Assembly: GCA_017161305.1 (NCBI GenBank)
Contig: CP031518.1
Location: 1,922,001-1,986,000 of the forward strand
DNA length: 64,000 bases
Reading direction: 5' to 3'
Source of the DNA: Treponema ruminis
GTDB lineage: Bacteria; Spirochaetota; Spirochaetia; Treponematales; Treponemataceae
The notes beneath the pieces are model-generated. The model was not told the origin of the DNA and did not search any database. It was given only the letters and a program-made list of their open reading frames with translations. Below, in pieces: positions 1 through 64,000 of this stretch (position 1 is the first letter of the stretch; each line of letters opens with the position of its first letter). Made by a program: the position numbers and the translations under genes.

Positions 1-2
1 GC

Positions 3-578
3 GAAACTTTCTATTCTTATGACTGCGGCGGAACTTACAAATGGTATCTTTTGCAGTTCATCGAAGTGGCTAGAAAGGCTGGGGCAACTCCTGTTCTTGT
101 AACTCCGGTTTCAAGGCTTTACTACACTTCTGACGGAAAAATCCGCCCTCACCACGACTCAACCGACACAGGAACAGGCACTCAGACCACTGAGAACAAC
201 GCTTATGTTGAGGCCGTCCGTCAGCTGGCAAAAGAAGAAAAGGTGATTTTGATTGACGCATTCGAAATGACCAAGGCCCTGTACGAAAAAGCCTATGCCG
301 ACAAAAAGGACAATTCCGAGGCTCAAAAACTCATGTCCGAAGGCGACAGCACCCACAACAACAAGCTGGGAGCCTTTGTCATCGCAGGTCTTTTCGCAAA
401 GGCAATCAAGGCCCAGATTCCGCCGCTGGCAAAAGGCGTAGTTAAGCCCGCAAAAGCAATCGGCGAAAATGCCGACGGCAATCTGACTTTCACTGTTGAC
501 AGCAAGGGCCGCTTCAATTGCGCAAGCGAATACTGGACGCTAAGCACCCAGAAGATGCTGGATTCCTTAAACAAATAG
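3..578 (+). CDS. Rhamnogalacturonan acetylesterase-like SGNH hydrolase (3' part)
   Basis: The gene runs in from the left edge, so the nucleophile Ser block is missing; about 191 C-terminal residues remain. The visible part has the GTYKWYL segment and the VLVTPVSRL strand of the SGNH/GDSL family. Near residue 115 of the visible part is a DSTHNN segment carrying the Asp-x-x-His catalytic pair. These are features of rhamnogalacturonan acetylesterases, which remove acetyl groups from pectin backbones. About 60 residues follow the His block, a little longer than the minimal fold. The TTG at 51 is not the true start, since the frame is open to the window edge. A hairpin terminator follows. The exact substrate is inferred from family resemblance. 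Confidence 0.75.
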   Translation, partial: ETFYSYDCGGTYKWYLLQFIEVARKAGATPVLVTPVSRLYYTSDGKIRPHHDSTDTGTGTQTTENNAYVEAVRQLAKEEKVILIDAFEMTKALYEKAYADKKDNSEAQKLMSEGDSTHNNKLGAFVIAGLFAKAIKAQIPPLAKGVVKPAKAIGENADGNLTFTVDSKGRFNCASEYWTLSTQKMLDSLNK

Positions 579-609
579 AACGAGCTAACTTTAACTGATT
601 CTTATAAAA

Positions 610-648
610 GAAACCGTGTTCCTTCTGAGAGCATGGTTTCTTTTTTTT
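610..648 (+). terminator. Rho-independent terminator after the esterase gene
   Basis: Nine-base arms GAAACCGTG (610-618) and CATGGTTTC (632-640) pair with one G-U, followed by eight T. It ends the esterase transcript and lies immediately upstream of the aroC -10 box. Confidence 0.8.
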
Positions 649-654
649 AATTCT

Positions 655-670
655 GTTATAATCTTTTCCA
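655..670 (+). promoter_or_regulatory. Extended -10 promoter of aroC, probably leaderless
   Basis: TG-T-TATAAT lies at 654-662 with seven bases before the aroC ATG at 670. Transcription normally starts about seven bases after the -10 hexamer, so the predicted transcript begins at or next to the start codon. No Shine-Dalgarno sequence is present. Confidence 0.55.
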
Positions 671-1773
671 TGGCACAGAATACAATCGGAACAATTTTTA
701 AAGTAACAACCTTCGGCGAAAGTCACGGAGCAGGTTTGGGCTGCATCGTTGACGGCGTTCCTGCCGGAGTCAAAATCGACGAGGCACGAATCCAGGCTGC
801 TTTGGACAGACGAAAGCCTGGGCAGAGTTTTGGCGGCAAGAACAATGCTTCCGTCACAGCCCGCAAGGAAGACGACAAGGCTCAGATTTTGAGCGGCATT
901 TTTGAAGGTAAAAGCGAAGGTACTCCGATTGGAATCGTGATTCAGAACACAAGCCAGCATTCAAAGGATTACGGGAATTTGGCAACGACTTTCCGTCCGG
1001 GACACGCTGATTTTTCTTTCTATTCAAAATATGGTTTCCGTGACTATCGCGGAGGCGGACGATCTAGCGGTCGCGAGACTGCGGCCCGTGTTGCTGCCGG
1101 TGCCATTGCCCTTCAGGTACTCGAATCTTTGGGCGACATCAAAATCACTGCCTACACTGAGCGGGCAGCCGGCGTTTCAATAAACAAAGTTGATTTTTCT
1201 GAGATTGAGCAGAATGCCTTGCGAGCTCCTGACAATGAAGCCGCTGCCAAAATGAACGAAAAAATCGAAGAAATCCGTTCCAACAAAGACAGTGCGGGCG
1301 GAATCATTGCCTGCCGTGTTTCGGGGCTTCCTGCCGGACTGGGCGAGCCCGTTTTCGGAAAGCTTGATGCAGAGCTTGCCAAGGCGATTTTGAGCGTTGG
1401 AGCCGTCAAGGGAATTGAATTCGGTGCGGGTTTTGGTGCTGCGGATTTGACTGGCAGCGTAAACAATGACAATATGCGCGTGGACTCTGACGGAAAGGTC
1501 GGCTTTGAAAGCAACAATGCCGGTGGAATTATCGGCGGTATTTCAAACGGTAACGACCTCTTCTTCCGCGTTGCGGTAAAGCCTGTTCCGAGCATTTTCC
1601 AGAGCCAGAAGACAATCAGCGTGGACGAAGCTGGCATTTACAGCGACTGCGACCTTGTGATTGAAGGCCGCCATGACGTCTGCCTTTGCCCGCGAATCGT
1701 GCCTGTTATCGAGGCGATGACGGCGATTGTTCTGGCAGACCTTATGCTCCAAAACAGAGCAAGCAGAATCTAA
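670..1773 (+). CDS. aroC: Chorismate synthase
   Basis: Converts 5-enolpyruvylshikimate-3-phosphate to chorismate, the last common step of aromatic amino-acid synthesis, using reduced FMN. The 367 residues match the family length. The N-terminal FGESHG block, the central GGGRSSGRETAARVAAGA block and the C-terminal RHDVCLCPR block are the three chorismate synthase signatures. The frame is open 18 codons further upstream, but the ATG at 670 gives the family N-terminus (MAQNTIGTIFKVTTFGESHG) and sits seven bases after a TATAAT box. The gene overlaps the convergent dacA by four bases at their 3' ends. The EPSP synthase gene aroA is at 52 kb. Confidence 0.95.
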   Translation: MAQNTIGTIFKVTTFGESHGAGLGCIVDGVPAGVKIDEARIQAALDRRKPGQSFGGKNNASVTARKEDDKAQILSGIFEGKSEGTPIGIVIQNTSQHSKDYGNLATTFRPGHADFSFYSKYGFRDYRGGGRSSGRETAARVAAGAIALQVLESLGDIKITAYTERAAGVSINKVDFSEIEQNALRAPDNEAAAKMNEKIEEIRSNKDSAGGIIACRVSGLPAGLGEPVFGKLDAELAKAILSVGAVKGIEFGAGFGAADLTGSVNNDNMRVDSDGKVGFESNNAGGIIGGISNGNDLFFRVAVKPVPSIFQSQKTISVDEAGIYSDCDLVIEGRHDVCLCPRIVPVIEAMTAIVLADLMLQNRASRI

Positions 1774-3350
1774 AGCCTCCAGCTTACGAGGGCTCCAATG
1801 ATTCGGCCGGGAAGGCTGGCTCTTTCGTAGGTGCGGTCGGCTACAAGAGGGACTGTCTCAAGGACTAAGTCTCCCAGCCTGTACTGAATCTGACCGTAGA
1901 CTTTTCCCTGTTCGACACCGCCGTAGATGAATCTTGGAATATCCTCTCTTGCTTCTATGCATGCGGCGTCTTCGAGGGCTGTCTTGCCTCTTACATGAGG
2001 AACTGTGAGGGCCTTATTCCAGGCAGGAACCAGCCGCACGAATTTTCCGTTTGTGTTCTTTGAGCCGATTGCCGGAACCGCGTAGAATTCCGGGAGCTTT
2101 TGGGCCGGATTAAAGTCTGCGAAGTTCTGGAAAGCCCATTCCATCATTTCCGTGCCGTCGTGAACCCTGCCGGCATTACCCTGTTTTGAGCCGACTCCTG
2201 TTCCCATCATCGTGACTGAAATATAGCGCACTCCGTTTCGTTTTGCCGTGAGGGCGAGATTGTAGCGGCTTTCGTAGATGAAGCCTGTCTTGATTCCGTC
2301 ACAGCCTTCCATTAATCCCAGAAGAGGGTTGGTGTTTTTCTGATAAATTGCAGTTGAGTCTCCCCGGTCTTTTTGCCATGAAGGGAGATTTTTACCCATG
2401 GGATATTTGATGCTCGGTGCTGAGTGAAATTCTTCGACCGACTGAGGAAAGCGCCTGATGTATTCGCAGCAGAAAGCGGCAAGTTCCCGGGCTGTTGTCA
2501 GGTTGTGCTCGTCGTAGCCGCTTGGCTCAACAAAGTGGGTGTGGGTCAGTCCGAGGGCGGCACATTCTTCGTTCATGCGCTCGACAAAAGCCTTTGTGCT
2601 GCCCGAAATGTAATCGGCTACGGCCAGGGCTGCGTCGTTTCCTGAGGCAACCGCAAGTCCCTTTAAAAGTTCACGCAAGGTGACAATCTGCCCCTGTCCC
2701 AAAAACATGAGGGAAGCATCTTTTGGCATGTTGATTGCCCAGCTTCGCTCCGGAAGGGGAACAACGTCGTCGAGGGAGATTTTTCCTTCTGCCGCATCCT
2801 TAAAGACAATGTACATTACGAAAAGTTTGGCGATTGAAGCCGGTGGAATGACTGCATCGGCATTTTTTTCGAAAAGAACGCAGCCGTTTGACGCATCGAT
2901 AAGAATTGCCGAGCCGGCCCAGACGTCTAGCTTTGTATTTGGCATAGAATATGGAAGATTTTTGAGGATTGCCGTGCGTTCCTGGGGGTAAAGTTCGTTG
3001 AGAAGGGCGGAAAGCTCAACTTCCTGCTCCGGGGAAAGGGCTTTTGAGTTCTCAGTCTGTGTGAAGCTTGCGGAATAGCTGATTAATGCATAGCTTAAAA
3101 TTGCAAGCACGATTACTGCGAATGAGGTGAGTACGAAAGTTTTTTCAACTGCGGAGAAAGAATTGAAAATCTGGAAAAAGTTCTGTTTTTTGGCGGATTT
3201 TTTTGCCTTTTTAGAAGAGAAAGAAGCCGCCGGGATTTCGTCCAGTTCTGAAATGAATTTTACTTTGGATTTTTTTTGTGGATTATCCAGTTTTTTTGCT
3301 TTTTTACTTCGCTCGTCGATGAATTCATCTGTTACATCATAAATTTCCAT
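1770..3350 (-). CDS. dacA: D-alanyl-D-alanine carboxypeptidase (PBP5/6-like)
   Basis: A serine peptidase of the S11 family that trims the terminal D-Ala from peptidoglycan stem peptides. The three active-site motifs are visible: SxxK at Ser172-Lys175 (ASIAKL), SGN at 236-238 and KTG at 354-356. It has 526 residues. Instead of a cleavable signal peptide it has a charged, Lys-rich cytoplasmic N-terminus of about 70 residues and one membrane segment at about 71-91, so it is probably anchored by its N-terminus. A C-terminal PBP5-type beta domain follows the catalytic domain. The start is six bases after a TATAAT box with no Shine-Dalgarno sequence. Its 3' end overlaps aroC by four bases. Confidence 0.9.
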   Translation of the reverse strand: MEIYDVTDEFIDERSKKAKKLDNPQKKSKVKFISELDEIPAASFSSKKAKKSAKKQNFFQIFNSFSAVEKTFVLTSFAVIVLAILSYALISYSASFTQTENSKALSPEQEVELSALLNELYPQERTAILKNLPYSMPNTKLDVWAGSAILIDASNGCVLFEKNADAVIPPASIAKLFVMYIVFKDAAEGKISLDDVVPLPERSWAINMPKDASLMFLGQGQIVTLRELLKGLAVASGNDAALAVADYISGSTKAFVERMNEECAALGLTHTHFVEPSGYDEHNLTTARELAAFCCEYIRRFPQSVEEFHSAPSIKYPMGKNLPSWQKDRGDSTAIYQKNTNPLLGLMEGCDGIKTGFIYESRYNLALTAKRNGVRYISVTMMGTGVGSKQGNAGRVHDGTEMMEWAFQNFADFNPAQKLPEFYAVPAIGSKNTNGKFVRLVPAWNKALTVPHVRGKTALEDAACIEAREDIPRFIYGGVEQGKVYGQIQYRLGDLVLETVPLVADRTYERASLPGRIIGALVSWRL

Positions 3351-3366
3351 GGGCAGATTATAGCAG
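3351..3366 (-). promoter_or_regulatory. Extended -10 promoter of dacA, probably leaderless
   Basis: On the minus strand TG-C-TATAAT (TATAAT at 3362-3357) is followed by six bases and the ATG at 3350. This is the same arrangement as at aroC and aroA. Confidence 0.5.
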
Positions 3367-3395
3367 AAAATTTTAAGAATGGGAATTTGATGTTT

Positions 3396-3471
3396 GGGGG
3401 CGTTACGGGGGATCCCCCCGTAGAAGGGGTAGCCGATTCTTTAGATGAGGCGCAGGGGGAGACTTCCCCCT
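3396..3471. repeat. Dispersed three-hairpin repeat, copy 1
   Basis: Begins GGGGGCGTTACGGGGG and ends GGGGGAGACTTCCCCC, with a GCC...GGC stem between. A second copy is at 55338-55409. The outer stems differ in sequence but both still pair (TACGGGGG/CCCCCGTA here, TGCGGG/CCCGCA there), so the fold is kept. It lies between the divergent dacA and fab promoters. Confidence 0.6.
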
Positions 3472-3502
3472 CTTCTGACACTTGAATATTTTCTTACATT
3501 CC

Positions 3503-3549
3503 TATAATATGAACTTATTGATTATGACATTTTTTGAAATTTTGTCATA
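3503..3549 (+). promoter_or_regulatory. fab operon -10 box and inverted-repeat operator candidate
   Basis: A TATAAT is at 3503-3508; no convincing -35 box was found. About eight bases after the predicted transcript start is an inverted repeat with seven-base arms, TATGACA (3523-3529) and TGTCATA (3543-3549). Its place in the leader would suit a roadblock repressor or an RNA hairpin. No known fatty-acid regulator consensus was recognised in it. Confidence 0.45.
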
Positions 3550-3565
3550 TTGAAAGGAGAAGCAA

Positions 3566-4522
3566 ATGGCTAAGAAGTATGCATTTTTGTTCCCGGGACA
3601 GGGCGCACAGGCTCAGGGAATGATTAAAGATGTTTGTGAGGCTTTCCCTGAAGCCCGCAAGGTCATTGATGAGATTTCCAAAGTTACAGGAAAAGATATT
3701 CCGAAATTGCTCTGGGAAACTGAGCAGACAGAATTAAACAGAAGCGATAACAGCCAGCTTGCAATCACTGCGGCTAGTCTTGCAGTTATGGCAGCCCTCA
3801 AATCTAAGGGAATCGAGCCAAGTGCTGCAATGGGATTCTCTCTCGGTGAATTCCCTGCTTTGTATGCCGCTGGAATCCTTTCTTTTGAAGATGTAATTAA
3901 AGTTGTTTGCGAGCGTGGTTCAATCATGCAGAAAGTTTGCGAGCAGATTGCAGAAGAAAGCGCAGGAAATGCTCCTGGAATGAGCGCAATCCTCGGTCTT
4001 CCACCAGAGAAAGTTGAAGAAATCGCAAATGGAATCGAAGGCGCTTATGCCGCAAACCTCAACAGCGTTAAACAGACTGTAATTTCAGGAACTGCTGACG
4101 GTCTTACAAAGGCTGAGGAAGCTGCAAAGGCTGCCGGTGCCCGCCGAACAGTCCGCCTTGCAGTTGCAGGTCCTTTCCACAGCCCTCTCATGCAGCGCGC
4201 CGCTGACAATTTCAAGGTTGCTTTGGAGCCATACACATTCTGTGACCCGAAAATCACACTTTTCTCAAACGTTACAGGCAAAAAGGTAACTGAGGGAGCT
4301 CCTGCAAAGGCAAGCGCAGTTGACCACCTGACTCACCCGGTTCGCTGGACAGACGAAGAGAAAGTTCTCGCTGACATGATTGGCGAAGACAAAGACAATG
4401 AATGGGTAATCCTCGAAGTTGGTCCTGGAAAAGTTCTTTCAGGCCTCTGGGGACAGACAGAACTCGGCGCAACTTTGCCTTGTACATCAGTTAATACTGC
4501 TGATGGAATCAACGCACTGTAA
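3566..4522 (+). CDS. fabD: Malonyl-CoA:ACP transacylase
   Basis: Moves malonyl from CoA to acyl carrier protein, feeding type II fatty-acid elongation. It has 318 residues, normal for FabD. The N-terminal FLFPGQGAQ block, the nucleophile Ser92 in GFSLGE and the catalytic His205 in AGPFHSPLMQ are visible. The residue before the nucleophile is Phe rather than the common His of GHSLGE. A strong Shine-Dalgarno (GAAAGGAG) precedes the ATG. It is the first gene of a four-gene operon with fabG 14 bases downstream. No acpP, fabH, enoyl reductase or acetyl-CoA carboxylase gene is in the window. Confidence 0.95.
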   Translation: MAKKYAFLFPGQGAQAQGMIKDVCEAFPEARKVIDEISKVTGKDIPKLLWETEQTELNRSDNSQLAITAASLAVMAALKSKGIEPSAAMGFSLGEFPALYAAGILSFEDVIKVVCERGSIMQKVCEQIAEESAGNAPGMSAILGLPPEKVEEIANGIEGAYAANLNSVKQTVISGTADGLTKAEEAAKAAGARRTVRLAVAGPFHSPLMQRAADNFKVALEPYTFCDPKITLFSNVTGKKVTEGAPAKASAVDHLTHPVRWTDEEKVLADMIGEDKDNEWVILEVGPGKVLSGLWGQTELGATLPCTSVNTADGINAL

Positions 4523-4536
4523 AAAAGGAGAAGATT

Positions 4537-5286
4537 ATGTTATTGAAAGATAAAAAAGCACTTGTAACTGGTTCAAGCCGTGGTATCGGTAAGGCTATCG
4601 TTGAGGCTTTCATTAAAAACGGAGCTGAGGTCTGGGGCTTGTGCTCTAAGCCAAGCGCTGCTAAAGAAGATTTGGAAAAGCTCGCTTCTGAAAACGGAGT
4701 CGCTTTCCACGAGATTTATGCTGATGTCGGAAACGCTGAGCAGGTTACAGAAGTCGTTAAGGCTGCCCTTGCTGAAGCCGGAACATTCGACGTTCTCGTA
4801 AACAATGCCGGAATCACACGCGACGGTCTTTCTTTCCGCATGAAGAAAGATGACTGGGACGACGTTCTCCGCGTAAACCTCACAAGCGTATTCCTTATCA
4901 GCCAGATTGTTTCAAGCAACATGATCCGCGCAAAGGACAAGAGCTGCTCAATCATCAACATGGCTTCTATCGTCGGTCTTCACGGACAGGGCGGTCAGGT
5001 CAACTATGCAGCATCTAAGGGCGGAATCATCGCTTACTCAAAGGCTCTTGCAAAAGAAGTCGGAAGCCGTGGCGTTCGCGTAAATGCAATCGCACCTGGA
5101 TTCATCGAGACTGACATGACTGCCGTTCTCAAGGACGACATGAAGGCTCAGTGGGTTGAAGGCCTGCCACTCAAGCGCGCCGGAAAGCCAGAGGACATTG
5201 CAAATGCGGCCTTGTTCCTCGCAAGTGATTTGAGCACATACATCACAGGTCAGGTCATCGGAGTCGATGGCGGTATGGGCTGTTAA
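4537..5286 (+). CDS. fabG: 3-oxoacyl-ACP reductase
   Basis: Reduces 3-ketoacyl-ACP with NADPH, the first reduction of each elongation cycle. It has 249 residues. The Rossmann motif TGSSRGIG is at 11-18, NNAG at 89-92, and the catalytic Ser144, Tyr157 and Lys161 (YAASK) are present. The short-chain dehydrogenase fold is broad, but the position between fabD and fabF makes FabG the clear call. AAAAAAGGAG precedes the ATG. Confidence 0.95.
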   Translation: MLLKDKKALVTGSSRGIGKAIVEAFIKNGAEVWGLCSKPSAAKEDLEKLASENGVAFHEIYADVGNAEQVTEVVKAALAEAGTFDVLVNNAGITRDGLSFRMKKDDWDDVLRVNLTSVFLISQIVSSNMIRAKDKSCSIINMASIVGLHGQGGQVNYAASKGGIIAYSKALAKEVGSRGVRVNAIAPGFIETDMTAVLKDDMKAQWVEGLPLKRAGKPEDIANAALFLASDLSTYITGQVIGVDGGMGC

Positions 5287-5318
5287 AAAAGCAAAAAAAT
5301 TTTAGGAGAAAATAAATT

Positions 5319-6563
5319 ATGAGAAGAGTAGTTGTTACTGGATTGGGATGTATTTCACCTTTGGGAAATTCTGTTGATGCAACTTGGGCTGGAATCAAAG
5401 CTGGAAAAAGCGGAATCAACACTATCACACATTATGACAATGCAAATTTCAAGGTAAAGTATGCTGCTGAAGTAAAAGACTTCAAAGCTGCTGACTATAT
5501 GGATTCTTCTGCTGCACGCAAAATGGCTTTGTACACACAGTACGCAGTTGCAGCTGCTAAAATGGCTCTCGAAGATTCAAAATTGATGGGAAATGCTGAG
5601 GTTCTCGAAGACGCTGCAGTTTACCTGGGTGTTGGTATCGGCGGTCTCGAAGTTACAGAGAACACAATGAAGGCTTACTTTGAGTCTAACCAGACACGCA
5701 TGTCTCCGATGACAATTCCTATGCTCATTCCAAACGAGGGTGCAGGAAACATTTCTATGGCATTCGGCTTGCACGGTGCTACACACACAATCGCTACTGC
5801 ATGTGCTTCTGGTACAGACGCAATCGGTAACGCTTTTGACCAGGTTCGCTCTGGCCGCTACGATGTAATCCTCGCTGGTGGTGCTGAGTCAACTCAGTGT
5901 GGTTACGCAAACTTGGGATTCAGCATGCTCCACGCTCTTTCTGCTGGATACGCTGACGATCCTACAAAAGCAAGCCGACCTTTCGACAAAAAACGCGACG
6001 GCTTCATCATGGGCGAAGGCTCAACAATCCTCGTTCTCGAAGAATATGAGCACGCAAAGGCACGCGGTGCAAAAATCTATGCAGAGGTTGCAGGCTACGG
6101 CGCTTCTTCTGACGGATACCACCTCACAGCTCCAAATCCGGACGGAGTTTGCGGTGCAAAATGTATGACAATCGCAATGAAAGACGCTGGCGTTAAACCA
6201 GAGGAAGTTACATACTACAACGCTCACGGAACTTCAACAAAATTGAACGATTCTGGCGAGACAAAAATGCTCCACATCGCTTTCGGTGACGCTGCTCCAA
6301 AACTCCACATTTCTTCTACAAAATCAATGACAGGTCACTGTCTCGGAAACGCAGGTTCACTTGAGGCTATGATTTGTGTTAAGGCAATCGAAGACTCATA
6401 CATCCCTGCTACAATCAACCTCGACGAAGTTGACGTAGAGGGCGGCTGTGACTTGGACTACACTCCAAACAAGGGCTTGGATATGCCAGTAAACGTTGCG
6501 ATGAGCGCAAACTTCGGTTTCGGCGGCCACAACGGCTGTCTCGTTTTCAAGAAAGTAAACTAA
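5319..6563 (+). CDS. fabF: 3-oxoacyl-ACP synthase II
   Basis: Condenses malonyl-ACP with the growing acyl-ACP chain. It has 414 residues, standard for FabF. The catalytic triad is Cys162 (TACASGTDA), His303 (NAHGTST) and His340 (GHCLGNAGS). A TTTTAGGAGA ribosome site precedes the ATG. It sits 32 bases after fabG and 12 before fabZ. The gene probably performs most elongation, with FabH initiation encoded elsewhere. Confidence 0.95.
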   Translation: MRRVVVTGLGCISPLGNSVDATWAGIKAGKSGINTITHYDNANFKVKYAAEVKDFKAADYMDSSAARKMALYTQYAVAAAKMALEDSKLMGNAEVLEDAAVYLGVGIGGLEVTENTMKAYFESNQTRMSPMTIPMLIPNEGAGNISMAFGLHGATHTIATACASGTDAIGNAFDQVRSGRYDVILAGGAESTQCGYANLGFSMLHALSAGYADDPTKASRPFDKKRDGFIMGEGSTILVLEEYEHAKARGAKIYAEVAGYGASSDGYHLTAPNPDGVCGAKCMTIAMKDAGVKPEEVTYYNAHGTSTKLNDSGETKMLHIAFGDAAPKLHISSTKSMTGHCLGNAGSLEAMICVKAIEDSYIPATINLDEVDVEGGCDLDYTPNKGLDMPVNVAMSANFGFGGHNGCLVFKKVN

Positions 6564-6575
6564 GGGGAGACTTTT

Positions 6576-7013
6576 ATGGAACCATTTACAGATATTGAAT
6601 CGCTTTTGCCACATCGTAAGCCTTTCCTTTTCGTAGACTCAATCGACAGCTACGATGAGAACGGATGTGTCTGCCACCGAACTTTTACTGACGAGGATTT
6701 CTTCTTCAAGGGACACTTCCCTGAGTATCCTGTCGTTCCTGGCGTCATCCTGATTGAGACAATGGCACAGGGCGGCGGTGCTGCTTTGAGCTTGCAGAAA
6801 AAGTTCGACGAAGGAAGCCTCTTCTTCCTCGCAACTGTAAACAACGTAAAGTTCAAGCACCAGGTTCGCCCGGGCGACAAAGTCCGCATGGAAGTAACAA
6901 ACAAGCGCTGCACCAAAAACATGGTAGTCCAGGCCGGCAAAGCATACGTAGGAGAAACATTGTGTGCTCAAGCCGAATGGATGTGTCTGGTTGGTAAGGG
7001 TAGCGAGCGTTAA
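6576..7013 (+). CDS. fabZ: 3-hydroxyacyl-ACP dehydratase, FabZ type
   Basis: Dehydrates 3-hydroxyacyl-ACP to the trans-2-enoyl form. It has 145 residues with a hot-dog fold signature: His47 in GHFPEYPVVPGV and Glu61 in IETMAQ. It starts with the usual LLPHRKPFLFVD block. It is the last gene of the fab operon and is followed by a perfect ten-base hairpin. A FabA-type isomerase is less likely because the N-terminal block is FabZ-like. Confidence 0.92.
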   Translation: MEPFTDIESLLPHRKPFLFVDSIDSYDENGCVCHRTFTDEDFFFKGHFPEYPVVPGVILIETMAQGGGAALSLQKKFDEGSLFFLATVNNVKFKHQVRPGDKVRMEVTNKRCTKNMVVQAGKAYVGETLCAQAEWMCLVGKGSER

Positions 7014-7036
7014 AAAATCGCATGAGATGCGATTTT
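7014..7036 (+). terminator. Hairpin ending the fab operon
   Basis: Perfect ten-base arms AAAATCGCAT (7014-7023) and ATGCGATTTT (7027-7036) with a GAG loop. The T stretch is only the four bases of the arm, so termination may be partial. Confidence 0.6.
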
Positions 7037-7114
7037 AGCGAGTCTCGGTGAGAGCTGAGCTCGAACCGCGGGAATTAATCTGCCTGATAAATGCTTGGTT
7101 TAATTCTTTAAACT

Positions 7115-7153
7115 ATTGCATAAATATACGAAAATTTTGTATAATTATTACAC
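7115..7153 (+). promoter_or_regulatory. Promoter with two ARG-box-like sites upstream of the amino-acid ABC transporter
   Basis: TTGCAT (7116-7121), an 18-base spacer and TATAAT (7140-7145) form a promoter. Two 18-base sites overlap it, ATTGCATAAATATACGAA (7115-7132) and TTTGTATAATTATTACAC (7136-7153), separated by exactly three bases. Against the enterobacterial ARG box WNTGAATWWWWATTCANW they have three and four mismatches. The 18-3-18 spacing is that of paired ArgR operators and matches the pair in front of argJ. Confidence 0.5.
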
Positions 7154-7188
7154 AGGGGACGACGGCGTTTGGGCGTACGGAGTCCCCT
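7154..7188 (+). other. Leader hairpin of the ABC transporter transcript
   Basis: Arms AGGGGAC (7154-7160) and GTCCCCT (7182-7188) enclose a 21-base loop just after the predicted transcript start. It could stabilise the 5' end of the mRNA. Only a short T run follows, so it is a poor terminator. Confidence 0.4.
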
Positions 7189-7219
7189 TTATCTTTTGTA
7201 TTACTTATAGGAGTTATAT

Positions 7220-8014
7220 ATGAAAAAAATCGCAATTGTTGCCGCAGTTTTGGCTTCGGTAGTTTCACTCATGGGCTGCAACAAAAAAGCAGAAGCTGGT
7301 GAGTTCACTGTTGAAAAGGGCAAGTTCAAAGTCGGTATGGAAATCGGCTACCCACCAATGGAATATTTTGACGCTGACGGAAAAACTCCGATGGGCTTCG
7401 ACGTTGAGTTCGGAAAGGCTTTGTCTGAGAAACTCGGTCTTGAAGTTGAGTTCATCGATACAGCATGGGACGGAATTTTCGCAGGTCTTGAGACAAACAA
7501 ATATGATGTCGTTATCGCAGCCGCTACAATCACACCAGAGCGCCTTGAGTCAATGGAATTCTCAAAGCCATACGTTGGAAACGGTCAGACAATCGTTGTA
7601 AATGCAGCAAGCGGATACCGCCCAGTTTCACCAAAAGAGCTTGAGGGCAAAACAGTTGCATATCAGGCAGAGACAACTTCTGACATCTTCATGGAAAAAC
7701 AGGCAAAGGCAGGTCTCAAATTCACTCCTGCTGAATTCGACAAAGTCCTCAACGCTTACGACGAGCTTAAGCTTGGCCGCTGTGACGCTGTTGTTTCAGA
7801 CGCACTTGTTTTCGCAAATTATGCTGATGATCCTTCTTACGTTTCAACATGGGTTGGTGATGCTGACGAGTATTTCGGTGTTGCAATCCGCAAGGGCAAT
7901 TCAGTTCTCTTGGACAAGGTAAATGCCGCAATCGATGAAATGAAGGCTGACGGTACATTGAAAAAACTTTACCTCAAAATCTTCGGCTCTGACTTGAGCG
8001 ACACAGTTAAATAG
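7220..8014 (+). CDS. Polar amino-acid ABC transporter, substrate-binding lipoprotein
   Basis: Captures an amino acid outside the inner membrane and delivers it to the permease encoded next. It has 264 residues. The lipoprotein signal ends in SLMGC with Cys20 as the lipidation site. The SBP_bac_3 fold is shown by MEIGYPPMEYFD, MGFDVEFGKAL and the IDTAWDGIFAGLETNKYD block. It starts a three-gene operon with spacings of 8 and 15 bases. The ARG-box-like pair upstream suggests arginine or ornithine as substrate, but this rests on the operator resemblance only. Confidence 0.9.
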   Translation: MKKIAIVAAVLASVVSLMGCNKKAEAGEFTVEKGKFKVGMEIGYPPMEYFDADGKTPMGFDVEFGKALSEKLGLEVEFIDTAWDGIFAGLETNKYDVVIAAATITPERLESMEFSKPYVGNGQTIVVNAASGYRPVSPKELEGKTVAYQAETTSDIFMEKQAKAGLKFTPAEFDKVLNAYDELKLGRCDAVVSDALVFANYADDPSYVSTWVGDADEYFGVAIRKGNSVLLDKVNAAIDEMKADGTLKKLYLKIFGSDLSDTVK

Positions 8015-8022
8015 GATATAAA

Positions 8023-8682
8023 ATGACAGCTTTACAGAAAATTATTGGCTGGATTCCGGCGCTTTTAGACGGCGCAAAAATCACAATTCTTCTCACGCTT
8101 ACTTCTGTTGCCGCAGGAATTGTAATCGGACTTTTCCTTTCGCTTGGAAAGATGTCAAAGGACAAATTCCTCAAAAAAATCTGTGGCGCATATATTTTCT
8201 TCTTCCGGGGAACACCGCTTTTGATGCAGCTGTATTTTCTGTATTTCGGTCTTCCGAAGATTTTCCCGGTTCTTACTTTGCGCAATAAATTCCTTGCCGC
8301 TTTCATTGCTTTCGGCCTCAATTCGGGAGCATACATGGCTGAGTACATCCGCGCTGCGATTCAGTCAATCGACAAGGGCCAGAAGGAAGCAAGTCATGCG
8401 CTTGGTTTCAACTACTGGCAGACAATGGGGCTCATTATCGTGCCTCAGTCTATCCGCCGTCTTATTCCTGCAATCGGTAACGAGTTCATCATGGTCTTGA
8501 AGGACGCATCCCTCGTTTCCCTGATTGCTTTGGAAGACATCACAAAGGTAACACGAAGCATCGCATCATCTTCAGGCAACGAGCTTGTTTACGTTCCTGC
8601 TATGATTTTGTACTTGATTATCACCGCAGTATTCTCGGTTGTATTCAATAGAACAGAAAAGCGTTTCAGCGTTTATGAATAA
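8023..8682 (+). CDS. Polar amino-acid ABC transporter, permease
   Basis: Inner-membrane subunit of the HisM/GlnP family, 219 residues with about five membrane segments. The EAA loop that docks the ATPase is visible as EASHALGFNYWQTMGLIIVPQ. The FFRGTPLLMQLYFLYFG block early in the protein is typical of this family. It lies eight bases after the binding-protein gene. A single permease gene implies a homodimer or a partner encoded elsewhere. Confidence 0.92.
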   Translation: MTALQKIIGWIPALLDGAKITILLTLTSVAAGIVIGLFLSLGKMSKDKFLKKICGAYIFFFRGTPLLMQLYFLYFGLPKIFPVLTLRNKFLAAFIAFGLNSGAYMAEYIRAAIQSIDKGQKEASHALGFNYWQTMGLIIVPQSIRRLIPAIGNEFIMVLKDASLVSLIALEDITKVTRSIASSSGNELVYVPAMILYLIITAVFSVVFNRTEKRFSVYE

Positions 8683-8697
8683 GGTGGGGGAGCAAAA

Positions 8698-9456
8698 ATG
8701 AGCATTATTAAAACTGAAAATATCGATGTTTCTTTTGGCGACCTTCATGTTCTTAAGGGCGTTTCGCTTGAAGTTCAACCCAAGGAAGTAGTTTGCATTA
8801 TCGGACCTTCTGGCGCCGGTAAATCAACTTTCCTCCGCACTTTGAATGGTCTTGAAAAGTTCAGCAGCGGAAAGATTTTTGTTGATGACAATCTTTTGGA
8901 CGAGTACGCAAACGGGAATCACGTTTTCAAAATGCCCAAAAAAGAGCGGGCTCAGGTCCTTCTTGAAATGGGAATGGTTTTCCAGAGATTCAATCTCTTC
9001 CCTCATAAAACAGTTTTGCAGAACGTAATGATTGCGCCTGTTCACGTTAAAAAAGTGAGCAAGGCAGACGCAAAGGCTCGTGCGATGGAACTTCTTGCGC
9101 GAGTTGGTCTTGCCGACAAGGCCGATGAATATCCGAGCCGTCTTTCAGGCGGTCAGCAGCAGCGTGTTGCAATTGCCCGCGCCCTTGCAATGGAGCCGAA
9201 AATCATGCTTTTTGACGAGCCGACCAGTGCCCTTGATCCGGAGCTAGTAGGCGAAGTTCTTAGCGTAATGCAGGAGCTTGCAAAAGAGGGCATGACGATG
9301 ATTGTCGTAACCCACGAAATGGGTTTTGCCCGCGAAGTTGCCAACCGAGTTCTTTTCATGGAAAGCGGTTCAATTGTCGAAGAAGGCAGCCCTGACCAGA
9401 TTTTTGGAAACCCGAAAAGCGAAAGACTTCAGCAGTTCCTTAAAAGCGTCCTGTAA
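8698..9456 (+). CDS. Polar amino-acid ABC transporter, ATP-binding subunit
   Basis: The ATPase of the transporter, 252 residues. Walker A is GPSGAGKS (about 41-48), the signature is [15 protein letters not shown], Walker B is [14 protein letters not shown], and the switch His is in VTHEMGF. It resembles GlnQ/HisP. The ribosome site is GGTGGGGGAG. It is the last gene of the operon and is followed by a terminator. Confidence 0.93.
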
Positions 9457-9485
9457 GTCTCAACAAAATTTTAAAATTACTTTTA

Positions 9486-9514
9486 AAAAGTCGGTAGAGA
9501 TACCGGCTTTTTTT
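9486..9514 (+). terminator. Rho-independent terminator after the ABC operon
   Basis: Arms AAGTCGGTA and TACCGGCTT pair with one G-U around a GAGA loop, and the second arm runs into seven T. Confidence 0.85.
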
Positions 9515-9561
9515 GTCGATAATATAGAGAATATCTTTTAGAATTTTATGGGACTCGTAAA

Positions 9562-12057
9562 TTGACGGCAGCAGAAAAAACTTTGGACTACGGGGACTTT
9601 GTTCCTGCGAAAAAAAAGAATTCTCCAAAAATCGATGAAAGTCAGGGCAGCTTTGTCCGTGTGAACCCAAATGTCACTAAGCTTTCCATCGATGGTGATA
9701 AAATCACGCTAGTCTCAAAACTCAGTCCCTTGCCGGAAAAATTTGAAGAGCCGGAAAGCCTTGCACAGCCAGAAAAACCTTCAGAGCCGGTAAAAATCAT
9801 TGGCGGTGACGACTTTGACTTTGCTGAGCCGGATGCCTTTGTTCCCCGCCGCAGTGATGAAATCAAGAAATTCCTTGCTGATGACAGGCGTTCATTAAGG
9901 CTTGAAAAAAATGCGGTCCAGCTGCTTCAAAAGTTCGAGGACAAGGAAAGAAGCAAAGAGCAAAAGGCGGCCAGGGTAAAGCATCCGATTGGCGTTAAGC
10001 TGGTCGTAATCATTTCCTTCCTTTTGATTGTGGCAGTCGGCGGCGTAACCTATGCTGTTTCTTTCTTCGTAACTCAGGACACCCGCTCAAATGCCGAGGA
10101 AAACAACCTTGCAATCAACAGCCGCACGGCAAGCGACACTGAAAACCGAATCAACTCTGCTGTTTCAAGCGTAACGATGTTCCTGGACTTGATGACCGGG
10201 GCCGTAAAGGATGACGACAGCGCCAAGGAAATTGAAAAGCTCTTCTTTGACCGGAATCGGGATATAGTCGCTGTTTATTATTCCCGCGCTGCTGACCGGG
10301 GAATTTTACTTGCCAGCAACAAATTCCTCGTCACCCACGAAATTGAAAAGGAAAACGTGCTTTCTTACATTCAGCAGGAAAGTGAAAGCGGCGAAAAGGC
10401 CAGAAACGGCTCCTTCGAGATTTTAAATGCGACTCCATTCTTTAATTCTCCGCTTATTTCGATTTTCTGCCCCGCAACTTCTTCTTCCGGCGATGGATTT
10501 GTCACCTTCCTTTATTCAACGGAAGGAATCGGCGAAAGTTTTGCTTCGGGCAGCATAAACCAGTCTTTCTTCGTCAACAATGACGGAATCGCCTTGATTC
10601 ACAGTGACCTTGAAAAAATGAATTCGGGCGTTGATTTGAGTTCCCTCAAAATCGTTCAGGAAATGCTTTCAAGCCCAAGCAGCAACGGTCAGATTCCGTA
10701 TAAAGATGAAAACGGTGACGAATACATCGGAGCTTTCCACAAACTGGGAATCGGAACCGGCGGCGTAATCACTGTCGTAAAGACTTCCGTAATCCTTGAG
10801 GGCGTAAAGCGAATCACTTATCGTAACATCTGCATCATGTTTGCGGTCGTGGCCCTTGCAATCCTCATAATCTACTTCTTCGCAAAATCCCTGAGCAAGC
10901 CATTGAAGGCCCTGACCGAAGTCGTCAACGAAGTCAACAAGGGAAATTTCAACACAGAGCTTTTTGACGACCTCAAGCTCAAGCGCAAGGACGAAATCGG
11001 TGTCCTTGAGAGAAGTACCAAAAACGAGCGGGAGATTTTGAACATGGTTTCCCGCCTCACGAACAAGGGCGTAACAAAGGCAGTAATCACTAAAAAAATC
11101 GACTTTGATCCTCATCTTAAGGACATTACTATTTTCTTCAGCGACATCCGCGGCTTTACTGCAATTTCTGACGGCTTCAAAAACCGCTTCGGCGAGCACA
11201 GTGCGGCTGAAATCATCGGCTTCTTGAACGACTACATGAGCCGCATGGTCACCTGCATCAACAAAACCGGCGGCATCGTTGATAAATTTGAGGGTGATGC
11301 AATTATGGCCGTCTGGGGCGTTTTGCGTACGGACAGCCTGGACTGGGAAAAAATGAATGAAAATTCAGTGACAAGGCTCACGATGGAAGAGGCCCACCGA
11401 GAATACGTTAAGGCGGACGCCCTTTCTGCCGTTACCTGCTGTATCGCAATGCGCTATTCACTGATGAAATACAACAAGGATGCGGCTGCCTTTACCGAAG
11501 CTCACAAAAATGACCCTCTTGCAAAGTACAAGCCCCACATCAGGATTGGTGCTGGCTTGAATTCTGGCAGGGCGACAGTCGGCTTCATGGGCTCCTTTGA
11601 CAAAATGGAATTTACTTCAATCGGCGACTCGGTAAACTTTGCCAGCCGTGCCGAAGCCTCAAATAAACCCTGCGGAACTGACATTCTGATTACACAGGAC
11701 ACTTACGACATCCTCAAAAAAGACTTCATTCGCTGCGAGGAAAACAATTTCATCATCAAACCAGCCAACATTTACAATGAGATTGTCGTCGAAAAAATCC
11801 CGGTTGAATTTGAAGTCAAGGGAAAGGGAAAACAGCATTTTTACGGCGTAGTCAATATGCCGAACTTCGATATAGCCAAATTCTTCTCGACAGAGAAGGA
11901 AGAATATGAAGTTGACCTTGATTGTGAGAGAGCGGTTGGACCTGCAGGCCCCAAAAACTTGAAGGAAGTGAGGGAACTGCTGGGAATTGATACTCCTGAT
12001 TTTGAAAAGGTAAATCTGGATGCGGAAGAGAATAAAATTCAAGTCGCTGCTCCGTGA
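9562..12057 (+). CDS. Membrane class III adenylate/guanylate cyclase with Cache-like sensor and HAMP
   Basis: Predicted to make cAMP (or cGMP) in response to an extracytoplasmic signal. It has 831 residues. Order: charged cytoplasmic N-terminus of about 140 residues, membrane segment at about 146-171, a Cache-like external region of about 250 residues, a second membrane segment at about 423-442, a HAMP linker (SLSKPLKALTEVV...) and the cyclase domain from about 515 to 790. Metal-binding aspartates are in FFSDIRGFT and KFEGDAIMAVWG; IGDSVNFASRAE is the third family block. Lys in DKFEGD favours ATP, but the partner position (KMEFTSIG) has Glu rather than Asp, so specificity is open. The start is a TTG; no in-frame ATG is near. 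It overlaps the FecR gene by 38 bases and heads a five-gene unit. Confidence 0.85.
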   Translation: MTAAEKTLDYGDFVPAKKKNSPKIDESQGSFVRVNPNVTKLSIDGDKITLVSKLSPLPEKFEEPESLAQPEKPSEPVKIIGGDDFDFAEPDAFVPRRSDEIKKFLADDRRSLRLEKNAVQLLQKFEDKERSKEQKAARVKHPIGVKLVVIISFLLIVAVGGVTYAVSFFVTQDTRSNAEENNLAINSRTASDTENRINSAVSSVTMFLDLMTGAVKDDDSAKEIEKLFFDRNRDIVAVYYSRAADRGILLASNKFLVTHEIEKENVLSYIQQESESGEKARNGSFEILNATPFFNSPLISIFCPATSSSGDGFVTFLYSTEGIGESFASGSINQSFFVNNDGIALIHSDLEKMNSGVDLSSLKIVQEMLSSPSSNGQIPYKDENGDEYIGAFHKLGIGTGGVITVVKTSVILEGVKRITYRNICIMFAVVALAILIIYFFAKSLSKPLKALTEVVNEVNKGNFNTELFDDLKLKRKDEIGVLERSTKNEREILNMVSRLTNKGVTKAVITKKIDFDPHLKDITIFFSDIRGFTAISDGFKNRFGEHSAAEIIGFLNDYMSRMVTCINKTGGIVDKFEGDAIMAVWGVLRTDSLDWEKMNENSVTRLTMEEAHREYVKADALSAVTCCIAMRYSLMKYNKDAAAFTEAHKNDPLAKYKPHIRIGAGLNSGRATVGFMGSFDKMEFTSIGDSVNFASRAEASNKPCGTDILITQDTYDILKKDFIRCEENNFIIKPANIYNEIVVEKIPVEFEVKGKGKQHFYGVVNMPNFDIAKFFSTEKEEYEVDLDCERAVGPAGPKNLKEVRELLGIDTPDFEKVNLDAEENKIQVAAP

Positions 12058-14794
12058 TTTTTTTGTAGTCAGCTTCTGCCTTTCGACCGCAGGTTTTTTC
12101 GCGTATCTTTTCTGGCAGGATTTGAACTCATTCACAGTCCGTGGTGACAAAGTTGAAATCGGAACAATCTCATTCAAGCACAACGTTGCCCAGCGCAAAT
12201 TTGACGACCGCGTTGTCTGGGAACGCATTGCCACCGGAACAAAACTCTATTACGGCGACACAATCCGAACGGCTGATCTTGCAGAAGCTGTCCTCATGCT
12301 AAGTGATGGCACGGTCATCGATTTGGGCGAAAATACCATGATTAAGGTTGATTTGAATGCAAACGGCGGAGTTGAGCTTTCAATTTCCGGCGGTGACATT
12401 CAGATTGACTCGACTACGGCCCGGTCTGGAATCGCGCTAAAACTTGACGACGGCTCGCGGGTAAACGTGGGGGCGGGTTCTTCACTGGCGGCAAAATCAG
12501 ATTCAGAAAACGGAATCCACAATGTCGAGGTAAAAAGCGGAAGTGCCCAGGTCGTGACCGAAAGCGGCCAGACAGCCGACCTTGCCTTTGGAGAATCGGT
12601 CAACGTTGAGAGGGGCAGGGAAATCCAGAAAAATGCAGTTACGGTAATTTATCCGCCAAAAGAACTGAAAATCCTCAACACGAAAGATGAACTTCTTCCT
12701 GTCCGCTTCGAATGGAAGTCAATGGACGGCGAGGGAGTTACGATTCAGACTTCATATTCCCGGGATTTTACGAAAATCGTGACCAGCCGGGAAATTTCAA
12801 ATTCTTCGAGCGCGGAAGTCCGGGTTCAGAACGGAATTCTTTTCTGGCGGCTCTTTTCTGAAAAAACTAAGACGGCCCCGGTCACAGGCAAACTCACAGT
12901 CGAAAAGCTTGAGCCAATCGAAGGAATCTCTCCGGCCAGCGCGGCTTCCTTCCGCTACAGGAATAGTCTTCCCCGAATTTCATTCAGATGGAGCGGAAAC
13001 GAATACGCCGAGCGCTACAGGCTTTTGATCTCTTCAACGGCCGACATGCGCACAATCGTTTCTGACAGCGAAGTCAGCGGAAATTTCTTAGCCCTTGATT
13101 CACTTGAGGACGGAGACTACTGGTGGCAGGTCACGCCATACTATTCAATCAATAATCTGGGCTATGCCGGGGCAAGCCAGGCCCAGCCATTTAAAGTCGT
13201 AAAGAGCCTGCAGATTCGAAGACCGGAACTTGCGGCCCCTGCTGATAAGACCCAGATTTTTTACAAGGAAAATGTTCCGACAAATTTTATCTGGAAGAGC
13301 GAGCTTAAGGATGCTGACTACGAGCTTTCAATTGCCCGCGACTATGATTTTAACAACGTCGTTTATTCAGTAAATACTTCTGAGACCCGCTTTGTGAGGG
13401 AATTTTCTCCGGACCAGCTGCGTGACGGAACCTATTACTGGAAGGTTTTGAGGAAATCTGGCGACGCTGAGGACAAAAATCCTGAGTCAGAAATCCGTTC
13501 GTTCAGGGTAACGCGGTATGTTCCACAAGATAACAAGCTGCTCTATCCGCCGGAAAATGTTTCTATTGAGGGACCAAAAATTACCAGCACGGCCTTTATG
13601 TGGAAGCTTTCGGACGAGTATTCTTCAAAAGCAAAGGCTACAGTCCTTCAAATCTCTTCAAGCCCAAGCTTCACTACAATTCAGATTGAAAGGACGACTT
13701 CGGCAACAGTTCTGGACAACATGAATCTTCCGGCCGGAAATTACTGGTGGCGGGTCGGCGTGCGCGATGAAAACGGCGGCCTTACGGGGCTCACTCCAAG
13801 CAGGACTTTCACGGTTCTTTCGGAGCTGACTCCGCCTGAAATTCTTTCTCCGGCCCAGAATCAGGAGCTGATGATTTACAACTATGCCCCGGTTTCAGTT
13901 TCATGGAAAGACGTTCCTGATGCTGAGTATTATACAGTCAAAATTTGTGATTCAAAGGGCAATCTCATAAAGCAAAAGGAAAATGTCCGCGACACAAGTG
14001 CCAGCTTCGTTCTTGAGGACGGAAGTTACACCTGCTCTGTCCAGGCGATTGCCAGTGCGACAAGAATTTCCGTTGCCAACGAAAGGAATTTCTCTGTCCG
14101 GGCTCCTTCAACGATTCTGGCTCAGTCACCGTCTAACGGCACTCGAATTGCAGGACTCACAGCCCTCAGAAACCCGGTGATTTTCAGCTGGCTTTCCGGC
14201 AAGGACAAGGCAAAGGGCTACAAATTCATCCTTTCGAAGCTGCAGAAAGACGGCTCATATAAAGTCGTGAATACAATCGATACGACAAAAAATACCCTTT
14301 CACTCAACCGGCTTACCGAGGGCACTTATTCATGGAAAATTGCCGCCTCAACCATGACCGGAATTCCACTCGATTCAAAGAGCCTGCGTTTTGTGATTGA
14401 AACGACACCGGAACTGGCAAGCCCTAGTCTTGAATTTCCTGCCCGAAATTTTGTTATTGACGGCGAATATCTTAAAAAGAACCGGGCGATTGAATTCAGC
14501 TGGAAGGAAGTCACCGGGGCAACGGCATATAATTTCCTCCTATATAAAGTGGATTCTTCCGGCGGAAGAAAAGTCATTTACAGCGAAAAAAATACCAAGG
14601 CTTCAAACGTCAGAATCAAAAATCTGGCAATTTTCGAAGTCGGAAAATTTGAATGGGCGGTAACTCCATATTCTTACGCAAGGGACGGCTACCTTGAGCA
14701 AAAGGGACCTGCTGCCGTCAGTTCTTTCAGGATTGATTTTGCCGCACCGACCAAAGTTGAAGGCATCCAGCCGGGGAAAATGTATGGAAACTAA
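12020..14794 (+). CDS. FecR-domain protein with seven FnIII-like repeats
   Basis: An envelope protein of 924 residues and unknown role. One membrane segment (about 13-32) is followed by a FecR-type domain at about 55-190 (GTKLYYGDTIRTAD, ...LSDGTVIDLGENT...). After that come about seven FnIII-like repeats of roughly 100 residues beginning near 212, 305, 405, 507, 609, 700 and 805. Each has a W/F-x-W strand (for example FRWSG, FIWKS, FMWKL, VSWKD) and most have a late YYWKV or YWWRV strand. It starts inside the cyclase gene with AAAAGG nine bases upstream of the ATG, and it overlaps the next gene by 11 bases, so the three are probably translated together. FecR domains in spirochaetes are common in exported proteins of unknown function. 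Confidence 0.75.
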   Translation: MRKRIKFKSLLRDFFVVSFCLSTAGFFAYLFWQDLNSFTVRGDKVEIGTISFKHNVAQRKFDDRVVWERIATGTKLYYGDTIRTADLAEAVLMLSDGTVIDLGENTMIKVDLNANGGVELSISGGDIQIDSTTARSGIALKLDDGSRVNVGAGSSLAAKSDSENGIHNVEVKSGSAQVVTESGQTADLAFGESVNVERGREIQKNAVTVIYPPKELKILNTKDELLPVRFEWKSMDGEGVTIQTSYSRDFTKIVTSREISNSSSAEVRVQNGILFWRLFSEKTKTAPVTGKLTVEKLEPIEGISPASAASFRYRNSLPRISFRWSGNEYAERYRLLISSTADMRTIVSDSEVSGNFLALDSLEDGDYWWQVTPYYSINNLGYAGASQAQPFKVVKSLQIRRPELAAPADKTQIFYKENVPTNFIWKSELKDADYELSIARDYDFNNVVYSVNTSETRFVREFSPDQLRDGTYYWKVLRKSGDAEDKNPESEIRSFRVTRYVPQDNKLLYPPENVSIEGPKITSTAFMWKLSDEYSSKAKATVLQISSSPSFTTIQIERTTSATVLDNMNLPAGNYWWRVGVRDENGGLTGLTPSRTFTVLSELTPPEILSPAQNQELMIYNYAPVSVSWKDVPDAEYYTVKICDSKGNLIKQKENVRDTSASFVLEDGSYTCSVQAIASATRISVANERNFSVRAPSTILAQSPSNGTRIAGLTALRNPVIFSWLSGKDKAKGYKFILSKLQKDGSYKVVNTIDTTKNTLSLNRLTEGTYSWKIAASTMTGIPLDSKSLRFVIETTPELASPSLEFPARNFVIDGEYLKKNRAIEFSWKEVTGATAYNFLLYKVDSSGGRKVIYSEKNTKASNVRIKNLAIFEVGKFEWAVTPYSYARDGYLEQKGPAAVSSFRIDFAAPTKVEGIQPGKMYGN

Positions 14795-16292
14795 GACCAG
14801 AAACCTGATTCGCCTTTTTCTTTCAATAATTCTTCTCATTCTGGCATTCCCGCTTGCTTCACAGGAAGCCTTTCCTCAGAAAATTGAGTGGAAGTCAAAC
14901 GCAAATGCCCTGGAATACAAGGTCGAGCTTGAAAATCTTAATACCGGAAAAAAAGAGATTATTACGACTGAAAAAACATCTGCTGAACTTTCCCTGCCTC
15001 CTGCCCGCTACCGTTACCGGGTTCATGCCTACGACTTTTTGGGCAAGGAAGCAAGCCTTTCAGCATGGACGAATTTTGAAGTTTTTAAGGCAAGCAAACC
15101 AAAAATCAATAAAATAGAAAGAAAATTGCAGGTTCCAAAAGACGGCGGTTCAATTGGAATTTCTGTAGACATCGCTGACGTGAACAAAAATTCAAAATTC
15201 GAGCTGGTGAATGAATCCTTGAACGGAATTATCAGCGCGTCGGATAAAATGAACATGGGGCAGAGCAGTTCTGAAACTGACAGCATTTCTCATCTTGATT
15301 TTAAGAACGTACCTCCTGGAAACTGGCGTCTTCGTGTCACAAATCCAAGCGGACTTTCTTCGCTCTCTGATATAATCGTTGTCGATGGCGAAAAAATGTT
15401 CACCGATGTTGAGGTTGCCCTGATTCGTGAAGAAGCCGTAAAGGAAACTGAGGAAAAAGTCCGCCGTGAAATGGAAGAAAAACTCAGTGCTGAAATCGAA
15501 AAGGCGATTGCCCTGCACGATCTGGACAAGGAAAAGGCCGAAGCTGACCGGCTCGAAGCCGAAAAACGGGCCGAAGAAGAGAGGCTTGAAGCGGAAAAGC
15601 GGGCCGAAGAAGAGAGGCTTGAAGCTGAGCGGGCTGCCGAAGAAGCCGAAAGACTTGCGGAAATCGCCCGGGCCGAGGAAGAAAAGCGTGCCAAGGAAGA
15701 GGCAAAGAGGGCTAAGGAAGAAGAAAAACGCCGCCGCAAGCTTGAAAAGAAAAAAAACGGCTACCAGTGGAAGGATTTTATTCTTGAGGGCGGACTTGGA
15801 CTTACGATGAGGCTCTATGACGAGTCTTTCAAGGAGTCCTATGATGAGTCATTTTCACCGGCTTTGAATGTCCGAGCCATGTATCTTCCCAAAAAGACTG
15901 AATCTCGGAAAATCGGCCTGGAAGTCTGCTATTTCAATCAAAAATTCACGCATGAGACGAATTTCTTGGCTGCTGAGTTGATTTCTAATGTGTTTGATGC
16001 GAAAATTGTATGGCAGCAAAAGCTTGTGCCTGCCATGTATTTGCAGTTAAAGGGCGGGGCTGGAATAAACATGCTCCAGAAAAGCATTTCTTATTCTTCC
16101 TCTTATCTGGCGAGAACTGCTTCGGATGACGCGACCTATTATTATCCTCTTGCGGCCGGAAACCTGTCAATTTTCTGTAATGCCTTGAAATTCATTGTCT
16201 TTGAAGTCGGGGCTGATTACAAGCACGTTTTTGCAGGTTCTTCTGCTTTTGGAATGGTTACGCCTTACGCCTGTGCAGGAATAAGATTTTAA
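14784..16292 (+). CDS. Exported FnIII-like, coiled-coil and beta-barrel protein
   Basis: A 502-residue protein, probably in the outer membrane. A signal peptide (about 1-26, ending near LASQ) is followed by one FnIII-like domain resembling the repeats of the preceding gene. A highly charged Glu/Lys/Arg/Ala coiled coil at about 219-326 contains near-repeats of EKRAEEERLEA encoded by 33-base DNA repeats. A C-terminal region of about 170 residues with alternating hydrophobic strands ends in GIRF, as outer-membrane barrels do. The ATG at 14784 is chosen because it gives a clean signal peptide; the open frame extends 30 codons upstream into the previous gene. The coiled coil could span the periplasm. 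Function unknown. Confidence 0.65.
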   Translation: METKTRNLIRLFLSIILLILAFPLASQEAFPQKIEWKSNANALEYKVELENLNTGKKEIITTEKTSAELSLPPARYRYRVHAYDFLGKEASLSAWTNFEVFKASKPKINKIERKLQVPKDGGSIGISVDIADVNKNSKFELVNESLNGIISASDKMNMGQSSSETDSISHLDFKNVPPGNWRLRVTNPSGLSSLSDIIVVDGEKMFTDVEVALIREEAVKETEEKVRREMEEKLSAEIEKAIALHDLDKEKAEADRLEAEKRAEEERLEAEKRAEEERLEAERAAEEAERLAEIARAEEEKRAKEEAKRAKEEEKRRRKLEKKKNGYQWKDFILEGGLGLTMRLYDESFKESYDESFSPALNVRAMYLPKKTESRKIGLEVCYFNQKFTHETNFLAAELISNVFDAKIVWQQKLVPAMYLQLKGGAGINMLQKSISYSSSYLARTASDDATYYYPLAAGNLSIFCNALKFIVFEVGADYKHVFAGSSAFGMVTPYACAGIRF

Positions 16293-16316
16293 ATTAATAA
16301 AAAGGAGGTGCGGAAA

Positions 16317-18422
16317 ATGAATGTACGGTCTGCCGGAAAATTCTCAGTTTTTTCTCTGATTTTAATCCTTTCCCTCCTCTTTTTGTCCTGTGAAAATAAA
16401 TCTGACTATACCGAAGACATCGAAAACGATTATTCTTCAAAATATACCTTCTATTCTTCTGACCCGGAGGAAGGAGAATTTTTCTGCGTGGACTTGTCCT
16501 TCCCGATTGGCAAAACGGTCTCTCAAAAAGACTTCCCCAATGAAGAGTCGGCTGGCTTTAAGGGGCGCAAAACCGGCTACAAAATCAAGGGCTGGTCTTA
16601 TTTCAAAAATCCAATGACTGGCAAAAAGGACTTTACGGAGTCTGACGAAAAATTCGAAATGAATTCAGACGGAACGGTCAAAAAAATGCTGGTTCTTTCT
16701 GTTCCTGCGGCCTTTGTCGTCAATGAATGGGAGCCGATTAACTATTCTGTTACCTTCTACGGAAATGGCGGTGTGGACTCAGCAGGAAACGGCGAGCAGA
16801 CTCAGGCAAATTTCACTTACGATGAAGCCAATGTCCTCAATAAAAATCCCTTTAAATATCAGAAAAATGCTTTTGCCGGCTGGGGAAAAAGTCCGGACCA
16901 GGACCCAAAATATCCTACATATCTTGACGGTGAAGACGTCTTTAACCTCACATCCGAAGATGGCGGAAACATAAAGCTCTACGCCCTCTGGCTCAAAAAT
17001 CTTGTCGTCGTTTCTTTTGATGCAGGCGAGGGCAGCGGTTCAATGGAAAAAGTCAAAATCACGCTGGGTTCTTCCCTTCCTGATTACGAGGCCATGGTCG
17101 CGGCATTTACACCACCGGAAGGCAAAAAAATCGGTGGCTATCATTCATTCCATACTGACGAAAGCGGCGGAGTCCATTATACAGGCTGGTACGAGCCGGG
17201 CCACGTCTTTACGGCAGAAGATTATCCCAACGAAGACATGACTCTGATGATTCAGTATCAGTGGCTTCCATATTTCGTGCATTTCCACAGCAACAGGTCG
17301 GAAAGCGGCGAAGAGGTTTATACACAGTATTTTGAATGGGGCCAGGCTCAGTCACTCATGGTAAATCCTTTTGAATACTGGGGATTTGAATTTACCGGCT
17401 GGAATACTGAAGTGGACGGAAGCGGACAAGATTATGCGGACGGCCAGGTTCTTTCTGAAAAAGTGGAAGCAGAAACGATTATCAATCTTTATGCCCAGTG
17501 GAAGGAACTTGTAAGAAAAGTCACTTTTGAGGCCAACGGCGGAATCGGTACAATGGAAGAGCAGGAATTCAGGGGCCGTGACCTTCCAAAATCTTTGAGC
17601 GAAAACAAATTCACTCGCGAGGGATATTATTTCATCGGCTGGAACACGGAGCCTGACGGAAGCGGAGTCTATTATGCCCCGGAAGAAGAAATCAACGGCG
17701 GAAACTGGTTCAGCGAAGACAAAAAACTTTACGCGCTTTGGGATATAATAAACTGGCAGGTAATTTTCGATACTGCTGACGGAAGTCCGATTGAAAGTCA
17801 GTGGGTCAGTCATGAAGGAAATGCAAGCAGGCCGGAAGATCCGGGCAGGCTGGGCTACACTTTCGACGGCTGGTTCAAGGACGAAGAGAGGACGGAGCCC
17901 TTTGATTTTGCAAGTCCGATAAAGCAGGACACGACGATTTACGCAAACTGGAATGTCGAGAGCCGGGTGGTCAATTTTGACTTGAATGAAGGTGACGACG
18001 AGCCATTTGCAAGCGTTACAATCACTTTTGAGGATTTGCCATATTATTCCTACAGCACGCCATCCCGAAAAGGATATTTCTTTATGGGCTGGGAGCCGGG
18101 TGCCATCACGCCGGCGAACTGGTCAACCGAAGAAATTACAATGGTTGCAAAATGGAAGGCCCGGGGAAGCATAGTCGGCAGTCTTCCGCCTGAAGTAGAC
18201 GTAGAATTTACCCCGGAAGGAATGATTTTCGTGGCAGCGCCAGGATTTGAAAGATACGATTGGACAATTGACGGCACAAAACAGGCCGAAACAGGAAACA
18301 GTCTGACAGTAACATATGCAGATTTCTCGGATTCAAAACTTCATCAGGTTCTCGTAATCGGAAACCCAATAGACGAAGAAGATGACAGCTTTGCCGCAAT
18401 ATTCAAATTCAGGGTGCGCTAG
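16317..18422 (+). CDS. InlB-repeat surface lipoprotein
   Basis: A 701-residue lipoprotein with lipobox FLSC (Cys25). It carries six or so InlB B-type repeats (Listeria-Bacteroides repeats), seen as VTFYGNGG, VSFDAGEG, VTFEANGGIGTM and the recurring FTGWNTEVDGSG, FIGWNTEPDGSG, FDGWFKDE turns with an LYAQW/IYANW ending. Such repeats are extracellular and often adhesive. The last 75 residues form a separate small domain (FERYDWTIDG...) that also appears in the lipoproteins at 40.4 and 41.6 kb. The ATG at 16317 is eight bases after AAAGGAGG; the GTG at 16308 overlaps this ribosome site and is rejected. It is 24 bases after the barrel gene and six before the giant gene. Confidence 0.8.
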   Translation: MNVRSAGKFSVFSLILILSLLFLSCENKSDYTEDIENDYSSKYTFYSSDPEEGEFFCVDLSFPIGKTVSQKDFPNEESAGFKGRKTGYKIKGWSYFKNPMTGKKDFTESDEKFEMNSDGTVKKMLVLSVPAAFVVNEWEPINYSVTFYGNGGVDSAGNGEQTQANFTYDEANVLNKNPFKYQKNAFAGWGKSPDQDPKYPTYLDGEDVFNLTSEDGGNIKLYALWLKNLVVVSFDAGEGSGSMEKVKITLGSSLPDYEAMVAAFTPPEGKKIGGYHSFHTDESGGVHYTGWYEPGHVFTAEDYPNEDMTLMIQYQWLPYFVHFHSNRSESGEEVYTQYFEWGQAQSLMVNPFEYWGFEFTGWNTEVDGSGQDYADGQVLSEKVEAETIINLYAQWKELVRKVTFEANGGIGTMEEQEFRGRDLPKSLSENKFTREGYYFIGWNTEPDGSGVYYAPEEEINGGNWFSEDKKLYALWDIINWQVIFDTADGSPIESQWVSHEGNASRPEDPGRLGYTFDGWFKDEERTEPFDFASPIKQDTTIYANWNVESRVVNFDLNEGDDEPFASVTITFEDLPYYSYSTPSRKGYFFMGWEPGAITPANWSTEEITMVAKWKARGSIVGSLPPEVDVEFTPEGMIFVAAPGFERYDWTIDGTKQAETGNSLTVTYADFSDSKLHQVLVIGNPIDEEDDSFAAIFKFRVR

Positions 18423-18428
18423 GAGAGG

Positions 18429-21400
18429 ATGATGAGAATGAGAAAGATTTGCGTGATGCTTGTGCTGCTGGGGCTGGTGGTTTGTGGCGCGTGGGGAGCT
18501 GAAGCCAGTAAGTTTCGTTGGACTAGAATTGCGGACGGTTTCTGGCAGAATGGAAATTCATGGCAATATGAAGATAAGACTGATAATCAATGGAAAAATG
18601 CTGATGATTGGCCATGTACTTCAACTACAGATGATGCAAATGACTCTGTTTTTATAAATACAAATGAAGGTGAGGCAGTCTCATATACTATAAAATTAAC
18701 AGAGGATGTTAAGCTCGAAGCTTTGAACATTGATACCAAAAATGGAACATCCGTAACTATTGATTTAAACGGACACAATCTGATTGCTAATACAATGGCT
18801 TTAGGACATGTCGGAGATGACGGTGCTTCTGGTTCGGCCACATCTGCATTGACTTTTATCATAACTGACAGTTCTTCTTCAGCGACAAAGGGAAGTTTTT
18901 CAACAGGTACTGTGCATTTAACCAGTTCATCAACTAATTCAGTTATAAGGATTACAAATGATGTAAGTGTTAATATTACATCCACGTTAGATAATACAAG
19001 TTCTAGTCAGAGCGGACGACTGAGCGTAACAGGAGATGGAACAGGAAGTTTTAATACTCCGGGAGGAACTTCCGAAGCTTTCGTTACTGTAAATTCAAAT
19101 TTAGTAAACCATAACGGCCACACAGTTCCAACCCCGATTGCAACAGATACATACTACTGGACTGGAAATGCAGGTGATTCAGAATGGACAACAAGCGGTA
19201 ACTGGGCTCCAAATGCAGATGGCTCTGGTCATGTTCCGAATGGAGATTATCCTGGTCATGCTGATAATGAGACAGCGGTGTTTGGTGAAAATGTAAGCGA
19301 AATAAAAGATTTTCAGATTGGAAGTGAATCAGAAAACTGGACAATATATTTACAAAACAATGCTGAATCTACTGATTATAAAGGTGTTAGGATAACTTCC
19401 ATTACGCATAATAATGAACAAATTGTAATTAATGAAAACAGCAAAGGTGCATTTTGGTTTAATTGTGCGAATGATAGTAAAGTAGGTTCTATTCATGTAA
19501 AGAATGGAGGGGTAAGGTTTCAAACAGGCAGTCTAATTATTGAGGGAGATTTACAAATTGAAACTGGAGTTGATGTAGTATCATGGAATACTTTTTTTAT
19601 TGATGGAAAATTTATAAACAATGGTATAATTTCTTTTTTGGGCGGAAACACTTATAAACTTTCTGGAAATTGTGAAAATAGCGGAAAAATAAACCTGGGA
19701 AATTTTAGCCTTGAACTCAACGGTGGATATTCCGGCACAGGTGAACTATCACTTGCTTCAGGCACAATTAATTTTGCTGGTACAACAAATACCGTTAAAA
19801 AACTGACTGTGTCCGGGACTGGAAAAATCAATAATAATTCTTCTGAGGCTGTAAAACTTGCTAATGTAACCTTACCCGATGAGACAAATAATGTAATTTT
19901 CAAAGGAGACTTTACAATAGAAGAGGTGGGTGATGAAAAATTCCATGCTGCCTCTGCTGGAACATATTTTATAGACGGAGATGTTGATTTTTCAGGATGT
20001 AAGGAATTTGAGCATAATGGCTCTGATGGCCACGGTGCGACAATTTTCTTTTATAACACAACTTCAACTAACACAACTTCAACAGCTCATACTTTCAAAA
20101 CAAAAGAAGGAATGAAATTATACCACTTTTATTTTGGCGGAAATGTTAATATTGATTTGAATGGTGAAGTAACTGTTGCTGATGAATGTAAAATGAAAAT
20201 TACTAAAAGTGAATATATGCCATCTTCTTCGTATACAGCAACTTTTACAGGAAGCGGTTCCTTAAAGGGAAATCGTGGAGATGAATCTGTAGATATTTGT
20301 GCTTCAAGCAGTGGGATAGATGAAAAGTTTGTCGTTGATGCAAATGTCACTTGTGCAGGAAATTTTTATCAGCGGGCAGGAACAAAAGTTGTTGTCAATG
20401 CAGGAAAGACATTGGATGTAAAAAATGATTATCGTGGATGCGGTGGAAGTTCAGATCCTGCAAATGAGCTTACTGTAAACGGAACTATTTCTGTTGGAAA
20501 TGATTTTGGTGCGGGAAGTGCGCCTTTTGATACAGGCGCAAATGACGCAAAAGTAACGATAGCCACTGGCGGAGAATTAACTGTTGGTAATGATATTAAA
20601 TATGCAAAACTCTTTACAAATTATGGAACAGTCAGTGTAACAAAATCTATTACTGGTGTTTTAACTCTTGAAAATCGTGCCGGCACAATAACAGTTAATG
20701 AATCTATTTCCGGTATGACAGAACTTAATAACTGGCAGACAGCGCTGCTTTCAGTAGCAAATACAATTTCTGCAACTGATATTTTTAACGGCGGTACGAT
20801 AAAAACGGCAAATCTTACCTCTTCTGGTAAAATAAATTCAACTTCATTGCTTGTGTTTACCGGGACTGACGGTAAACTTTCGCTTAACCCTGCGGAAACA
20901 AACATAATTACCAATATAGAGATTGATTCCGAAAAGAAAGTTAAACTTGATAATAACATTACAATCAGTGGAAATGTAAAAAATAACGGTACTTTTGATG
21001 TAGATGAAAAAACTGTTACTTTTAAAGGCGGTTCAGAAAAATCAGAAATCACCGGAAATACAATAGATTTTGTTGATGTAGTAATCAATAAAGATGTAGA
21101 TTTTAAAAATTCGAACAATTTTATAAACCTAACTTGCGAACCGGAATCAGCAGCTACAAGCGAAATTTCTATTAATTTGGAAACTTCAGAAAAACAGATT
21201 GTAAGCAATAAATTGACTCTAAACGGCTCTGAAGGTGCCAAAGTCAAACTTGCAGGAAGTGGAAAATTCGTAACAGCCGGTTCTGATTCTGAGCATTTTA
21301 TCGGACAATATCTTCTGATTGGAAAAGATGTTGAAATTTCTGACAATGATACAACCGTAAAAGCAGGAGCCTTCCTTGCAAAGAAATCTGAGGCAGATGG

Positions 21401-24400
21401 CACTAATTATTCAGTAATCAATCCTCATGGCTGGAAATTTGAGGGCATTATTTACAAATGGACTGGAACAGATTCAACAGAACCAACAAATTTTCATCTT
21501 CCTGCAAACTGGGAAATCGGGGTTGTTCCTGATTCGTCTGGAATTGTAACTTATGCAGAGTCTGTTACAAATCAGCCTGTGCTTACTAAGGCTGTTACAA
21601 TCGGGCACATAACTATTCCGGCTGGCTGTTCACTTGATTTGAACGGAAATAATTTTGAGGTGACTGGAATTTGTGATGAGCTTCCTGAAGGTTCAACTTT
21701 TGATATTTCGAATGCTTTTGTAAACAGCGGAACTGTCATTTTAAAAGGTACTGAAACTGTAAGTCTTCCGGCAGGCAAAGTTGATGAGCAGGGAACATGG
21801 CATTACAAGGGAGGCGGAAGCGGCACTGTCAAAGAAATTGAGAATCTTGCCTACAAAAATCTTATAATCAGCGGAACAATTGGCGTGGCTACTGACTATA
21901 CTGTTGTGGCAGGTGATGGAATTTCTTTCGGAACTGACTCAGAAACTGCTAAAATTACAGGTTCGGCTCATTTCGGAAGTCCTGTTACGCTTGCAAATGA
22001 TGCGATAATTGGCACCAGCGGTGCTTCAATAATATTTGATAAATCTATAAACGGTGAAAAGAGTCTTTCCCTTGCAGGCGGAAACATTGAATTTGAGGAA
22101 GATGTTGGAAGTGAAACTCCGCTTTCTTCTATTAATGTAACTGACGATTCAACAATTACCAGAACGGCGGCTTCCCTAATCAATTTGAATGCTAACATTT
22201 CGATTGAATCCGGCAAGAGCCTGACCTGTGGGCACGATATAAAAATCAGCGGAAACGTGGCGAACGACGGAACTATTGATGCAAGCGGGAAAAAACTTGA
22301 AATCAAGGGAACTGGTGAGTCAAACCAAATCGAAATCAGCGGAAACGGCACGATTATTGTTGCGCCAGCTGATTTTACGGCGGACTACCTTTCAATCGGT
22401 GCGGACCTTGTCATAAAGGAAGGAACTGATGTAAAGACCGGCTCTCACAAGGCATATTCCGGCATGGTTAATACAAGTCTTCCTGCTGCAACATCAGATC
22501 CTGAAAAAATGGCTTATGCTGCTCTCTTCAAGAATGGCTGGGATTTGGGTTATGAATTTGAGTTTATATGGCAGGGTACGACAGATAATTCTTGGGGGGA
22601 AAAGTCAAACTGGGATGTAGGAATTGTTCCAGGGGCTGTCTCAGAAAATACAGTCGGCGTTGCTGTTGTTATCCCGGATAGTATAACTGTCTCAAACTAC
22701 CCGAAACTTGACGGCCCTGCTTCTGCTTACGAAATTGCTACGCTTTCTGTCGGTACGGAAAATGCTTCTCCCCACAACGCTGTTTTAACACTTTCTTCGG
22801 TTGTTTTGAAAGTAAGTTCTAGTCTTACTAATTATGGCATAATATCTTATGCAGGAAATGCAAGAATCACGAATGGTACAACTCCAATTAATGATGTTTT
22901 AAATGGAGGAACTGTCGAATATTCTGGAACTACAAGCCAGACGGTTACAAAATTTTCATCAACTACGCAGGATGACTATGTGAATCTGAAGATAACAGGA
23001 ACTGATGTTAAAATTGATGATAAAATCAGTGTCGCAAAAAATCTTAATATCATGCAGAATGATTTCTCTTCATCTCAATTTGGTTCCCTGCTGGTAAACA
23101 ACGCTTTAACCTTAAAAGGTGATTTATTTGTTGCAACAGCCTGCTCTTTGAAATCCAATTCAGCAGGATCCATTATTTTTGCAGGCTCTTCCGAACAGAC
23201 AATTGATGTCGCAGCTGAGCCTGCAAATGCACAATTCGCAAATCTTGAAATTAGCTCAGGTTCTTCAATAACGACAGCTTCGAACTTTACAATTACCGGC
23301 AACCTGACGAACAATAATGAAACAGGCGGATTTAATGCGTCTGCTGGAACTGTCACCTTCTCGGGTGCGGATTCGACAGTTTCCGGCAAGAACGTTTTTT
23401 ATGATGTACGCTCAACTGGTGCAAAAATCACTTTTTCTGCATCAAATACTTTCAACAATGCAGCATTCACTGGTGCATCTTCAACTGTGACATTTGCGGC
23501 ATCAAATACATTCGATACAGCTTCGTTTATTGGTGCTGGTTCAACCGCAACATTTGCTGATGAAAACACCTTCGCATCACTAAAATTCAATGGTGCAGGC
23601 ATTACTGCAAAATTTGCCGCAAACAAGGAACAGACTATTACGGATTCATTCTCTTCGATAGGAACTGCCACCGGAAAAGTTCACCTTACGACAGCGGCAT
23701 CTTCTCTCGTGATTGATGACAATCAAAGCGGAACTTGGTGGATTCTCAATTTCCCTTCCGAAAAGGGCAAGGCTCTTACCGCTCCCGATTTTGTTTACAC
23801 TGATATTTCCTATTCAAAATCAAAATATGACATTGTTCACGCCTGGGCTCCTACAATTGATGAAGGGGCAGAAGATTCTACTTTGAACTGGTTTTCAAGA
23901 AACTATTACTGGATTGGCGGCTCCGGCACTGACGGCTCAAAATGGGAGGCAAGCGCAAACTGGAAGCACAGGAACGATGCCGGAAACCTTTATCCAGTAC
24001 GAAAATGGCCGACCTATGACAAAAAAAGGAATTCGATTTTCATTGAAACAGCGAGCGGAAATAAAGACTTGATTCTCGAAAATGCAGTAACCATGAAAAA
24101 TCTTGCCGTAAAGGATGGTGCTGCGATTGATTTGAAAGGCTTTACTGTCTCTGCTGACGATTCTGATAATGCAACGAAGGATTTTGTGAACAAGGGCACT
24201 GTCAGGCTTTACGGCGCAAGCGGTCAGATTGATTCAAGCGTAGAAAACGGCTCTGGAAGCACCGTTGAGTATTATGCCGAGGCCGCGGGAACGACTTCTG
24301 CCTTTGTCTGGGGAAATGTCTATGAAAATCTGAATATTCTCGGTCCATTTGCAATGGATTCTGACATCAGTGCGGTTAACCTAAAATTCGGAAAGAATGA

Positions 24401-27400
24401 ATTTTACGGAGCTTCTGCGGATTCAGTCAGGAAATTTACTGTCACAGGCTCAGCTTCAATTTTAAACGGAAGCGGAAACGCGCTTTATCTGAAGGGTGAA
24501 AATGTTTTTGCAAATCCTCTTGCAATCGGCGACTCTTCTGTAAGTCCTGCTCTTTCCGGCGGAAACATCATTCTCAACAGCGACGGCAACCTGCGACTGG
24601 CTTCCGTGGTCTGTGATTCCCTTGAAGTCCAAAGCTCGGTTAAATTTACGCAGGATGTAAGTTCCCCTGTTAAATTTTCCGGGGCTTACTCAACGGTAGA
24701 CGGAAATAATGTCGCTTTTGCGGAAAATGCAACTTTTACGGGAAGCGCAATAAATCTTCTGGGACACAACACTTTCGCTAAAGCCGCTTCATTCTGTGAG
24801 GACATAACTCTTTCAGGCAGCAATACTTTTGCGGATTTTATTTGTAAAACTCCGGGCAGCACACTGACTTTCACCCCCAACACGACTCAGACCGTCTCCC
24901 AATTAACGATTCACGGCTCTGATGCAAGCAAAATCAACCTGACTGGAAGCGGGGAGTGGATGATTTCTCCTGCTGCGGGTGGACTTAATCATTCGATTGC
25001 TCATGCGGTCATCACTAATTCGAATTTTACTGATTCTGCAAATCCTGTCATCGTTTATGCAAAAAACGGTTACAACACAGACGGAACTGGCAACACCAAC
25101 TGGATTTTCGCGGGGCATGAATATGTCTGGACGGCTTTGGATTCTGCTTATCCTCATGAATGGAATAGAAGTGAAAACTGGAGCCCTAAATCTGTTCCGG
25201 GGCGCTATGCTGATGTAAAGATTAACCAGCTGGCTGGCGGAAATTATCCGGTTCTGAGCGGCGATTTGTATCTCGACAAGGGAAGTAAAGATTTTGCCCT
25301 TGATGATGACGGTGACGGAAGCCCTGACAGAAATGAAAGTCTTGCAAGCTGTCTTACAATTGCTTCGGGGGCGGTCTTTGACTTTAACGGCTTCCAGCTC
25401 ACTTTGAACACGCTGGTAAACAAAGGAAGAATCCGGCTTGTGGGTACGGAAGTTATTACTTCTGACGGAGCTATTGGAATTGCCCAGCTTCCTTTGGACT
25501 CAAATTCTTTCCTTACGGGTCTTTTTGAATATTACGGTGATTTTGGTCTTCGCGTATCCCCGAATTTTGGCGACAAGTTCTCCCTTCTTGAATTTACGGA
25601 CGGCTCTAGCGGTCAGATTTCCGGGGCGATTTCGGTTTCTGGAGAAACTTTGATTTCAAACGGAGCAGGAAAGTCTCTTGAACTCACCGGGGATAACACT
25701 TTTGCCGGTGACGTACAGATTAGCGGGGCTGGAAATGTCACGCTAAAAGGTCAGAAGAGTGATACAAGTCCTCTTAGCCTGACCGGAGCCGTTGATTCTT
25801 CAAAATTGACTATTAAAAGCGACGTCGTTCTCAACGGAAACGTCACGACTGCTGATACTCAGGATTACGAAGGAAAAGTCACCCTCAATGCGGGAATTGT
25901 TTTCAATGCGGCTGATTCACGTCTATCTTTCGGCTCGGACATCTTGAGCGGAAATGAAAATTCTGCCCTCACTTTCGAAAGTCCGGCTTCTTTGGGCGGA
26001 AACGTCACGACGGCTCTTTCTCAGACTTACAAAAAGAACCTGACTTTGCTGGCTGACGTGATTTTTACTGCTGGAGCTGGTGTGAAATTTGATTCTGCTT
26101 CCGAACTGAGCATTACTTCGGATAAGTCTGCGAAATTCAAGAGTCCTCTTTCTGCAAACTGTGACCTTGCAATCACGGTTCCCCTCTTTGACTTTGATTC
26201 CAACGCCTCTTTCAAGCATACTGACAGCACAAAAGCCCTTACCCTAAAGTCTGGAACTGCCCTTACATTTAAGAATGTTGCTTTTGATGCCGGAAAACTG
26301 ATTATCGACGAGGGGGCAAGCTTCACTCAGACCGGCGTAAATCTTGCGACCGCCGTTCAAAAGGTTTCTGCAATCGAAAACAATGGTTCCTGCGTTTGGG
26401 ATTCTGGCAGCGAGGGCGGAAGTCTCCTGCTTGCCGGAAGCATTTCTGGCAGCAAGGCCGACCAAATCATCTTCAACAAAAAGAATGTAAGTCTCTCGGC
26501 TACTCCGATTACGATTTCCGGCGTCTTCTTTGATCTGACGGTTCCGGGCGGAATAAATGCCACAAACGGCTCTGGTCTTGTCGTCCGGCGGAACTTTACC
26601 GTTTACGGAAGCTACCTGCACAACAGCCAGAGCCTCACTCTCGGCTCGGTAACTTTTGATGACGGAAGAAAATACGCCAGTGCAAACAATGATGACGGCT
26701 CAGCCGGCTTGATTTCTTCTCCTTCAAACCTTGGAAGCGTAAAGATTGTCCAGGAAGGAAGCGGCAAGAAATTCACCTCGAATATAGAAGGTCTTTCATT
26801 CTCTTTGGACGATGCTAGTGTCGCAGCCGGAAGCATTGAATTTGCAGAAAAGCTCAAGGCCCTTTCCCTGACAAACGCTGAAAACACCAATTTTGCAATT
26901 CTTTTTGATTCTGCCTGCGAAATTACTGAAGCCGTCACTTTTGGAACGAGCGGAAACGTAATCCTGGGAACAAAAGAAGACTCTGCCTGCGTTTTTGCAA
27001 ACACACTTGAACACACGGCGGGCGACACAAAACTTGCAGGCTCAATCCTGTCTTCTTCGGCAAAATTTGCAAGAACCCTTCTCACTCAGAACGTAAAGAT
27101 TGACTGCGGCTCAAATTCCGTGATTTTCACCGGCGACCTCGATTCTGATTCTTCGGATTCGCCCCGAGCCCTTTCAATTGGAAACGAAACTTCACTCACC
27201 AGCGTAAAATTTGAAAAAACTTGCGGACTTGTAAATCCTCTTGCTTCACTTCTTGTTTACGGAAATGCTGAATTCGGCGGAAATCTTATTTCTGAAGAAA
27301 TCGTAAACCTCAAGGGCAACGTCATTTCCTTTGCTGACGTAAGCCTCCTTTCAAAAAAGAAGTATATTCTTCTGGACGGTCAGAATTCACGGACTGTGGG

Positions 27401-30400
27401 AACTGCTTCCGGCAGCCTGACCTTTGCCTCTGACCTTTTCGTGGACATGGATACAGAGGCTTCCCTCACGCTTTCTTCTGATATAACATGGCAGAAAATC
27501 TTCTGCGGCTATTCAGGAAAAATCACTTCCGGGGCAGTCAAGCTCTCTGGAAAAGACCTGATTCTCTTTGGTCCGACCTACAGCCCTGATGACCCGCGCT
27601 ATTCCGGCTCTGATTCAAGATTCGCTTACTTCGGCTATGATTCTCTGGCCTACAAGCCGGCATCTGCATCTTTGGGCTTCAAGTCAGAATTCTTGACAAG
27701 CGGAAGTCAGGTCATTCTTTCAGGAAATTTCTACGCCAACGGACTTGATTTGTCTGGCGCTTCTTTTGTAATTCCAAATCAGGCGGCTTCAAATCCAATC
27801 TTCAATTCAAGCAGCGACGTCACCGAAAGACAGTGGGGACTTCCTTACGCAGTTGCCTTTAATTCTGAAATCTCAAATTGTTCGGCTTCTTCCCCGGAAG
27901 GCTCGGCTTTCGTTACGGCCGCAAAGGCTCAGAATGTCACTGATAAGAGCGGAAATACTGGTTTCCAGTTTGAGCTTCCTCAAATCAGCGGGGCACACTC
28001 AGTCTCGGATTCTGTCATCTGCCTGACTTTTGACATGGCTCTGGAAAACTCAAAGGGCGAAGTTTCAAGCACAATCGCGCTTGTTTCTTCTCTGGAAAAG
28101 GGCGGAATCTTCTACAACGGAAAATCCCTTGCCTTTGACGGAAAATTCTACACGGAATCCGACGGAACTGACTGCTCTCTCCCTCTTTCGGAATCAAGTC
28201 TTGCCCTTACTGACATTCCGGCTTTCACTCCGCTTTACCTCAAGGTTTCTTCCGCCGCAAACAATTGGAACACTGACGCGACCGCATCTTCTGCAGGAAG
28301 CGAGGACAGCACTGACAGGAGTGGAATCCACCGCAACAGAACGACAGACCTGTCTTTGTTTGAAGGACTTTTCTTTGCGGCAGACGGAAAAACTATGTGC
28401 CGCAATTACGGAATCGGCCAGTGGAGCGAAAATTATGCTGACTATTCTGATGCTCCGATTTTTGCCACAGTCGACAGGGCTCGCCCGGTTCTGGTTGACC
28501 TTTTTACCGGCCAGGAACTTCACTCAACAAATACCGGTACGGCTGATTCTCAGAAATTCTATGATTCCCACAACTTTATCGAACTCAGGTATTCTGAGCC
28601 AGTGGACATCGGAAACCTTATGGCTGGGGCGGTCGAGCAGAATCAGAATCAGCAGGCCCAGACGGAATTTAACTCTGCTGAAAAACACGGCGGTGCAATC
28701 ACAAATAACTCTGGCTCCGGAGGCCTGACTCTTGCAGGCTTCGTTTCAATCGAAAAGGGCGAGCTTACGTCCGGCTACAAATCAGGTTCGGCAGGCTCAT
28801 ATTCATTCAATTCGGACACCAACAAGGCTCATGCCCTTTACCGAAAATTCTCAAAAAATGCCGGGGATGAAGAGCAAATCTTCCCAAGCCGGGTAAGGAT
28901 TTCTGTCGCAGGCTATGTTGACGAAGAAAATCCTCTCTCTCTGGACGGAGCGGAATTCCACAACTGGATTGGCTACATCGATTCAAGCACAAGCCCGGCC
29001 GGTCAGGTCATTCCTCTGGCAAATAAATTCATCACTGACCTTGCAGTAGATTCTGAGGGCCAGCCTGTCAAAAATATCTTTGATGAAAACAATTCTTCCC
29101 GCTCACTTTCAGTCAACGACCGGGCATCTTCTTCACCGTCTTCTCTTTACGGCGACTGGGATTGCAGTCACCCGGTTTTTGCCGCCTACGTCACCAACTT
29201 TAACGACTCTGATCCAAACGTAAGCTGGAATTATGGCGACAGCGACTACAGGCAGTACGAAATGCTGGGAACGGTTAATTCAAACACCAACGCCTATATC
29301 GACACGATTGAAATGCACCTCTTTGACAACACTCAGAATTATTCCGCTGACGACCTCTATAAGTGGGCTGCCCGAAAAGGCTGGTCTTCTTCCGGAAGCA
29401 ACGTAATTCCTGGCTTTGAGGCTCCTGAAAGTGCCGGTGGTAGCCGGGCAATCCCTCAGTCAGCTGCCATGACCCACGGTGGAATCAGGCGAAGCTCACT
29501 TGACGGTGCAATTTCTGCCTTTAGATACAAATATTCTCTCGATGACTTTGAGTCTGACTTCCGTCCTTTTGCAGAAAGAGACATTTCCCAGCATGTAAAG
29601 AGTCCTATTTTCCGAGGTGAGACACTTTCCGAGACATTTACCGACAACGACCAGCCTTATCTGGGACTTACAATCAACACAAATGACTCAAAGCTCCCTA
29701 TCCGAACGACATTTACGGTAACTTATGAGCCGAAAAAATCATTCATCACGGATTTGGCCGGAAACCGCCTGCTTCATACTGATTCAGGCTCCGATAAAAA
29801 AATCCTCCACACAATCGATATTACTCCGCCGTCATTTACGATGACGATTTCTCCGGTTGGTGAAAATAAAATTTACGCAGTCTTCACCAAGCCTCTGGCC
29901 TACAAGGGAACTTACCTCAGCGAGCTGGGAGGTGAACTTCCTTCGGTTCTTGAAAAAATCGCTTCCAACCTGGAATTCGTTTACTCAGAGGAAGACAATG
30001 TTGATACGACTTCGGCTCCTGACGGTGACAAGGCGATTTCAATTCTTTCTGCTGAGCTTGCCGTCGGAAACATGGATTATACGGCCATTCTCTTTACCCT
30101 CGACCGAAAGATTTCCCTTGATGACGTCGAAAAAATCTGGATCCGCATCAATGATTTGGGAGAAGGAACGGCAACCCTCTTTGGAGACGTTACTGCTTCC
30201 TACATTCAGGATAAGCTGGGCAATCCTGTTCCGGTTCACACCTGCCATGCCCTCAGCGATTTTGCAATCAATGCGGTGAACATGCTTTACGCCTACTCTG
30301 ACAATACTGATGATGACGGCTGGGATGAACATGAAATTTACGGCCAGGGCCTTGCGCCAGAGTCAAGCGACTATGCGGTTCATGATTTCAGCGAGGACGG

Positions 30401-31226
30401 TGAGAATTACAACCGCCTGCGCTCAGGAAGGGATATCGTCTTCCAGTTTGAATTCTTTGATTCTGAGGATGACAAGGGAAAATCAGCCCTGAAGAACGGT
30501 GAGGCCCTTGCCCTTGTTTATGACGAAAAGGCAAACATCCGCCCGGAATGGAAAGGCAGCAAGTACAATCTTCTTACGGAAGGAGACTGGCGAATCTGGC
30601 TGGATAATCATTTCGAAGCCTTCTCCCTCAGCTATAATCCTTCTCCGCTTTCGGCATCTTTGCCATCTCCGCCGCTTTTTGCTGACGTCGAAGGTTCTGA
30701 CATTTTGAAGAACATGACCTGGAGAAACGAGGATTTCAATATTGAAGCCGGAAAGGAATATCAGTTCTTCTTTAAGATTCTGGATTCAAGCGGAAACGTA
30801 ATCCAAATCAACCATGACGGCGACACAAGAACTCCGCGCATTCCTCTTTACACCTTCCGAATGCCAAAAGAGCGGATTTCAGCCGGTGACTTCTCATATC
30901 TGGACTTGTGGTCATTCACGACAAGAGACTTAACAAGGCAGAGGGGCGGAGTCACAATCCTCAACAACGTAATCAATGCTGCGTTAGGCGAAAAGACAGC
31001 AATCGAAGTGAACATGAAGAATGACGGAAACCTGAACGTCTTCGTCATGACCCTGGACGGAAACATAATCAAGCGGCTTTCAAAAGGCTCAGTCAAATCG
31101 GGCACACACTACTTCTACTGGGACGGCAAAAACGGTGCCGGAAAGCCTGTTGCCCGAGGTCTTTATTTCATCCGCGTCTCAGGCAGCGGAATTGATGAAA
31201 CCCGAAAGGTCATGGTCGTGAAGTAG
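18429..31226 (+). CDS. Giant 4265-residue modular exoprotein
   Basis: An exported protein of unknown function encoded by a single uninterrupted 12.8-kb frame. A signal peptide covers about 1-23 (cleavage near WGAEA). Six related Trp-rich modules (pattern Y-x-W-x-G ... NW ... VP) start near residues 29, 242, 1009, 1379, 1826 and 2232. Each opens a long Ser/Thr/Asn/Gly-rich beta-repeat stretch like the passenger regions of adhesins and autotransporters. Near 1655-1740 short repeats of the type SNTF...A.F.GA are very regular. From about 3190 the character changes to Ig-like segments (FIELRYSEPV near 3383; a similar strand near 3800). The last 65 residues resemble the FlgD Ig-like domain (MTLDGNIIKRL ... 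FYWDGKNGAGKPVARGLYFIRV). The 5' part of the gene is visibly richer in A+T than the 3' part. No autotransporter barrel is present, so export needs another protein, possibly the barrel protein two genes upstream. Confidence 0.8.
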   Translation: MMRMRKICVMLVLLGLVVCGAWGAEASKFRWTRIADGFWQNGNSWQYEDKTDNQWKNADDWPCTSTTDDANDSVFINTNEGEAVSYTIKLTEDVKLEALNIDTKNGTSVTIDLNGHNLIANTMALGHVGDDGASGSATSALTFIITDSSSSATKGSFSTGTVHLTSSSTNSVIRITNDVSVNITSTLDNTSSSQSGRLSVTGDGTGSFNTPGGTSEAFVTVNSNLVNHNGHTVPTPIATDTYYWTGNAGDSEWTTSGNWAPNADGSGHVPNGDYPGHADNETAVFGENVSEIKDFQIGSESENWTIYLQNNAESTDYKGVRITSITHNNEQIVINENSKGAFWFNCANDSKVGSIHVKNGGVRFQTGSLIIEGDLQIETGVDVVSWNTFFIDGKFINNGIISFLGGNTYKLSGNCENSGKINLGNFSLELNGGYSGTGELSLASGTINFAGTTNTVKKLTVSGTGKINNNSSEAVKLANVTLPDETNNVIFKGDFTIEEVGDEKFHAASAGTYFIDGDVDFSGCKEFEHNGSDGHGATIFFYNTTSTNTTSTAHTFKTKEGMKLYHFYFGGNVNIDLNGEVTVADECKMKITKSEYMPSSSYTATFTGSGSLKGNRGDESVDICASSSGIDEKFVVDANVTCAGNFYQRAGTKVVVNAGKTLDVKNDYRGCGGSSDPANELTVNGTISVGNDFGAGSAPFDTGANDAKVTIATGGELTVGNDIKYAKLFTNYGTVSVTKSITGVLTLENRAGTITVNESISGMTELNNWQTALLSVANTISATDIFNGGTIKTANLTSSGKINSTSLLVFTGTDGKLSLNPAETNIITNIEIDSEKKVKLDNNITISGNVKNNGTFDVDEKTVTFKGGSEKSEITGNTIDFVDVVINKDVDFKNSNNFINLTCEPESAATSEISINLETSEKQIVSNKLTLNGSEGAKVKLAGSGKFVTAGSDSEHFIGQYLLIGKDVEISDNDTTVKAGAFLAKKSEADGTNYSVINPHGWKFEGIIYKWTGTDSTEPTNFHLPANWEIGVVPDSSGIVTYAESVTNQPVLTKAVTIGHITIPAGCSLDLNGNNFEVTGICDELPEGSTFDISNAFVNSGTVILKGTETVSLPAGKVDEQGTWHYKGGGSGTVKEIENLAYKNLIISGTIGVATDYTVVAGDGISFGTDSETAKITGSAHFGSPVTLANDAIIGTSGASIIFDKSINGEKSLSLAGGNIEFEEDVGSETPLSSINVTDDSTITRTAASLINLNANISIESGKSLTCGHDIKISGNVANDGTIDASGKKLEIKGTGESNQIEISGNGTIIVAPADFTADYLSIGADLVIKEGTDVKTGSHKAYSGMVNTSLPAATSDPEKMAYAALFKNGWDLGYEFEFIWQGTTDNSWGEKSNWDVGIVPGAVSENTVGVAVVIPDSITVSNYPKLDGPASAYEIATLSVGTENASPHNAVLTLSSVVLKVSSSLTNYGIISYAGNARITNGTTPINDVLNGGTVEYSGTTSQTVTKFSSTTQDDYVNLKITGTDVKIDDKISVAKNLNIMQNDFSSSQFGSLLVNNALTLKGDLFVATACSLKSNSAGSIIFAGSSEQTIDVAAEPANAQFANLEISSGSSITTASNFTITGNLTNNNETGGFNASAGTVTFSGADSTVSGKNVFYDVRSTGAKITFSASNTFNNAAFTGASSTVTFAASNTFDTASFIGAGSTATFADENTFASLKFNGAGITAKFAANKEQTITDSFSSIGTATGKVHLTTAASSLVIDDNQSGTWWILNFPSEKGKALTAPDFVYTDISYSKSKYDIVHAWAPTIDEGAEDSTLNWFSRNYYWIGGSGTDGSKWEASANWKHRNDAGNLYPVRKWPTYDKKRNSIFIETASGNKDLILENAVTMKNLAVKDGAAIDLKGFTVSADDSDNATKDFVNKGTVRLYGASGQIDSSVENGSGSTVEYYAEAAGTTSAFVWGNVYENLNILGPFAMDSDISAVNLKFGKNEFYGASADSVRKFTVTGSASILNGSGNALYLKGENVFANPLAIGDSSVSPALSGGNIILNSDGNLRLASVVCDSLEVQSSVKFTQDVSSPVKFSGAYSTVDGNNVAFAENATFTGSAINLLGHNTFAKAASFCEDITLSGSNTFADFICKTPGSTLTFTPNTTQTVSQLTIHGSDASKINLTGSGEWMISPAAGGLNHSIAHAVITNSNFTDSANPVIVYAKNGYNTDGTGNTNWIFAGHEYVWTALDSAYPHEWNRSENWSPKSVPGRYADVKINQLAGGNYPVLSGDLYLDKGSKDFALDDDGDGSPDRNESLASCLTIASGAVFDFNGFQLTLNTLVNKGRIRLVGTEVITSDGAIGIAQLPLDSNSFLTGLFEYYGDFGLRVSPNFGDKFSLLEFTDGSSGQISGAISVSGETLISNGAGKSLELTGDNTFAGDVQISGAGNVTLKGQKSDTSPLSLTGAVDSSKLTIKSDVVLNGNVTTADTQDYEGKVTLNAGIVFNAADSRLSFGSDILSGNENSALTFESPASLGGNVTTALSQTYKKNLTLLADVIFTAGAGVKFDSASELSITSDKSAKFKSPLSANCDLAITVPLFDFDSNASFKHTDSTKALTLKSGTALTFKNVAFDAGKLIIDEGASFTQTGVNLATAVQKVSAIENNGSCVWDSGSEGGSLLLAGSISGSKADQIIFNKKNVSLSATPITISGVFFDLTVPGGINATNGSGLVVRRNFTVYGSYLHNSQSLTLGSVTFDDGRKYASANNDDGSAGLISSPSNLGSVKIVQEGSGKKFTSNIEGLSFSLDDASVAAGSIEFAEKLKALSLTNAENTNFAILFDSACEITEAVTFGTSGNVILGTKEDSACVFANTLEHTAGDTKLAGSILSSSAKFARTLLTQNVKIDCGSNSVIFTGDLDSDSSDSPRALSIGNETSLTSVKFEKTCGLVNPLASLLVYGNAEFGGNLISEEIVNLKGNVISFADVSLLSKKKYILLDGQNSRTVGTASGSLTFASDLFVDMDTEASLTLSSDITWQKIFCGYSGKITSGAVKLSGKDLILFGPTYSPDDPRYSGSDSRFAYFGYDSLAYKPASASLGFKSEFLTSGSQVILSGNFYANGLDLSGASFVIPNQAASNPIFNSSSDVTERQWGLPYAVAFNSEISNCSASSPEGSAFVTAAKAQNVTDKSGNTGFQFELPQISGAHSVSDSVICLTFDMALENSKGEVSSTIALVSSLEKGGIFYNGKSLAFDGKFYTESDGTDCSLPLSESSLALTDIPAFTPLYLKVSSAANNWNTDATASSAGSEDSTDRSGIHRNRTTDLSLFEGLFFAADGKTMCRNYGIGQWSENYADYSDAPIFATVDRARPVLVDLFTGQELHSTNTGTADSQKFYDSHNFIELRYSEPVDIGNLMAGAVEQNQNQQAQTEFNSAEKHGGAITNNSGSGGLTLAGFVSIEKGELTSGYKSGSAGSYSFNSDTNKAHALYRKFSKNAGDEEQIFPSRVRISVAGYVDEENPLSLDGAEFHNWIGYIDSSTSPAGQVIPLANKFITDLAVDSEGQPVKNIFDENNSSRSLSVNDRASSSPSSLYGDWDCSHPVFAAYVTNFNDSDPNVSWNYGDSDYRQYEMLGTVNSNTNAYIDTIEMHLFDNTQNYSADDLYKWAARKGWSSSGSNVIPGFEAPESAGGSRAIPQSAAMTHGGIRRSSLDGAISAFRYKYSLDDFESDFRPFAERDISQHVKSPIFRGETLSETFTDNDQPYLGLTINTNDSKLPIRTTFTVTYEPKKSFITDLAGNRLLHTDSGSDKKILHTIDITPPSFTMTISPVGENKIYAVFTKPLAYKGTYLSELGGELPSVLEKIASNLEFVYSEEDNVDTTSAPDGDKAISILSAELAVGNMDYTAILFTLDRKISLDDVEKIWIRINDLGEGTATLFGDVTASYIQDKLGNPVPVHTCHALSDFAINAVNMLYAYSDNTDDDGWDEHEIYGQGLAPESSDYAVHDFSEDGENYNRLRSGRDIVFQFEFFDSEDDKGKSALKNGEALALVYDEKANIRPEWKGSKYNLLTEGDWRIWLDNHFEAFSLSYNPSPLSASLPSPPLFADVEGSDILKNMTWRNEDFNIEAGKEYQFFFKILDSSGNVIQINHDGDTRTPRIPLYTFRMPKERISAGDFSYLDLWSFTTRDLTRQRGGVTILNNVINAALGEKTAIEVNMKNDGNLNVFVMTLDGNIIKRLSKGSVKSGTHYFYWDGKNGAGKPVARGLYFIRVSGSGIDETRKVMVVK

Positions 31227-31300
31227 GGCTGACGCTGGGATTTTTCAGTCATTTTCCTATGATTGAAACTTTCTCAGCTTTTCTTCATAATAATCAGGTT

Positions 31301-31681
31301 ATGAAAAAAAACAGACAATCAGAGCGTTTTGACGATTTCGCCCGAATTAATTGCAGCGAACTGTGTATCGTCAGTGGCGTTCTGACAGACATCAGCAAAG
31401 AGGGATTTAAGGCAGAATTCAATGCTCCCTGTGATGTCGATGCCGAAAAGGAATATAACGTTCAGATCCGTCTTTCAAGAATAAGCGCCGAGCCTCTGGA
31501 ATTGATTGCCCGGCCCATGTGGTCAAATTTTGAAGACGGAAAAACTTCAATCGGCTTTTATATTCTCCACTCAAAGGACACAGCCCGTCTCGAAAAGTAC
31601 ATCAAAATGCTCAAGGAAGACTTGAATTCCGAAGACGACACAGGCATTATTTCCTACGACACAGAATCTTTGTTCATATAA
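31301..31681 (+). CDS. PilZ-domain protein
   Basis: A 126-residue protein of the PilZ family, which in other bacteria binds cyclic di-GMP. The N-terminal RQSERFDDFARI block and VLTDISKEGFKAEF correspond to the RxxxR and (D/N)xSxxG motifs; the first motif is only partly conserved (R-x-x-E-R). The ATG at 31301 is preferred to the in-frame ATG at 31259. It gives the usual family N-terminus and lies six bases after an AATAAT -10-like box. It follows the giant gene by 74 bases, so it is next to the cyclase operon but probably separately transcribed. Confidence 0.75.
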   Translation: MKKNRQSERFDDFARINCSELCIVSGVLTDISKEGFKAEFNAPCDVDAEKEYNVQIRLSRISAEPLELIARPMWSNFEDGKTSIGFYILHSKDTARLEKYIKMLKEDLNSEDDTGIISYDTESLFI

Positions 31682-31705
31682 ATCTCAAATCAGGAAGTCT
31701 CAAAA

Positions 31706-32749
31706 ATGACAAAAATCGAGAAACTGCAGGGAGTGGCTTTTCTTGCCTTTCCCGAAATGAAAAATCTTCTGGCCTCTGAACTTGCTGACCGCTTCGGCTA
31801 CGGAAAAATCGTCGAGTCTGCAACAATCAGCGGAAAGTCATTTGCTTCTCAAGGTTCTGCCGTCTGGTACGGGGATCTTCTTTACTGTCCTGATTTCAGC
31901 ATTGATTCCTTAAATGAAGATGGGGGCAGCCTGCCTTACTGGGCAAGGACCGTCATGGCCCAGCCTTTTTTGCTTCACTTTGACTCAATCGGCGAGGCCG
32001 CAGGCGAACTCAAAAATATCCAGCGAAACTGGGCTCCTTACCAGTACCAGCTTTTCCGCCGGGCAGCCTTGATTCAGGACAAGCTTCCCTACATCAATTT
32101 AAAAGTGCGAAAATTCCCTGTGAATATCCCAAACAGCCCGATCGGCCTTTACACTTTGCTTGACGACAAGACTCTTATTGCTTCGGCTCAAACAAATTCG
32201 CCTCTTCCGGCCGGCAGCCTTCAGTTTGAGGAAGACCATGAAAATCCGCCCAGCCGGGCCTATCTTAAAATTCAGGAAAGCCTTTCCCTTTATCACTGTT
32301 TTTTCGGCGTGGATTTCCCGAAAGAGGGCGACAAGTGCTTTGAAGCCGGTGCCTGTCCGGGCGGCTGGACCTGGGTTCTCCGTCAGCTGGGAGCGGACGT
32401 CCTTGCAGTTGACAGGGCAGAACTTGCTCCGTCATTGATGTCTGACCCGCATGTAAAATTCATGGCTCACGACGCCTTTACTTTAAAACCAGAGGAAGTA
32501 TGCGAGTCTTTGCAGTGCGAAAAACTCGACTGGCTTTTGAGCGACGTAATCTGCTACCCGGAGCGTCTTTTTGAATGGATTAAAACATGGCGTGAATCTG
32601 GCCGTGCCAAAAACATTATCTGCACAATCAAAATGCAGGGCGCAATCAACTGGCCGCTAATCGCCGACTTCGCCGCAATCCCCAATTCCAAAATCGTGCA
32701 CTTGAATTACAACAAGCACGAGTTAACGATTATGATTCGAAATTATTAA
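31706..32749 (+). CDS. rlmM: 23S rRNA 2'-O-ribose methyltransferase, RlmM-like
   Basis: Predicted to methylate a ribose in 23S rRNA (C2498 in E. coli) using S-adenosylmethionine. It has 347 residues. An N-terminal THUMP-like part is followed by a Rossmann methyltransferase domain with EAGACPGGWTWVL (SAM motif I, near 215), VLAVDRAELAPSLM, WLLSDVICYPE and the catalytic-type Lys in ICTIKMQG, the layout of RlmM. The ribosome site is CAGGAAG. Related FtsJ-like enzymes are the alternative. It converges on metA across a 176-base gap that holds a MITE-like element. Confidence 0.75.
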   Translation: MTKIEKLQGVAFLAFPEMKNLLASELADRFGYGKIVESATISGKSFASQGSAVWYGDLLYCPDFSIDSLNEDGGSLPYWARTVMAQPFLLHFDSIGEAAGELKNIQRNWAPYQYQLFRRAALIQDKLPYINLKVRKFPVNIPNSPIGLYTLLDDKTLIASAQTNSPLPAGSLQFEEDHENPPSRAYLKIQESLSLYHCFFGVDFPKEGDKCFEAGACPGGWTWVLRQLGADVLAVDRAELAPSLMSDPHVKFMAHDAFTLKPEEVCESLQCEKLDWLLSDVICYPERLFEWIKTWRESGRAKNIICTIKMQGAINWPLIADFAAIPNSKIVHLNYNKHELTIMIRNY

Positions 32750-32774
32750 TCAGAACGCATAGCGACTTCTTAAA

Positions 32775-32925
32775 AGCCGATAAAGTGCAAATCATGCGGA
32801 AGCAAGGTTCGGCCCTGAATCCACTTTGTGCGGGCGAGCGCAGCGAGTCCAATTTCCAAATTCGCACAACCGTGGATTCCTAAGGGACGGTTCTTGCTGG
32901 AAGCATGATTTGAGCTTAGCCGATA
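32775..32925. mobile_element. MITE-like inverted-repeat element with 8-base flanking repeats
   Basis: The direct repeat AGCCGATA occurs at 32775-32782 and 32918-32925. Between them is a 135-base element with imperfect terminal inverted repeats (AAAGTGCAAATCATGC at the left; the reverse complement of the right end reads AAGCTCAAATCATGC). The pairing continues inward over about 40 bases (CAAG, AATCCAC/GTGGATT) and again as TTGTGCG/CGCACAA. There is no coding capacity. The element fills nearly the whole gap between the convergent rlmM and metA genes, and the right flanking repeat ends immediately before the metA stop codon. Confidence 0.55.
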
Positions 32926-33834
32926 TTACTGGAAGTCGTATGGGGTCTCTTGGTAGACGTAGTAGTTGAGCCAGTTTGAGTAGAAGAGGTGCGCCGTGCT
33001 TCGCCAGGTGTTTATCGGCGAGCGGGTGCAGTTGTCCTCAGGAAAGTAATTTTCCGGCAAATCTATCGGAAGGTTTTTGTTTCTGTCCCGCCAGTATTCG
33101 TGGGAAAGAGTTTCCGTGTCGTATTCCAGGTGGCCCATCATGAAGATTGAGCGGTTGTCCTTTGATTTTGACAGTGTGACCTCACCTTCTGAATTTTCTG
33201 CGAGAATTACAAGGTCATCCTTGGCTTCGATGTATTTTCGGTCAACAGTGGTGTGTCGGCTGGTTGGAACCGGGAAAACGTCGTCAAAACCCCTCATGAG
33301 AGGATCTGCCTTTACAGTGCGGTGATTCGGCAAAATTCCAAAGAGTTTTTTGGGCAGGCCCTGCTTTTGAATTCCGTAGTTGTGGTAAAGACCCGCCTGT
33401 GCACCCCAGCAGATGTAAAGGGTAGAAAAGACGTTTTTCTTTGCGTAGTCCATGATTTTGCAGAGCTCTTCCCAGTAATCAACCTGCTCAAAAGGCATCT
33501 GCTCGACAGGGGCGCCCGTGATAATCATGCCGTCGTATTTGTGACGGAAAAGCTCGCTTGAAGGAATGTAAAATTTTTCAAGATGCTCGCCTGAAACGTG
33601 GGTTGATTCGTGCTCTTCCATGCGAACGAGAGAAATATCGATTTGAAGCGGCGTGTTTCCGAGCAGGCGCAAAAGCTGGGTCTCTGTTGCCTCTTTGGTG
33701 GGCATGAGGTTGACGATTGCGATTTTGAGAGGACGGATATCCTGGCTGGCCGCACGGTTTTCGGTCATCACGAAGATATTCTCATTTTCAAGAATGCTGC
33801 GTGCTGGCAAATCTGATTGAATCTTAATTGGCAT
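32926..33834 (-). CDS. metA: Homoserine O-acetyltransferase, MetA family
   Basis: Acylates L-homoserine, the first committed step of methionine synthesis. It has 302 residues, normal for MetA. The catalytic Cys142 is in YICWGAQAGLYH and the His/Glu pair is in MGHLEYD. Residue 111 is Glu (ITGAPVEQMPFE). In characterised MetA enzymes Glu111 goes with acetyl-CoA use and Gly111 with succinyl-CoA, so acetylation is predicted. GTGAGG lies just upstream of the ATG. The gene is divergent from the HSL-family gene. Confidence 0.93.
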   Translation of the reverse strand: MPIKIQSDLPARSILENENIFVMTENRAASQDIRPLKIAIVNLMPTKEATETQLLRLLGNTPLQIDISLVRMEEHESTHVSGEHLEKFYIPSSELFRHKYDGMIITGAPVEQMPFEQVDYWEELCKIMDYAKKNVFSTLYICWGAQAGLYHNYGIQKQGLPKKLFGILPNHRTVKADPLMRGFDDVFPVPTSRHTTVDRKYIEAKDDLVILAENSEGEVTLSKSKDNRSIFMMGHLEYDTETLSHEYWRDRNKNLPIDLPENYFPEDNCTRSPINTWRSTAHLFYSNWLNYYVYQETPYDFQ

Positions 33835-33892
33835 GATGACCTCACTTTCTTTTGATATAGGGCCTAGTGTAGCAAGTTTTTCTTTTTTTTAC

Positions 33893-33905
33893 TATACTTT
33901 ATTTA
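33893..33905 (+). promoter_or_regulatory. -10 box of the HSL-family gene, probably leaderless
   Basis: TATACT (33893-33898) is followed by six bases and the ATG at 33905; no ribosome site is visible. Confidence 0.4.
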
Positions 33906-34885
33906 TGAATAACGATAGAAGAGCTGCCATTAAAAAGCTTAAGAGTCTGTATCTTTCTCCCAAAATTGACATAAACGATTTCAGGCTTCGTTTTGATGAA
34001 ACTTTTTCTTCCGTATTTTTGCCCAACAATGTTGAGCTTGAGGAAAAATCCTTCCAGGGCATAAAGTGCGACATGATCGTACCTGAAATGTACGCCTCAA
34101 ACCGAGTCCTGATTTATGTTCACGGCGGAAGTTTTGTCGGCGGGTCAAGGGCTTCTTACAGGCCTTTTGTTGCGGCTCTTGCAAACGCCACATCGAGCAG
34201 GACTTTTCTTCCTGAGTTCAGGCTTGCTCCCTCTCATCCATTCCCGGCCAGCCTGGATGACATTAAGCAGGTTTTCCAGTCGGTCTTTATTGAGACGGAA
34301 ACGGCCCTTTCAATGAGCACTGACAGCGAGGATTTTACCAAGGTTCCTGAAATCCTAATCATGGCTGACACCAGCGGCGCTTCAATTGCCCTGGGCTTGA
34401 TTTACGGTCTTCAGGGAAAGTACCGCGAGGCTATCCGTCAGGTTGTTCTTTTCAGTCCCTGGCTTGATTTTTCTGAGAAAAACGACATGTTCACCAGCAA
34501 AAAGGTGAGCGATGAGATTTTTACGGCTGATTCAGTCCGCCTTGCAAGCGAGCACTACACATATCAGGAAAACTGGAGCAATCCTCTGGTTTCGCCGCTC
34601 AAGGCCACAAAAGAACAGCTTGAAAATTTTCCGCCTGTTTTCATTCAGATGGGCGAAAAGGAAATATTCTACGATGATGCCGTTGTTTTCAGCGACATGC
34701 TCAAAAATTCCGGCGGCACATGCAAGCTCGACGTATGGAAGAAGATGCCGCCAATGTTCCAGCTGGCAGACGAAAATCTCTATCTGGCACATCTTGCGGT
34801 GGAGAGAATCGGTCAGCTGATTACGACGAAAGACCACTCTAACGAAAGTGTCCACGAAATTCAGCTCGAACTTGAAAGGAGTTAA
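33905..34885 (+). CDS. HSL-family alpha/beta hydrolase homologue, probable pseudoenzyme
   Basis: A 326-residue protein with the hormone-sensitive-lipase fold: the oxyanion block YVHGGSFVGGS near 71-81, the family segment FRLAPSHPFPASLDD near 105-119 and the acidic block EKEIFYDDAV near 251-260. Two catalytic positions are changed. Where the family has GDSAGG this protein has ADTSGA (154-159), placing Thr156 at the nucleophile Ser. Where the family has MPHxF it has MPPMF (282-286 region), with Pro at the catalytic His. It may therefore bind rather than hydrolyse esters. The ATG at 33905 is six bases after a TATACT box; the open frame extends 24 codons upstream into the metA promoter. The U32 gene starts two bases after its stop. 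Confidence 0.7.
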   Translation: MNNDRRAAIKKLKSLYLSPKIDINDFRLRFDETFSSVFLPNNVELEEKSFQGIKCDMIVPEMYASNRVLIYVHGGSFVGGSRASYRPFVAALANATSSRTFLPEFRLAPSHPFPASLDDIKQVFQSVFIETETALSMSTDSEDFTKVPEILIMADTSGASIALGLIYGLQGKYREAIRQVVLFSPWLDFSEKNDMFTSKKVSDEIFTADSVRLASEHYTYQENWSNPLVSPLKATKEQLENFPPVFIQMGEKEIFYDDAVVFSDMLKNSGGTCKLDVWKKMPPMFQLADENLYLAHLAVERIGQLITTKDHSNESVHEIQLELERS

Positions 34886-34887
34886 TT

Positions 34888-36384
34888 ATGGAATTGGTTT
34901 GTCCTGCAGGTAATATTGATAAACTCAGCTACGCTTATGCTTACGGAGCAGACACGGCTTACATCGGTCTCAAAAGATTTTCACTCCGTATCAAGGCCGA
35001 CAATTTTTACGAAGACGAGTACAAGCGTGTAATCGAACTTAAAAAGAAATATCCTCAGAAGAGGCTTTTCTGTGCATTGAACATCGCTTTCCACAATCAT
35101 GACCTCAAGATGTTCATGCAGAACCTCGACTATTTCAAGCAGTACCCGATTGATGCATTCATCGTTCAGGATTTGGGCATGGTGCCCATTTTGCAGAAGG
35201 AATTCCCGGGCACTCATCTGCATCTTTCGACCCAGGCTTCCTGCATGAATAAAGAAGCCGTCAAAATGTATCATTCTCTGGGCTTTAAGCGTGTCGTTCT
35301 TGGCCGCGAAGTTTCCCTCGATGAAATCCGCGAAATTAAAGACGCCTGCCCGGAGATGGAGCTTGAGTGCTTTGCCCACGGAGCAATGTGCATCGCTTAT
35401 TCAGGCCGCTGCCTCATGAGCGCCTATCTTACAGGCCGTTCGGCTCAGTCAGGCTTCTGCTCTCACTCTTGCAGATGGGAATACGACTTGGGCGTAGAAA
35501 AGAGCAAGCTCAATCTTGAGGGCGGAAAGATTTCTGCTGAGGCTGCCAAAGAAATTGCCCAGTCAGGAATTTTACGTTTGCAGGAAAGACAGAGACCGGG
35601 CGAGTTCTTCCCGGTTTTTGAGGGCGATGATTTTACGGCAATCCTTTCTTCAAAAGACCTCTGCATGATTGACCATCTGGCCGACATGAAAAAGGCCGGA
35701 GTCGATGCAATCAAGGTTGAGGGCCGCATGAAGTCAACTTACTACGTTGCCATGGTTGCCCGCGCCTACCGAAAGGCACTCGATGCCCTTGAAGGAAAAA
35801 TTTCCGCAGAAGAAGCCGCTCCTTTCATCGCATCCCTTGACGACGTTGCCCACCGCGAGGCTACGACAGGCTTCTATTACAACCGCGGAGACGCAGACAA
35901 AACAACAATCGGTGCAAGTGATTCTCCATATCTGCTTGCGGCCGCCATGGGAAATCCATATTCAGACCAAGAATGTGAGAAAATCCTTGCGGCAGGACAG
36001 AAACTTGTCGCAGACCGCCAGGCTGAGCTTGCTGCAATGCACCCGAACGCCCGCGAGGCCGTTTTGCGTGACCTTGAGCAGCATCCGGAAAAGGTCATCA
36101 AGACTGTAGAAAAGCGAGAGGGCTGGAAGGTTTATCCTTACGATGCCCTGAACAGAGTCGATGCAGGCACTGAGCTTGAGTTTGTTTCACCTTCTGTGCT
36201 GGGCCGAAAGGTTTCTGGCAGCGAGTACGACTTTATCAACCCGAAGACCGGTGAAAAGCTGGACTGGGTAAACGCCGACCACGACTGTGCAATCTACACA
36301 GGGGTTCCGGTCGAAGAAAACACCCTGGTCCGAGTCAAAGACCCGGAATATGTAGAGGGCGAGATACGCGATTATGGCAGATAG
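34888..36384 (+). CDS. U32 family protein (TrhP/YegQ-like)
   Basis: A 498-residue member of the U32 peptidase/collagenase-like family. In E. coli, members such as TrhP and RlhA act in RNA hydroxylation rather than as general proteases. The opening MELVCPAGNIDKLSYAYAYG block and the Cys-rich signature (GAMCIAYSGRCLMSAYL, then FCSHSCRWEY, about 170-200) are diagnostic; these Cys residues are thought to hold an Fe-S cluster. GAAAGGAG is seven bases before the ATG, inside the end of the HSL gene, so the pair is probably co-transcribed. TrhP-type tRNA uridine hydroxylation is the best guess; the exact subgroup is not settled by sequence reading. Confidence 0.8.
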   Translation: MELVCPAGNIDKLSYAYAYGADTAYIGLKRFSLRIKADNFYEDEYKRVIELKKKYPQKRLFCALNIAFHNHDLKMFMQNLDYFKQYPIDAFIVQDLGMVPILQKEFPGTHLHLSTQASCMNKEAVKMYHSLGFKRVVLGREVSLDEIREIKDACPEMELECFAHGAMCIAYSGRCLMSAYLTGRSAQSGFCSHSCRWEYDLGVEKSKLNLEGGKISAEAAKEIAQSGILRLQERQRPGEFFPVFEGDDFTAILSSKDLCMIDHLADMKKAGVDAIKVEGRMKSTYYVAMVARAYRKALDALEGKISAEEAAPFIASLDDVAHREATTGFYYNRGDADKTTIGASDSPYLLAAAMGNPYSDQECEKILAAGQKLVADRQAELAAMHPNAREAVLRDLEQHPEKVIKTVEKREGWKVYPYDALNRVDAGTELEFVSPSVLGRKVSGSEYDFINPKTGEKLDWVNADHDCAIYTGVPVEENTLVRVKDPEYVEGEIRDYGR

Positions 36385-36486
36385 TTAAGCCCGCCATGCC
36401 GTGGAACCCCGAAGTTGCGGAACATAGTGAAGCAATGAGCGTTAGCGAAGGGTGGAAGGGCAGCCGCTAGAGATTTTTGCGCCAAA

Positions 36487-37215
36487 ATGAAGAAAAAACT
36501 TTTTGTATTTATTTTTACACTGGTTTCTTCTCTTTCATTCGCTGAATTCAACGACGGAAGGCTTACAAAATTCATCAGCTTTGACCTTGCTTCCACGACC
36601 AGCCGGGGAATCGAGCAGTATAACAGGCTTTTTTCCTCGGAAGTCGCTCTTCTTTCCCACTGGTGGGAGGGGCTGGCCGGCTTTCAGGCTTACGAAGATT
36701 CTTTTGACCTGACTTTCGGGGGCCAGCTTTGGTTTCCCTTTGCCAACTGGTATTTTGAGACGGCCCGGATTGCTTTGGGCTGTGGCGGCAGATACCATTT
36801 TCAGCGCTACAAGGACATTTCTTCCGAGCACGACTATCTTTTTAACACGACTTTCCGCTATCAGAGCAAGTCAGGCACGACCATCACTTTTTATGGCGGA
36901 TATGGCGGAAAAGCCACGAAAATAGACGCCCTTTCTTCTTACGTTCCCTGGATTTATGACGATTACCCTGAGGCCGGTTTTCTGGTCGATAAAATCTGGC
37001 AGAACGGATTTGAAATTTACTTCGAGCACGCCCTCAACGATTTCTATTCTTACCCACTTTTTTGCTCGCCTCACTACAAACTCGGGGCGGCCGTCAATCT
37101 TGATTCAGGCCTTCGCTTTGGCGGCGACATTTCCATGCGGATTGCGGACGGTTATGCCACTTCTCCCTACGTTGACAGTCTGATTTTTAAACTTTCTGCG
37201 AGGTACACATTTTGA
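36487..37215 (+). CDS. Predicted outer-membrane beta-barrel protein
   Basis: A 242-residue protein with a signal peptide (MKKKLFVFIFTLVSSLSFA) and alternating-strand composition rich in Tyr, Trp and Phe. It ends in LSARYTF, a C-terminal Phe typical of outer-membrane barrels. I do not recognise a named family. The next gene starts inside its stop codon (TTGA overlap), so the two are translationally coupled. The 100-base gap upstream is rich in short palindromic segments. Confidence 0.6.
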   Translation: MKKKLFVFIFTLVSSLSFAEFNDGRLTKFISFDLASTTSRGIEQYNRLFSSEVALLSHWWEGLAGFQAYEDSFDLTFGGQLWFPFANWYFETARIALGCGGRYHFQRYKDISSEHDYLFNTTFRYQSKSGTTITFYGGYGGKATKIDALSSYVPWIYDDYPEAGFLVDKIWQNGFEIYFEHALNDFYSYPLFCSPHYKLGAAVNLDSGLRFGGDISMRIADGYATSPYVDSLIFKLSARYTF

Positions 37216-38180
37216 AAAAGCTTGCCTCACTTTCCCTTAGTTTTTTATTGCTCCTTTTTCTGGCTTCCTGTTCTGCCTATGGATTTTTCTGGGGCCAGTT
37301 CGCCGAGGATGACGTTGACGAGCGTTCTCCTTCCATGAAAAATCTCGGGACTCTGGATTTGTCCTCTCAAAAACTTCAAGTTTCTTCGACCTACAGTTTT
37401 CTTGTCTTTACGGATTCTCATTTCGGCTCGGAAAGGGAAGAATTGGATGAGGGGGCTTTTTTGGCATGGCTTGACGACTGGTTCAAAAAATATTCTGAGG
37501 GCGAGGACAAGGATTTGACTAAGATTCCCCGCTTTGCAGTGAATCTGGGGGATACGGCTGACGGCGGAAAGGAAGAGCAGTTTAAGGAATACCTTCGCTT
37601 TGAAGAAAAAATAAGGGCTCTTGCCGGAAAATATCTTTCTTTTGAAAATGAGCCTTCAAGTGCCTTCAAAGTCTACTCTATTTTGGGAAATCACGACCTT
37701 TACCACAAGGGCCAGTCCCACTTCATGGAGCTGATTTATCCCCACACTTCAAGCTATATCCTCAACATCGATGCTGATTCAAAAGATTCTTGGCCTGGAT
37801 TTTCGTATTATTTCCTCGACAGCGCGAACGGAAGCCTGGGCACAAAGCAGCTGGCCGATTTTAAAAAAAAGGCCGGGGATGATCCTCGCCCAAAAATCGC
37901 CTTTTCCCACTATCCGATTTACGCCGGCGGCAGCGATATGTTCATGCTCATTCAGAATACCCTGGAGCGCAACACGATTTTAACCTATTTTGCAAAAAGC
38001 AATGTGAGGCAGGTTTACGAGGGCCACGCTCATTCTGACTATGGCTTTGACTTCGAGAAATTCCGCGAGGATGTAATCGGCTCTTTAAGGTTTACTCACA
38101 GGGCAGAAAAACAGTGTGCAATTGTCACCGTGAATGAAGTGAGCCAGCAGGTGCACACTGAAATCGTTAAGTTTAATTAG
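37212..38180 (+). CDS. Metallophosphoesterase lipoprotein
   Basis: A calcineurin-like phosphoesterase of 322 residues with a lipoprotein signal ending FLASC (Cys20), so it acts outside the inner membrane. The metal-site motifs appear in order: FTDSHFGS (DxH), NLGDTADGG (GD), LGNHD, FSHYPIY and GHAHSDYG. It starts with TTG at 37212, overlapping the previous stop; the TTG directly begins the signal peptide (Lys-Lys-Leu-Ala). The substrate is unknown. It converges on the RelA/SpoT gene. Confidence 0.82.
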   Translation: MKKLASLSLSFLLLLFLASCSAYGFFWGQFAEDDVDERSPSMKNLGTLDLSSQKLQVSSTYSFLVFTDSHFGSEREELDEGAFLAWLDDWFKKYSEGEDKDLTKIPRFAVNLGDTADGGKEEQFKEYLRFEEKIRALAGKYLSFENEPSSAFKVYSILGNHDLYHKGQSHFMELIYPHTSSYILNIDADSKDSWPGFSYYFLDSANGSLGTKQLADFKKKAGDDPRPKIAFSHYPIYAGGSDMFMLIQNTLERNTILTYFAKSNVRQVYEGHAHSDYGFDFEKFREDVIGSLRFTHRAEKQCAIVTVNEVSQQVHTEIVKFN

Positions 38181-38203
38181 CAATTTCTTCTGCTGATTTC
38201 TAA

Positions 38204-40015
38204 TTATTTCTTTTCCCACTCGACATTGACCATGCGCTTTTCGATGTTCTGAATTCGCTGGAAGGTGAGGCAGGTTGCCTTGTGGATGCGGAGGCCTTTT
38301 TTGTTGGTGTAGGCTACGATTGGGTCGCCCGGCTGAGGATTACAGCAGCCTGCAAAATTGAACTCAACGTTTTTGGTGCCCTCGACGATGATTTTGCCCG
38401 TGTATTTGCTTCGTTCCGCAAGTTCAGGATTTTCGCCCTTGGCAGAGCGGTGCTTGCGCTTTTCTTCCTGAATTGCCCGGCTTCTCTCGTTCTGGGCGTC
38501 CAAATCCCTGGCCCTCTGTTCTGCCGCAGCCTTGTCCTCGAAGGTCGGGTCGTTTGCAAGCAGCCATGAATGGATTCTCTGGCGGGCCTTGCTGGTTTTG
38601 ACTACCTTGAGCTGATTTTCGGTGGGGTGAGCCTGAGGATTTGTGATGATTTCGATAATCTGTGTATTCTGCAGGGCTTGAGTAATCGGAATGATTTTGC
38701 CGTCTGCCTTTGCACCGACGATTTTTTCGCCGACTCCTGAGTGAACGTGATAGGCAAAGTCGATTGCGCAGCTTCCTTGCGGCAGATGAACTACGTCGCC
38801 TTTTGGCGTGAAGACGTAAATTTCATCGCCCAGAAGTTCGCCCTTGAGTTCTGCAAAGAAAGTTTCGTCGCTGAGGTTTTCTTTTTTTAGGTTCTGCAGC
38901 TGGTTGAAAATTCCAAGAGAATTGACGTCAACCTTGTCGTGGTTCATGCCCTTTTTGTAGAGCCAGTGAGATGCGACACCGTGCTCGGCCATATTGTGCA
39001 TGTCCCGGGTGCGGATCTGGATTTCAAGCGGCTTTCCCTCACAGACGACCGTGGTATGAAGGGACTGGTAGCCGTTTGACTTTGGCATGGCGATATAGTC
39101 TTTGAAACGGCCGTCCATCGGTTTCCAGAGGCCGTGAACGATTCCGATCAGCGTGTAACATTCTGCATTTGTGTCGCAGATTACGCGGAGGGCCAGAAGG
39201 TCATAAAGTGATGAGGCCGGAACGTTTCGCTTCTGCATCTTTTTGTAGATTGAGTAAAAGTGCTTGGCACGGCTCGAAATGCTTACATTGATTCCGACCT
39301 TTTCCGCAGATTTATAGATTGCGTTTACAGCCTTTTCAAGATAAGTTGCCCGCTCGTCCTTTTTGGTGGCGACGATAGCCTTAATCTGCTGGAAAACATT
39401 TGGGTTTGAGTATTTGAGGCTCAGGTCTTCCAACTCGTTTTTGACGCTCTGCATACCCAGCCTGTCAGCCAGCGGAGCCCAGATGTCGATGACTTCCGCT
39501 GCAACGAGCCTCTGCTTTTTTTCTTCGATATTCTTGAGGTTGCGCATTCGGTCGAGGCGGTCTGCAAGTTTTACGAGGATAACGCGCACGTCGTCAATCA
39601 TGGCAAAGAGCATTTTTCGGATTGAATCAGCCTGCTGAATCGTGGTGGCGTTGATTTTCATTCCGGTGATTTTTGAAGTGTCTTTGACGATTTTGTAAAC
39701 AGTGTCGCCGAACTTGGCTTTTACTTCATCGTGAGAAATTCCTTCGACTTCGAAAATTGAGTGCAAAAGACCGGAAATGACGGTGTCAATATCAAGCTGA
39801 CCTTGTGCCAGAATTGCCGCAACACGGATTGGATGGAGATAATATGGAAGACCGCAGGTGCGCTTGATGTCATTTGTTTTTTCGCAGAGAAAGTCCCAGG
39901 CGAACGTAAAACGATTTTTTTCTTCTTCAGAAAAATTGCCGAAAGTCTTGAAGAACTGTTCAATCAAAACTGCTGGATCTGTTTCTGTCTTATTGGTCGA
40001 AATATCAAATCCCAT
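38204..40015 (-). CDS. relA: RelA/SpoT homologue (ppGpp synthetase) with altered HD hydrolase site
   Basis: A 603-residue RSH protein that makes (p)ppGpp in the stringent response. The N-terminal HD region keeps His61 (YLHPIRVA) and Asp152 (KLADRLDRM). The hydrolase HD pair reads His85-Ser86 and the following ED pair reads Glu89-Val90 (GLLHSIFEVEG), so ppGpp hydrolysis is probably weak or lost. The synthetase domain is intact (GRFKDYIAMPKSNGYQSLHT near 300-320; LEIQIRT...MAEHGVASHW). A TGS domain follows (YVFTPKGDVVHLPQG). The protein ends after a Cys/His segment (FAGCCNPQPGD ... HKATC) and lacks the usual ACT domain. The ATG at 40015, with AAGGA ten bases upstream, is preferred to the GTG at 40045. 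Confidence 0.85.
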   Translation of the reverse strand: MGFDISTNKTETDPAVLIEQFFKTFGNFSEEEKNRFTFAWDFLCEKTNDIKRTCGLPYYLHPIRVAAILAQGQLDIDTVISGLLHSIFEVEGISHDEVKAKFGDTVYKIVKDTSKITGMKINATTIQQADSIRKMLFAMIDDVRVILVKLADRLDRMRNLKNIEEKKQRLVAAEVIDIWAPLADRLGMQSVKNELEDLSLKYSNPNVFQQIKAIVATKKDERATYLEKAVNAIYKSAEKVGINVSISSRAKHFYSIYKKMQKRNVPASSLYDLLALRVICDTNAECYTLIGIVHGLWKPMDGRFKDYIAMPKSNGYQSLHTTVVCEGKPLEIQIRTRDMHNMAEHGVASHWLYKKGMNHDKVDVNSLGIFNQLQNLKKENLSDETFFAELKGELLGDEIYVFTPKGDVVHLPQGSCAIDFAYHVHSGVGEKIVGAKADGKIIPITQALQNTQIIEIITNPQAHPTENQLKVVKTSKARQRIHSWLLANDPTFEDKAAAEQRARDLDAQNERSRAIQEEKRKHRSAKGENPELAERSKYTGKIIVEGTKNVEFNFAGCCNPQPGDPIVAYTNKKGLRIHKATCLTFQRIQNIEKRMVNVEWEKK

Positions 40016-40101
40016 AAAATTCCCATCCTTACCATAAGATAACACAAAATTAAAATAATGGGTAGAAAATAACGAAAAATCTCTATAAATAAAAAAAATT
40101 A

Positions 40102-40136
40102 TTGAATTTATGAAAAAGCGCGTTATAATCTTCAGT
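40102..40136 (+). promoter_or_regulatory. Promoter of the three-lipoprotein operon
   Basis: TTGAAT (40102-40107), 16-base spacer, TATAAT (40124-40129); predicted start near 40136. It is the only good sigma-70-type promoter before the gene at 40359. Confidence 0.6.
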
Positions 40137-40313
40137 ATGGAGAAAGTTTTATTTAAAAATAATTGTCACACTGGGCTTGCCATGCCCAAAATCTTCCATA
40201 TAATCCGATTTGCGATAAGGCCAAATCTTTCTTATTTTCTAAAATCAATCACACAAAAAATTTCTTCTCTCGTAAAAACAAGTCCGCTTGGTTTTGCTTC
40301 GTTTGAGGCATAG
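40137..40313 (+). CDS. Possible leaderless 58-residue peptide in the operon leader
   Basis: An ATG lies exactly seven bases after the TATAAT at 40124-40129, the same geometry as the leaderless genes aroC and aroA. The frame codes 58 residues (MEKVLFKNNCHTG...), basic and without a recognised family. It could be a small protein or leader peptide, or a chance frame. There is no other support. Confidence 0.25.
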   Translation: MEKVLFKNNCHTGLAMPKIFHIIRFAIRPNLSYFLKSITQKISSLVKTSPLGFASFEA

Positions 40314-40358
40314 CCGGCGGTCTTTTTTATATAAAAAGTTTCATTTGGAGGAGTAAAA

Positions 40359-41573
40359 ATGAAAAGTAATGGGAAGATGCTCGATACAAGCTTGAGCATG
40401 ACGGAATCATTCCGTCCGAAGATGGCACGACCGGGAGCATTTTTGTCTCTGGTTCGCAAGTTTGTCGCGCTTTTTGCGGCAACAGCATTTCTGTTTGCAT
40501 TCACTTCATGCAGTTCTGATTCGGGCGGCGGAAGCGATGACAATCCACTCACACCACCAGCAGAAGAAATTACCGACGTTCAGAAAAAAGCCGAAGGAAC
40601 CTACACAATCGGCGAAACGACTTACACTGTGGAAAATGGCAAAGTCACAGTAAAAAAAGAAGATGGTACAACAAAAGAAGTCGGAGAGATAAGCAAGGAA
40701 GGCGTCATCACAATCAAGCAGGATGACGGCACAACTACGGAAATCACTGCGACAACAGATAAAGACGGAAAAACTACAACAACCGTCAAAATCGAAACAA
40801 AAAAGGAAGACGGAACCACCGAAACAAAAACATACACTGGTGATTTGAGCACTGGAACTCTCACAAACAATGACAATCCAGAAGAAAAGCTGGAAGTCAA
40901 AAAGACTGAGCCAGAAAAGCCAGCCGAGAATCCAGAAGAGCCGAAAACGGATGACCCGAAAGAAGACCCAAAACCAGAGAATCCGAACCAGGACGATCCG
41001 AAGGAAGACCCGAAAACTGACGAGCCGGAAAATCCTGATCCGGAGAAGCCAAATCCTGACAATCCGAACAAGCCGGAAGACCCGAACACTGACCCAAAAC
41101 AAGATGACCCGCAGGAAAATCCAAATCCAGAGAATCCGAACCAGGACGATCCTAAGGAAGACCCAAAAACAGATGAGCCGGAGAATCCTGACCCTGAGAA
41201 GCCAAATCCTGACCCAGAAAAACCTGAGCCAGAGAATCCTGAGCCAGAGGAACCAGAACCTTCGGTAACAGCAGGCAGCTTTGAAATCACAATCGATCCA
41301 AACTCAAAAATCATTGTTGAACCTGCTGTAACTGATACCACAATCACGCTCACTGCAGAAGATGGCTTCACCGGCTACACATGGCTCATCGACGATGGCA
41401 AAAAAGTCACTGAGTTCGATGGTGCGAAAGTTAGTGAAGACGGAAGAATTCTCACTCTAACACGAAAAAGCCTTACAAGGGACGCCAAATATCCGGTTTC
41501 GCTCCTTGCGATAAAAAATGGCATTCCGTACAGCGCAAATATCCTGGTGAAAAATGTAACAGACCGGAACTAA
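40359..41573 (+). CDS. Pro/Glu/Asp-rich surface lipoprotein
   Basis: A 404-residue lipoprotein with an unusually long n-region; the lipobox is AFTSC with Cys51. Residues about 75-180 form Thr/Lys-rich beta repeats (TTTEITATTDKDGKTTTT type). Residues about 185-300 are a low-complexity rod of PEKP, PENP, DDPKEDP units, with one 87-base stretch present twice (near 40973 and 41127). The C-terminal 100 residues are a compact domain (GFTGYTWLIDDGKK...) related to the ends of the lipoproteins at 16.3 kb and the middle of the one at 41.6 kb. The rod may hold this domain away from the cell surface. TTTGGAGGAG precedes the ATG. First of three lipoprotein genes spaced 16 and 22 bases apart. Confidence 0.75.
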   Translation: MKSNGKMLDTSLSMTESFRPKMARPGAFLSLVRKFVALFAATAFLFAFTSCSSDSGGGSDDNPLTPPAEEITDVQKKAEGTYTIGETTYTVENGKVTVKKEDGTTKEVGEISKEGVITIKQDDGTTTEITATTDKDGKTTTTVKIETKKEDGTTETKTYTGDLSTGTLTNNDNPEEKLEVKKTEPEKPAENPEEPKTDDPKEDPKPENPNQDDPKEDPKTDEPENPDPEKPNPDNPNKPEDPNTDPKQDDPQENPNPENPNQDDPKEDPKTDEPENPDPEKPNPDPEKPEPENPEPEEPEPSVTAGSFEITIDPNSKIIVEPAVTDTTITLTAEDGFTGYTWLIDDGKKVTEFDGAKVSEDGRILTLTRKSLTRDAKYPVSLLAIKNGIPYSANILVKNVTDRN

Positions 41574-41589
41574 AAAAGGGAGAAGATAA

Positions 41590-44502
41590 ATGAAAAGAAA
41601 AATATTATCGGCACTTGCGGCCATTACGGCACTGGCACTTGCTTCGTGCTCAATGTTCAACAGCGGTTCTGAAGAAGACTCTTCTCAGCCAGCATACATC
41701 AAAGTCGGCGTAAAAGACATCTCTCGCTCAGCTTTGCCGAACGTAACAAAAGAAGATGAATTTGAGCAATTCACGCTCACAGGAACTGCGGAAGACGAAA
41801 ATGTTCTTGCCGTAAAAGAAACCTGGGCTACAGACGAAACTTTAACAGCCTGGACAAAAATGAAAGAAGCAAGCATTCCTGTAACAGAAGGAGCAGGCTA
41901 CAGCTTCACTCTCTCAGCCGTAAAAGGCGGAGCAACATGGCAGGGCAGCTGCGCAAAAACAATTCAAAGCGGAAAGAACACACTTACTTTCACGCTCTCA
42001 CTCAGCGCACTTTCTGCAGAAGGCAAGGGAAATCTTGAAATCACCCTCAGTTTGCCGGTAAGCGTAAAAGCCGTTGAAGCAAAACTTACAAACAAGGAAG
42101 ACCCAAAAGTCACCGGAAAAACAGAATTCAAGGGTGGAGAAGAATCAGGCTCTGTTTCATTTGCCGCAAAGGACATTCCTTCTGGAAACTACCTTCTCAC
42201 ATTCAGCCTTTTTGGCGACGAGGCAAAAACATTAAAGCTCGGCGAATGGCGGGAATATGCGGGAATCACAAAGGGTCTTACAAGCTCATCAACTGACAAA
42301 ATCAGCGAGCTTGAGGAAATTTACACGATTGACCTTGAACTCGGCGAAGGCACTTTGCAGGGCACAATTCCAGGCTCATACACTCGCTACTCAGACAAAA
42401 TCAGCCTCCCGGATGCAAAAAAAGCCGGAGACACTTTTGACGGCTGGGTTGACGGTAACGGCGAAGAAATTACGGAAATCAAAAAAGGCACAGTAGGAAA
42501 CATTACGCTCAAAGCAAAATGGCTTGGCGGAATCTACGTTACAGCCGAACAAGTCAAAAATGGTGAGCTCAAGACAAAACTCCTTGAAGCCAAAGGCGCA
42601 AACCTCAAAAACGTAAAGGTTGTTCTCCCGGAAGGCATAACAAGTATTGAATCTTCTCTTTTTGAAGGCTGCACTTTCCTTTCAGAATTCACAATCCCTG
42701 CTGGCGTAACTGAAATCGAATCATCTGTATTTAAAGGCTGCTCTGCACTTTCAGAAATCAAAATCCCTGCAAAAGTAACAAAAATCGGAGCATCTGCATT
42801 TAAAGACTGTACTTCTCTTGAAAGCTTCGAATATGACGGCACTGCAAAAGAGTGGGCAGAAGTTGAACGAGGCTCAGACTGGCACCAGAATGTTCCTGCA
42901 ACAAAAATCGAGTGTACTGATGGCTCAGTAGACCTTGACTATGACGGAAAAGAAAGAATCTCGCCAATCGAGCTTGCGCTTGGAAAAGTGGAGCTTTCTG
43001 GTGACATCAAGCTCACATTTGACAAGGAAACTGGAATATTTACGGCAGAGGAAGGTTTTGATAGCTATCAGTGGTATTTAGGGGGCTCGGAATATACAAA
43101 GGGTAATGAACTGACTGGAGGCAAGCCAAACCAATTCAAAATATCCAAAAAGCTCGACATTGGTAGGATGAATTTTTACATCACAGTGATTGCAAAGGAT
43201 GCTGATGGAAAAGTTTATGCTGCAGAACATGATCTACTTGAGGACATTAAAGTCGTAAAAGTTACTTTTGTTGAAAATGCTGACGGCACAGGTGACTTAA
43301 CTGCAAAAACAAAAACAACTTATCTTTACACTTTTGATGACTTCCGGTTGGATGAAGGTATTTTTATTAGAAAAGGCTACGAACTGGTATGCTGGAATAC
43401 AAAGGCAGATGGAAGCGGAACTTCTTACAAAGTGGACGATAAGATTCCGGCTACAGAGGATATTACGCTTTACGCACAGTGGAAGGGGATTGTTAAAGTA
43501 AGTATCAGTTCAATTGATGCAGTTCTTTCCGAACTTGATGTCAGTGCCAGCAAAAATGTGGAATATTTTACGAAAAGCCCGCAGCCTCCTGCCGGGGAAA
43601 TCAAACTTGCTTACTTTGATGATGAGAAAAACTGCCCTCTCTGGTATGACGAAAAATCAAGAACACTCTTCTATTATCTTCCAAAATGGCTTGTCTTGGA
43701 AATGCCGGAAATGTCAGATGCGTTTTTTGCCAACTTGTTTAACATCAAAGAAATCGAACTTTCTGATTTTGACACGTCAAATGTTACATCTATGGTCGGA
43801 ATGTTCGCTGGCTGTAACTCCCTGACCAGTCTTGATTTGAGCAGCTTTGACACGTCAAATGTTACAGATATGAGCGATATGTTCTCTTGCTGTTCTGCCC
43901 TGGAAATCCTTGATTTGAGCAAGTTTGACACGTCAAAGGTTACAGGTATGAGCTTTATGTTCTCTGGCTGTTCTGCCTTGGAAAGCCTTGATTTGAGCAG
44001 CTTTGACACGTCAAAGGTTAGTGATATGAACTGTATGTTCTCTTTCTGTTCTGCCCTGGAAAGCCTTGATTTGAGCAGCTTTAAAACGCCAAATGTAACG
44101 AACATGACCGAAATGTTCGCTGTCTGTTCTGCCCTGACCAGCCTTGATTTAAGCAGCTTTGACACGAAAAAGGTTACAGATATGGTCGGAATGTTCAATA
44201 GTTGTTCTGCCCTGACCAGCCTTGATTTGAGCAAGTTTGACACGTCAAATGTTACAGATATGCCCTTTATGTTCGCTGGCTGTGGCGCTCTTACCACAAT
44301 CTACGTTAAAGAGGAAACAGACTGGAGCTCTTCTATTAACCTTTTAGACAGCACCGAAATGTTCAAAAATTGTGAAAAACTTGCCGGTGGTTCTGGAACT
44401 GCATACAGTGAAAAGAATCCACAAGACGTAACCTACGCCCGCGTAGATGGCGGCACGGATGCTCCAGGCTACTTCACTGTAAAAAAGCCTGCTGTAGAGT
44501 AA
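41590..44502 (+). CDS. BspA-type lipoprotein with LRR, InlB and DUF285 repeats
   Basis: A 970-residue lipoprotein (ALASC, Cys20), predicted at the cell surface. An N-terminal beta region is followed by an InlB-like turn (TFDGWVDGNGEEIT), then BspA-type leucine-rich repeats at about 338-415 (ITSIESSLFEGCTFLSEFTIPAGV...). Next is the small YQW domain (GFDSYQWYLGGSEY, about 480-545), a second InlB-like repeat (LVCWNTKADGSGTSY) and seven 26-residue DUF285 repeats (LDLSSFDTSNVTDM..MF). These are encoded by 78-base DNA units starting at 43753, 43831, 43909, 43987, 44065, 44143 and 44221. BspA proteins bind host proteins or other bacteria; the ligand here is unknown. Confidence 0.82.
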   Translation: MKRKILSALAAITALALASCSMFNSGSEEDSSQPAYIKVGVKDISRSALPNVTKEDEFEQFTLTGTAEDENVLAVKETWATDETLTAWTKMKEASIPVTEGAGYSFTLSAVKGGATWQGSCAKTIQSGKNTLTFTLSLSALSAEGKGNLEITLSLPVSVKAVEAKLTNKEDPKVTGKTEFKGGEESGSVSFAAKDIPSGNYLLTFSLFGDEAKTLKLGEWREYAGITKGLTSSSTDKISELEEIYTIDLELGEGTLQGTIPGSYTRYSDKISLPDAKKAGDTFDGWVDGNGEEITEIKKGTVGNITLKAKWLGGIYVTAEQVKNGELKTKLLEAKGANLKNVKVVLPEGITSIESSLFEGCTFLSEFTIPAGVTEIESSVFKGCSALSEIKIPAKVTKIGASAFKDCTSLESFEYDGTAKEWAEVERGSDWHQNVPATKIECTDGSVDLDYDGKERISPIELALGKVELSGDIKLTFDKETGIFTAEEGFDSYQWYLGGSEYTKGNELTGGKPNQFKISKKLDIGRMNFYITVIAKDADGKVYAAEHDLLEDIKVVKVTFVENADGTGDLTAKTKTTYLYTFDDFRLDEGIFIRKGYELVCWNTKADGSGTSYKVDDKIPATEDITLYAQWKGIVKVSISSIDAVLSELDVSASKNVEYFTKSPQPPAGEIKLAYFDDEKNCPLWYDEKSRTLFYYLPKWLVLEMPEMSDAFFANLFNIKEIELSDFDTSNVTSMVGMFAGCNSLTSLDLSSFDTSNVTDMSDMFSCCSALEILDLSKFDTSKVTGMSFMFSGCSALESLDLSSFDTSKVSDMNCMFSFCSALESLDLSSFKTPNVTNMTEMFAVCSALTSLDLSSFDTKKVTDMVGMFNSCSALTSLDLSKFDTSNVTDMPFMFAGCGALTTIYVKEETDWSSSINLLDSTEMFKNCEKLAGGSGTAYSEKNPQDVTYARVDGGTDAPGYFTVKKPAVE
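43753..44298 (+). repeat. Seven 78-base tandem repeats (DUF285 units)
   Basis: Units start every 78 bases from 43753 and are strongly conserved at the DNA level, for example CTTGATTTGAGCAGCTTTGA in successive units. Recombination between them would change repeat number in frame. Confidence 0.85.
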
Positions 44503-44524
44503 CACTAACACGAGGAGATGAAAA

Positions 44525-47074
44525 ATGAGAAAACTGACAAAAAAAATATTTGCCCTGCTCGGCTCGTTTGCCCTTGCGGCGGCTCTGATTTCCTGCGGCG
44601 ACATTGCCACAGGAGACGAAACACAGAATCTGAGTGAAACACAGGGAAAAGCCCTGGTTATCGTAAATATTGAAAGCGGCCTGCGTTCTGCCACCCTGCT
44701 TCCAAGCGACCTCACGGAAGATAAAATCACAGAGGTTGTGCTCCGTGCAAAAAAAGTTGAGGATGACCCAAAAAGAACCGCAGATCCGTCAGATGGATTT
44801 GATGTTTACCGTGTGTGGACAAGCTCAGAATCACAAACTGCAATCTCACAGATGAAAGCCACTACGGATATTATCGTTGACATTGCAACTTATGACTTTG
44901 AGCTTCTCCTTTATAAAAGTTCTGGCGAAGGCGGCTCTATTCTCTGCGAGAGTGCAAAACTTACCCAGACAATGCACTTGGGCAACAACACTCTCAACTT
45001 TGCCGCAAAATACGTTTCAGACGATAGTGCTACGGGCAGCCTCGAAGTCTATTTCAAATTTGAAAAGAAAGACTATGTTTCTGACATTAGAGTAAAACTT
45101 ATGGACTTTCAGGAGTTCACTAAGACTAACATGGGTGAAGATGATAGTGGTTATGTTTATGCTTACAGACATAGCGAAGCCAGCACCGATGAGACATTCA
45201 AAGAATTGTACAGTAAGACAGGTCTTGAACCAGGTGATTACGTTCTCTTTATTTTGGTATCTGAAATCACGCCAGAGGTTCGTGAGGTTGAAACTTCCCG
45301 GCTTATTAACGTATATCAGAAACTCGTCCGCATCGCCCCATTCTGCAAGACTTTTGCAGAGATAAGCTTGGACGATTTGAATACTGATTACACAGTAAGC
45401 TATGTGTTGCCGGAAAATTGTCCTAAGCATAAGTTTTCACAAAGTCGTTATACAAGACATTATCCATTGATTCTTCCTTCGAAAGACGACATGAAATGGC
45501 CATTCCACAAATTCATCGGCTGGTATGTTAACGAAAACTATGAAGGCGAACCTGTTTACTACATAGAGCAGGGAACAAAAGGCGACAAGACATTCTATGC
45601 GAAATTCGAAGAAGACAGCCTGCTTGTCATAGATGATATTTCTACTCTTGATACGTTGGGTGAGCAACTTGCAGCTGCAAATGAAGCCGGACTAAAATCC
45701 GTTACAGTAAAAATCACGGACAAAATCCCCCTCGATCCGCTCGGTGAAAACTGGATGAAAGATGCCAGTGTTTATAATGAGTCTTCGCGTAACATGGAGT
45801 ATAAATATACAAGTAACGCATTTGCTCAAATTACCAGTGTTCTTGAAGGCTTTATGAAGAGCTCCTCTACCAGTGATAGTGGAGAATATAACGGAATGAA
45901 GATTGAGCTTGACCTTACCGAAACAGGTATTTCTTATCTTCCGACTTATGCATTTAGTTTTAGGAGTTTAAGGGGCGATAGCTCGGATTGGAGGGATGCA
46001 GATTTTGGCTGTCTGACAGGTCTAAAGCTTCCTGATACGGTGACAGCCATACTTCAAGGTGCACTGCAAGGTACAGATATTACATCTTTTGAAGTCCCTG
46101 CGAATGTTACAGGAATAGGTATTGATGCATTTTATAGATGCTCGAATCTCAAAAGCATTACGATTCCTGCAGGCGTAATTGAAATAGGCGTGGAGGCATT
46201 CGAGGGTTGTAATAGCCTTGAGGTTGTCGACTTTGCAGAAGAAAGTAAGTGCACAAGTATCGGGAAGTGGGCATTTTGTGAATGCTCGAATCTCAAAAGC
46301 ATTACGATTCCGGCAGGCGTAACTGAAATAGTCGATTGGGTATTCGCTGGTTGTGATAACCTTGAGGTTGTCGACTTTGCAAAAGGAAGTAAGTGCACAG
46401 CTATCGGGAAGGGGGCATTTTGTGACTGCTCGAATCTCAAAAGCATTACGATTCCTGCAGGCGTAATTGAAATAGGCGTGGAGGCATTCGAGGGGTGTAA
46501 TAGCCTTGAGGTTGTCGACTTTGCAGAAGGAAGTAAGTGCACAACTATCGGGGAGGGGGCATTTTCTAAATGCTCGAATCTCAAAAGCATTACGATTCCT
46601 GCAGGCGTAAGTGAAATAGGCGAGGCTGCATTCGAAGATTGTAATAGCCTTGAGGTTGTCGACTTTGCAGAAGGAAGTAAGTGCACAGTTATCGGGACGA
46701 ATGCATTTTATGGATGCTCGAATCTCAAAAGTATTACGATTCCTGCAGGCGTAACTGAAATAGGTATGTCTGCATTCGAAGATTGTAATAGCCTTGAGGT
46801 TGTCGACTTTGCAGAAGGAAGTAAGTGCACAACTATCGGGGAGAGGGCATTTTGTGAATGCTCGAATCTCAAAAGTATTACGATTCCTGCAGGCGTAACT
46901 GAAATAGGCAATTATGCATTTGACGAGTGTGAAAATCTTACAGAAATCAACTTTGCAGGCACAAAAGAGCAGTGGGGGAGCATAAAAAAAGGTTATAATA
47001 TTTTCCCTGCTACGGTAAAAGAAATCAAATGCACAGATGGAGAGACTAGCTATACTTATGTCGGGGGGAAATGA
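44525..47074 (+). CDS. BspA-type leucine-rich-repeat lipoprotein
   Basis: An 849-residue lipoprotein (ALISC, Cys24). The N-terminal 350 residues are beta-rich, with an InlB-like turn (FHKFIGWYVNENYEGEPVYYI). From about 495 come BspA-type leucine-rich repeats (LKLPDTVTAILQGALQGTDITSFEVPANVTGIG...). The core is a 48-residue double repeat (CSNLKSITIPAGVTEI...CNSLEVVDFAEGSKCT...) with copies starting at 46139, 46283, 46427, 46571, 46715 and 46859, exactly 144 bases apart and nearly identical in DNA. The last residues (EQWGSIKKGYNIFPATVKEIKCTDG) match the LRR exit segment of the preceding gene. ACACGAGGAGATG precedes the ATG. Third gene of the set. Confidence 0.85.
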   Translation: MRKLTKKIFALLGSFALAAALISCGDIATGDETQNLSETQGKALVIVNIESGLRSATLLPSDLTEDKITEVVLRAKKVEDDPKRTADPSDGFDVYRVWTSSESQTAISQMKATTDIIVDIATYDFELLLYKSSGEGGSILCESAKLTQTMHLGNNTLNFAAKYVSDDSATGSLEVYFKFEKKDYVSDIRVKLMDFQEFTKTNMGEDDSGYVYAYRHSEASTDETFKELYSKTGLEPGDYVLFILVSEITPEVREVETSRLINVYQKLVRIAPFCKTFAEISLDDLNTDYTVSYVLPENCPKHKFSQSRYTRHYPLILPSKDDMKWPFHKFIGWYVNENYEGEPVYYIEQGTKGDKTFYAKFEEDSLLVIDDISTLDTLGEQLAAANEAGLKSVTVKITDKIPLDPLGENWMKDASVYNESSRNMEYKYTSNAFAQITSVLEGFMKSSSTSDSGEYNGMKIELDLTETGISYLPTYAFSFRSLRGDSSDWRDADFGCLTGLKLPDTVTAILQGALQGTDITSFEVPANVTGIGIDAFYRCSNLKSITIPAGVIEIGVEAFEGCNSLEVVDFAEESKCTSIGKWAFCECSNLKSITIPAGVTEIVDWVFAGCDNLEVVDFAKGSKCTAIGKGAFCDCSNLKSITIPAGVIEIGVEAFEGCNSLEVVDFAEGSKCTTIGEGAFSKCSNLKSITIPAGVSEIGEAAFEDCNSLEVVDFAEGSKCTVIGTNAFYGCSNLKSITIPAGVTEIGMSAFEDCNSLEVVDFAEGSKCTTIGERAFCECSNLKSITIPAGVTEIGNYAFDECENLTEINFAGTKEQWGSIKKGYNIFPATVKEIKCTDGETSYTYVGGK
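46139..46920 (+). repeat. Six 144-base tandem repeats (LRR units)
   Basis: Units start at 46139, 46283, 46427, 46571, 46715 and 46859 (last partial). Long stretches such as TGCTCGAATCTCAAAAG are identical in every unit, implying recent expansion or gene conversion. Confidence 0.9.
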
Positions 47075-47112
47075 TAAAACTCGACATAAGATTTAGACAC
47101 GGAGGAAAAAAA

Positions 47113-47208
47113 ATGATTTTGGCTGTCCAAAACTATTGTTGCGTGAGGGATTGTAGGGGCGCGAAGCGTTCGACGTTCGGTTTTACCGAACTAAGAATGA
47201 AGCGATAG
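47113..47208 (+). pseudogene. Possible remnant of a fourth lipoprotein gene start
   Basis: GGAGG with seven A precedes an ATG, a start signal like those of the three lipoprotein genes upstream. The frame runs only 31 codons and from codon 10 it reads through the dispersed repeat. It may be a gene start cut off by the repeat, or a chance frame. Confidence 0.3.
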
Positions 47209-47254
47209 CGGAACCAGAAAAAGCCGGCCCCCGCCAAAGGCGGGGGACACGCCC
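47141..47254. repeat. Dispersed GGGATTGTAG-type palindromic repeat, intergenic copy
   Basis: Begins GCGTGAGGGATTGTAG and ends GGACACGCCC, with internal hairpins GTTCGGT/ACCGAAC and CCCCCGCC/GGCGGGGG and shared short blocks AGCGGAA and AAAGCC. The second copy lies inside the RluA gene (59142-59235, reversed). Confidence 0.5.
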
Positions 47255-47449
47255 TTTTATTTCCCTTGACTTTCGCTAAATTCTTCACTATCTTTCATAT
47301 CGTAAAGGTTGCAGATCAAACCTATTGTCCCAGTTTATTGAACCATCTTCCTTTCGCTCTCTGCACGGTATTTACCACAAGTCTTCTGAAACTGGCAGTT
47401 GGACTAAGGCACAGTCGTGTCTTTATCTCACTGAACAAGGAAGACTTTT

Positions 47450-48319
47450 ATGACAGAATCTATTTTCCACCCAAAGCCAGTTGACGAACTCACATTCACA
47501 GACGACGGCATGTTTCAGGCGGTCTTACGTGATCCGGATATTTGCGCAGAACTCGTCGAAAGGTTACTTCACATCCGCGTGAATCATGTCGAATACCCCG
47601 AACTTGAAAAGACAATCGCCCCCTACTACACCACAAAAGGCGTTCGGCTCGACGTTTACATCAAGGACACTGATAAAATCATCGATGTTGAGCTGCAATC
47701 TTACCCGCAGGAAGCACTGGGAAAACGCACTCGATATTATCAGAGCATGATTGACATGGACAGTCTAATGAAAGGTCAAGACTATTCTGAGTTGAAAGAT
47801 AGTTACATTCTATTCATTTGTAAGCATGATCCGTTCAAAGACGAAAACAAAAACTTTTACGGACTTCCATGCTACACATTCAGGAACATCTGCGAAGAAA
47901 ATCCTCTCGTAAATTTAAATGACAAATCCCTCAAGCTCATTTATAATGCAAGTGCATACGAAAAAGAAGTGGACGAGCGAATCAGATCGTTTCTACACTT
48001 CATCCACACGAACGAACCAGGGAAGGACGATTTCTCGAACCGACTTTCAGCTTTGGTTGAGAAAATCAAGGATAATGAGATCTTCAGGAGGGATTACGCC
48101 GCTATGAACTTACACGACAGAGATTTAACACGAGCCGCTAAAAAAGAGGGAATTATACAGGGAGCTGCAGAAGCAAAATTTCAAGCAGCTAGAAATTTGT
48201 ATGCAAATGGTATCTCCCAGGAAATAATCTCAAAATCGCTGGATTTGCCTTTGAACAAAGTTTCTGAGATCCTTGGGCAAACTACAACGAAAAATCCAGG
48301 AGGGATTACGCCGCTATGA
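47450..48319 (+). CDS. Rpn-family PD-(D/E)XK nuclease with internal-start C-terminal module
   Basis: A 289-residue member of the Rpn/PDDEXK_2 family (recombination-promoting nuclease, often labelled transposase). The active site is complete in the form used by this family: Asp68 (GVRLDVYIKD) and Glu81-x-Gln83 (DVELQ). AAGGAAG precedes the ATG. Inside the gene, an AGGAGG at 48086-48091 precedes an in-frame ATG at 48104 (residue 219). This would give a separate 71-residue C-terminal product (MNLHDRDLTRAAKKEG...). In E. coli Rpn genes an internal start makes such a short form, which inhibits the toxic full-length nuclease. The stop codon overlaps the next ATG (ATGA). Confidence 0.85.
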   Translation: MTESIFHPKPVDELTFTDDGMFQAVLRDPDICAELVERLLHIRVNHVEYPELEKTIAPYYTTKGVRLDVYIKDTDKIIDVELQSYPQEALGKRTRYYQSMIDMDSLMKGQDYSELKDSYILFICKHDPFKDENKNFYGLPCYTFRNICEENPLVNLNDKSLKLIYNASAYEKEVDERIRSFLHFIHTNEPGKDDFSNRLSALVEKIKDNEIFRRDYAAMNLHDRDLTRAAKKEGIIQGAAEAKFQAARNLYANGISQEIISKSLDLPLNKVSEILGQTTTKNPGGITPL

Positions 48320-48350
48320 ACTTACACGACAGAGATTTAACACGAGCCGC
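48085..48350 (+). repeat. Direct repeat of the Rpn internal-start module
   Basis: 48085-48138 and 48297-48350 are identical (CAGGAGGGATTACGCCGCTA and onward). A third degenerate start, ACGCCGCTATGAATTTA, lies at 48516-48532 and gives only seven codons before a stop. Confidence 0.85.
48104..48319 (+). CDS. Predicted internal Rpn short form (antitoxin-like)
   Basis: In frame with the C-terminus of the nuclease gene. It begins with MNLHDRDLTRAAK and is 71 residues, helical and charged, with a final helix-turn-helix-like stretch (ANGISQEIISKSLDLPLNKVSEIL). The Shine-Dalgarno AGGAGG is 12 bases upstream, a rather long spacing. Its independent start is supported by the downstream gene, which repeats the same start module and the same length. 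Function inferred from E. coli Rpn short forms. Confidence 0.55.
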   Translation: MNLHDRDLTRAAKKEGIIQGAAEAKFQAARNLYANGISQEIISKSLDLPLNKVSEILGQTTTKNPGGITPL

Positions 48351-48531
48351 AAAGAGAGAAGGTATTCTAGAAGGTGCTGCCCAAAAAACTATTGAGGCGG
48401 CAATAAACTTTTATGCAAATGGAGTATCGGAAGAAATAATTGCCAAATCGTTAGGTTTGCCTCTGAGCAAAGTGTCAGAACTTCTGAATCAACAATCAAT
48501 GAAATTTTCAGCCGGGGCTACGCCGCTATGA
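48316..48531 (+). CDS. Stand-alone duplicate of the Rpn C-terminal module
   Basis: A 71-residue protein identical over its first 12 residues (MNLHDRDLTRAA) to the internal Rpn product and similar throughout (ANGVSEEIIAKSLGLPLSKVSELL; final ATPL versus ITPL). The 54 bases covering the ribosome site, ATG and first codons (48085-48138) recur exactly at 48297-48350, a period of 212 bases. As 212 is not a multiple of three, the copy is in another frame and starts at an ATGA overlap, so it is translated separately. It lacks the nuclease domain and is best read as an extra antitoxin-like subunit. Confidence 0.65.
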   Translation: MNLHDRDLTRAAKREGILEGAAQKTIEAAINFYANGVSEEIIAKSLGLPLSKVSELLNQQSMKFSAGATPL

Positions 48532-48574
48532 ATTTAGGCTTGAGGACGTGAAAGTTCATTCCTAACAAAAAAAT

Positions 48575-48603
48575 TTGACGGCAACCGATTGCTGACTTAT
48601 ACT
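48575..48603 (+). promoter_or_regulatory. Promoter/operator of the zinc alcohol dehydrogenase
   Basis: TTGACG (48575-48580), 17-base spacer, TATACT (48598-48603). The spacer contains the inverted repeat GCAACCGATTGC (48581-48592). The block from AAATTTGACG to TTATACTA is repeated almost exactly at 50769-50797 before the iron alcohol dehydrogenase. Confidence 0.75.
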
Positions 48604-48641
48604 ATTTTTATAAAGTATACAATTTTAAAAGGAGTGTATTT

Positions 48642-49703
48642 ATGAAAGGATTTGCAATGCTCGGCATTGGTAAAGCTGGTTGGATTGAGAAAGAACGTCC
48701 TGTTTGCGGGCCTCTTGATGCAATCGTAAAGCCTTTGGCTCTCTCTCCATGTACGTCTGACATTCACACTGTCTGGGAAGGAGCTTTGGGAGACCGCCAC
48801 AACATGATTCTCGGTCACGAGGGCTGTGGTGTTGTCGCTGAGGTCGGTTCACTTGTAAAGGACTTCAAGGTTGGTGACAGGGTAATGGTTGCTGCAATTA
48901 CTCCTGACTGGTCTTCTCTTGAAGCTCAGGCCGGATACCCAATGCATTCAACTGGAATGTTGGCCGGATGGAAGTTCTCAAACTTTAAGGACGGTGTTTT
49001 CGGTGAATATTTCCATGTAAATGATGCCGATGCAAACCTTGCATTCCTTCCTGATTCAATTTCTCCAGAAGAAGCATGTATGCTTTCGGATATGGTTCCA
49101 ACTGGATTCCACGGCGTTGAGCTTGCAGACGTTCAGTTTGGTGATACTGTCCTCGTAAACGGAATTGGTCCTGTTGGCCTTATGTCTGTTGCAGGTGCAA
49201 ACTTGCGCGGTGCTTCCCGCATTATTTGTGTTGGTACTCGCCCTGCTTGCCGTGAAGCTGCAAAAAAATACGGTGCTACAGATTTCATCAGCTACAAAGA
49301 AGGCCCGATTGACCAGCAAGTTATGGAGCTTACAAAAGGCGCTGGTGTAGATAAAGTTGTAGTTGCAGGCGGTGGCGTTGAGTCATTCGAGGCTATGATT
49401 AAGGCTCTCAAACCGGGCGGAAAGATTGGTAACGTAAACTATCTCGGTTCCGGCGACTTCGTAACAATTCCTCGCGTAGAGTGGGGTTGCGGCATGGGCC
49501 ACAAGCAGATTGTCGGCGGTCTTATGCCAGGCGGACGCTTGCGATTGCAGAAGCTCGCGAGCCTCGTAGAATGTGGTAAGCTCAATGTAAAACATCTTAT
49601 CACACACCGCTTCGAAGGCTTTGAGAAGGTTGAAGACGCCCTCATGCTCATGAAGGACAAACCAGCCGACTTGATTAAACCAGTCGTAAAAATTTCTGAC
49701 TAA
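48642..49703 (+). CDS. adh: NADP-dependent zinc alcohol dehydrogenase (secondary ADH type)
   Basis: Reduces ketones or aldehydes to alcohols with NADPH. It has 353 residues and closely resembles the clostridial and Thermoanaerobacter isopropanol dehydrogenases along its whole length (MKGFAMLGI start, SPCTSDIHTV, GWKFSNFKDGVFGEYFHVNDAD). Catalytic zinc ligands are Cys37, His59 and Asp150, with Glu60 beside them. The nucleotide motif GIGPVG is at 174-179 and GTRP at 198-201, the position that selects NADP in this family. AAAAGGAG precedes the ATG. A fermentation role is likely. Confidence 0.92.
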   Translation: MKGFAMLGIGKAGWIEKERPVCGPLDAIVKPLALSPCTSDIHTVWEGALGDRHNMILGHEGCGVVAEVGSLVKDFKVGDRVMVAAITPDWSSLEAQAGYPMHSTGMLAGWKFSNFKDGVFGEYFHVNDADANLAFLPDSISPEEACMLSDMVPTGFHGVELADVQFGDTVLVNGIGPVGLMSVAGANLRGASRIICVGTRPACREAAKKYGATDFISYKEGPIDQQVMELTKGAGVDKVVVAGGGVESFEAMIKALKPGGKIGNVNYLGSGDFVTIPRVEWGCGMGHKQIVGGLMPGGRLRLQKLASLVECGKLNVKHLITHRFEGFEKVEDALMLMKDKPADLIKPVVKISD

Positions 49704-49710
49704 AATCTAA

Positions 49711-49740
49711 TGCCGGGCTTTATGCCCGGCGTTTCCTTTA
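49711..49740 (+). terminator. Terminator after the zinc ADH gene
   Basis: Perfect arms GCCGGGC (49712-49718) and GCCCGGC (49724-49730) with a TTTAT loop, followed by GTTTCCTTT. Confidence 0.7.
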
Positions 49741-49749
49741 TTTAAAAAT

Positions 49750-50712
49750 ATGAAAATACTTGTTGTGTCTGGCTTTCTTGGTGCAGGGAAGACCACTTTT
49801 ATCAAAACTCTTTCAAACAAAATTGACAAAAAAATCGCCGTTCTTGAAAATGATTATGCGGCGGTGAACATTGACGAGGACATTCTTAAAAATCAGACTG
49901 ATTTGAGCGTGTGGGAGCAGACCGAAAAATGCATCTGCTGTACAGGTAAGTCCGACTTTGCGATGGACATTCTTACTATTTCAAACACGCTGAACCCTGA
50001 TTTCCTTATCGTTGAGCCTACGGGCGTGGGCTATCTTTCAAAAGTAATCGCCAACATTCAGAAAATCGAATACGAGCAGATTTCCCTTCTTTCACCTGTC
50101 ACTGTGGTTGATCCTTCTGCTTTTGCCAACTGCATTAAAAATTACGGTGACTTGTACCGCGACCACATAAAATTTGCGGGCACTGTCGTCCTTTCAAAGT
50201 GCGATTTGCATTTGGATTCACTGGCACTTGAAGAAACCGTCTCCAAAATAAAAGAACTGAATCCCTGTGCGAATATTATCCAGACCCACTACGCTTATCA
50301 GGGCGAGGAATTCTGGCAGGGGCTTTTCAGAAAAAATCTCGACGGCTCGGTTGAGATTCCGCCACAGAGCGAGGATGGACTGTCTGAGGCTGAACTGGGA
50401 ACGGAATTTGAAAGCCTTAGCATTGAGGACTCCGAAATTCCTTCGGCTGGCAGGCTTGTCGCCTTCATGGAAAATTTGATTCGTTCCCGCTACGGAAAAA
50501 TAGTGCGAATCAAGGGAACTGTTAAATGCGCTGGCGAGCTTTTGCGCGTGGATTTTGCAGGTGACAAATATTTTATCGAAGGTGCGGAAGAATCGTCGCG
50601 GAATTGCCTGGTTGTTATCGGAAAAAACTTGGATTTCTATTCAATTAAGAAACGCCTGGAGAACAAAAAAGGCGAGAAGATTCCGGGGCATGGGCTGCAA
50701 AATCTGAGGTGA
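49750..50712 (+). CDS. G3E-family GTPase (CobW-like metallochaperone)
   Basis: A 320-residue P-loop GTPase of the COG0523/CobW type, many of which deliver zinc or other metals to enzymes. Walker A is GFLGAGKTT, the family ENDYA block follows, and the metal-binding CxCC is in EKCICCTG. Walker B-like IVEPTGVGY is present. At the guanine-recognition NKxD position it reads SKCD, so nucleotide specificity may differ. A CobW C-terminal domain follows. It lies between a zinc ADH and an iron ADH, so loading metal into one of them is possible but unproven. No clear ribosome site is visible before the ATG. Confidence 0.82.
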   Translation: MKILVVSGFLGAGKTTFIKTLSNKIDKKIAVLENDYAAVNIDEDILKNQTDLSVWEQTEKCICCTGKSDFAMDILTISNTLNPDFLIVEPTGVGYLSKVIANIQKIEYEQISLLSPVTVVDPSAFANCIKNYGDLYRDHIKFAGTVVLSKCDLHLDSLALEETVSKIKELNPCANIIQTHYAYQGEEFWQGLFRKNLDGSVEIPPQSEDGLSEAELGTEFESLSIEDSEIPSAGRLVAFMENLIRSRYGKIVRIKGTVKCAGELLRVDFAGDKYFIEGAEESSRNCLVVIGKNLDFYSIKKRLENKKGEKIPGHGLQNLR

Positions 50713-50768
50713 TTAAATGTGGTGTGGTGCCTGCTCTCTTTCGAACGCGCTGCAAAAAAAAATAAAAT

Positions 50769-50797
50769 TTGACGGCAACCGATTGCTGAATTATACT
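50769..50797 (+). promoter_or_regulatory. Promoter/operator of the iron alcohol dehydrogenase
   Basis: TTGACG (50769-50774), 17-base spacer with GCAACCGATTGC (50775-50786), TATACT (50792-50797). It matches the zinc ADH promoter nearly base for base, so the same regulator probably controls both genes. Confidence 0.75.
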
Positions 50798-50852
50798 AAT
50801 TGATGACTTAATAGTTAAAGAATAAGTCTGTATTACAAAAAGGAGGTACATT

Positions 50853-52079
50853 GTGCAAAGATTTACTTTGCCTCGTGACTTGTATCACGGAAAGGGAGCG
50901 CTTGAGGCACTCAAATCACTCAAAGGTAAGAAGGCTGTCATTTGTGTTGGTGGCGGTTCTATGAAAAAATTCGGGTTCCTTGACCGTGCCGAAAAGTATC
51001 TTAAAGAAGCCGGAATGGAAGTTATGCTCATCGACGGAATCGAGCCAGATCCATCTGTAACAACCGTTATGAACGGTGCAAAAAAGATGCTCGAATTCCA
51101 GCCTGACTGGATTGTTGCTATTGGCGGCGGTTCTCCAATCGATGCTGCAAAGGCTATGTGGATTAAATACGAATACCCGGACAGCACTTTCGAGGATATG
51201 TGCAAGGTATTCGGCATTCCAGAGCTTCGCAAAAAGGCTCATTTCTGTGCTGTTTCTTCAACTTCTGGTACTGCTACAGAAGTTACAGCATTCTCAATCA
51301 TCACTGACTACGACAAAGGTATCAAATATCCAATCGCAGATTTCGAAATCACTCCTGATGTAGCAATCGTTGACCCAGAGCTTGCAGAGACAATGCCTCA
51401 GAAGCTCGTTGCTCACACTGGTATGGACGCAATCACTCACGCAATCGAAGCTTATGTTTCAACTGCAAACTGCAACTACACAGATCCGCTCGCACTCCAC
51501 GCAATCAAAATGATTCAGGCTGATTTGGTAAAATCATACAACGGCGACATGGCTGCCCGCGACCGAATGCACGACGCACAGTGTCTGGCTGGTATGGCTT
51601 TCTCAAACGCTTTGCTCGGTATCGTTCACTCAATGGCTCACAAAACAGGTGCTGCATTTGAGGATGTCGGCGGCTTGCACGCTCACATCATTCACGGTGC
51701 TGCAAACGCAATGTACCTGCCAAAAGTCATCGCTTTCAACGCAAAAGACCCAACTGCTGCAAAACGCTACGCTGTTATCGCTGACTTCATGGGATTGGGC
51801 GGCTCTTCTGAGAAAGAAAAAATCGCTAACCTCATCAAGTATCTTCGCGGCATGAACGACGACCTTAAGATTCCTCACTCAATCGGAACTTACGGCGCAG
51901 ACAGTTATCCTTGCGAAAAAGGCTTCGTTCCAGAGGACATCTTCTTGAAACGCCTGCCAGAAATCGCAAAGAATGCAATTGCCGATGCTTGTACTGGCTC
52001 TAACCCACGCCAGCCAACTCAGGAAGAAATGGAAAAACTTCTCAAGTGCTGTTACTACGACACAGAAGTTGATTTCTAA
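50853..52079 (+). CDS. Iron-containing alcohol dehydrogenase
   Basis: A group III (Fe-ADH) oxidoreductase of 408 residues that interconverts aldehydes and alcohols with NAD(P)H. GGGS-type nucleotide motifs are near 33-36 and 91-94. Metal ligands are Asp192 and His196 (HTGMDAITHAIEAYVS), His263 (VHSMAHKTG) and His281 (IIHGAANAM). The start is GTG at 50853 with AAAGGAGG nine bases upstream. Butanol-type or ethanol-type dehydrogenase activity is likely; the substrate is not readable from sequence. Confidence 0.9.
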   Translation: MQRFTLPRDLYHGKGALEALKSLKGKKAVICVGGGSMKKFGFLDRAEKYLKEAGMEVMLIDGIEPDPSVTTVMNGAKKMLEFQPDWIVAIGGGSPIDAAKAMWIKYEYPDSTFEDMCKVFGIPELRKKAHFCAVSSTSGTATEVTAFSIITDYDKGIKYPIADFEITPDVAIVDPELAETMPQKLVAHTGMDAITHAIEAYVSTANCNYTDPLALHAIKMIQADLVKSYNGDMAARDRMHDAQCLAGMAFSNALLGIVHSMAHKTGAAFEDVGGLHAHIIHGAANAMYLPKVIAFNAKDPTAAKRYAVIADFMGLGGSSEKEKIANLIKYLRGMNDDLKIPHSIGTYGADSYPCEKGFVPEDIFLKRLPEIAKNAIADACTGSNPRQPTQEEMEKLLKCCYYDTEVDF

Positions 52080-52091
52080 TTATTAGGGTGT

Positions 52092-52124
52092 GACCGCCGC
52101 TTAACAGCGGCGGTCGTGCTTTCC
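52092..52124 (+). terminator. Terminator after the iron ADH gene
   Basis: Perfect nine-base arms GACCGCCGC (52092-52100) and GCGGCGGTC (52107-52115) with loop TTAACA, followed by GTGCTTTCC; the T stretch is weak. Confidence 0.6.
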
Positions 52125-52233
52125 GTGGTTCCGTGCTAACCGCACTCCATTCCTTCGCTTCGCTGCGGAACTGCTTCGCAGCCACTCCAATCACTCACAC
52201 AATTGTCAACGACTTTTTTTTACTTCACAAATA

Positions 52234-52250
52234 TGTTATAATTCTATCCA
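52234..52250 (+). promoter_or_regulatory. Extended -10 promoter of aroA, probably leaderless
   Basis: TG-T-TATAAT (52234-52242) is followed by seven bases and the ATG at 52250. No ribosome site is visible. Confidence 0.5.
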
Positions 52251-53650
52251 TGAACATCATTGTTTCAAAAAGCAGATTGTCGGGCGCAATCACTGTTCCC
52301 GGTTCAAAGTCTCATACAATCCGTGCGCTTTTGCTGGCTACAATTGCAGAAGGCACTTCTCATATCAAAAATCCCCTGCCAAGTGCAGACTGTCTTTCAA
52401 CTGCGGCGGCAGTTCCCCTCATCGGTTCAAAAATCGACCTCAATCTTTCTACTGAGGGTGAGCCGGGCACGGAATGGATTGTTGATGGAGCTGGCAAAAA
52501 TCTTCATCTTCCAGACGATGTAGTAAATGTCGGTGATTCCGGCTCCCTTTTGTATTTTTTGACACCGGTTGCGGCCTGTTTTGAGGGCACTTCGGTATTT
52601 ACAGGTGACGCCAGCATCCGAAAGCGGCCTGTCCTTCACGTCGTTGATGTCCTCAATCAGCTTGGGGCAAAATCTTTTGTAACACGACCTGGAGCAAACG
52701 GCTGTCCTCTGGTAATTACTGGCTCCATCAAAAAAGGCGGCACTGTCCGTACTCCCGGCGAAATTTCAAGTCAGTATATTTCCGGCCTCATGTTTGCTGG
52801 AATCCTCACTGAAAATCCAATCAAAATCGAACTTTCAAATCCAAAAGAAACTCCATACCTCACAATGACTCAGAAATGGCTTGAAAAAGTGGGCGTTGAC
52901 TGTTCAGTTTCCGAGGATTTTAAAAATATTGAAGTCACTCCATGCAAATCTTTCAAGGGCTTTGACGTTACGATTCCAAGTGACTGGGAAGGAGTTGCTT
53001 TCCCTCTGATTGCAGCCCTCATCACGGACAGTAAAATCACGATTGAAAACGTGGATTCGAGCGGAACTCAGGGTGATGATGCAATCGTCGAGATTCTGCA
53101 GTCAATCGGCGGTGATATTATATGGAAGAAAGATGAAGAAACTCTGACTGTTTGCGGCGGAAAATGCTCAAAAGACGGAATCGGCCGCCTTTCAACTGAG
53201 AATCTGCCAAACGGCGAGCTTCATGTCAAAATTTCTGGTTTTCCGGATGCGGTTTGTGCCCTTTCTGCAATTGCCTGCTTTACTGAAGGAACTGTGGTTA
53301 TTGAGGATGCCGCTGTCTGCCGGCGCAAGGAAACTGACCGCCTCAAAGTGCTTAATGTTGAGCTTACAAAACTTGGTGCGGAAATCGAAGAGCGTGAAGA
53401 TTCTTTGATAATTCACGGCCATTCGCCAGTCTTAAAGGACGGTTCTCCAAATCCGGCTTTCAAGATGCACGGCGGAATCTGCGAAAGCTACGACGACCAC
53501 CGCATGGCAATGTCTCTGGCTTGTCTGGGGCTTGGCCTATCAAAAGATGAAAAAATCATCGTCAACGATGCGGAATGCTGTGCAGTAAGTTTCCCGCATT
53601 TTTATGATGTGATGAATAAAATCGGAGCAAATTACAAGGAAGAGGTGTAA
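52250..53650 (+). CDS. aroA: 3-phosphoshikimate 1-carboxyvinyltransferase (EPSP synthase)
   Basis: Transfers enolpyruvyl from PEP to shikimate-3-phosphate, the step before aroC. It has 466 residues, slightly long. Substrate-binding blocks seen are GSKSHTIRALLLA near 18-30, GDSGSLLYFL, RKETDRLKVL and the C-terminal YDDHRMAMSLA. The GDSGS block differs from the usual GNAGT, so it is a divergent form. The open frame reaches 39 codons further upstream, but the ATG at 52250 fits the family start and sits seven bases after TATAAT. fhs begins three bases after its stop. Confidence 0.9.
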   Translation: MNIIVSKSRLSGAITVPGSKSHTIRALLLATIAEGTSHIKNPLPSADCLSTAAAVPLIGSKIDLNLSTEGEPGTEWIVDGAGKNLHLPDDVVNVGDSGSLLYFLTPVAACFEGTSVFTGDASIRKRPVLHVVDVLNQLGAKSFVTRPGANGCPLVITGSIKKGGTVRTPGEISSQYISGLMFAGILTENPIKIELSNPKETPYLTMTQKWLEKVGVDCSVSEDFKNIEVTPCKSFKGFDVTIPSDWEGVAFPLIAALITDSKITIENVDSSGTQGDDAIVEILQSIGGDIIWKKDEETLTVCGGKCSKDGIGRLSTENLPNGELHVKISGFPDAVCALSAIACFTEGTVVIEDAAVCRRKETDRLKVLNVELTKLGAEIEEREDSLIIHGHSPVLKDGSPNPAFKMHGGICESYDDHRMAMSLACLGLGLSKDEKIIVNDAECCAVSFPHFYDVMNKIGANYKEEV

Positions 53651-53652
53651 AA

Positions 53653-55335
53653 ATGACAGATATTGAAATTGCACAGAAAAACAAGATGATTCCAATCACG
53701 GAAGTTGCACAGAAAATCGGAATCACCGAAGAAAATCTTGAAATGTACGGAAAATACAAGGCAAAGCTCACGATGGAAGAGCTTCGTGCCCTGCAGAAAA
53801 AGGCAAGCGAGCCTAAAAACCGCGGCAAATTGATTTTGACTACTGCACTCACACCGACTCCTGCCGGTGAGGGAAAATCAACTGTCTCAATCGCACTCGG
53901 CGACGGACTCAATAAAATCGGCAAAAAAGCCGTTATCGCCCTCCGCGAACCTTCACTCGGCCCTTGCTTCGGCGTAAAAGGCGGTGCTTGTGGCGGCGGC
54001 TATGCCCAGATTGTCCCGATGGAAGACATCAACCTTCACTTTACTGGCGACATTCACGCAATCTCAATCGCAAACAACCTGATTGCAGCCCTCATCGACA
54101 ACCACATCAAGCAGGGCAACCAGCTTGGAATCGACCCGCGCACAATTTCATGGAAACGATGCGTTGACTTGAATGACCGCGAACTCCGCAACATCGTAGT
54201 CGGAATGGGCGGAATCGCAGACGGAATGCCGCGCGAAGACCACTTCTGTATCACCGTTGCAAGTGAGCTCATGGCAATCATCTGTCTTTCAACATCAATT
54301 TCTGACCTCAAAAACAGAATCGACAACATCACGGTCGCTAAGACTTTTGACAAGCGCCCTGTAAAATTCGGCGAACTCAAATGCACAGGCTCAATCGCAG
54401 TTCTTTTGAAGGACGCAATCAAGCCAAACCTCGTTCAGACTCTGGAAAAAAATCCTGTTTTCGTTCACGGCGGACCTTTCGCAAACATCGCTCAGGGAAC
54501 AAACTCCGTAAACGCAACGATTTGTGCCCTTGCAACAGGCGATTATGTCGTAACAGAAGCTGGCTTTGCGGCTGACCTGGGTGCAGAAAAATTCATGGAT
54601 ATCAAGTGCCGGGCTGCAGGCATTTCCCCGGATGTAGTCGTAATCGTTGCCACAGTCCGCGCCCTTAAAATGCATGGTGGCATGGCGAAGGCTGATCTTT
54701 CAACTCCAAGCGTAGGAGCCTTGCAGGCAGGATTTGAAAACCTCGCTGTTCACATCGAAAATATCGCAAAATTCGGAGTTCCGGCCGTTGTAGCAGTAAA
54801 CAAATTCATCACTGATACAGACGAAGAAATTGCACTTCTCGAAAAACTTTGTGAGGCCAAAGGTGCAAAGGCTGTTCTCTGCGAAGGCTGGGGCAAAGGC
54901 GGCGAAGGTGCCACAGAGCTTGCAAAAGTTGTTGCCGAGGTCGCTGATTCAGGAAAAGCAAAATTCAATTATCTTTATCCTGCAAACCTTTCTTTCGTTG
55001 ACAAAATCAAAATCCTCGCAAAAGAAATTTACCGCGCAAAGGATGTTGACATCGCACCGGCTGCCCTCAAAAAACTCCGTGACTTTGAGGAACAGGGCTA
55101 CAAGGATTTGCCTGTCTGCGTTGCAAAGACTCAGAACTCAATCAGCCACGACCCGAAACTCATGGGCGCTCCAAAAGATTACATCTTCCCGGTACGCGAC
55201 GTTCAGCTTTACTCAGGAGCAGGCTTCGTCGTAGCACTTGCCGGTGAAATCATGACAATGCCAGGCCTTCCAAAGCTTCCTGCCGCCCTCAACATTGACA
55301 TCGATGACGACGGCAACATCAGCGGTTTGTTCTAA
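53653..55335 (+). CDS. fhs: Formate-tetrahydrofolate ligase
   Basis: Joins formate to tetrahydrofolate using ATP, supplying 10-formyl-THF for one-carbon metabolism (and for acetogenesis in some treponemes). It has 560 residues, the family length. The P-loop is TPAGEGKST, and the blocks REPSLGPCFGVKGGACGGGYAQ and HGGPFANIAQGTNS are diagnostic. GGAAGAGG at the end of aroA serves as ribosome site, so the two genes are co-transcribed. No other Wood-Ljungdahl gene is in the window. Confidence 0.96.
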   Translation: MTDIEIAQKNKMIPITEVAQKIGITEENLEMYGKYKAKLTMEELRALQKKASEPKNRGKLILTTALTPTPAGEGKSTVSIALGDGLNKIGKKAVIALREPSLGPCFGVKGGACGGGYAQIVPMEDINLHFTGDIHAISIANNLIAALIDNHIKQGNQLGIDPRTISWKRCVDLNDRELRNIVVGMGGIADGMPREDHFCITVASELMAIICLSTSISDLKNRIDNITVAKTFDKRPVKFGELKCTGSIAVLLKDAIKPNLVQTLEKNPVFVHGGPFANIAQGTNSVNATICALATGDYVVTEAGFAADLGAEKFMDIKCRAAGISPDVVVIVATVRALKMHGGMAKADLSTPSVGALQAGFENLAVHIENIAKFGVPAVVAVNKFITDTDEEIALLEKLCEAKGAKAVLCEGWGKGGEGATELAKVVAEVADSGKAKFNYLYPANLSFVDKIKILAKEIYRAKDVDIAPAALKKLRDFEEQGYKDLPVCVAKTQNSISHDPKLMGAPKDYIFPVRDVQLYSGAGFVVALAGEIMTMPGLPKLPAALNIDIDDDGNISGLF

Positions 55336-55337
55336 AA

Positions 55338-55409
55338 GGGGCGTTGCGGGTACTCCCGCAGAGAGGGTAGGGCACAACGAAGTGTGACCGTAGGGGGAGA
55401 CTTCCCCCG
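55338..55409. repeat. Dispersed three-hairpin repeat, copy 2
   Basis: Begins GGGGCGTTGCGGG and ends GGGGGAGACTTCCCCC. It has the same order of three stems as the copy at 3396-3471, with compensated changes in the first stem. It lies directly after fhs and may also limit read-through. Confidence 0.6.
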
Positions 55410-55432
55410 CATGATTTTACCTTGGAGAAAAT

Positions 55433-56248
55433 ATGTTCAAATTCTTTTTGAAAAAAAATTTTTGCGACGGCTGGGATAATTTTTTCTTTCTTATCGTCTC
55501 AAATATCATTATGATTGCTCTGCTTGTTGGCTCGTTCCTTGCGGTCCGATATTCAGCTGAGATAAATCCTTATCTTCCAAATCTTGCGATTGTGCTGGTT
55601 TCGGGAATTGTTATGACCGCACTTTTCGCATGGGGAGCAAATGCCGCGAAACTGGCAGATTTTTGCTCAGGCTCATTCGGGCTTTTCTTCTCGGCAATTA
55701 AGTCGGTCTGGAAAATCGGATTTGCCTTTGGCGTCATGCTTTCCGCAGGGCTTTTGATTGCGCGCTACGCAATTTCTTACTATGTTTCACTTTATCTCAG
55801 CTCTGGAAGCTACGTCGGGCTTGTCCTCACGGCTCTTTTGGGCTGGTTTGTCCTGATTTCCCTGATTGCCCTTCAGTGGTTCATTCCGCTTTATTTTTTG
55901 CAGGGCAACAACGGATTCAAAAAATGCCTCAAAAAATCCTTCATTATTTTCTATGATAACGTCGGATTTTCAGTTGAAGTTTTCATCTATAATATTGTGC
56001 TTTTCGGTTTTTCATGCATATTCTTCATGCTCATGCCGGGCCTGAACGGAATTCTTCTTTCATCAACAAATGCCCTCCGCCTCCGTCTATATAAATATGA
56101 CTGGATTGAAAAAATGGTCGAGCAGGAACCTGATTTTGAAAAAGACCGTGACCGCCGAAATGAAGTGCCTTGGGACGAATTGATTGCCGATGACAAGGAA
56201 AGCCTGGGCCCTCGAAACTGGAAAAGTTTCTTGTTCCCCTGGAAATAG
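55433..56248 (+). CDS. Polytopic membrane protein of unknown function
   Basis: A 271-residue protein with about five membrane segments (near 19-41, 51-70, 90-112, 124-147 and 178-202) and a charged C-terminal tail ending ESLGPRNWKSFLFPWK. No family with a known function was recognised; the layout resembles the DUF624-type or general spirochaetal integral membrane proteins. TTGGAG is seven bases before the ATG. It stands alone between a repeat and a terminator. Confidence 0.6.
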   Translation: MFKFFLKKNFCDGWDNFFFLIVSNIIMIALLVGSFLAVRYSAEINPYLPNLAIVLVSGIVMTALFAWGANAAKLADFCSGSFGLFFSAIKSVWKIGFAFGVMLSAGLLIARYAISYYVSLYLSSGSYVGLVLTALLGWFVLISLIALQWFIPLYFLQGNNGFKKCLKKSFIIFYDNVGFSVEVFIYNIVLFGFSCIFFMLMPGLNGILLSSTNALRLRLYKYDWIEKMVEQEPDFEKDRDRRNEVPWDELIADDKESLGPRNWKSFLFPWK

Positions 56249-56305
56249 CCGCATCCATGTGCTGACGAGAATTTCTTGACGGAAATTCTCGCGGTCAACT
56301 GCTCT

Positions 56306-56333
56306 CTGCCACATCCTTGTGGCAATTTTTTTT
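56306..56333 (+). terminator. Rho-independent terminator after the membrane protein gene
   Basis: Arms TGCCACA (56307-56313) and TGTGGCA (56318-56324) with loop TCCT and eight T after one A. A second hairpin, GAGAATTTC/GAAATTCTC, lies just upstream at about 56269-56292. Confidence 0.8.
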
Positions 56334-56407
56334 ATTCTGAAACTGATTCTATTGATAGAATTTCTGTAAAGGTATAAACTGAATTATTCATTTAAAACAA
56401 GGAGAAT

Positions 56408-57355
56408 ATGATGAAAAAACTTCTTTCTGCTGCTGCTACAATTCTTGCTGTTGCTTGCCTTTTGACTGGCTGCAACGAAAAAGACAGCAAAATTAAAATC
56501 GGTGTAATCCAGCTTGTTGAGCATCCGGCTCTCGACAAAAGCTATCAGGGCTTCGTTGACGGCTTGGCTGAGGCTGGCTATGTAAATGGTGAGAACATCA
56601 CTATTGATTATCAGAACGCTCAGGGCGAGCAGGCAAACTGCGTCACAATCGCAAACAAATTCGTAAACGACAAAGACAACTTGATTTTCGCAATCGCAAC
56701 ACCGGCTGCACAGGCTGTCGCAAACCTCACAAAAAAAATCCCTATTCTTGTAACAGCCGTTACAGACCCGGAAACTGCAAAACTCGTAAAATCAAACAAA
56801 AAGCCGGAGACAAACGTTTCTGGTACATCTGACCTCACTCCTGTTGCCGCTCAGATTGCTCTTCTCAAAAAGATTGTTCCAGAGGCAAAAAAAGTCGGTC
56901 TTCTTTACTGCTCAAGCGAAGCAAACTCAATCTTCCAGATTAACATCGCAAAGGAAGCTTGTGCTGCAAACGGCCTTGAATATATCGAAGGTTCAGTTTC
57001 AAACTCAAACGAAATCCAGCAGGTAACACAGAGCCTTGTTGGCAAAGTTGATGCATTCTATGTTCCGACAGATAACATGCTTGCAGCTGGTATCGCAAAC
57101 GTAGCAATGGTTGCAAACAACGCAAAACTTCCTGTAATCGGTGGCGAAGAGGGAATGGTTGTTTCAGGTGCATTGGCAACATACGGAATCAACTACTACG
57201 AGCTTGGAAAACTCACAGCAAAACAGGCTGTTAAAGTCCTCAAGGACGGAGCTAACCCGGCTGACATGCCAATCGAATACCTCGAAAAATTCGATTTCAC
57301 ATACAACAAAGAAACAGCTGCTGCAATTGGCGTTACAATTTCAGACAATCTGTAA
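56408..57355 (+). CDS. ABC transporter substrate-binding lipoprotein (ABC_sub_bind/TrpX type)
   Basis: A 315-residue lipoprotein (LLTGC, Cys22) with the periplasmic-binding fold of the PF04392 family, members of which bind aromatic amino acids or other small ligands. Seen blocks are IGVIQLVEHPALDKSYQGF, AIATPAAQA, ILVTAVTDPETAKLV and the late FYVPTDNMLA and LPVIGGEEGMV. AAGGAG lies seven bases before the first of two adjacent ATG codons. No permease or ATPase gene follows; a terminator does, so its partners are elsewhere. Confidence 0.82.
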   Translation: MMKKLLSAAATILAVACLLTGCNEKDSKIKIGVIQLVEHPALDKSYQGFVDGLAEAGYVNGENITIDYQNAQGEQANCVTIANKFVNDKDNLIFAIATPAAQAVANLTKKIPILVTAVTDPETAKLVKSNKKPETNVSGTSDLTPVAAQIALLKKIVPEAKKVGLLYCSSEANSIFQINIAKEACAANGLEYIEGSVSNSNEIQQVTQSLVGKVDAFYVPTDNMLAAGIANVAMVANNAKLPVIGGEEGMVVSGALATYGINYYELGKLTAKQAVKVLKDGANPADMPIEYLEKFDFTYNKETAAAIGVTISDNL

Positions 57356-57378
57356 TCAGTGATTTAAAAATCTGAAGG

Positions 57379-57413
57379 CTCCCGGTGCTGAGAAGTGACC
57401 GGGAGTTTTTTTT
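57379..57413 (+). terminator. Rho-independent terminator after the binding-protein gene
   Basis: Arms CTCCCGGT (57379-57386) and ACCGGGAG (57398-57405) followed by eight T. Confidence 0.9.
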
Positions 57414-57436
57414 CGCTTTTAACTTGTTTTCCTTTC

Positions 57437-57453
57437 TGCTACAATCTTTCCCA
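57437..57453 (+). promoter_or_regulatory. Extended -10 promoter of the DMT transporter, probably leaderless
   Basis: TG-C-TACAAT (57437-57445) is followed by seven bases and the ATG at 57453, again without a ribosome site. Confidence 0.5.
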
Positions 57454-58409
57454 TGAAAAATAATTTTCCACTTTCTGGACTTTTCTTCGCTACTGTTTCT
57501 ATCTTTATCTGGGGAATCACTTTTGTTTCTACAAAATATCTTCTACGCTCCTTTTCATCTTATGAAATCCTTGTGCTCCGTTTTTTGCTTGCCTATGCAG
57601 GCTTGTGGATTTTACGGCCACGCAGGCTCCATCTTTCTGAACGCAAGCAGGAACTTTATTTCATGCTGGCGGGATTTTCTGGCGTTACCGCTTACCAGTT
57701 CATGGAGAACATGGCAATTTCCTATACTTCCGCTTCAAACGTAAGCATCATCGTTTCAATCTGCCCGATTTTTACGGCGATTTTCGCCCAGATTTTTTTG
57801 AAGGAACGCCACCTCACAATGTATTTCAACATCGGCTTCCTTCTTGCCATATTCGGAATTGCACTCGTAAGCTTTAACGGCGTTGTTGAATTCCACCTCA
57901 ATCCAAAAGGCGACGTTCTTGCCCTCTGTTCAGCTCTGTGCTGGGGCCTTTATTCAATCTGTGTGTCAAAAATCAATTCCCTGCGCCTCGATTCTATTCA
58001 GGTAACCCGTCGTATTTTCTTCTGGGCGGTGGTCTTCATGCTGCCTATTGGAATTTTCTCCCTCCTTCGCTTTGGCGCCGCACTTCCGGCAGGAGAAGGC
58101 TTACAGATTCAGAACAATATTTCAGTGTTTTTTGACTCCGCCTTTAACCTCAAGCGATTTTCAAACCCGCTCAACTGGCTTAACCTCTGCTTTTTGGGCC
58201 TGGGTGCAAGCGCATTCTGTTTTGCAGCATGGAACATCGCCTGCGAAAAGCTGGGAACCGTTCGTGCAACAGTCGGCATTTACCTGATTCCTGTCGTAAC
58301 GATTGTTTTTGCCTTCTTCGCGCTGGGAGAAAAAATCTCTTTAATGGGAGCCATTGGTGCCCTGCTGACGATTTCCGGCCTCTTCGTGAGTGAAATCAAG
58401 AAAAACTAA
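57453..58409 (+). CDS. DMT-superfamily (EamA) transporter
   Basis: A 318-residue inner-membrane protein with about ten membrane segments in two EamA repeats (first near WGITFVSTKYLLRSF, second near ALCWGLYSICVSKI). Such proteins export amino acids or other metabolites. The substrate cannot be read from sequence. The last four bases overlap the end of the convergent RluA gene. Confidence 0.88.
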   Translation: MKNNFPLSGLFFATVSIFIWGITFVSTKYLLRSFSSYEILVLRFLLAYAGLWILRPRRLHLSERKQELYFMLAGFSGVTAYQFMENMAISYTSASNVSIIVSICPIFTAIFAQIFLKERHLTMYFNIGFLLAIFGIALVSFNGVVEFHLNPKGDVLALCSALCWGLYSICVSKINSLRLDSIQVTRRIFFWAVVFMLPIGIFSLLRFGAALPAGEGLQIQNNISVFFDSAFNLKRFSNPLNWLNLCFLGLGASAFCFAAWNIACEKLGTVRATVGIYLIPVVTIVFAFFALGEKISLMGAIGALLTISGLFVSEIKKN

Positions 58410-59920
58410 AATTCGGGCTGACATTCAATCGTCATGCGCTCGCCTGTGACCGGGTGAGTGAAGGTGATTTTTCTTGCGTGGAGCATGAGCCGCTCGCCCT
58501 CGTCACAGTGACCGTAGAGAGTGTCGCCGATAATCGGGCATCCAAAACCGTGAGAGTCCGCGCTTGCAAGACGCAGCTGGTGGGTTCGTCCCGTGTGAGG
58601 CATGAAAAGTACCCTGGTTGCGTTTCGCGGGAATCCGTCAGGGGCGTGGTAGCGTTCCACTCCCAAAATCTGCCATTCCGTGACCGCGCTTTTGCCATTT
58701 TCTGCATCCCAAATCTGGTGGGGGCGGTTGTCTACGTCGAGACGGAAAAAAAGCTCCATCTTGCCGTGGGGGGCGATTCCCATTTTGGGGAGAATGTCGT
58801 CAAGCAGGGCGACGTATTCTTTTTGGACTTCCTTTGCCTCAAACTGACGCATCATGGTGCGGTGGGCTTCCTTCGTAAAGGCAAGAATCATCACGCCGCT
58901 GGTTTCCATGTCGAGCCGGTGGACGGCAGTCTGAACGATTTCAACCTTGTCGCCGAAAAGCCGTTTGAACCGCGATTCGATGCAGTCCTGTTTGTCCTCT
59001 CCGCGGCCGGGAACGCTCAAAAGCCCGGACTGTTTGTTCACCACGCAGATTGAGTCGTCCCGGTACAAAATCCGGAGTCCCAGTATTGCAGGAAGGAGAA
59101 TCCCGCAGCGCTCGTCACAAGGGGGAGTAAGTTGAAAATCTGGGCGGTCCGGCTTCGCCGTCGGGCTTTCCGCACTTCCGCTTTCGCTCCATACCGCACG
59201 CGGTACGCCTTCGGCGGTGCTACAATCCCTCCCGCTTGGAGCAGTATAAGTCGTTTCTGCAAGTGAAATCGGCATCAATTCATGCGCAAAGGCATAATCA
59301 AATAATTTTGGTGCGCAGCAGTCGCCGGTTCCGGTTGGGGGCAGTTTTCCACCGTTGTAGTTGGCACAAATCTCTTTGAGTGTACGAACCTTCCCATCAA
59401 TGCAGTGAAATTTGTAAAGCGCGTGGACTTTTTCAAGCGATTGGGCACAAAGTTTTTCGCGCAGCTTCCGTAAATCTTCATAGGACTTCTCAGCATTTTT
59501 GCTGCCCCCACGAATCAACTCGCTTCCACTTTTCAGTCTCTTCGTGATTTCATGAATCTCCGCATCATTTTCAGAAAGCGCTTCTTCAATCTCTTCACTG
59601 GAAACAATCGGGCTTACGAATTGAAAGTTGAAATTTGAAAGTTGAAAAAACTTGGTGTCAGCGTTAGGATTTCCGTCCTTTTCATTGTTGGTTGCTGATT
59701 GCACATTTCTAATTTCTTTCGCGTTCCCTGAGTTGGTCACAAGGTTTATTTCGTCACCATTTTTGTCCTTGCAGACAAGGGCTCCCAGCATCACGCCCTG
59801 ATTTTTGCGTTCCTCGCTTACGCGGGCAACTTGTGCCAGAACTAGCTCGCCTTTTTCCAGCGATTGAATCAATTTTTCGAGAATCTTTGCGGCTTTTTCT
59901 TGTGGAAGTGGTGGAAACAT
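58406..59920 (-). CDS. RluA-family pseudouridine synthase with in-frame inserted repeat sequence
   Basis: A 504-residue protein whose C-terminal half is an RluA-type rRNA/tRNA pseudouridine synthase: catalytic Asp in HRLDMETSG, plus VVNKQSGLLSVPG and HTGRTHQLRLA. The N-terminal half has helices and the blocks GDCCAPKLFDYAF and PPCDERCGILLP, known in a subset of this family. Residues about 229-260 are encoded by a copy of the dispersed GGGATTGTAG repeat (59142-59235) and look unlike the flanking protein. Residues about 60-103 (near VQSATNNEKDG...) also look like intergenic sequence. Both leave the frame open, so a full protein is predicted. Confidence 0.85.
   Translation of the reverse strand: MFPPLPQEKAAKILEKLIQSLEKGELVLAQVARVSEERKNQGVMLGALVCKDKNGDEINLVTNSGNAKEIRNVQSATNNEKDGNPNADTKFFQLSNFNFQFVSPIVSSEEIEEALSENDAEIHEITKRLKSGSELIRGGSKNAEKSYEDLRKLREKLCAQSLEKVHALYKFHCIDGKVRTLKEICANYNGGKLPPTGTGDCCAPKLFDYAFAHELMPISLAETTYTAPSGRDCSTAEGVPRAVWSESGSAESPTAKPDRPDFQLTPPCDERCGILLPAILGLRILYRDDSICVVNKQSGLLSVPGRGEDKQDCIESRFKRLFGDKVEIVQTAVHRLDMETSGVMILAFTKEAHRTMMRQFEAKEVQKEYVALLDDILPKMGIAPHGKMELFFRLDVDNRPHQIWDAENGKSAVTEWQILGVERYHAPDGFPRNATRVLFMPHTGRTHQLRLASADSHGFGCPIIGDTLYGHCDEGERLMLHARKITFTHPVTGERMTIECQPEF
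59142..59235 (-). repeat. GGGATTGTAG-type palindromic repeat inside the RluA gene
   Basis: Read on the minus strand it begins GCGGGAGGGATTGTAG and ends GGACCGCCC, as does the intergenic copy at 47141-47254 (GCGTGAGGGATTGTAG ... GGACACGCCC). Internal stems include TACCGC/GCGGTA and GCCGAAGGC. It is read in frame as about 32 residues. Confidence 0.6.
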
Positions 59921-60043
59921 TGTGGGAATATTCTATAATGGAAACGAAAAATAAAGAAGTACTGAAAACCTTCCGAAAATAAATAATAAGGTTTCGTTGC
60001 GTTTAGGCAATGATGTTTTGGTGTTTGGTTTTAGGGGGATAAA

Positions 60044-60352
60044 ATGACCATTACTATCGATGAAACAAAAATCGTTCAGACCGTCAAGAACATTTCCATT
60101 TTGCTCGTGATTGCGGCAATCTTCACTTTTTTGGGACTTTCAAGCAAAATTTTCCACTTCAGCGAATCAAATCCTGTCATGTATGAGATAAACTACAACC
60201 GTCTTTCAACACCGGGCAAGGGCGTTGCAACTTCAATGAAGAAAACCGGCGAAGTTCAGTCAAAAGTCCTGGGACCAAGGCGTGGAAACGGAAAGGGTGG
60301 CTCGAAATTCTTTGACGAAGTTGAGAAAGTCCACGGTTCTTCCAGCAAATAA
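60044..60352 (+). CDS. Small single-pass membrane protein
   Basis: A 102-residue protein with one membrane segment at about 16-33 (ISILLVIAAIFTFLGLSS) and a basic, Gly-rich tail (GPRRGNGKGG). No family recognised. GGGGGA precedes the ATG by four bases. gluQ begins 11 bases after its stop, so the pair is probably co-transcribed. Length and start signal support a real gene, but function is unknown. Confidence 0.6.
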   Translation: MTITIDETKIVQTVKNISILLVIAAIFTFLGLSSKIFHFSESNPVMYEINYNRLSTPGKGVATSMKKTGEVQSKVLGPRRGNGKGGSKFFDEVEKVHGSSSK

Positions 60353-60363
60353 GAGAATCAATA

Positions 60364-61299
60364 ATGCGCGGACGTTTTGCTCCTTCTCCAAGCGGGCGGA
60401 TGCACCTGGGAAACGTGTATTCAGCCCTGCTTTCCTATCTTTCTGCAAAAAAGGGTGGCGGTGAGTGGATTTTACGCATCGAAGACCTTGACCGCCAGCG
60501 CTGCAAAAAAGAATATTCCGCCCAGCTCCTTGAGGACTTGCTTTGGCTCGGCCTTAAATGGGACAATTTTTCAGAAGCCTCAGGCGGACTTTCCGGCGAG
60601 TTTTATCAGTCCAACCGCGATTCCTTCTATATAAATGCCTTTGACTTGCTTTGCGAAAAGGGGCTTGTCTATGACTGTTTCTGCAGTCGTGCCGATTTGT
60701 TTTCAGCTTCCGCTCCTCATGCAAGCGACGGAAGCCCTGTATATTCAGGAAAATGCCGCAATCTTTCAGAATCAGAAAAATCTCTTCTATATAATAAGCG
60801 GCTTCCTGCAAAAAGAATCATAGTTGAGGAAAAATCCTGCTCATTTTCTGACGGACATTACGGCAATCAGGTCTGCCAGCTTTCCCGCGACCTTGGCGAC
60901 TTTGTAATCCGCCGTTCTGACGGAAACTTTTCATATCAGCTTGCCGTCGTCGTGGATGATGCTCTCATGGGCGTTGATCAGGTTGTACGCGGGCGTGATT
61001 TGATTTCTTCGACCTTCAATCAGCTTTATCTTTATGAAAAACTTGATTTTCATCAGCTTCCGCAATTTTTTCATCTTCCTCTTTTGCTGAGTGCTGACGG
61101 CCGCCGTCTTTCCAAGCGTGACAAGGACACGGACATGGGCTTCCTTCGCGAGAACTTTTCCGGTGAACAATTGATTGGAAAAATCCTTTTTTTGTGTGGC
61201 TGTATCGAAAAAGAAGAAAGTTTATCGCTTGAAGAGGCTTTGAGCGTCTTCGATTGGGAAAAAATCAAAAAAGATGATGTTTTTTGTTCCACTTTATAG
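60364..61299 (+). CDS. gluQ: Glutamyl-Q tRNA(Asp) synthetase
   Basis: Attaches glutamate to the queuosine base of tRNA(Asp). It has 311 residues, the size of GluQRS rather than a full GluRS, since the anticodon-binding domain is absent. The opening RFAPSPSGRMHLGN contains the HIGH-type motif (His14-Asn17), IRIED is near 37-41 (as LRIEDLD), and the KMSKS-type motif is LSKRDKD. The Cys-rich zinc segment (YDCFCSR ... GKCR) is intact. No strong ribosome site is visible before the ATG at 60364. Confidence 0.88.
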   Translation: MRGRFAPSPSGRMHLGNVYSALLSYLSAKKGGGEWILRIEDLDRQRCKKEYSAQLLEDLLWLGLKWDNFSEASGGLSGEFYQSNRDSFYINAFDLLCEKGLVYDCFCSRADLFSASAPHASDGSPVYSGKCRNLSESEKSLLYNKRLPAKRIIVEEKSCSFSDGHYGNQVCQLSRDLGDFVIRRSDGNFSYQLAVVVDDALMGVDQVVRGRDLISSTFNQLYLYEKLDFHQLPQFFHLPLLLSADGRRLSKRDKDTDMGFLRENFSGEQLIGKILFLCGCIEKEESLSLEEALSVFDWEKIKKDDVFCSTL

Positions 61300-61330
61300 A
61301 AGTCCATTGAAAAATTAACAAGAAAAAAGA

Positions 61331-61399
61331 TTGCATATTCTTTCGTATTTTCATATAATTATTGAATATTTATGTAATAAATTTGCATAAATATTCATT
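61331..61399 (+). promoter_or_regulatory. argJ promoter with a double ARG box
   Basis: TTGCAT (61331-61336), 17-base spacer, TATAAT (61354-61359); predicted start near 61366. Two 18-base ARG boxes, ATTGAATATTTATGTAAT (61361-61378) and TTTGCATAAATATTCATT (61382-61399), are three bases apart. They have two and one mismatches to the enterobacterial consensus. ArgR/AhrC binding would cover the transcription start and repress argJ-argB when arginine is plentiful. Confidence 0.75.
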
Positions 61400-61422
61400 T
61401 TCTTTGCATACAGGAGAAAATT

Positions 61423-62700
61423 ATGGCATTTTCTTGTAATTTCATTGACGGCGGCGTTACTGCAGCCCAGGGATTCACTGCAAACGGTGTTTTGAACAAA
61501 ATCAAATCAAGCCGAACGACTAACGACACGGCTCTTATTTTCAGCGAAAAGGTCTGCAATGCAGCAGGCGTATTCACACAGAACCGGGTAAAGGCAGAAT
61601 GCGTTAAACTTACCCGTGACCATATCGCAAACGGCAAGGCTCAGGCTGTAATCGCCAACTCAGGAAACGCAAATGCCTGCACAGGCAAAGAAGGCTATGA
61701 CAACGCAAACAAGGAAGCTGTCGCAGTCGCTGCAAAAATGAACATCAATTCCGACGACGTTCTCGTTCTTTCAACTGGTGTAATCGGTCAGCAGCTTCCG
61801 GTTGATAAAATCCTTAATGGCTTGGACAAGCTGGCAGACGGTCTTTCAAAAGAAGGCCACAAGGAAGCCCGAATCGCTATCATGACGACTGACACCCAGT
61901 ACAAGGAAGTTGCCCTTGAAACTGTGATTGGCGGAAAAAGTGTCCGCATGGGAACAATGGCAAAGGGAAGCGGCATGATCCATATCAATTTGGGAACAAT
62001 GCTGGGCTTTATCACGACTGACTGTGCAATTTCTTCACAAATGCTCGAAAAGGCCTTGAGAATTTCTGCAGCCGGAACATATAACTGCGTTTCAATCGAC
62101 GGCGACACTTCTACAAACGATTCCCTTCTCATTCTCGCAAACGGAATGGCTGGCAACGCTGAAATCACTTCTGAGGGAGCTGACTTCGACGCTTTCGTCG
62201 AGGCTTTGAACGCCCTCAACACTCAGATGGCAAAGAAAATCGCTGCTGACGGTGAGGGAGCAAGCCGCCTCGTTACCTGTAATGTAGTCGGAGCTGACAC
62301 TGTAGAAAATGCGCGCGGTCTTGCAAAGGCTGTAATCTGCTCAAATCTCGTAAAGGCTGCTTTCTTCGGAGCAGACGCCAACTGGGGCCGAATCCTTGAT
62401 GCAATGGGCTATTCAGGCTTCTTCTTCACACCGGAAAAAACTTCTGTTTCATTCCTCAGCCGTGAGGGTGCAAAACGCTACTTTGAGGACGGAAGTCAGA
62501 ACGGCGGCAAGGAAAATTCAATCAAAGTCTTTGACCACGGAGTTCCGCTCAATTTCGACGAAGACCTGGCAAAGAAAATCCTCACCGAAGAAGCTGTTGA
62601 CATTCTCGTAGAGCTTGAAGACGGTTCGGCTAAAGGCACCGCATGGGGCTGCGACCTCACATACGACTACGTTAAAATCAACGGAGACTACCGAACTTAG
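61423..62700 (+). CDS. argJ: Glutamate N-acetyltransferase / ornithine acetyltransferase
   Basis: Moves acetyl from N-acetylornithine to glutamate in arginine synthesis and may also acetylate glutamate from acetyl-CoA. It has 425 residues. The self-cleavage site is Gly191-Thr192 in INLGTMLGF (usually Ala-Thr), preceded by AKGSGMI; Thr192 becomes the nucleophile of the beta chain. NSGNANACTG and the C-terminal GADANWGRI block are diagnostic. CAGGAGA precedes the ATG. argB follows after 19 bases. Confidence 0.94.
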   Translation: MAFSCNFIDGGVTAAQGFTANGVLNKIKSSRTTNDTALIFSEKVCNAAGVFTQNRVKAECVKLTRDHIANGKAQAVIANSGNANACTGKEGYDNANKEAVAVAAKMNINSDDVLVLSTGVIGQQLPVDKILNGLDKLADGLSKEGHKEARIAIMTTDTQYKEVALETVIGGKSVRMGTMAKGSGMIHINLGTMLGFITTDCAISSQMLEKALRISAAGTYNCVSIDGDTSTNDSLLILANGMAGNAEITSEGADFDAFVEALNALNTQMAKKIAADGEGASRLVTCNVVGADTVENARGLAKAVICSNLVKAAFFGADANWGRILDAMGYSGFFFTPEKTSVSFLSREGAKRYFEDGSQNGGKENSIKVFDHGVPLNFDEDLAKKILTEEAVDILVELEDGSAKGTAWGCDLTYDYVKINGDYRT

Positions 62701-62719
62701 TAGGAATCAGGAGAAAATT

Positions 62720-63622
62720 ATGTCAGAGAATACAGAAATTAAAGGAAAAATCGACCCGCGCCTGGATAATGAGCACTGGTCTAACGTTTTGGTTCAGGCT
62801 TTGCCTTATTTCCGCCACTGGGTTGGAAAAACTGTCGTTGTAAAATACGGTGGAAATGCCATGCTCAACGAAGAGCTTAAGGCTGCCGTAATGAAGGACA
62901 TCGTTCTTTTGAATACAATCGGAATCAAAGTCGTGCTCGTTCACGGCGGCGGTCCTGAAATCAACCACATGCTTGAGCGTGTCGGCAAGGAATCAAAATT
63001 CATCAACGGCCTGCGCTACACTGATGCCGAGACAATGGAAATCGTTCAGATGGTTCTTACCGGAAAGCTGAACAAGGACATCGTCGGCATTCTTTTGCAG
63101 GAGGGTGGCAAGGCTGTCGGTCTTTCAGGCGTTGATTCAGGCTTGCTCCGTGCAAAAAAAATCGACAAGGACGGAGCTGACCTGGGCTTTGTAGGTGAAG
63201 TAACCGAAGTTCACCCGGAAATCGTTCAATCACTTTTGGACAAGGGCTTTATTCCTGTCGTTTCAACAGTTGCTTTGGGCGAGCAGGGCGACATGAGCCG
63301 CTACAACATCAATGCAGACACTGCTGCCGCAAAAATTGCAATCGCGCTTGGAGCCGAAAAATTCGTTCAGCTCACAAACGTTGCTGGCGTTCTCCGCGAT
63401 GTAAACGATCCGAAGTCTTTGATTCAGCGCATTCACCTTGAGGATGTGCAGAAGTTTTACGACGACGGCACAATCTCAGGCGGCATGATTCCAAAAATCG
63501 AGTGCTGCGTAATGGCAAGAAAGGGCGGCGTTCCTCGTACCCACATCATCGACGGCCGCGTACCGCACTCGCTTTTGATTGAGATGTTCTCAGACCGCGG
63601 TATCGGAACCATGATTTACTAA
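62720..63622 (+). CDS. argB: Acetylglutamate kinase
   Basis: Phosphorylates N-acetylglutamate, usually the controlled step of arginine synthesis. It has 300 residues. The phosphate-binding VVKYGGNAM, the VHGGGPEIN block and the C-terminal GGMIPKIECC and DGRVPHS segments are clear. The open frame extends 35 codons upstream inside argJ, but the ATG at 62720 has CAGGAGA just before it and gives the family N-terminus. It has an N-terminal helix (HWSNVLVQALPYFRHW) of the type found in arginine-inhibited hexameric enzymes, so feedback inhibition is possible. Confidence 0.95.
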   Translation: MSENTEIKGKIDPRLDNEHWSNVLVQALPYFRHWVGKTVVVKYGGNAMLNEELKAAVMKDIVLLNTIGIKVVLVHGGGPEINHMLERVGKESKFINGLRYTDAETMEIVQMVLTGKLNKDIVGILLQEGGKAVGLSGVDSGLLRAKKIDKDGADLGFVGEVTEVHPEIVQSLLDKGFIPVVSTVALGEQGDMSRYNINADTAAAKIAIALGAEKFVQLTNVAGVLRDVNDPKSLIQRIHLEDVQKFYDDGTISGGMIPKIECCVMARKGGVPRTHIIDGRVPHSLLIEMFSDRGIGTMIY

Positions 63623-63626
63623 AATG

Positions 63627-63656
63627 AAAAGGCTGCCCAAACGGACAGCCTTTTTT
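63627..63656. terminator. Bidirectional terminator between argB and the cysteine synthase gene
   Basis: AAAAGGCTG (63627-63635) pairs with CAGCCTTTT (63646-63654), with a further CC/GG pair inside, and T or A runs on both sides serve both convergent genes. Confidence 0.85.
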
Positions 63657-63657
63657 C

Positions 63658-64000
63658 TTATTTATACATATTTGTTGAAAGATATTTGAAGGCGTTGTCG
63701 GCTAGAATCACTACTATGTTCTTGCCTTTTGCTTCGGGGCGTTTTGCAATCTGCGTTGCCGTCCACAAGGCTGCTCCTGCTGACTGACCTACAAAGAATC
63801 CCTCGTTTTTTACAAGTTTCCGGCCTGTTTCGTAAGCGTCTTCTGCCACTACATCAAAACATTCGTCATATTTTGTATCGAAAATCTTGAAAAGCTCAGG
63901 CACTTTGTCGTCCGGCACTCCGTTGAACTTCAGAACGCCGTCGATTGTGTTGCGCTCCGGGAATTCCGGGTTTTTGAGCGACTGTGGAGCCGGCTGAGCA
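63658..64000 (-). CDS. Cysteine synthase-like PLP enzyme (3' part)
   Basis: The C-terminal 113 residues of a fold-type II PLP enzyme; the frame runs off the right edge, so the PLP Lys is not seen. Visible are VAEDAYETGRKLVKNEGFFVGQSAGAAL and a VVILADNAFKYLSTNMY ending, where cysteine synthases usually have a D-x-G-x-(K/R)-Y-x-S-T block (here DNAFKYLST). O-acetylserine sulfhydrylase (CysK/CysM) or a related cystathionine synthase are both possible. Confidence 0.75.
   Translation of the reverse strand, partial: AQPAPQSLKNPEFPERNTIDGVLKFNGVPDDKVPELFKIFDTKYDECFDVVAEDAYETGRKLVKNEGFFVGQSAGAALWTATQIAKRPEAKGKNIVVILADNAFKYLSTNMYK

Follow-up and report, generated by a model that had tools for sequence, protein, structure and literature searches.

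Probable exchange of C-terminal tail cassettes at the internal antitoxin start of Rpn nuclease genes in Treponema and Escherichia coli

Overview

The C-terminal tails of Rpn nucleases are probably exchangeable cassettes that are joined to the nuclease core at or near the internal antitoxin start, and the modules trailing behind some rpn genes are then parked or displaced tails, often in the course of decay. A tail would be both the end of the toxin and, read from the internal start, the whole of the predicted antitoxin, such that recombination at or near the start module would put a different tail on the core and toxin and antitoxin would change together. The previous or alternative tail would stay behind with its own ribosome-binding site (RBS) and ATG. 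In the window, by which we mean the entire stretch of 64,000 nucleotides of Treponema ruminis that was analysed, the nuclease would bear one such tail (W1), with another (S) parked behind it. The comparisons of sequences that point to this comprise the anatomy of the locus, apparent selection on the codons of the internal start, the decoupling of cores from tails and a tail replacement at one orthologous locus. To these are added tails that one genome has on the nuclease and another has parked, as well as the one- and two-module states of rpnE in Escherichia coli.

The Rpn gene and its repeated start module

The gene at 47450..48319 (forward strand, as for all features of the window given here) codes for a 289-residue RpnL-like protein. 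Its placement in the Rpn nuclease family by the initial annotation is borne out by matches to the profiles TIGR01784 (E 5e-30; 105.2 bits against a curated cut-off of 52.1) and PF12784 (E 2.5e-12; 47.5 against a curated cut-off of 27.4). Within it we distinguish a core (residues 1-218) and the tail W1 (the last 71 residues). In an alignment of 39 sequences including that of the window, D68, E81 and M219 are invariant and Q83 is present in at least 90%; D68, E81 and Q83 are the likely equivalents of D63, E82 and Q84 of RpnA. A sequence search of the PDB yielded no convincing match to the window nuclease, the best (E 0.57) bearing an unrelated name, and neither the nuclease nor the orphan S matched the PADLOC defence models at E 0.01, a result that bears little on an anti-phage role. 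The genome of the window is a single contig of 2.9 Mb, and its nearest named relatives among the matches listed are Treponema and uncultured Spirochaetaceae assemblies, many of them labelled as coming from the rumen. An 849-residue ORF with tandem 144-base repeats adjoins the nuclease gene (44525-47074), and we take it to resemble a leucine-rich-repeat surface protein.

The first start module (48085..48138) comprises the internal RBS AGGAGG, an ATG at 48104 and the first codons of an RpnS-like product. This ATG is in frame with the nuclease and yields 71 codons; the predicted intragenic product (48104..48319) has a tail that we class as type B and ends in ...GITPL, its stop being the ATGA of the next module. 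That second module (48297..48350; CAGGAGG...GCCGC, as in the first) is identical to the first in 54 of 54 bases at an offset of 212, and carries an RBS and an ATG at 48316 that overlaps the nuclease stop as ATGA. It opens a free-standing RpnS-like ORF of 71 residues (tail S; 48316..48531), which we read as a parked or displaced tail cassette from its match to a tail in another genome and from the tail tree (see below). A third, decayed module (48498..48536) has lost its RBS and its ORF has shrunk to seven codons, and its ATGA still serves as the stop of ORF S. All of this agrees with the initial annotation, which had described the internal ATG, the 54-base repeat at 212 bases, the translatable RpnS-like ORF opened at an ATGA and the decayed third start. 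The two 212-nucleotide copies are 74% alike overall, and the 147 bases of the repeat unit that follow the 54-base module have 97 matches between W1 and S. The action of gene conversion or other recombination on the start module, as suggested there, is also supported. A chance match of the two start modules is ruled out by 54 of 54 identical bases within a 212-base repeat.

Codon choice at the internal start

We collected 112 distinct Rpn genes, a sample of such genes taken from the matches listed, close relatives first, in which many of the Treponema loci come from fragmented metagenome assemblies. The codons that spell the RBS are strongly biased in these genes. Thus, Arg(-6) is encoded by AGG in 63 of 78 cases, as against 158 of 993 Arg codons in the rest of these cores (16%; binomial p 2e-36); Arg(-5) is AGG in all 25 cases among the 112 genes (p 1e-20) and Ser(-5) is AGT in 34 of 35, as against 211 of 1151 elsewhere in the cores (18%; p 3e-24), with these binomial p-values treating genes as independent, which their kinship breaks. 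The internal start codon is ATG in 98 of the 112 genes. Of the 112, 77 have 5 or more bases of an RBS core (AGGAG, AGGAGG or GGAGG), which at five control places occurs in 0, 0, 2, 0 and 0 genes (of 111-112 each); with 4-base pieces included the count rises to 99 of 112, but the control place at -420 then scores in 55 of 111. Given the bias of the RBS-spelling codons and the prevalence of ATG, selection seems to act on internal initiation in this group of relatives, which supports the internal start that had been proposed for the nuclease gene, and initiation at the window ATG at 48104 is to be expected.

The genes-within-genes of E. coli Rpn resemble the window gene in combining a PD-(D/E)XK nuclease, an internal start and a variable C-terminal antitoxin (PMC10327210), and by analogy RpnS products are probably made in Treponema and may act as antitoxins there. 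Both groups also have 4-residue repeats in the first helix and separate downstream rpnS genes (ypaA and rpnC in E. coli; PMC10327210); by inspection, both an alignment of 39 tails and E. coli rpnE show variation in 4-residue repeats that start 8-20 residues past the internal Met.

Decoupling of tails from cores

The nearest relative of the window gene (L102) has a core amino acid identity of 0.96 and a start module identical in 54 of 54 bases, and its tail identity is 0.33; the 92.6% DNA match between the two stops at 48154, and their cores differ with dS 0.24 and dN 0.018. Among the 104 of the 112 genes that were long enough for the correlation of identities, core identity correlates with tail identity at r 0.23 and with module identity at r 0.74. 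In pairs with a core identity of at least 0.80, 122 of 191 have a tail identity no higher than the 90th percentile among distant pairs, and such distant-like tails occur in 26 of 57 pairs at a core identity of at least 0.90 and in 3 of 15 at one of at least 0.95, where 5 of 15 have a tail identity of at least 0.70. Very close pairs thus keep their tail more often, and there is a slight clustering of tail labels on the core tree.

Labels assigned by eye (81 of the 104 genes, 23 being unlabelled) require 41 changes on the core tree, with a mean of 48.0 and a minimum of 43 in 200 shufflings. Automatic labels, for which 98 genes were long enough, require 40 changes with 7 clusters (shuffled mean 43.7, minimum 40), as against 6 changes (shuffled 20.6, minimum 17) for an equally long core control of 40 residues left out of the tree. 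With 12 clusters the tails require 49 changes (shuffled 53.7, minimum 48) and the core control 11 (shuffled 22.7, minimum 21). Residues -6 and -5 used as a control trait, whose columns are also within the tree, require 12 changes (shuffled 34.7). By these counts the tail scarcely follows the core tree in the 98 Treponema rpn genes.

To screen for orthologous loci, pairs were listed by flank similarity and seven were aligned. In one of these (L119 and L123, from UBA1233 and Tb.RUG.153) both flanks are orthologous and the tails are of type B and type C, respectively. Identity is 92-96% in the core, 72% over the last 100 bases upstream of the ATG, 100% in the first 36 bases from the ATG, 53% in the tail and 82-98% downstream from 60 bases past the stop; because it also falls before the ATG, the breakpoint need not be the module itself. 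Four of the seven pairs (L116/L125, L127/L149, L144/L145 and L049/L051, the last with little upstream sequence) keep their tail type. Two others (L111/L130 and L120/L132.1) have unlike tails and were left uncounted, their downstream flanks being unaligned near the gene with weaker matches further off.

Origin of the orphan tail

The tails W1 and S are of the same type, share 66% amino acid identity and align without gaps to the end of the HTH-like part. They differ at about 26 of 33 synonymous sites in codons 12-58, where dN is 0.215 and synonymous changes are in excess (about 26 of 46; p 1e-6). In codons 59-71 nonsynonymous changes prevail over synonymous ones (omega 3.1), which we read as an effect of the frame overlap with the next module. 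Over 239 bp, S shares 93.7% identity with the tail at the nuclease position in L154 (assembly RUG13083), a nuclease remnant with an internal deletion whose core runs straight into the S-like tail. The tree of 21 type-B tails groups S with the L154 tails (support 96/90), and the path from S to the L154 tail is 0.064 as against 0.68 to W1. The suggestion in the initial annotation that the locus had duplicated its own antitoxin therefore does not stand as it was put: with S so much nearer to the nuclease tail of another genome, the second module does not appear to be a plain copy of the first. This Treponema example of a tail attached in one genome (L154) and parked in another (S) is a match between positions that may or may not be orthologous.

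We consider it fairly unlikely that W1 and S instead go back to an old tandem duplication in place, in which gene conversion homogenised the start module only and no tail was imported. The shared tail type and the constant 212-base period would be expected from such a duplication, and an AU test with W1 and S held as sisters gives p 0.116 (120 columns). From the tail type and this p-value, a very old W1/S duplication with subsequent loss of W1 in the relative is possible; that, too, would amount to a change of the nuclease's tail. However, duplication in place leaves unexplained both the tail replacement at L119/L123 and the unlike tail types that occur within one array at four loci (L106, L105.1, L126 and L132.0).

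Since their divergence S and the L154 tail have accumulated 5 synonymous and 9 nonsynonymous changes (omega 0.54; p 0.22 against neutrality). Because these recent changes fit neutrality, they give no sign that S is retained by selection. In L154 (4001-4710), both tail modules behind the internally deleted nuclease core are still open.

Trailing modules across the Rpn loci

The initial annotation had proposed comparing the number of trailing modules across Treponema rpn loci. In a blast search of the DNA within 1500 bases downstream of the 112 genes, 19 had matches, four of which were dropped (in L110.1 and L080.0 the match is to the complete nuclease gene that follows; in L124 and L044 inspection found no module). 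This leaves 15 of 112 genes with a trailing start module and 97 without one, the latter including two with trailing tails, L011 (module past the 1500-base limit, with an IS3 between) and L063 (found by protein). As 97 of the 112 genes are without a trailing copy, such a copy is not needed for tail exchange.

The arrays mix tail types at the four loci named above. For instance, the order in L106 is tail A, tail B and a shortened frame, and in L105.1 from the same assembly (RUG13083) it is tail B, tail A and a truncated module. Seven tails, W1 and S included, run into the next module and take its ATGA as their stop, which suggests that the unit is a tail together with the module that follows it. 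In the trailing modules of L106 and L105.1, core codons for YNASAY are fused directly to the start module, and in the second trailing module of L132 a longer piece of the core begins at about the same place; these junctions might mark a preferred breakpoint.

The trailing modules might also be functionless debris of tandem duplication or tail exchange that is soon lost, a reading that we take seriously and hold to be somewhat improbable. At five of the 15 loci (L104, L015, L121, L105.0 and L132.1) the trailing modules are remnants only, truncated or decayed, just as the third copy in the window has decayed; the recent changes of S fit neutrality; and NCBI flags ypaA and other trailing frames of E. 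coli as pseudogenes or incomplete. Conversely, at 10 of the 15 loci one or more trailing tail frames are still of full length, although L084 has no ATG at the usual place and L075 has lost part of the module. In E. coli the trailing frame is open with an RBS in all six two-module strains, and the K-12 product has been detected (PMC10327210). The synonymous excess between W1 and S in codons 12-58 also argues against mere debris, though it may predate the parking of S. The random decay of downstream copies, which by the initial annotation would count against its reading, is thus seen in part: five loci hold remnants only and the changes in S are indistinguishable from neutral ones (p 0.22). With tail exchange as the preferred reading, a parked module may provide protection or a ready alternative, beyond being a mere remnant.

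One- and two-module states of E. coli rpnE

The initial annotation inferred a free-standing second antitoxin behind the rpn gene; an arrangement of this kind was already reported in E. coli for rpnE/ypaA and rpnC (PMC10327210). In K-12, rpnE and ypaA have the start half in common and differ in their ends. We compared 10 E. coli strains, nine of them hand-picked for varied match patterns from 40 of 5371 matching genomes, and proportions among them carry no meaning; UTME-10 was also picked and was left out, its rpnE gene being cut by IS2. In all six two-module strains the nuclease carries tail 1 and is followed by tail 2, and in all four one-module strains it carries tail 2. Thus, at this one locus the same tail is attached in one strain and parked in another. 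The trailing frame is open in six of six two-module strains, with the RBS AAAAGGAGAGATT and a 12-nucleotide gap. In K-12, NCBI annotates RpnE as inactive and ypaA as a pseudogene, and in the other five two-module strains it flags the trailing frames as incomplete; YpaA of K-12 has been detected as a protein (Zhong et al. 2023, PMC10327210).

Across 5426 genomes the tail-1 segment occurs in 3099 and the tail-2 segment in 5363, these being counts of segments and not of arrangements. Over 1365 upstream positions K-12 and TW14359 show 9 differences, yet their rpnE states are not the same. On a tree of the upstream DNA of the strains the rpnE state has changed at least three times, with several forks lacking resolution and recombination able to mimic such changes.

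These strains also bear on the reading, which we judge unlikely, that the trailing ORF is a duplicated RpnS kept as a second antitoxin in trans that neutralises the same nuclease and raises the dose. S is an intact 71-codon ORF with an RBS and an ATGA overlap, and YpaA is detected in K-12 (PMC10327210). An equal number of repeats is needed for inhibition in RpnC, where one added repeat abolishes it (PMC10327210), and W1 and S align without gaps through the helix region to the end of the HTH-like part, which makes cross-inhibition of the window nuclease by S possible. Against this, RpnAS and RpnBS of E. coli each block their own RpnL only, without cross-inhibition (PMC10327210), and by eye the nuclease tail and trailing tail differ in helix repeat number in six of six two-module strains. 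S itself is nearer to the nuclease tail of another genome than to W1, and its recent changes fit neutrality.

Comparison with known systems

In its way of working, and not by kinship, tail exchange in rpn genes would have a close parallel in the tip displacement of Rhs systems, where immunity is a separate gene, unlike the Rpn trailing tails, which would themselves be the antitoxin. Rhs genes likewise have a conserved core with exchangeable C-termini decoupled from it (Jackson et al. 2009, PMC2935791), and fragments further downstream in which the end of the core recurs with other tips, some of them decaying (PMC2935791); these fragments are mostly described as being without a start (PMC2935791), whereas the Rpn trailing tails have their own RBS and ATG. 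The arrays of orphan immunity genes in the type VI secretion system (T6SS) of Vibrio cholerae are similar in that, as one displacement follows another, older protective genes stay on behind the pair in use (Kirchberger et al. 2017, PMC5361080). The effectors there are injected, and each is encoded apart from its immunity gene (PMC5361080), whereas Rpn acts inside its own cell.

Within the family, insertion, deletion and fusion of rpnS are reported among E. coli strains (PMC10327210), and a recombinational origin has been proposed for the downstream rpnS copies, with the origin of the C-terminal variation left open in the account given (Zhong et al. 2023, PMC10327210). What is described there for E. 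coli Rpn, in the parts consulted, is variation in repeat number and gain or loss of rpnS, and not an exchange of tail types (PMC10327210). In the window, by contrast, the trailing tail differs from the nuclease's own, and Treponema shows exchange of whole tails as well as arrays with two or three modules. The YhgA-like Rpn proteins of K-12 have a conserved nuclease core and a variable C-terminal tail, as here (Kingston et al. 2017, PMC5350276); the authors suggest that the tail may set the DNA sequence preference (PMC5350276), and the parts of that account consulted describe neither tail exchange nor trailing modules (PMC5350276). The literature on Rpn among the matches listed, at the level of titles and abstract openings, did not describe tail exchange.

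Exchange of tails at the start of the antitoxin, presumably by homologous recombination at the module, would connect the C-terminal variation of Rpn with the downstream rpnS copies and would show a way for an intragenic toxin-antitoxin pair to change its specificity with no unprotected intermediate. A more speculative extension, which we put forward tentatively, would make the start module the joint at which cassettes recombine. One exchange would then re-specify both toxin and antitoxin, and the replaced antitoxin could still be translated from behind the gene, allowing the cell to live through the switch of tails; the nuclease, for which a recombination-promoting effect is reported, may even set off the exchange. 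E. coli, in which both states of rpnE are common, offers a setting for the question of tail exchange.

Other Rpn loci in the genome of the window

Four of the seven Rpn loci viewed in the genome of the window have a trailing module, namely the window locus, L004, the paralogue of the window nuclease in L011 and the Rpn gene upstream of it. Two (L005 and L006) were seen to be without one, and in L008 a weak match resembling a tail lies 1.05 kb downstream. In L011, an IS3-type element (about 1735-3282 of L011, in G000:C1, minus strand) lies within the tail of the paralogue and cuts the nuclease frame; beyond the element is a truncated start module, with sequence that looks like the end of a type C tail. 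The right end of L105.1 also recurs behind this paralogue, with 96.5% identity over 285 bp. Just upstream of the paralogue is a different Rpn-type gene (L011 4332-5346, minus strand) with its own trailing tail copy of 80 residues, the start half of which is near-identical.
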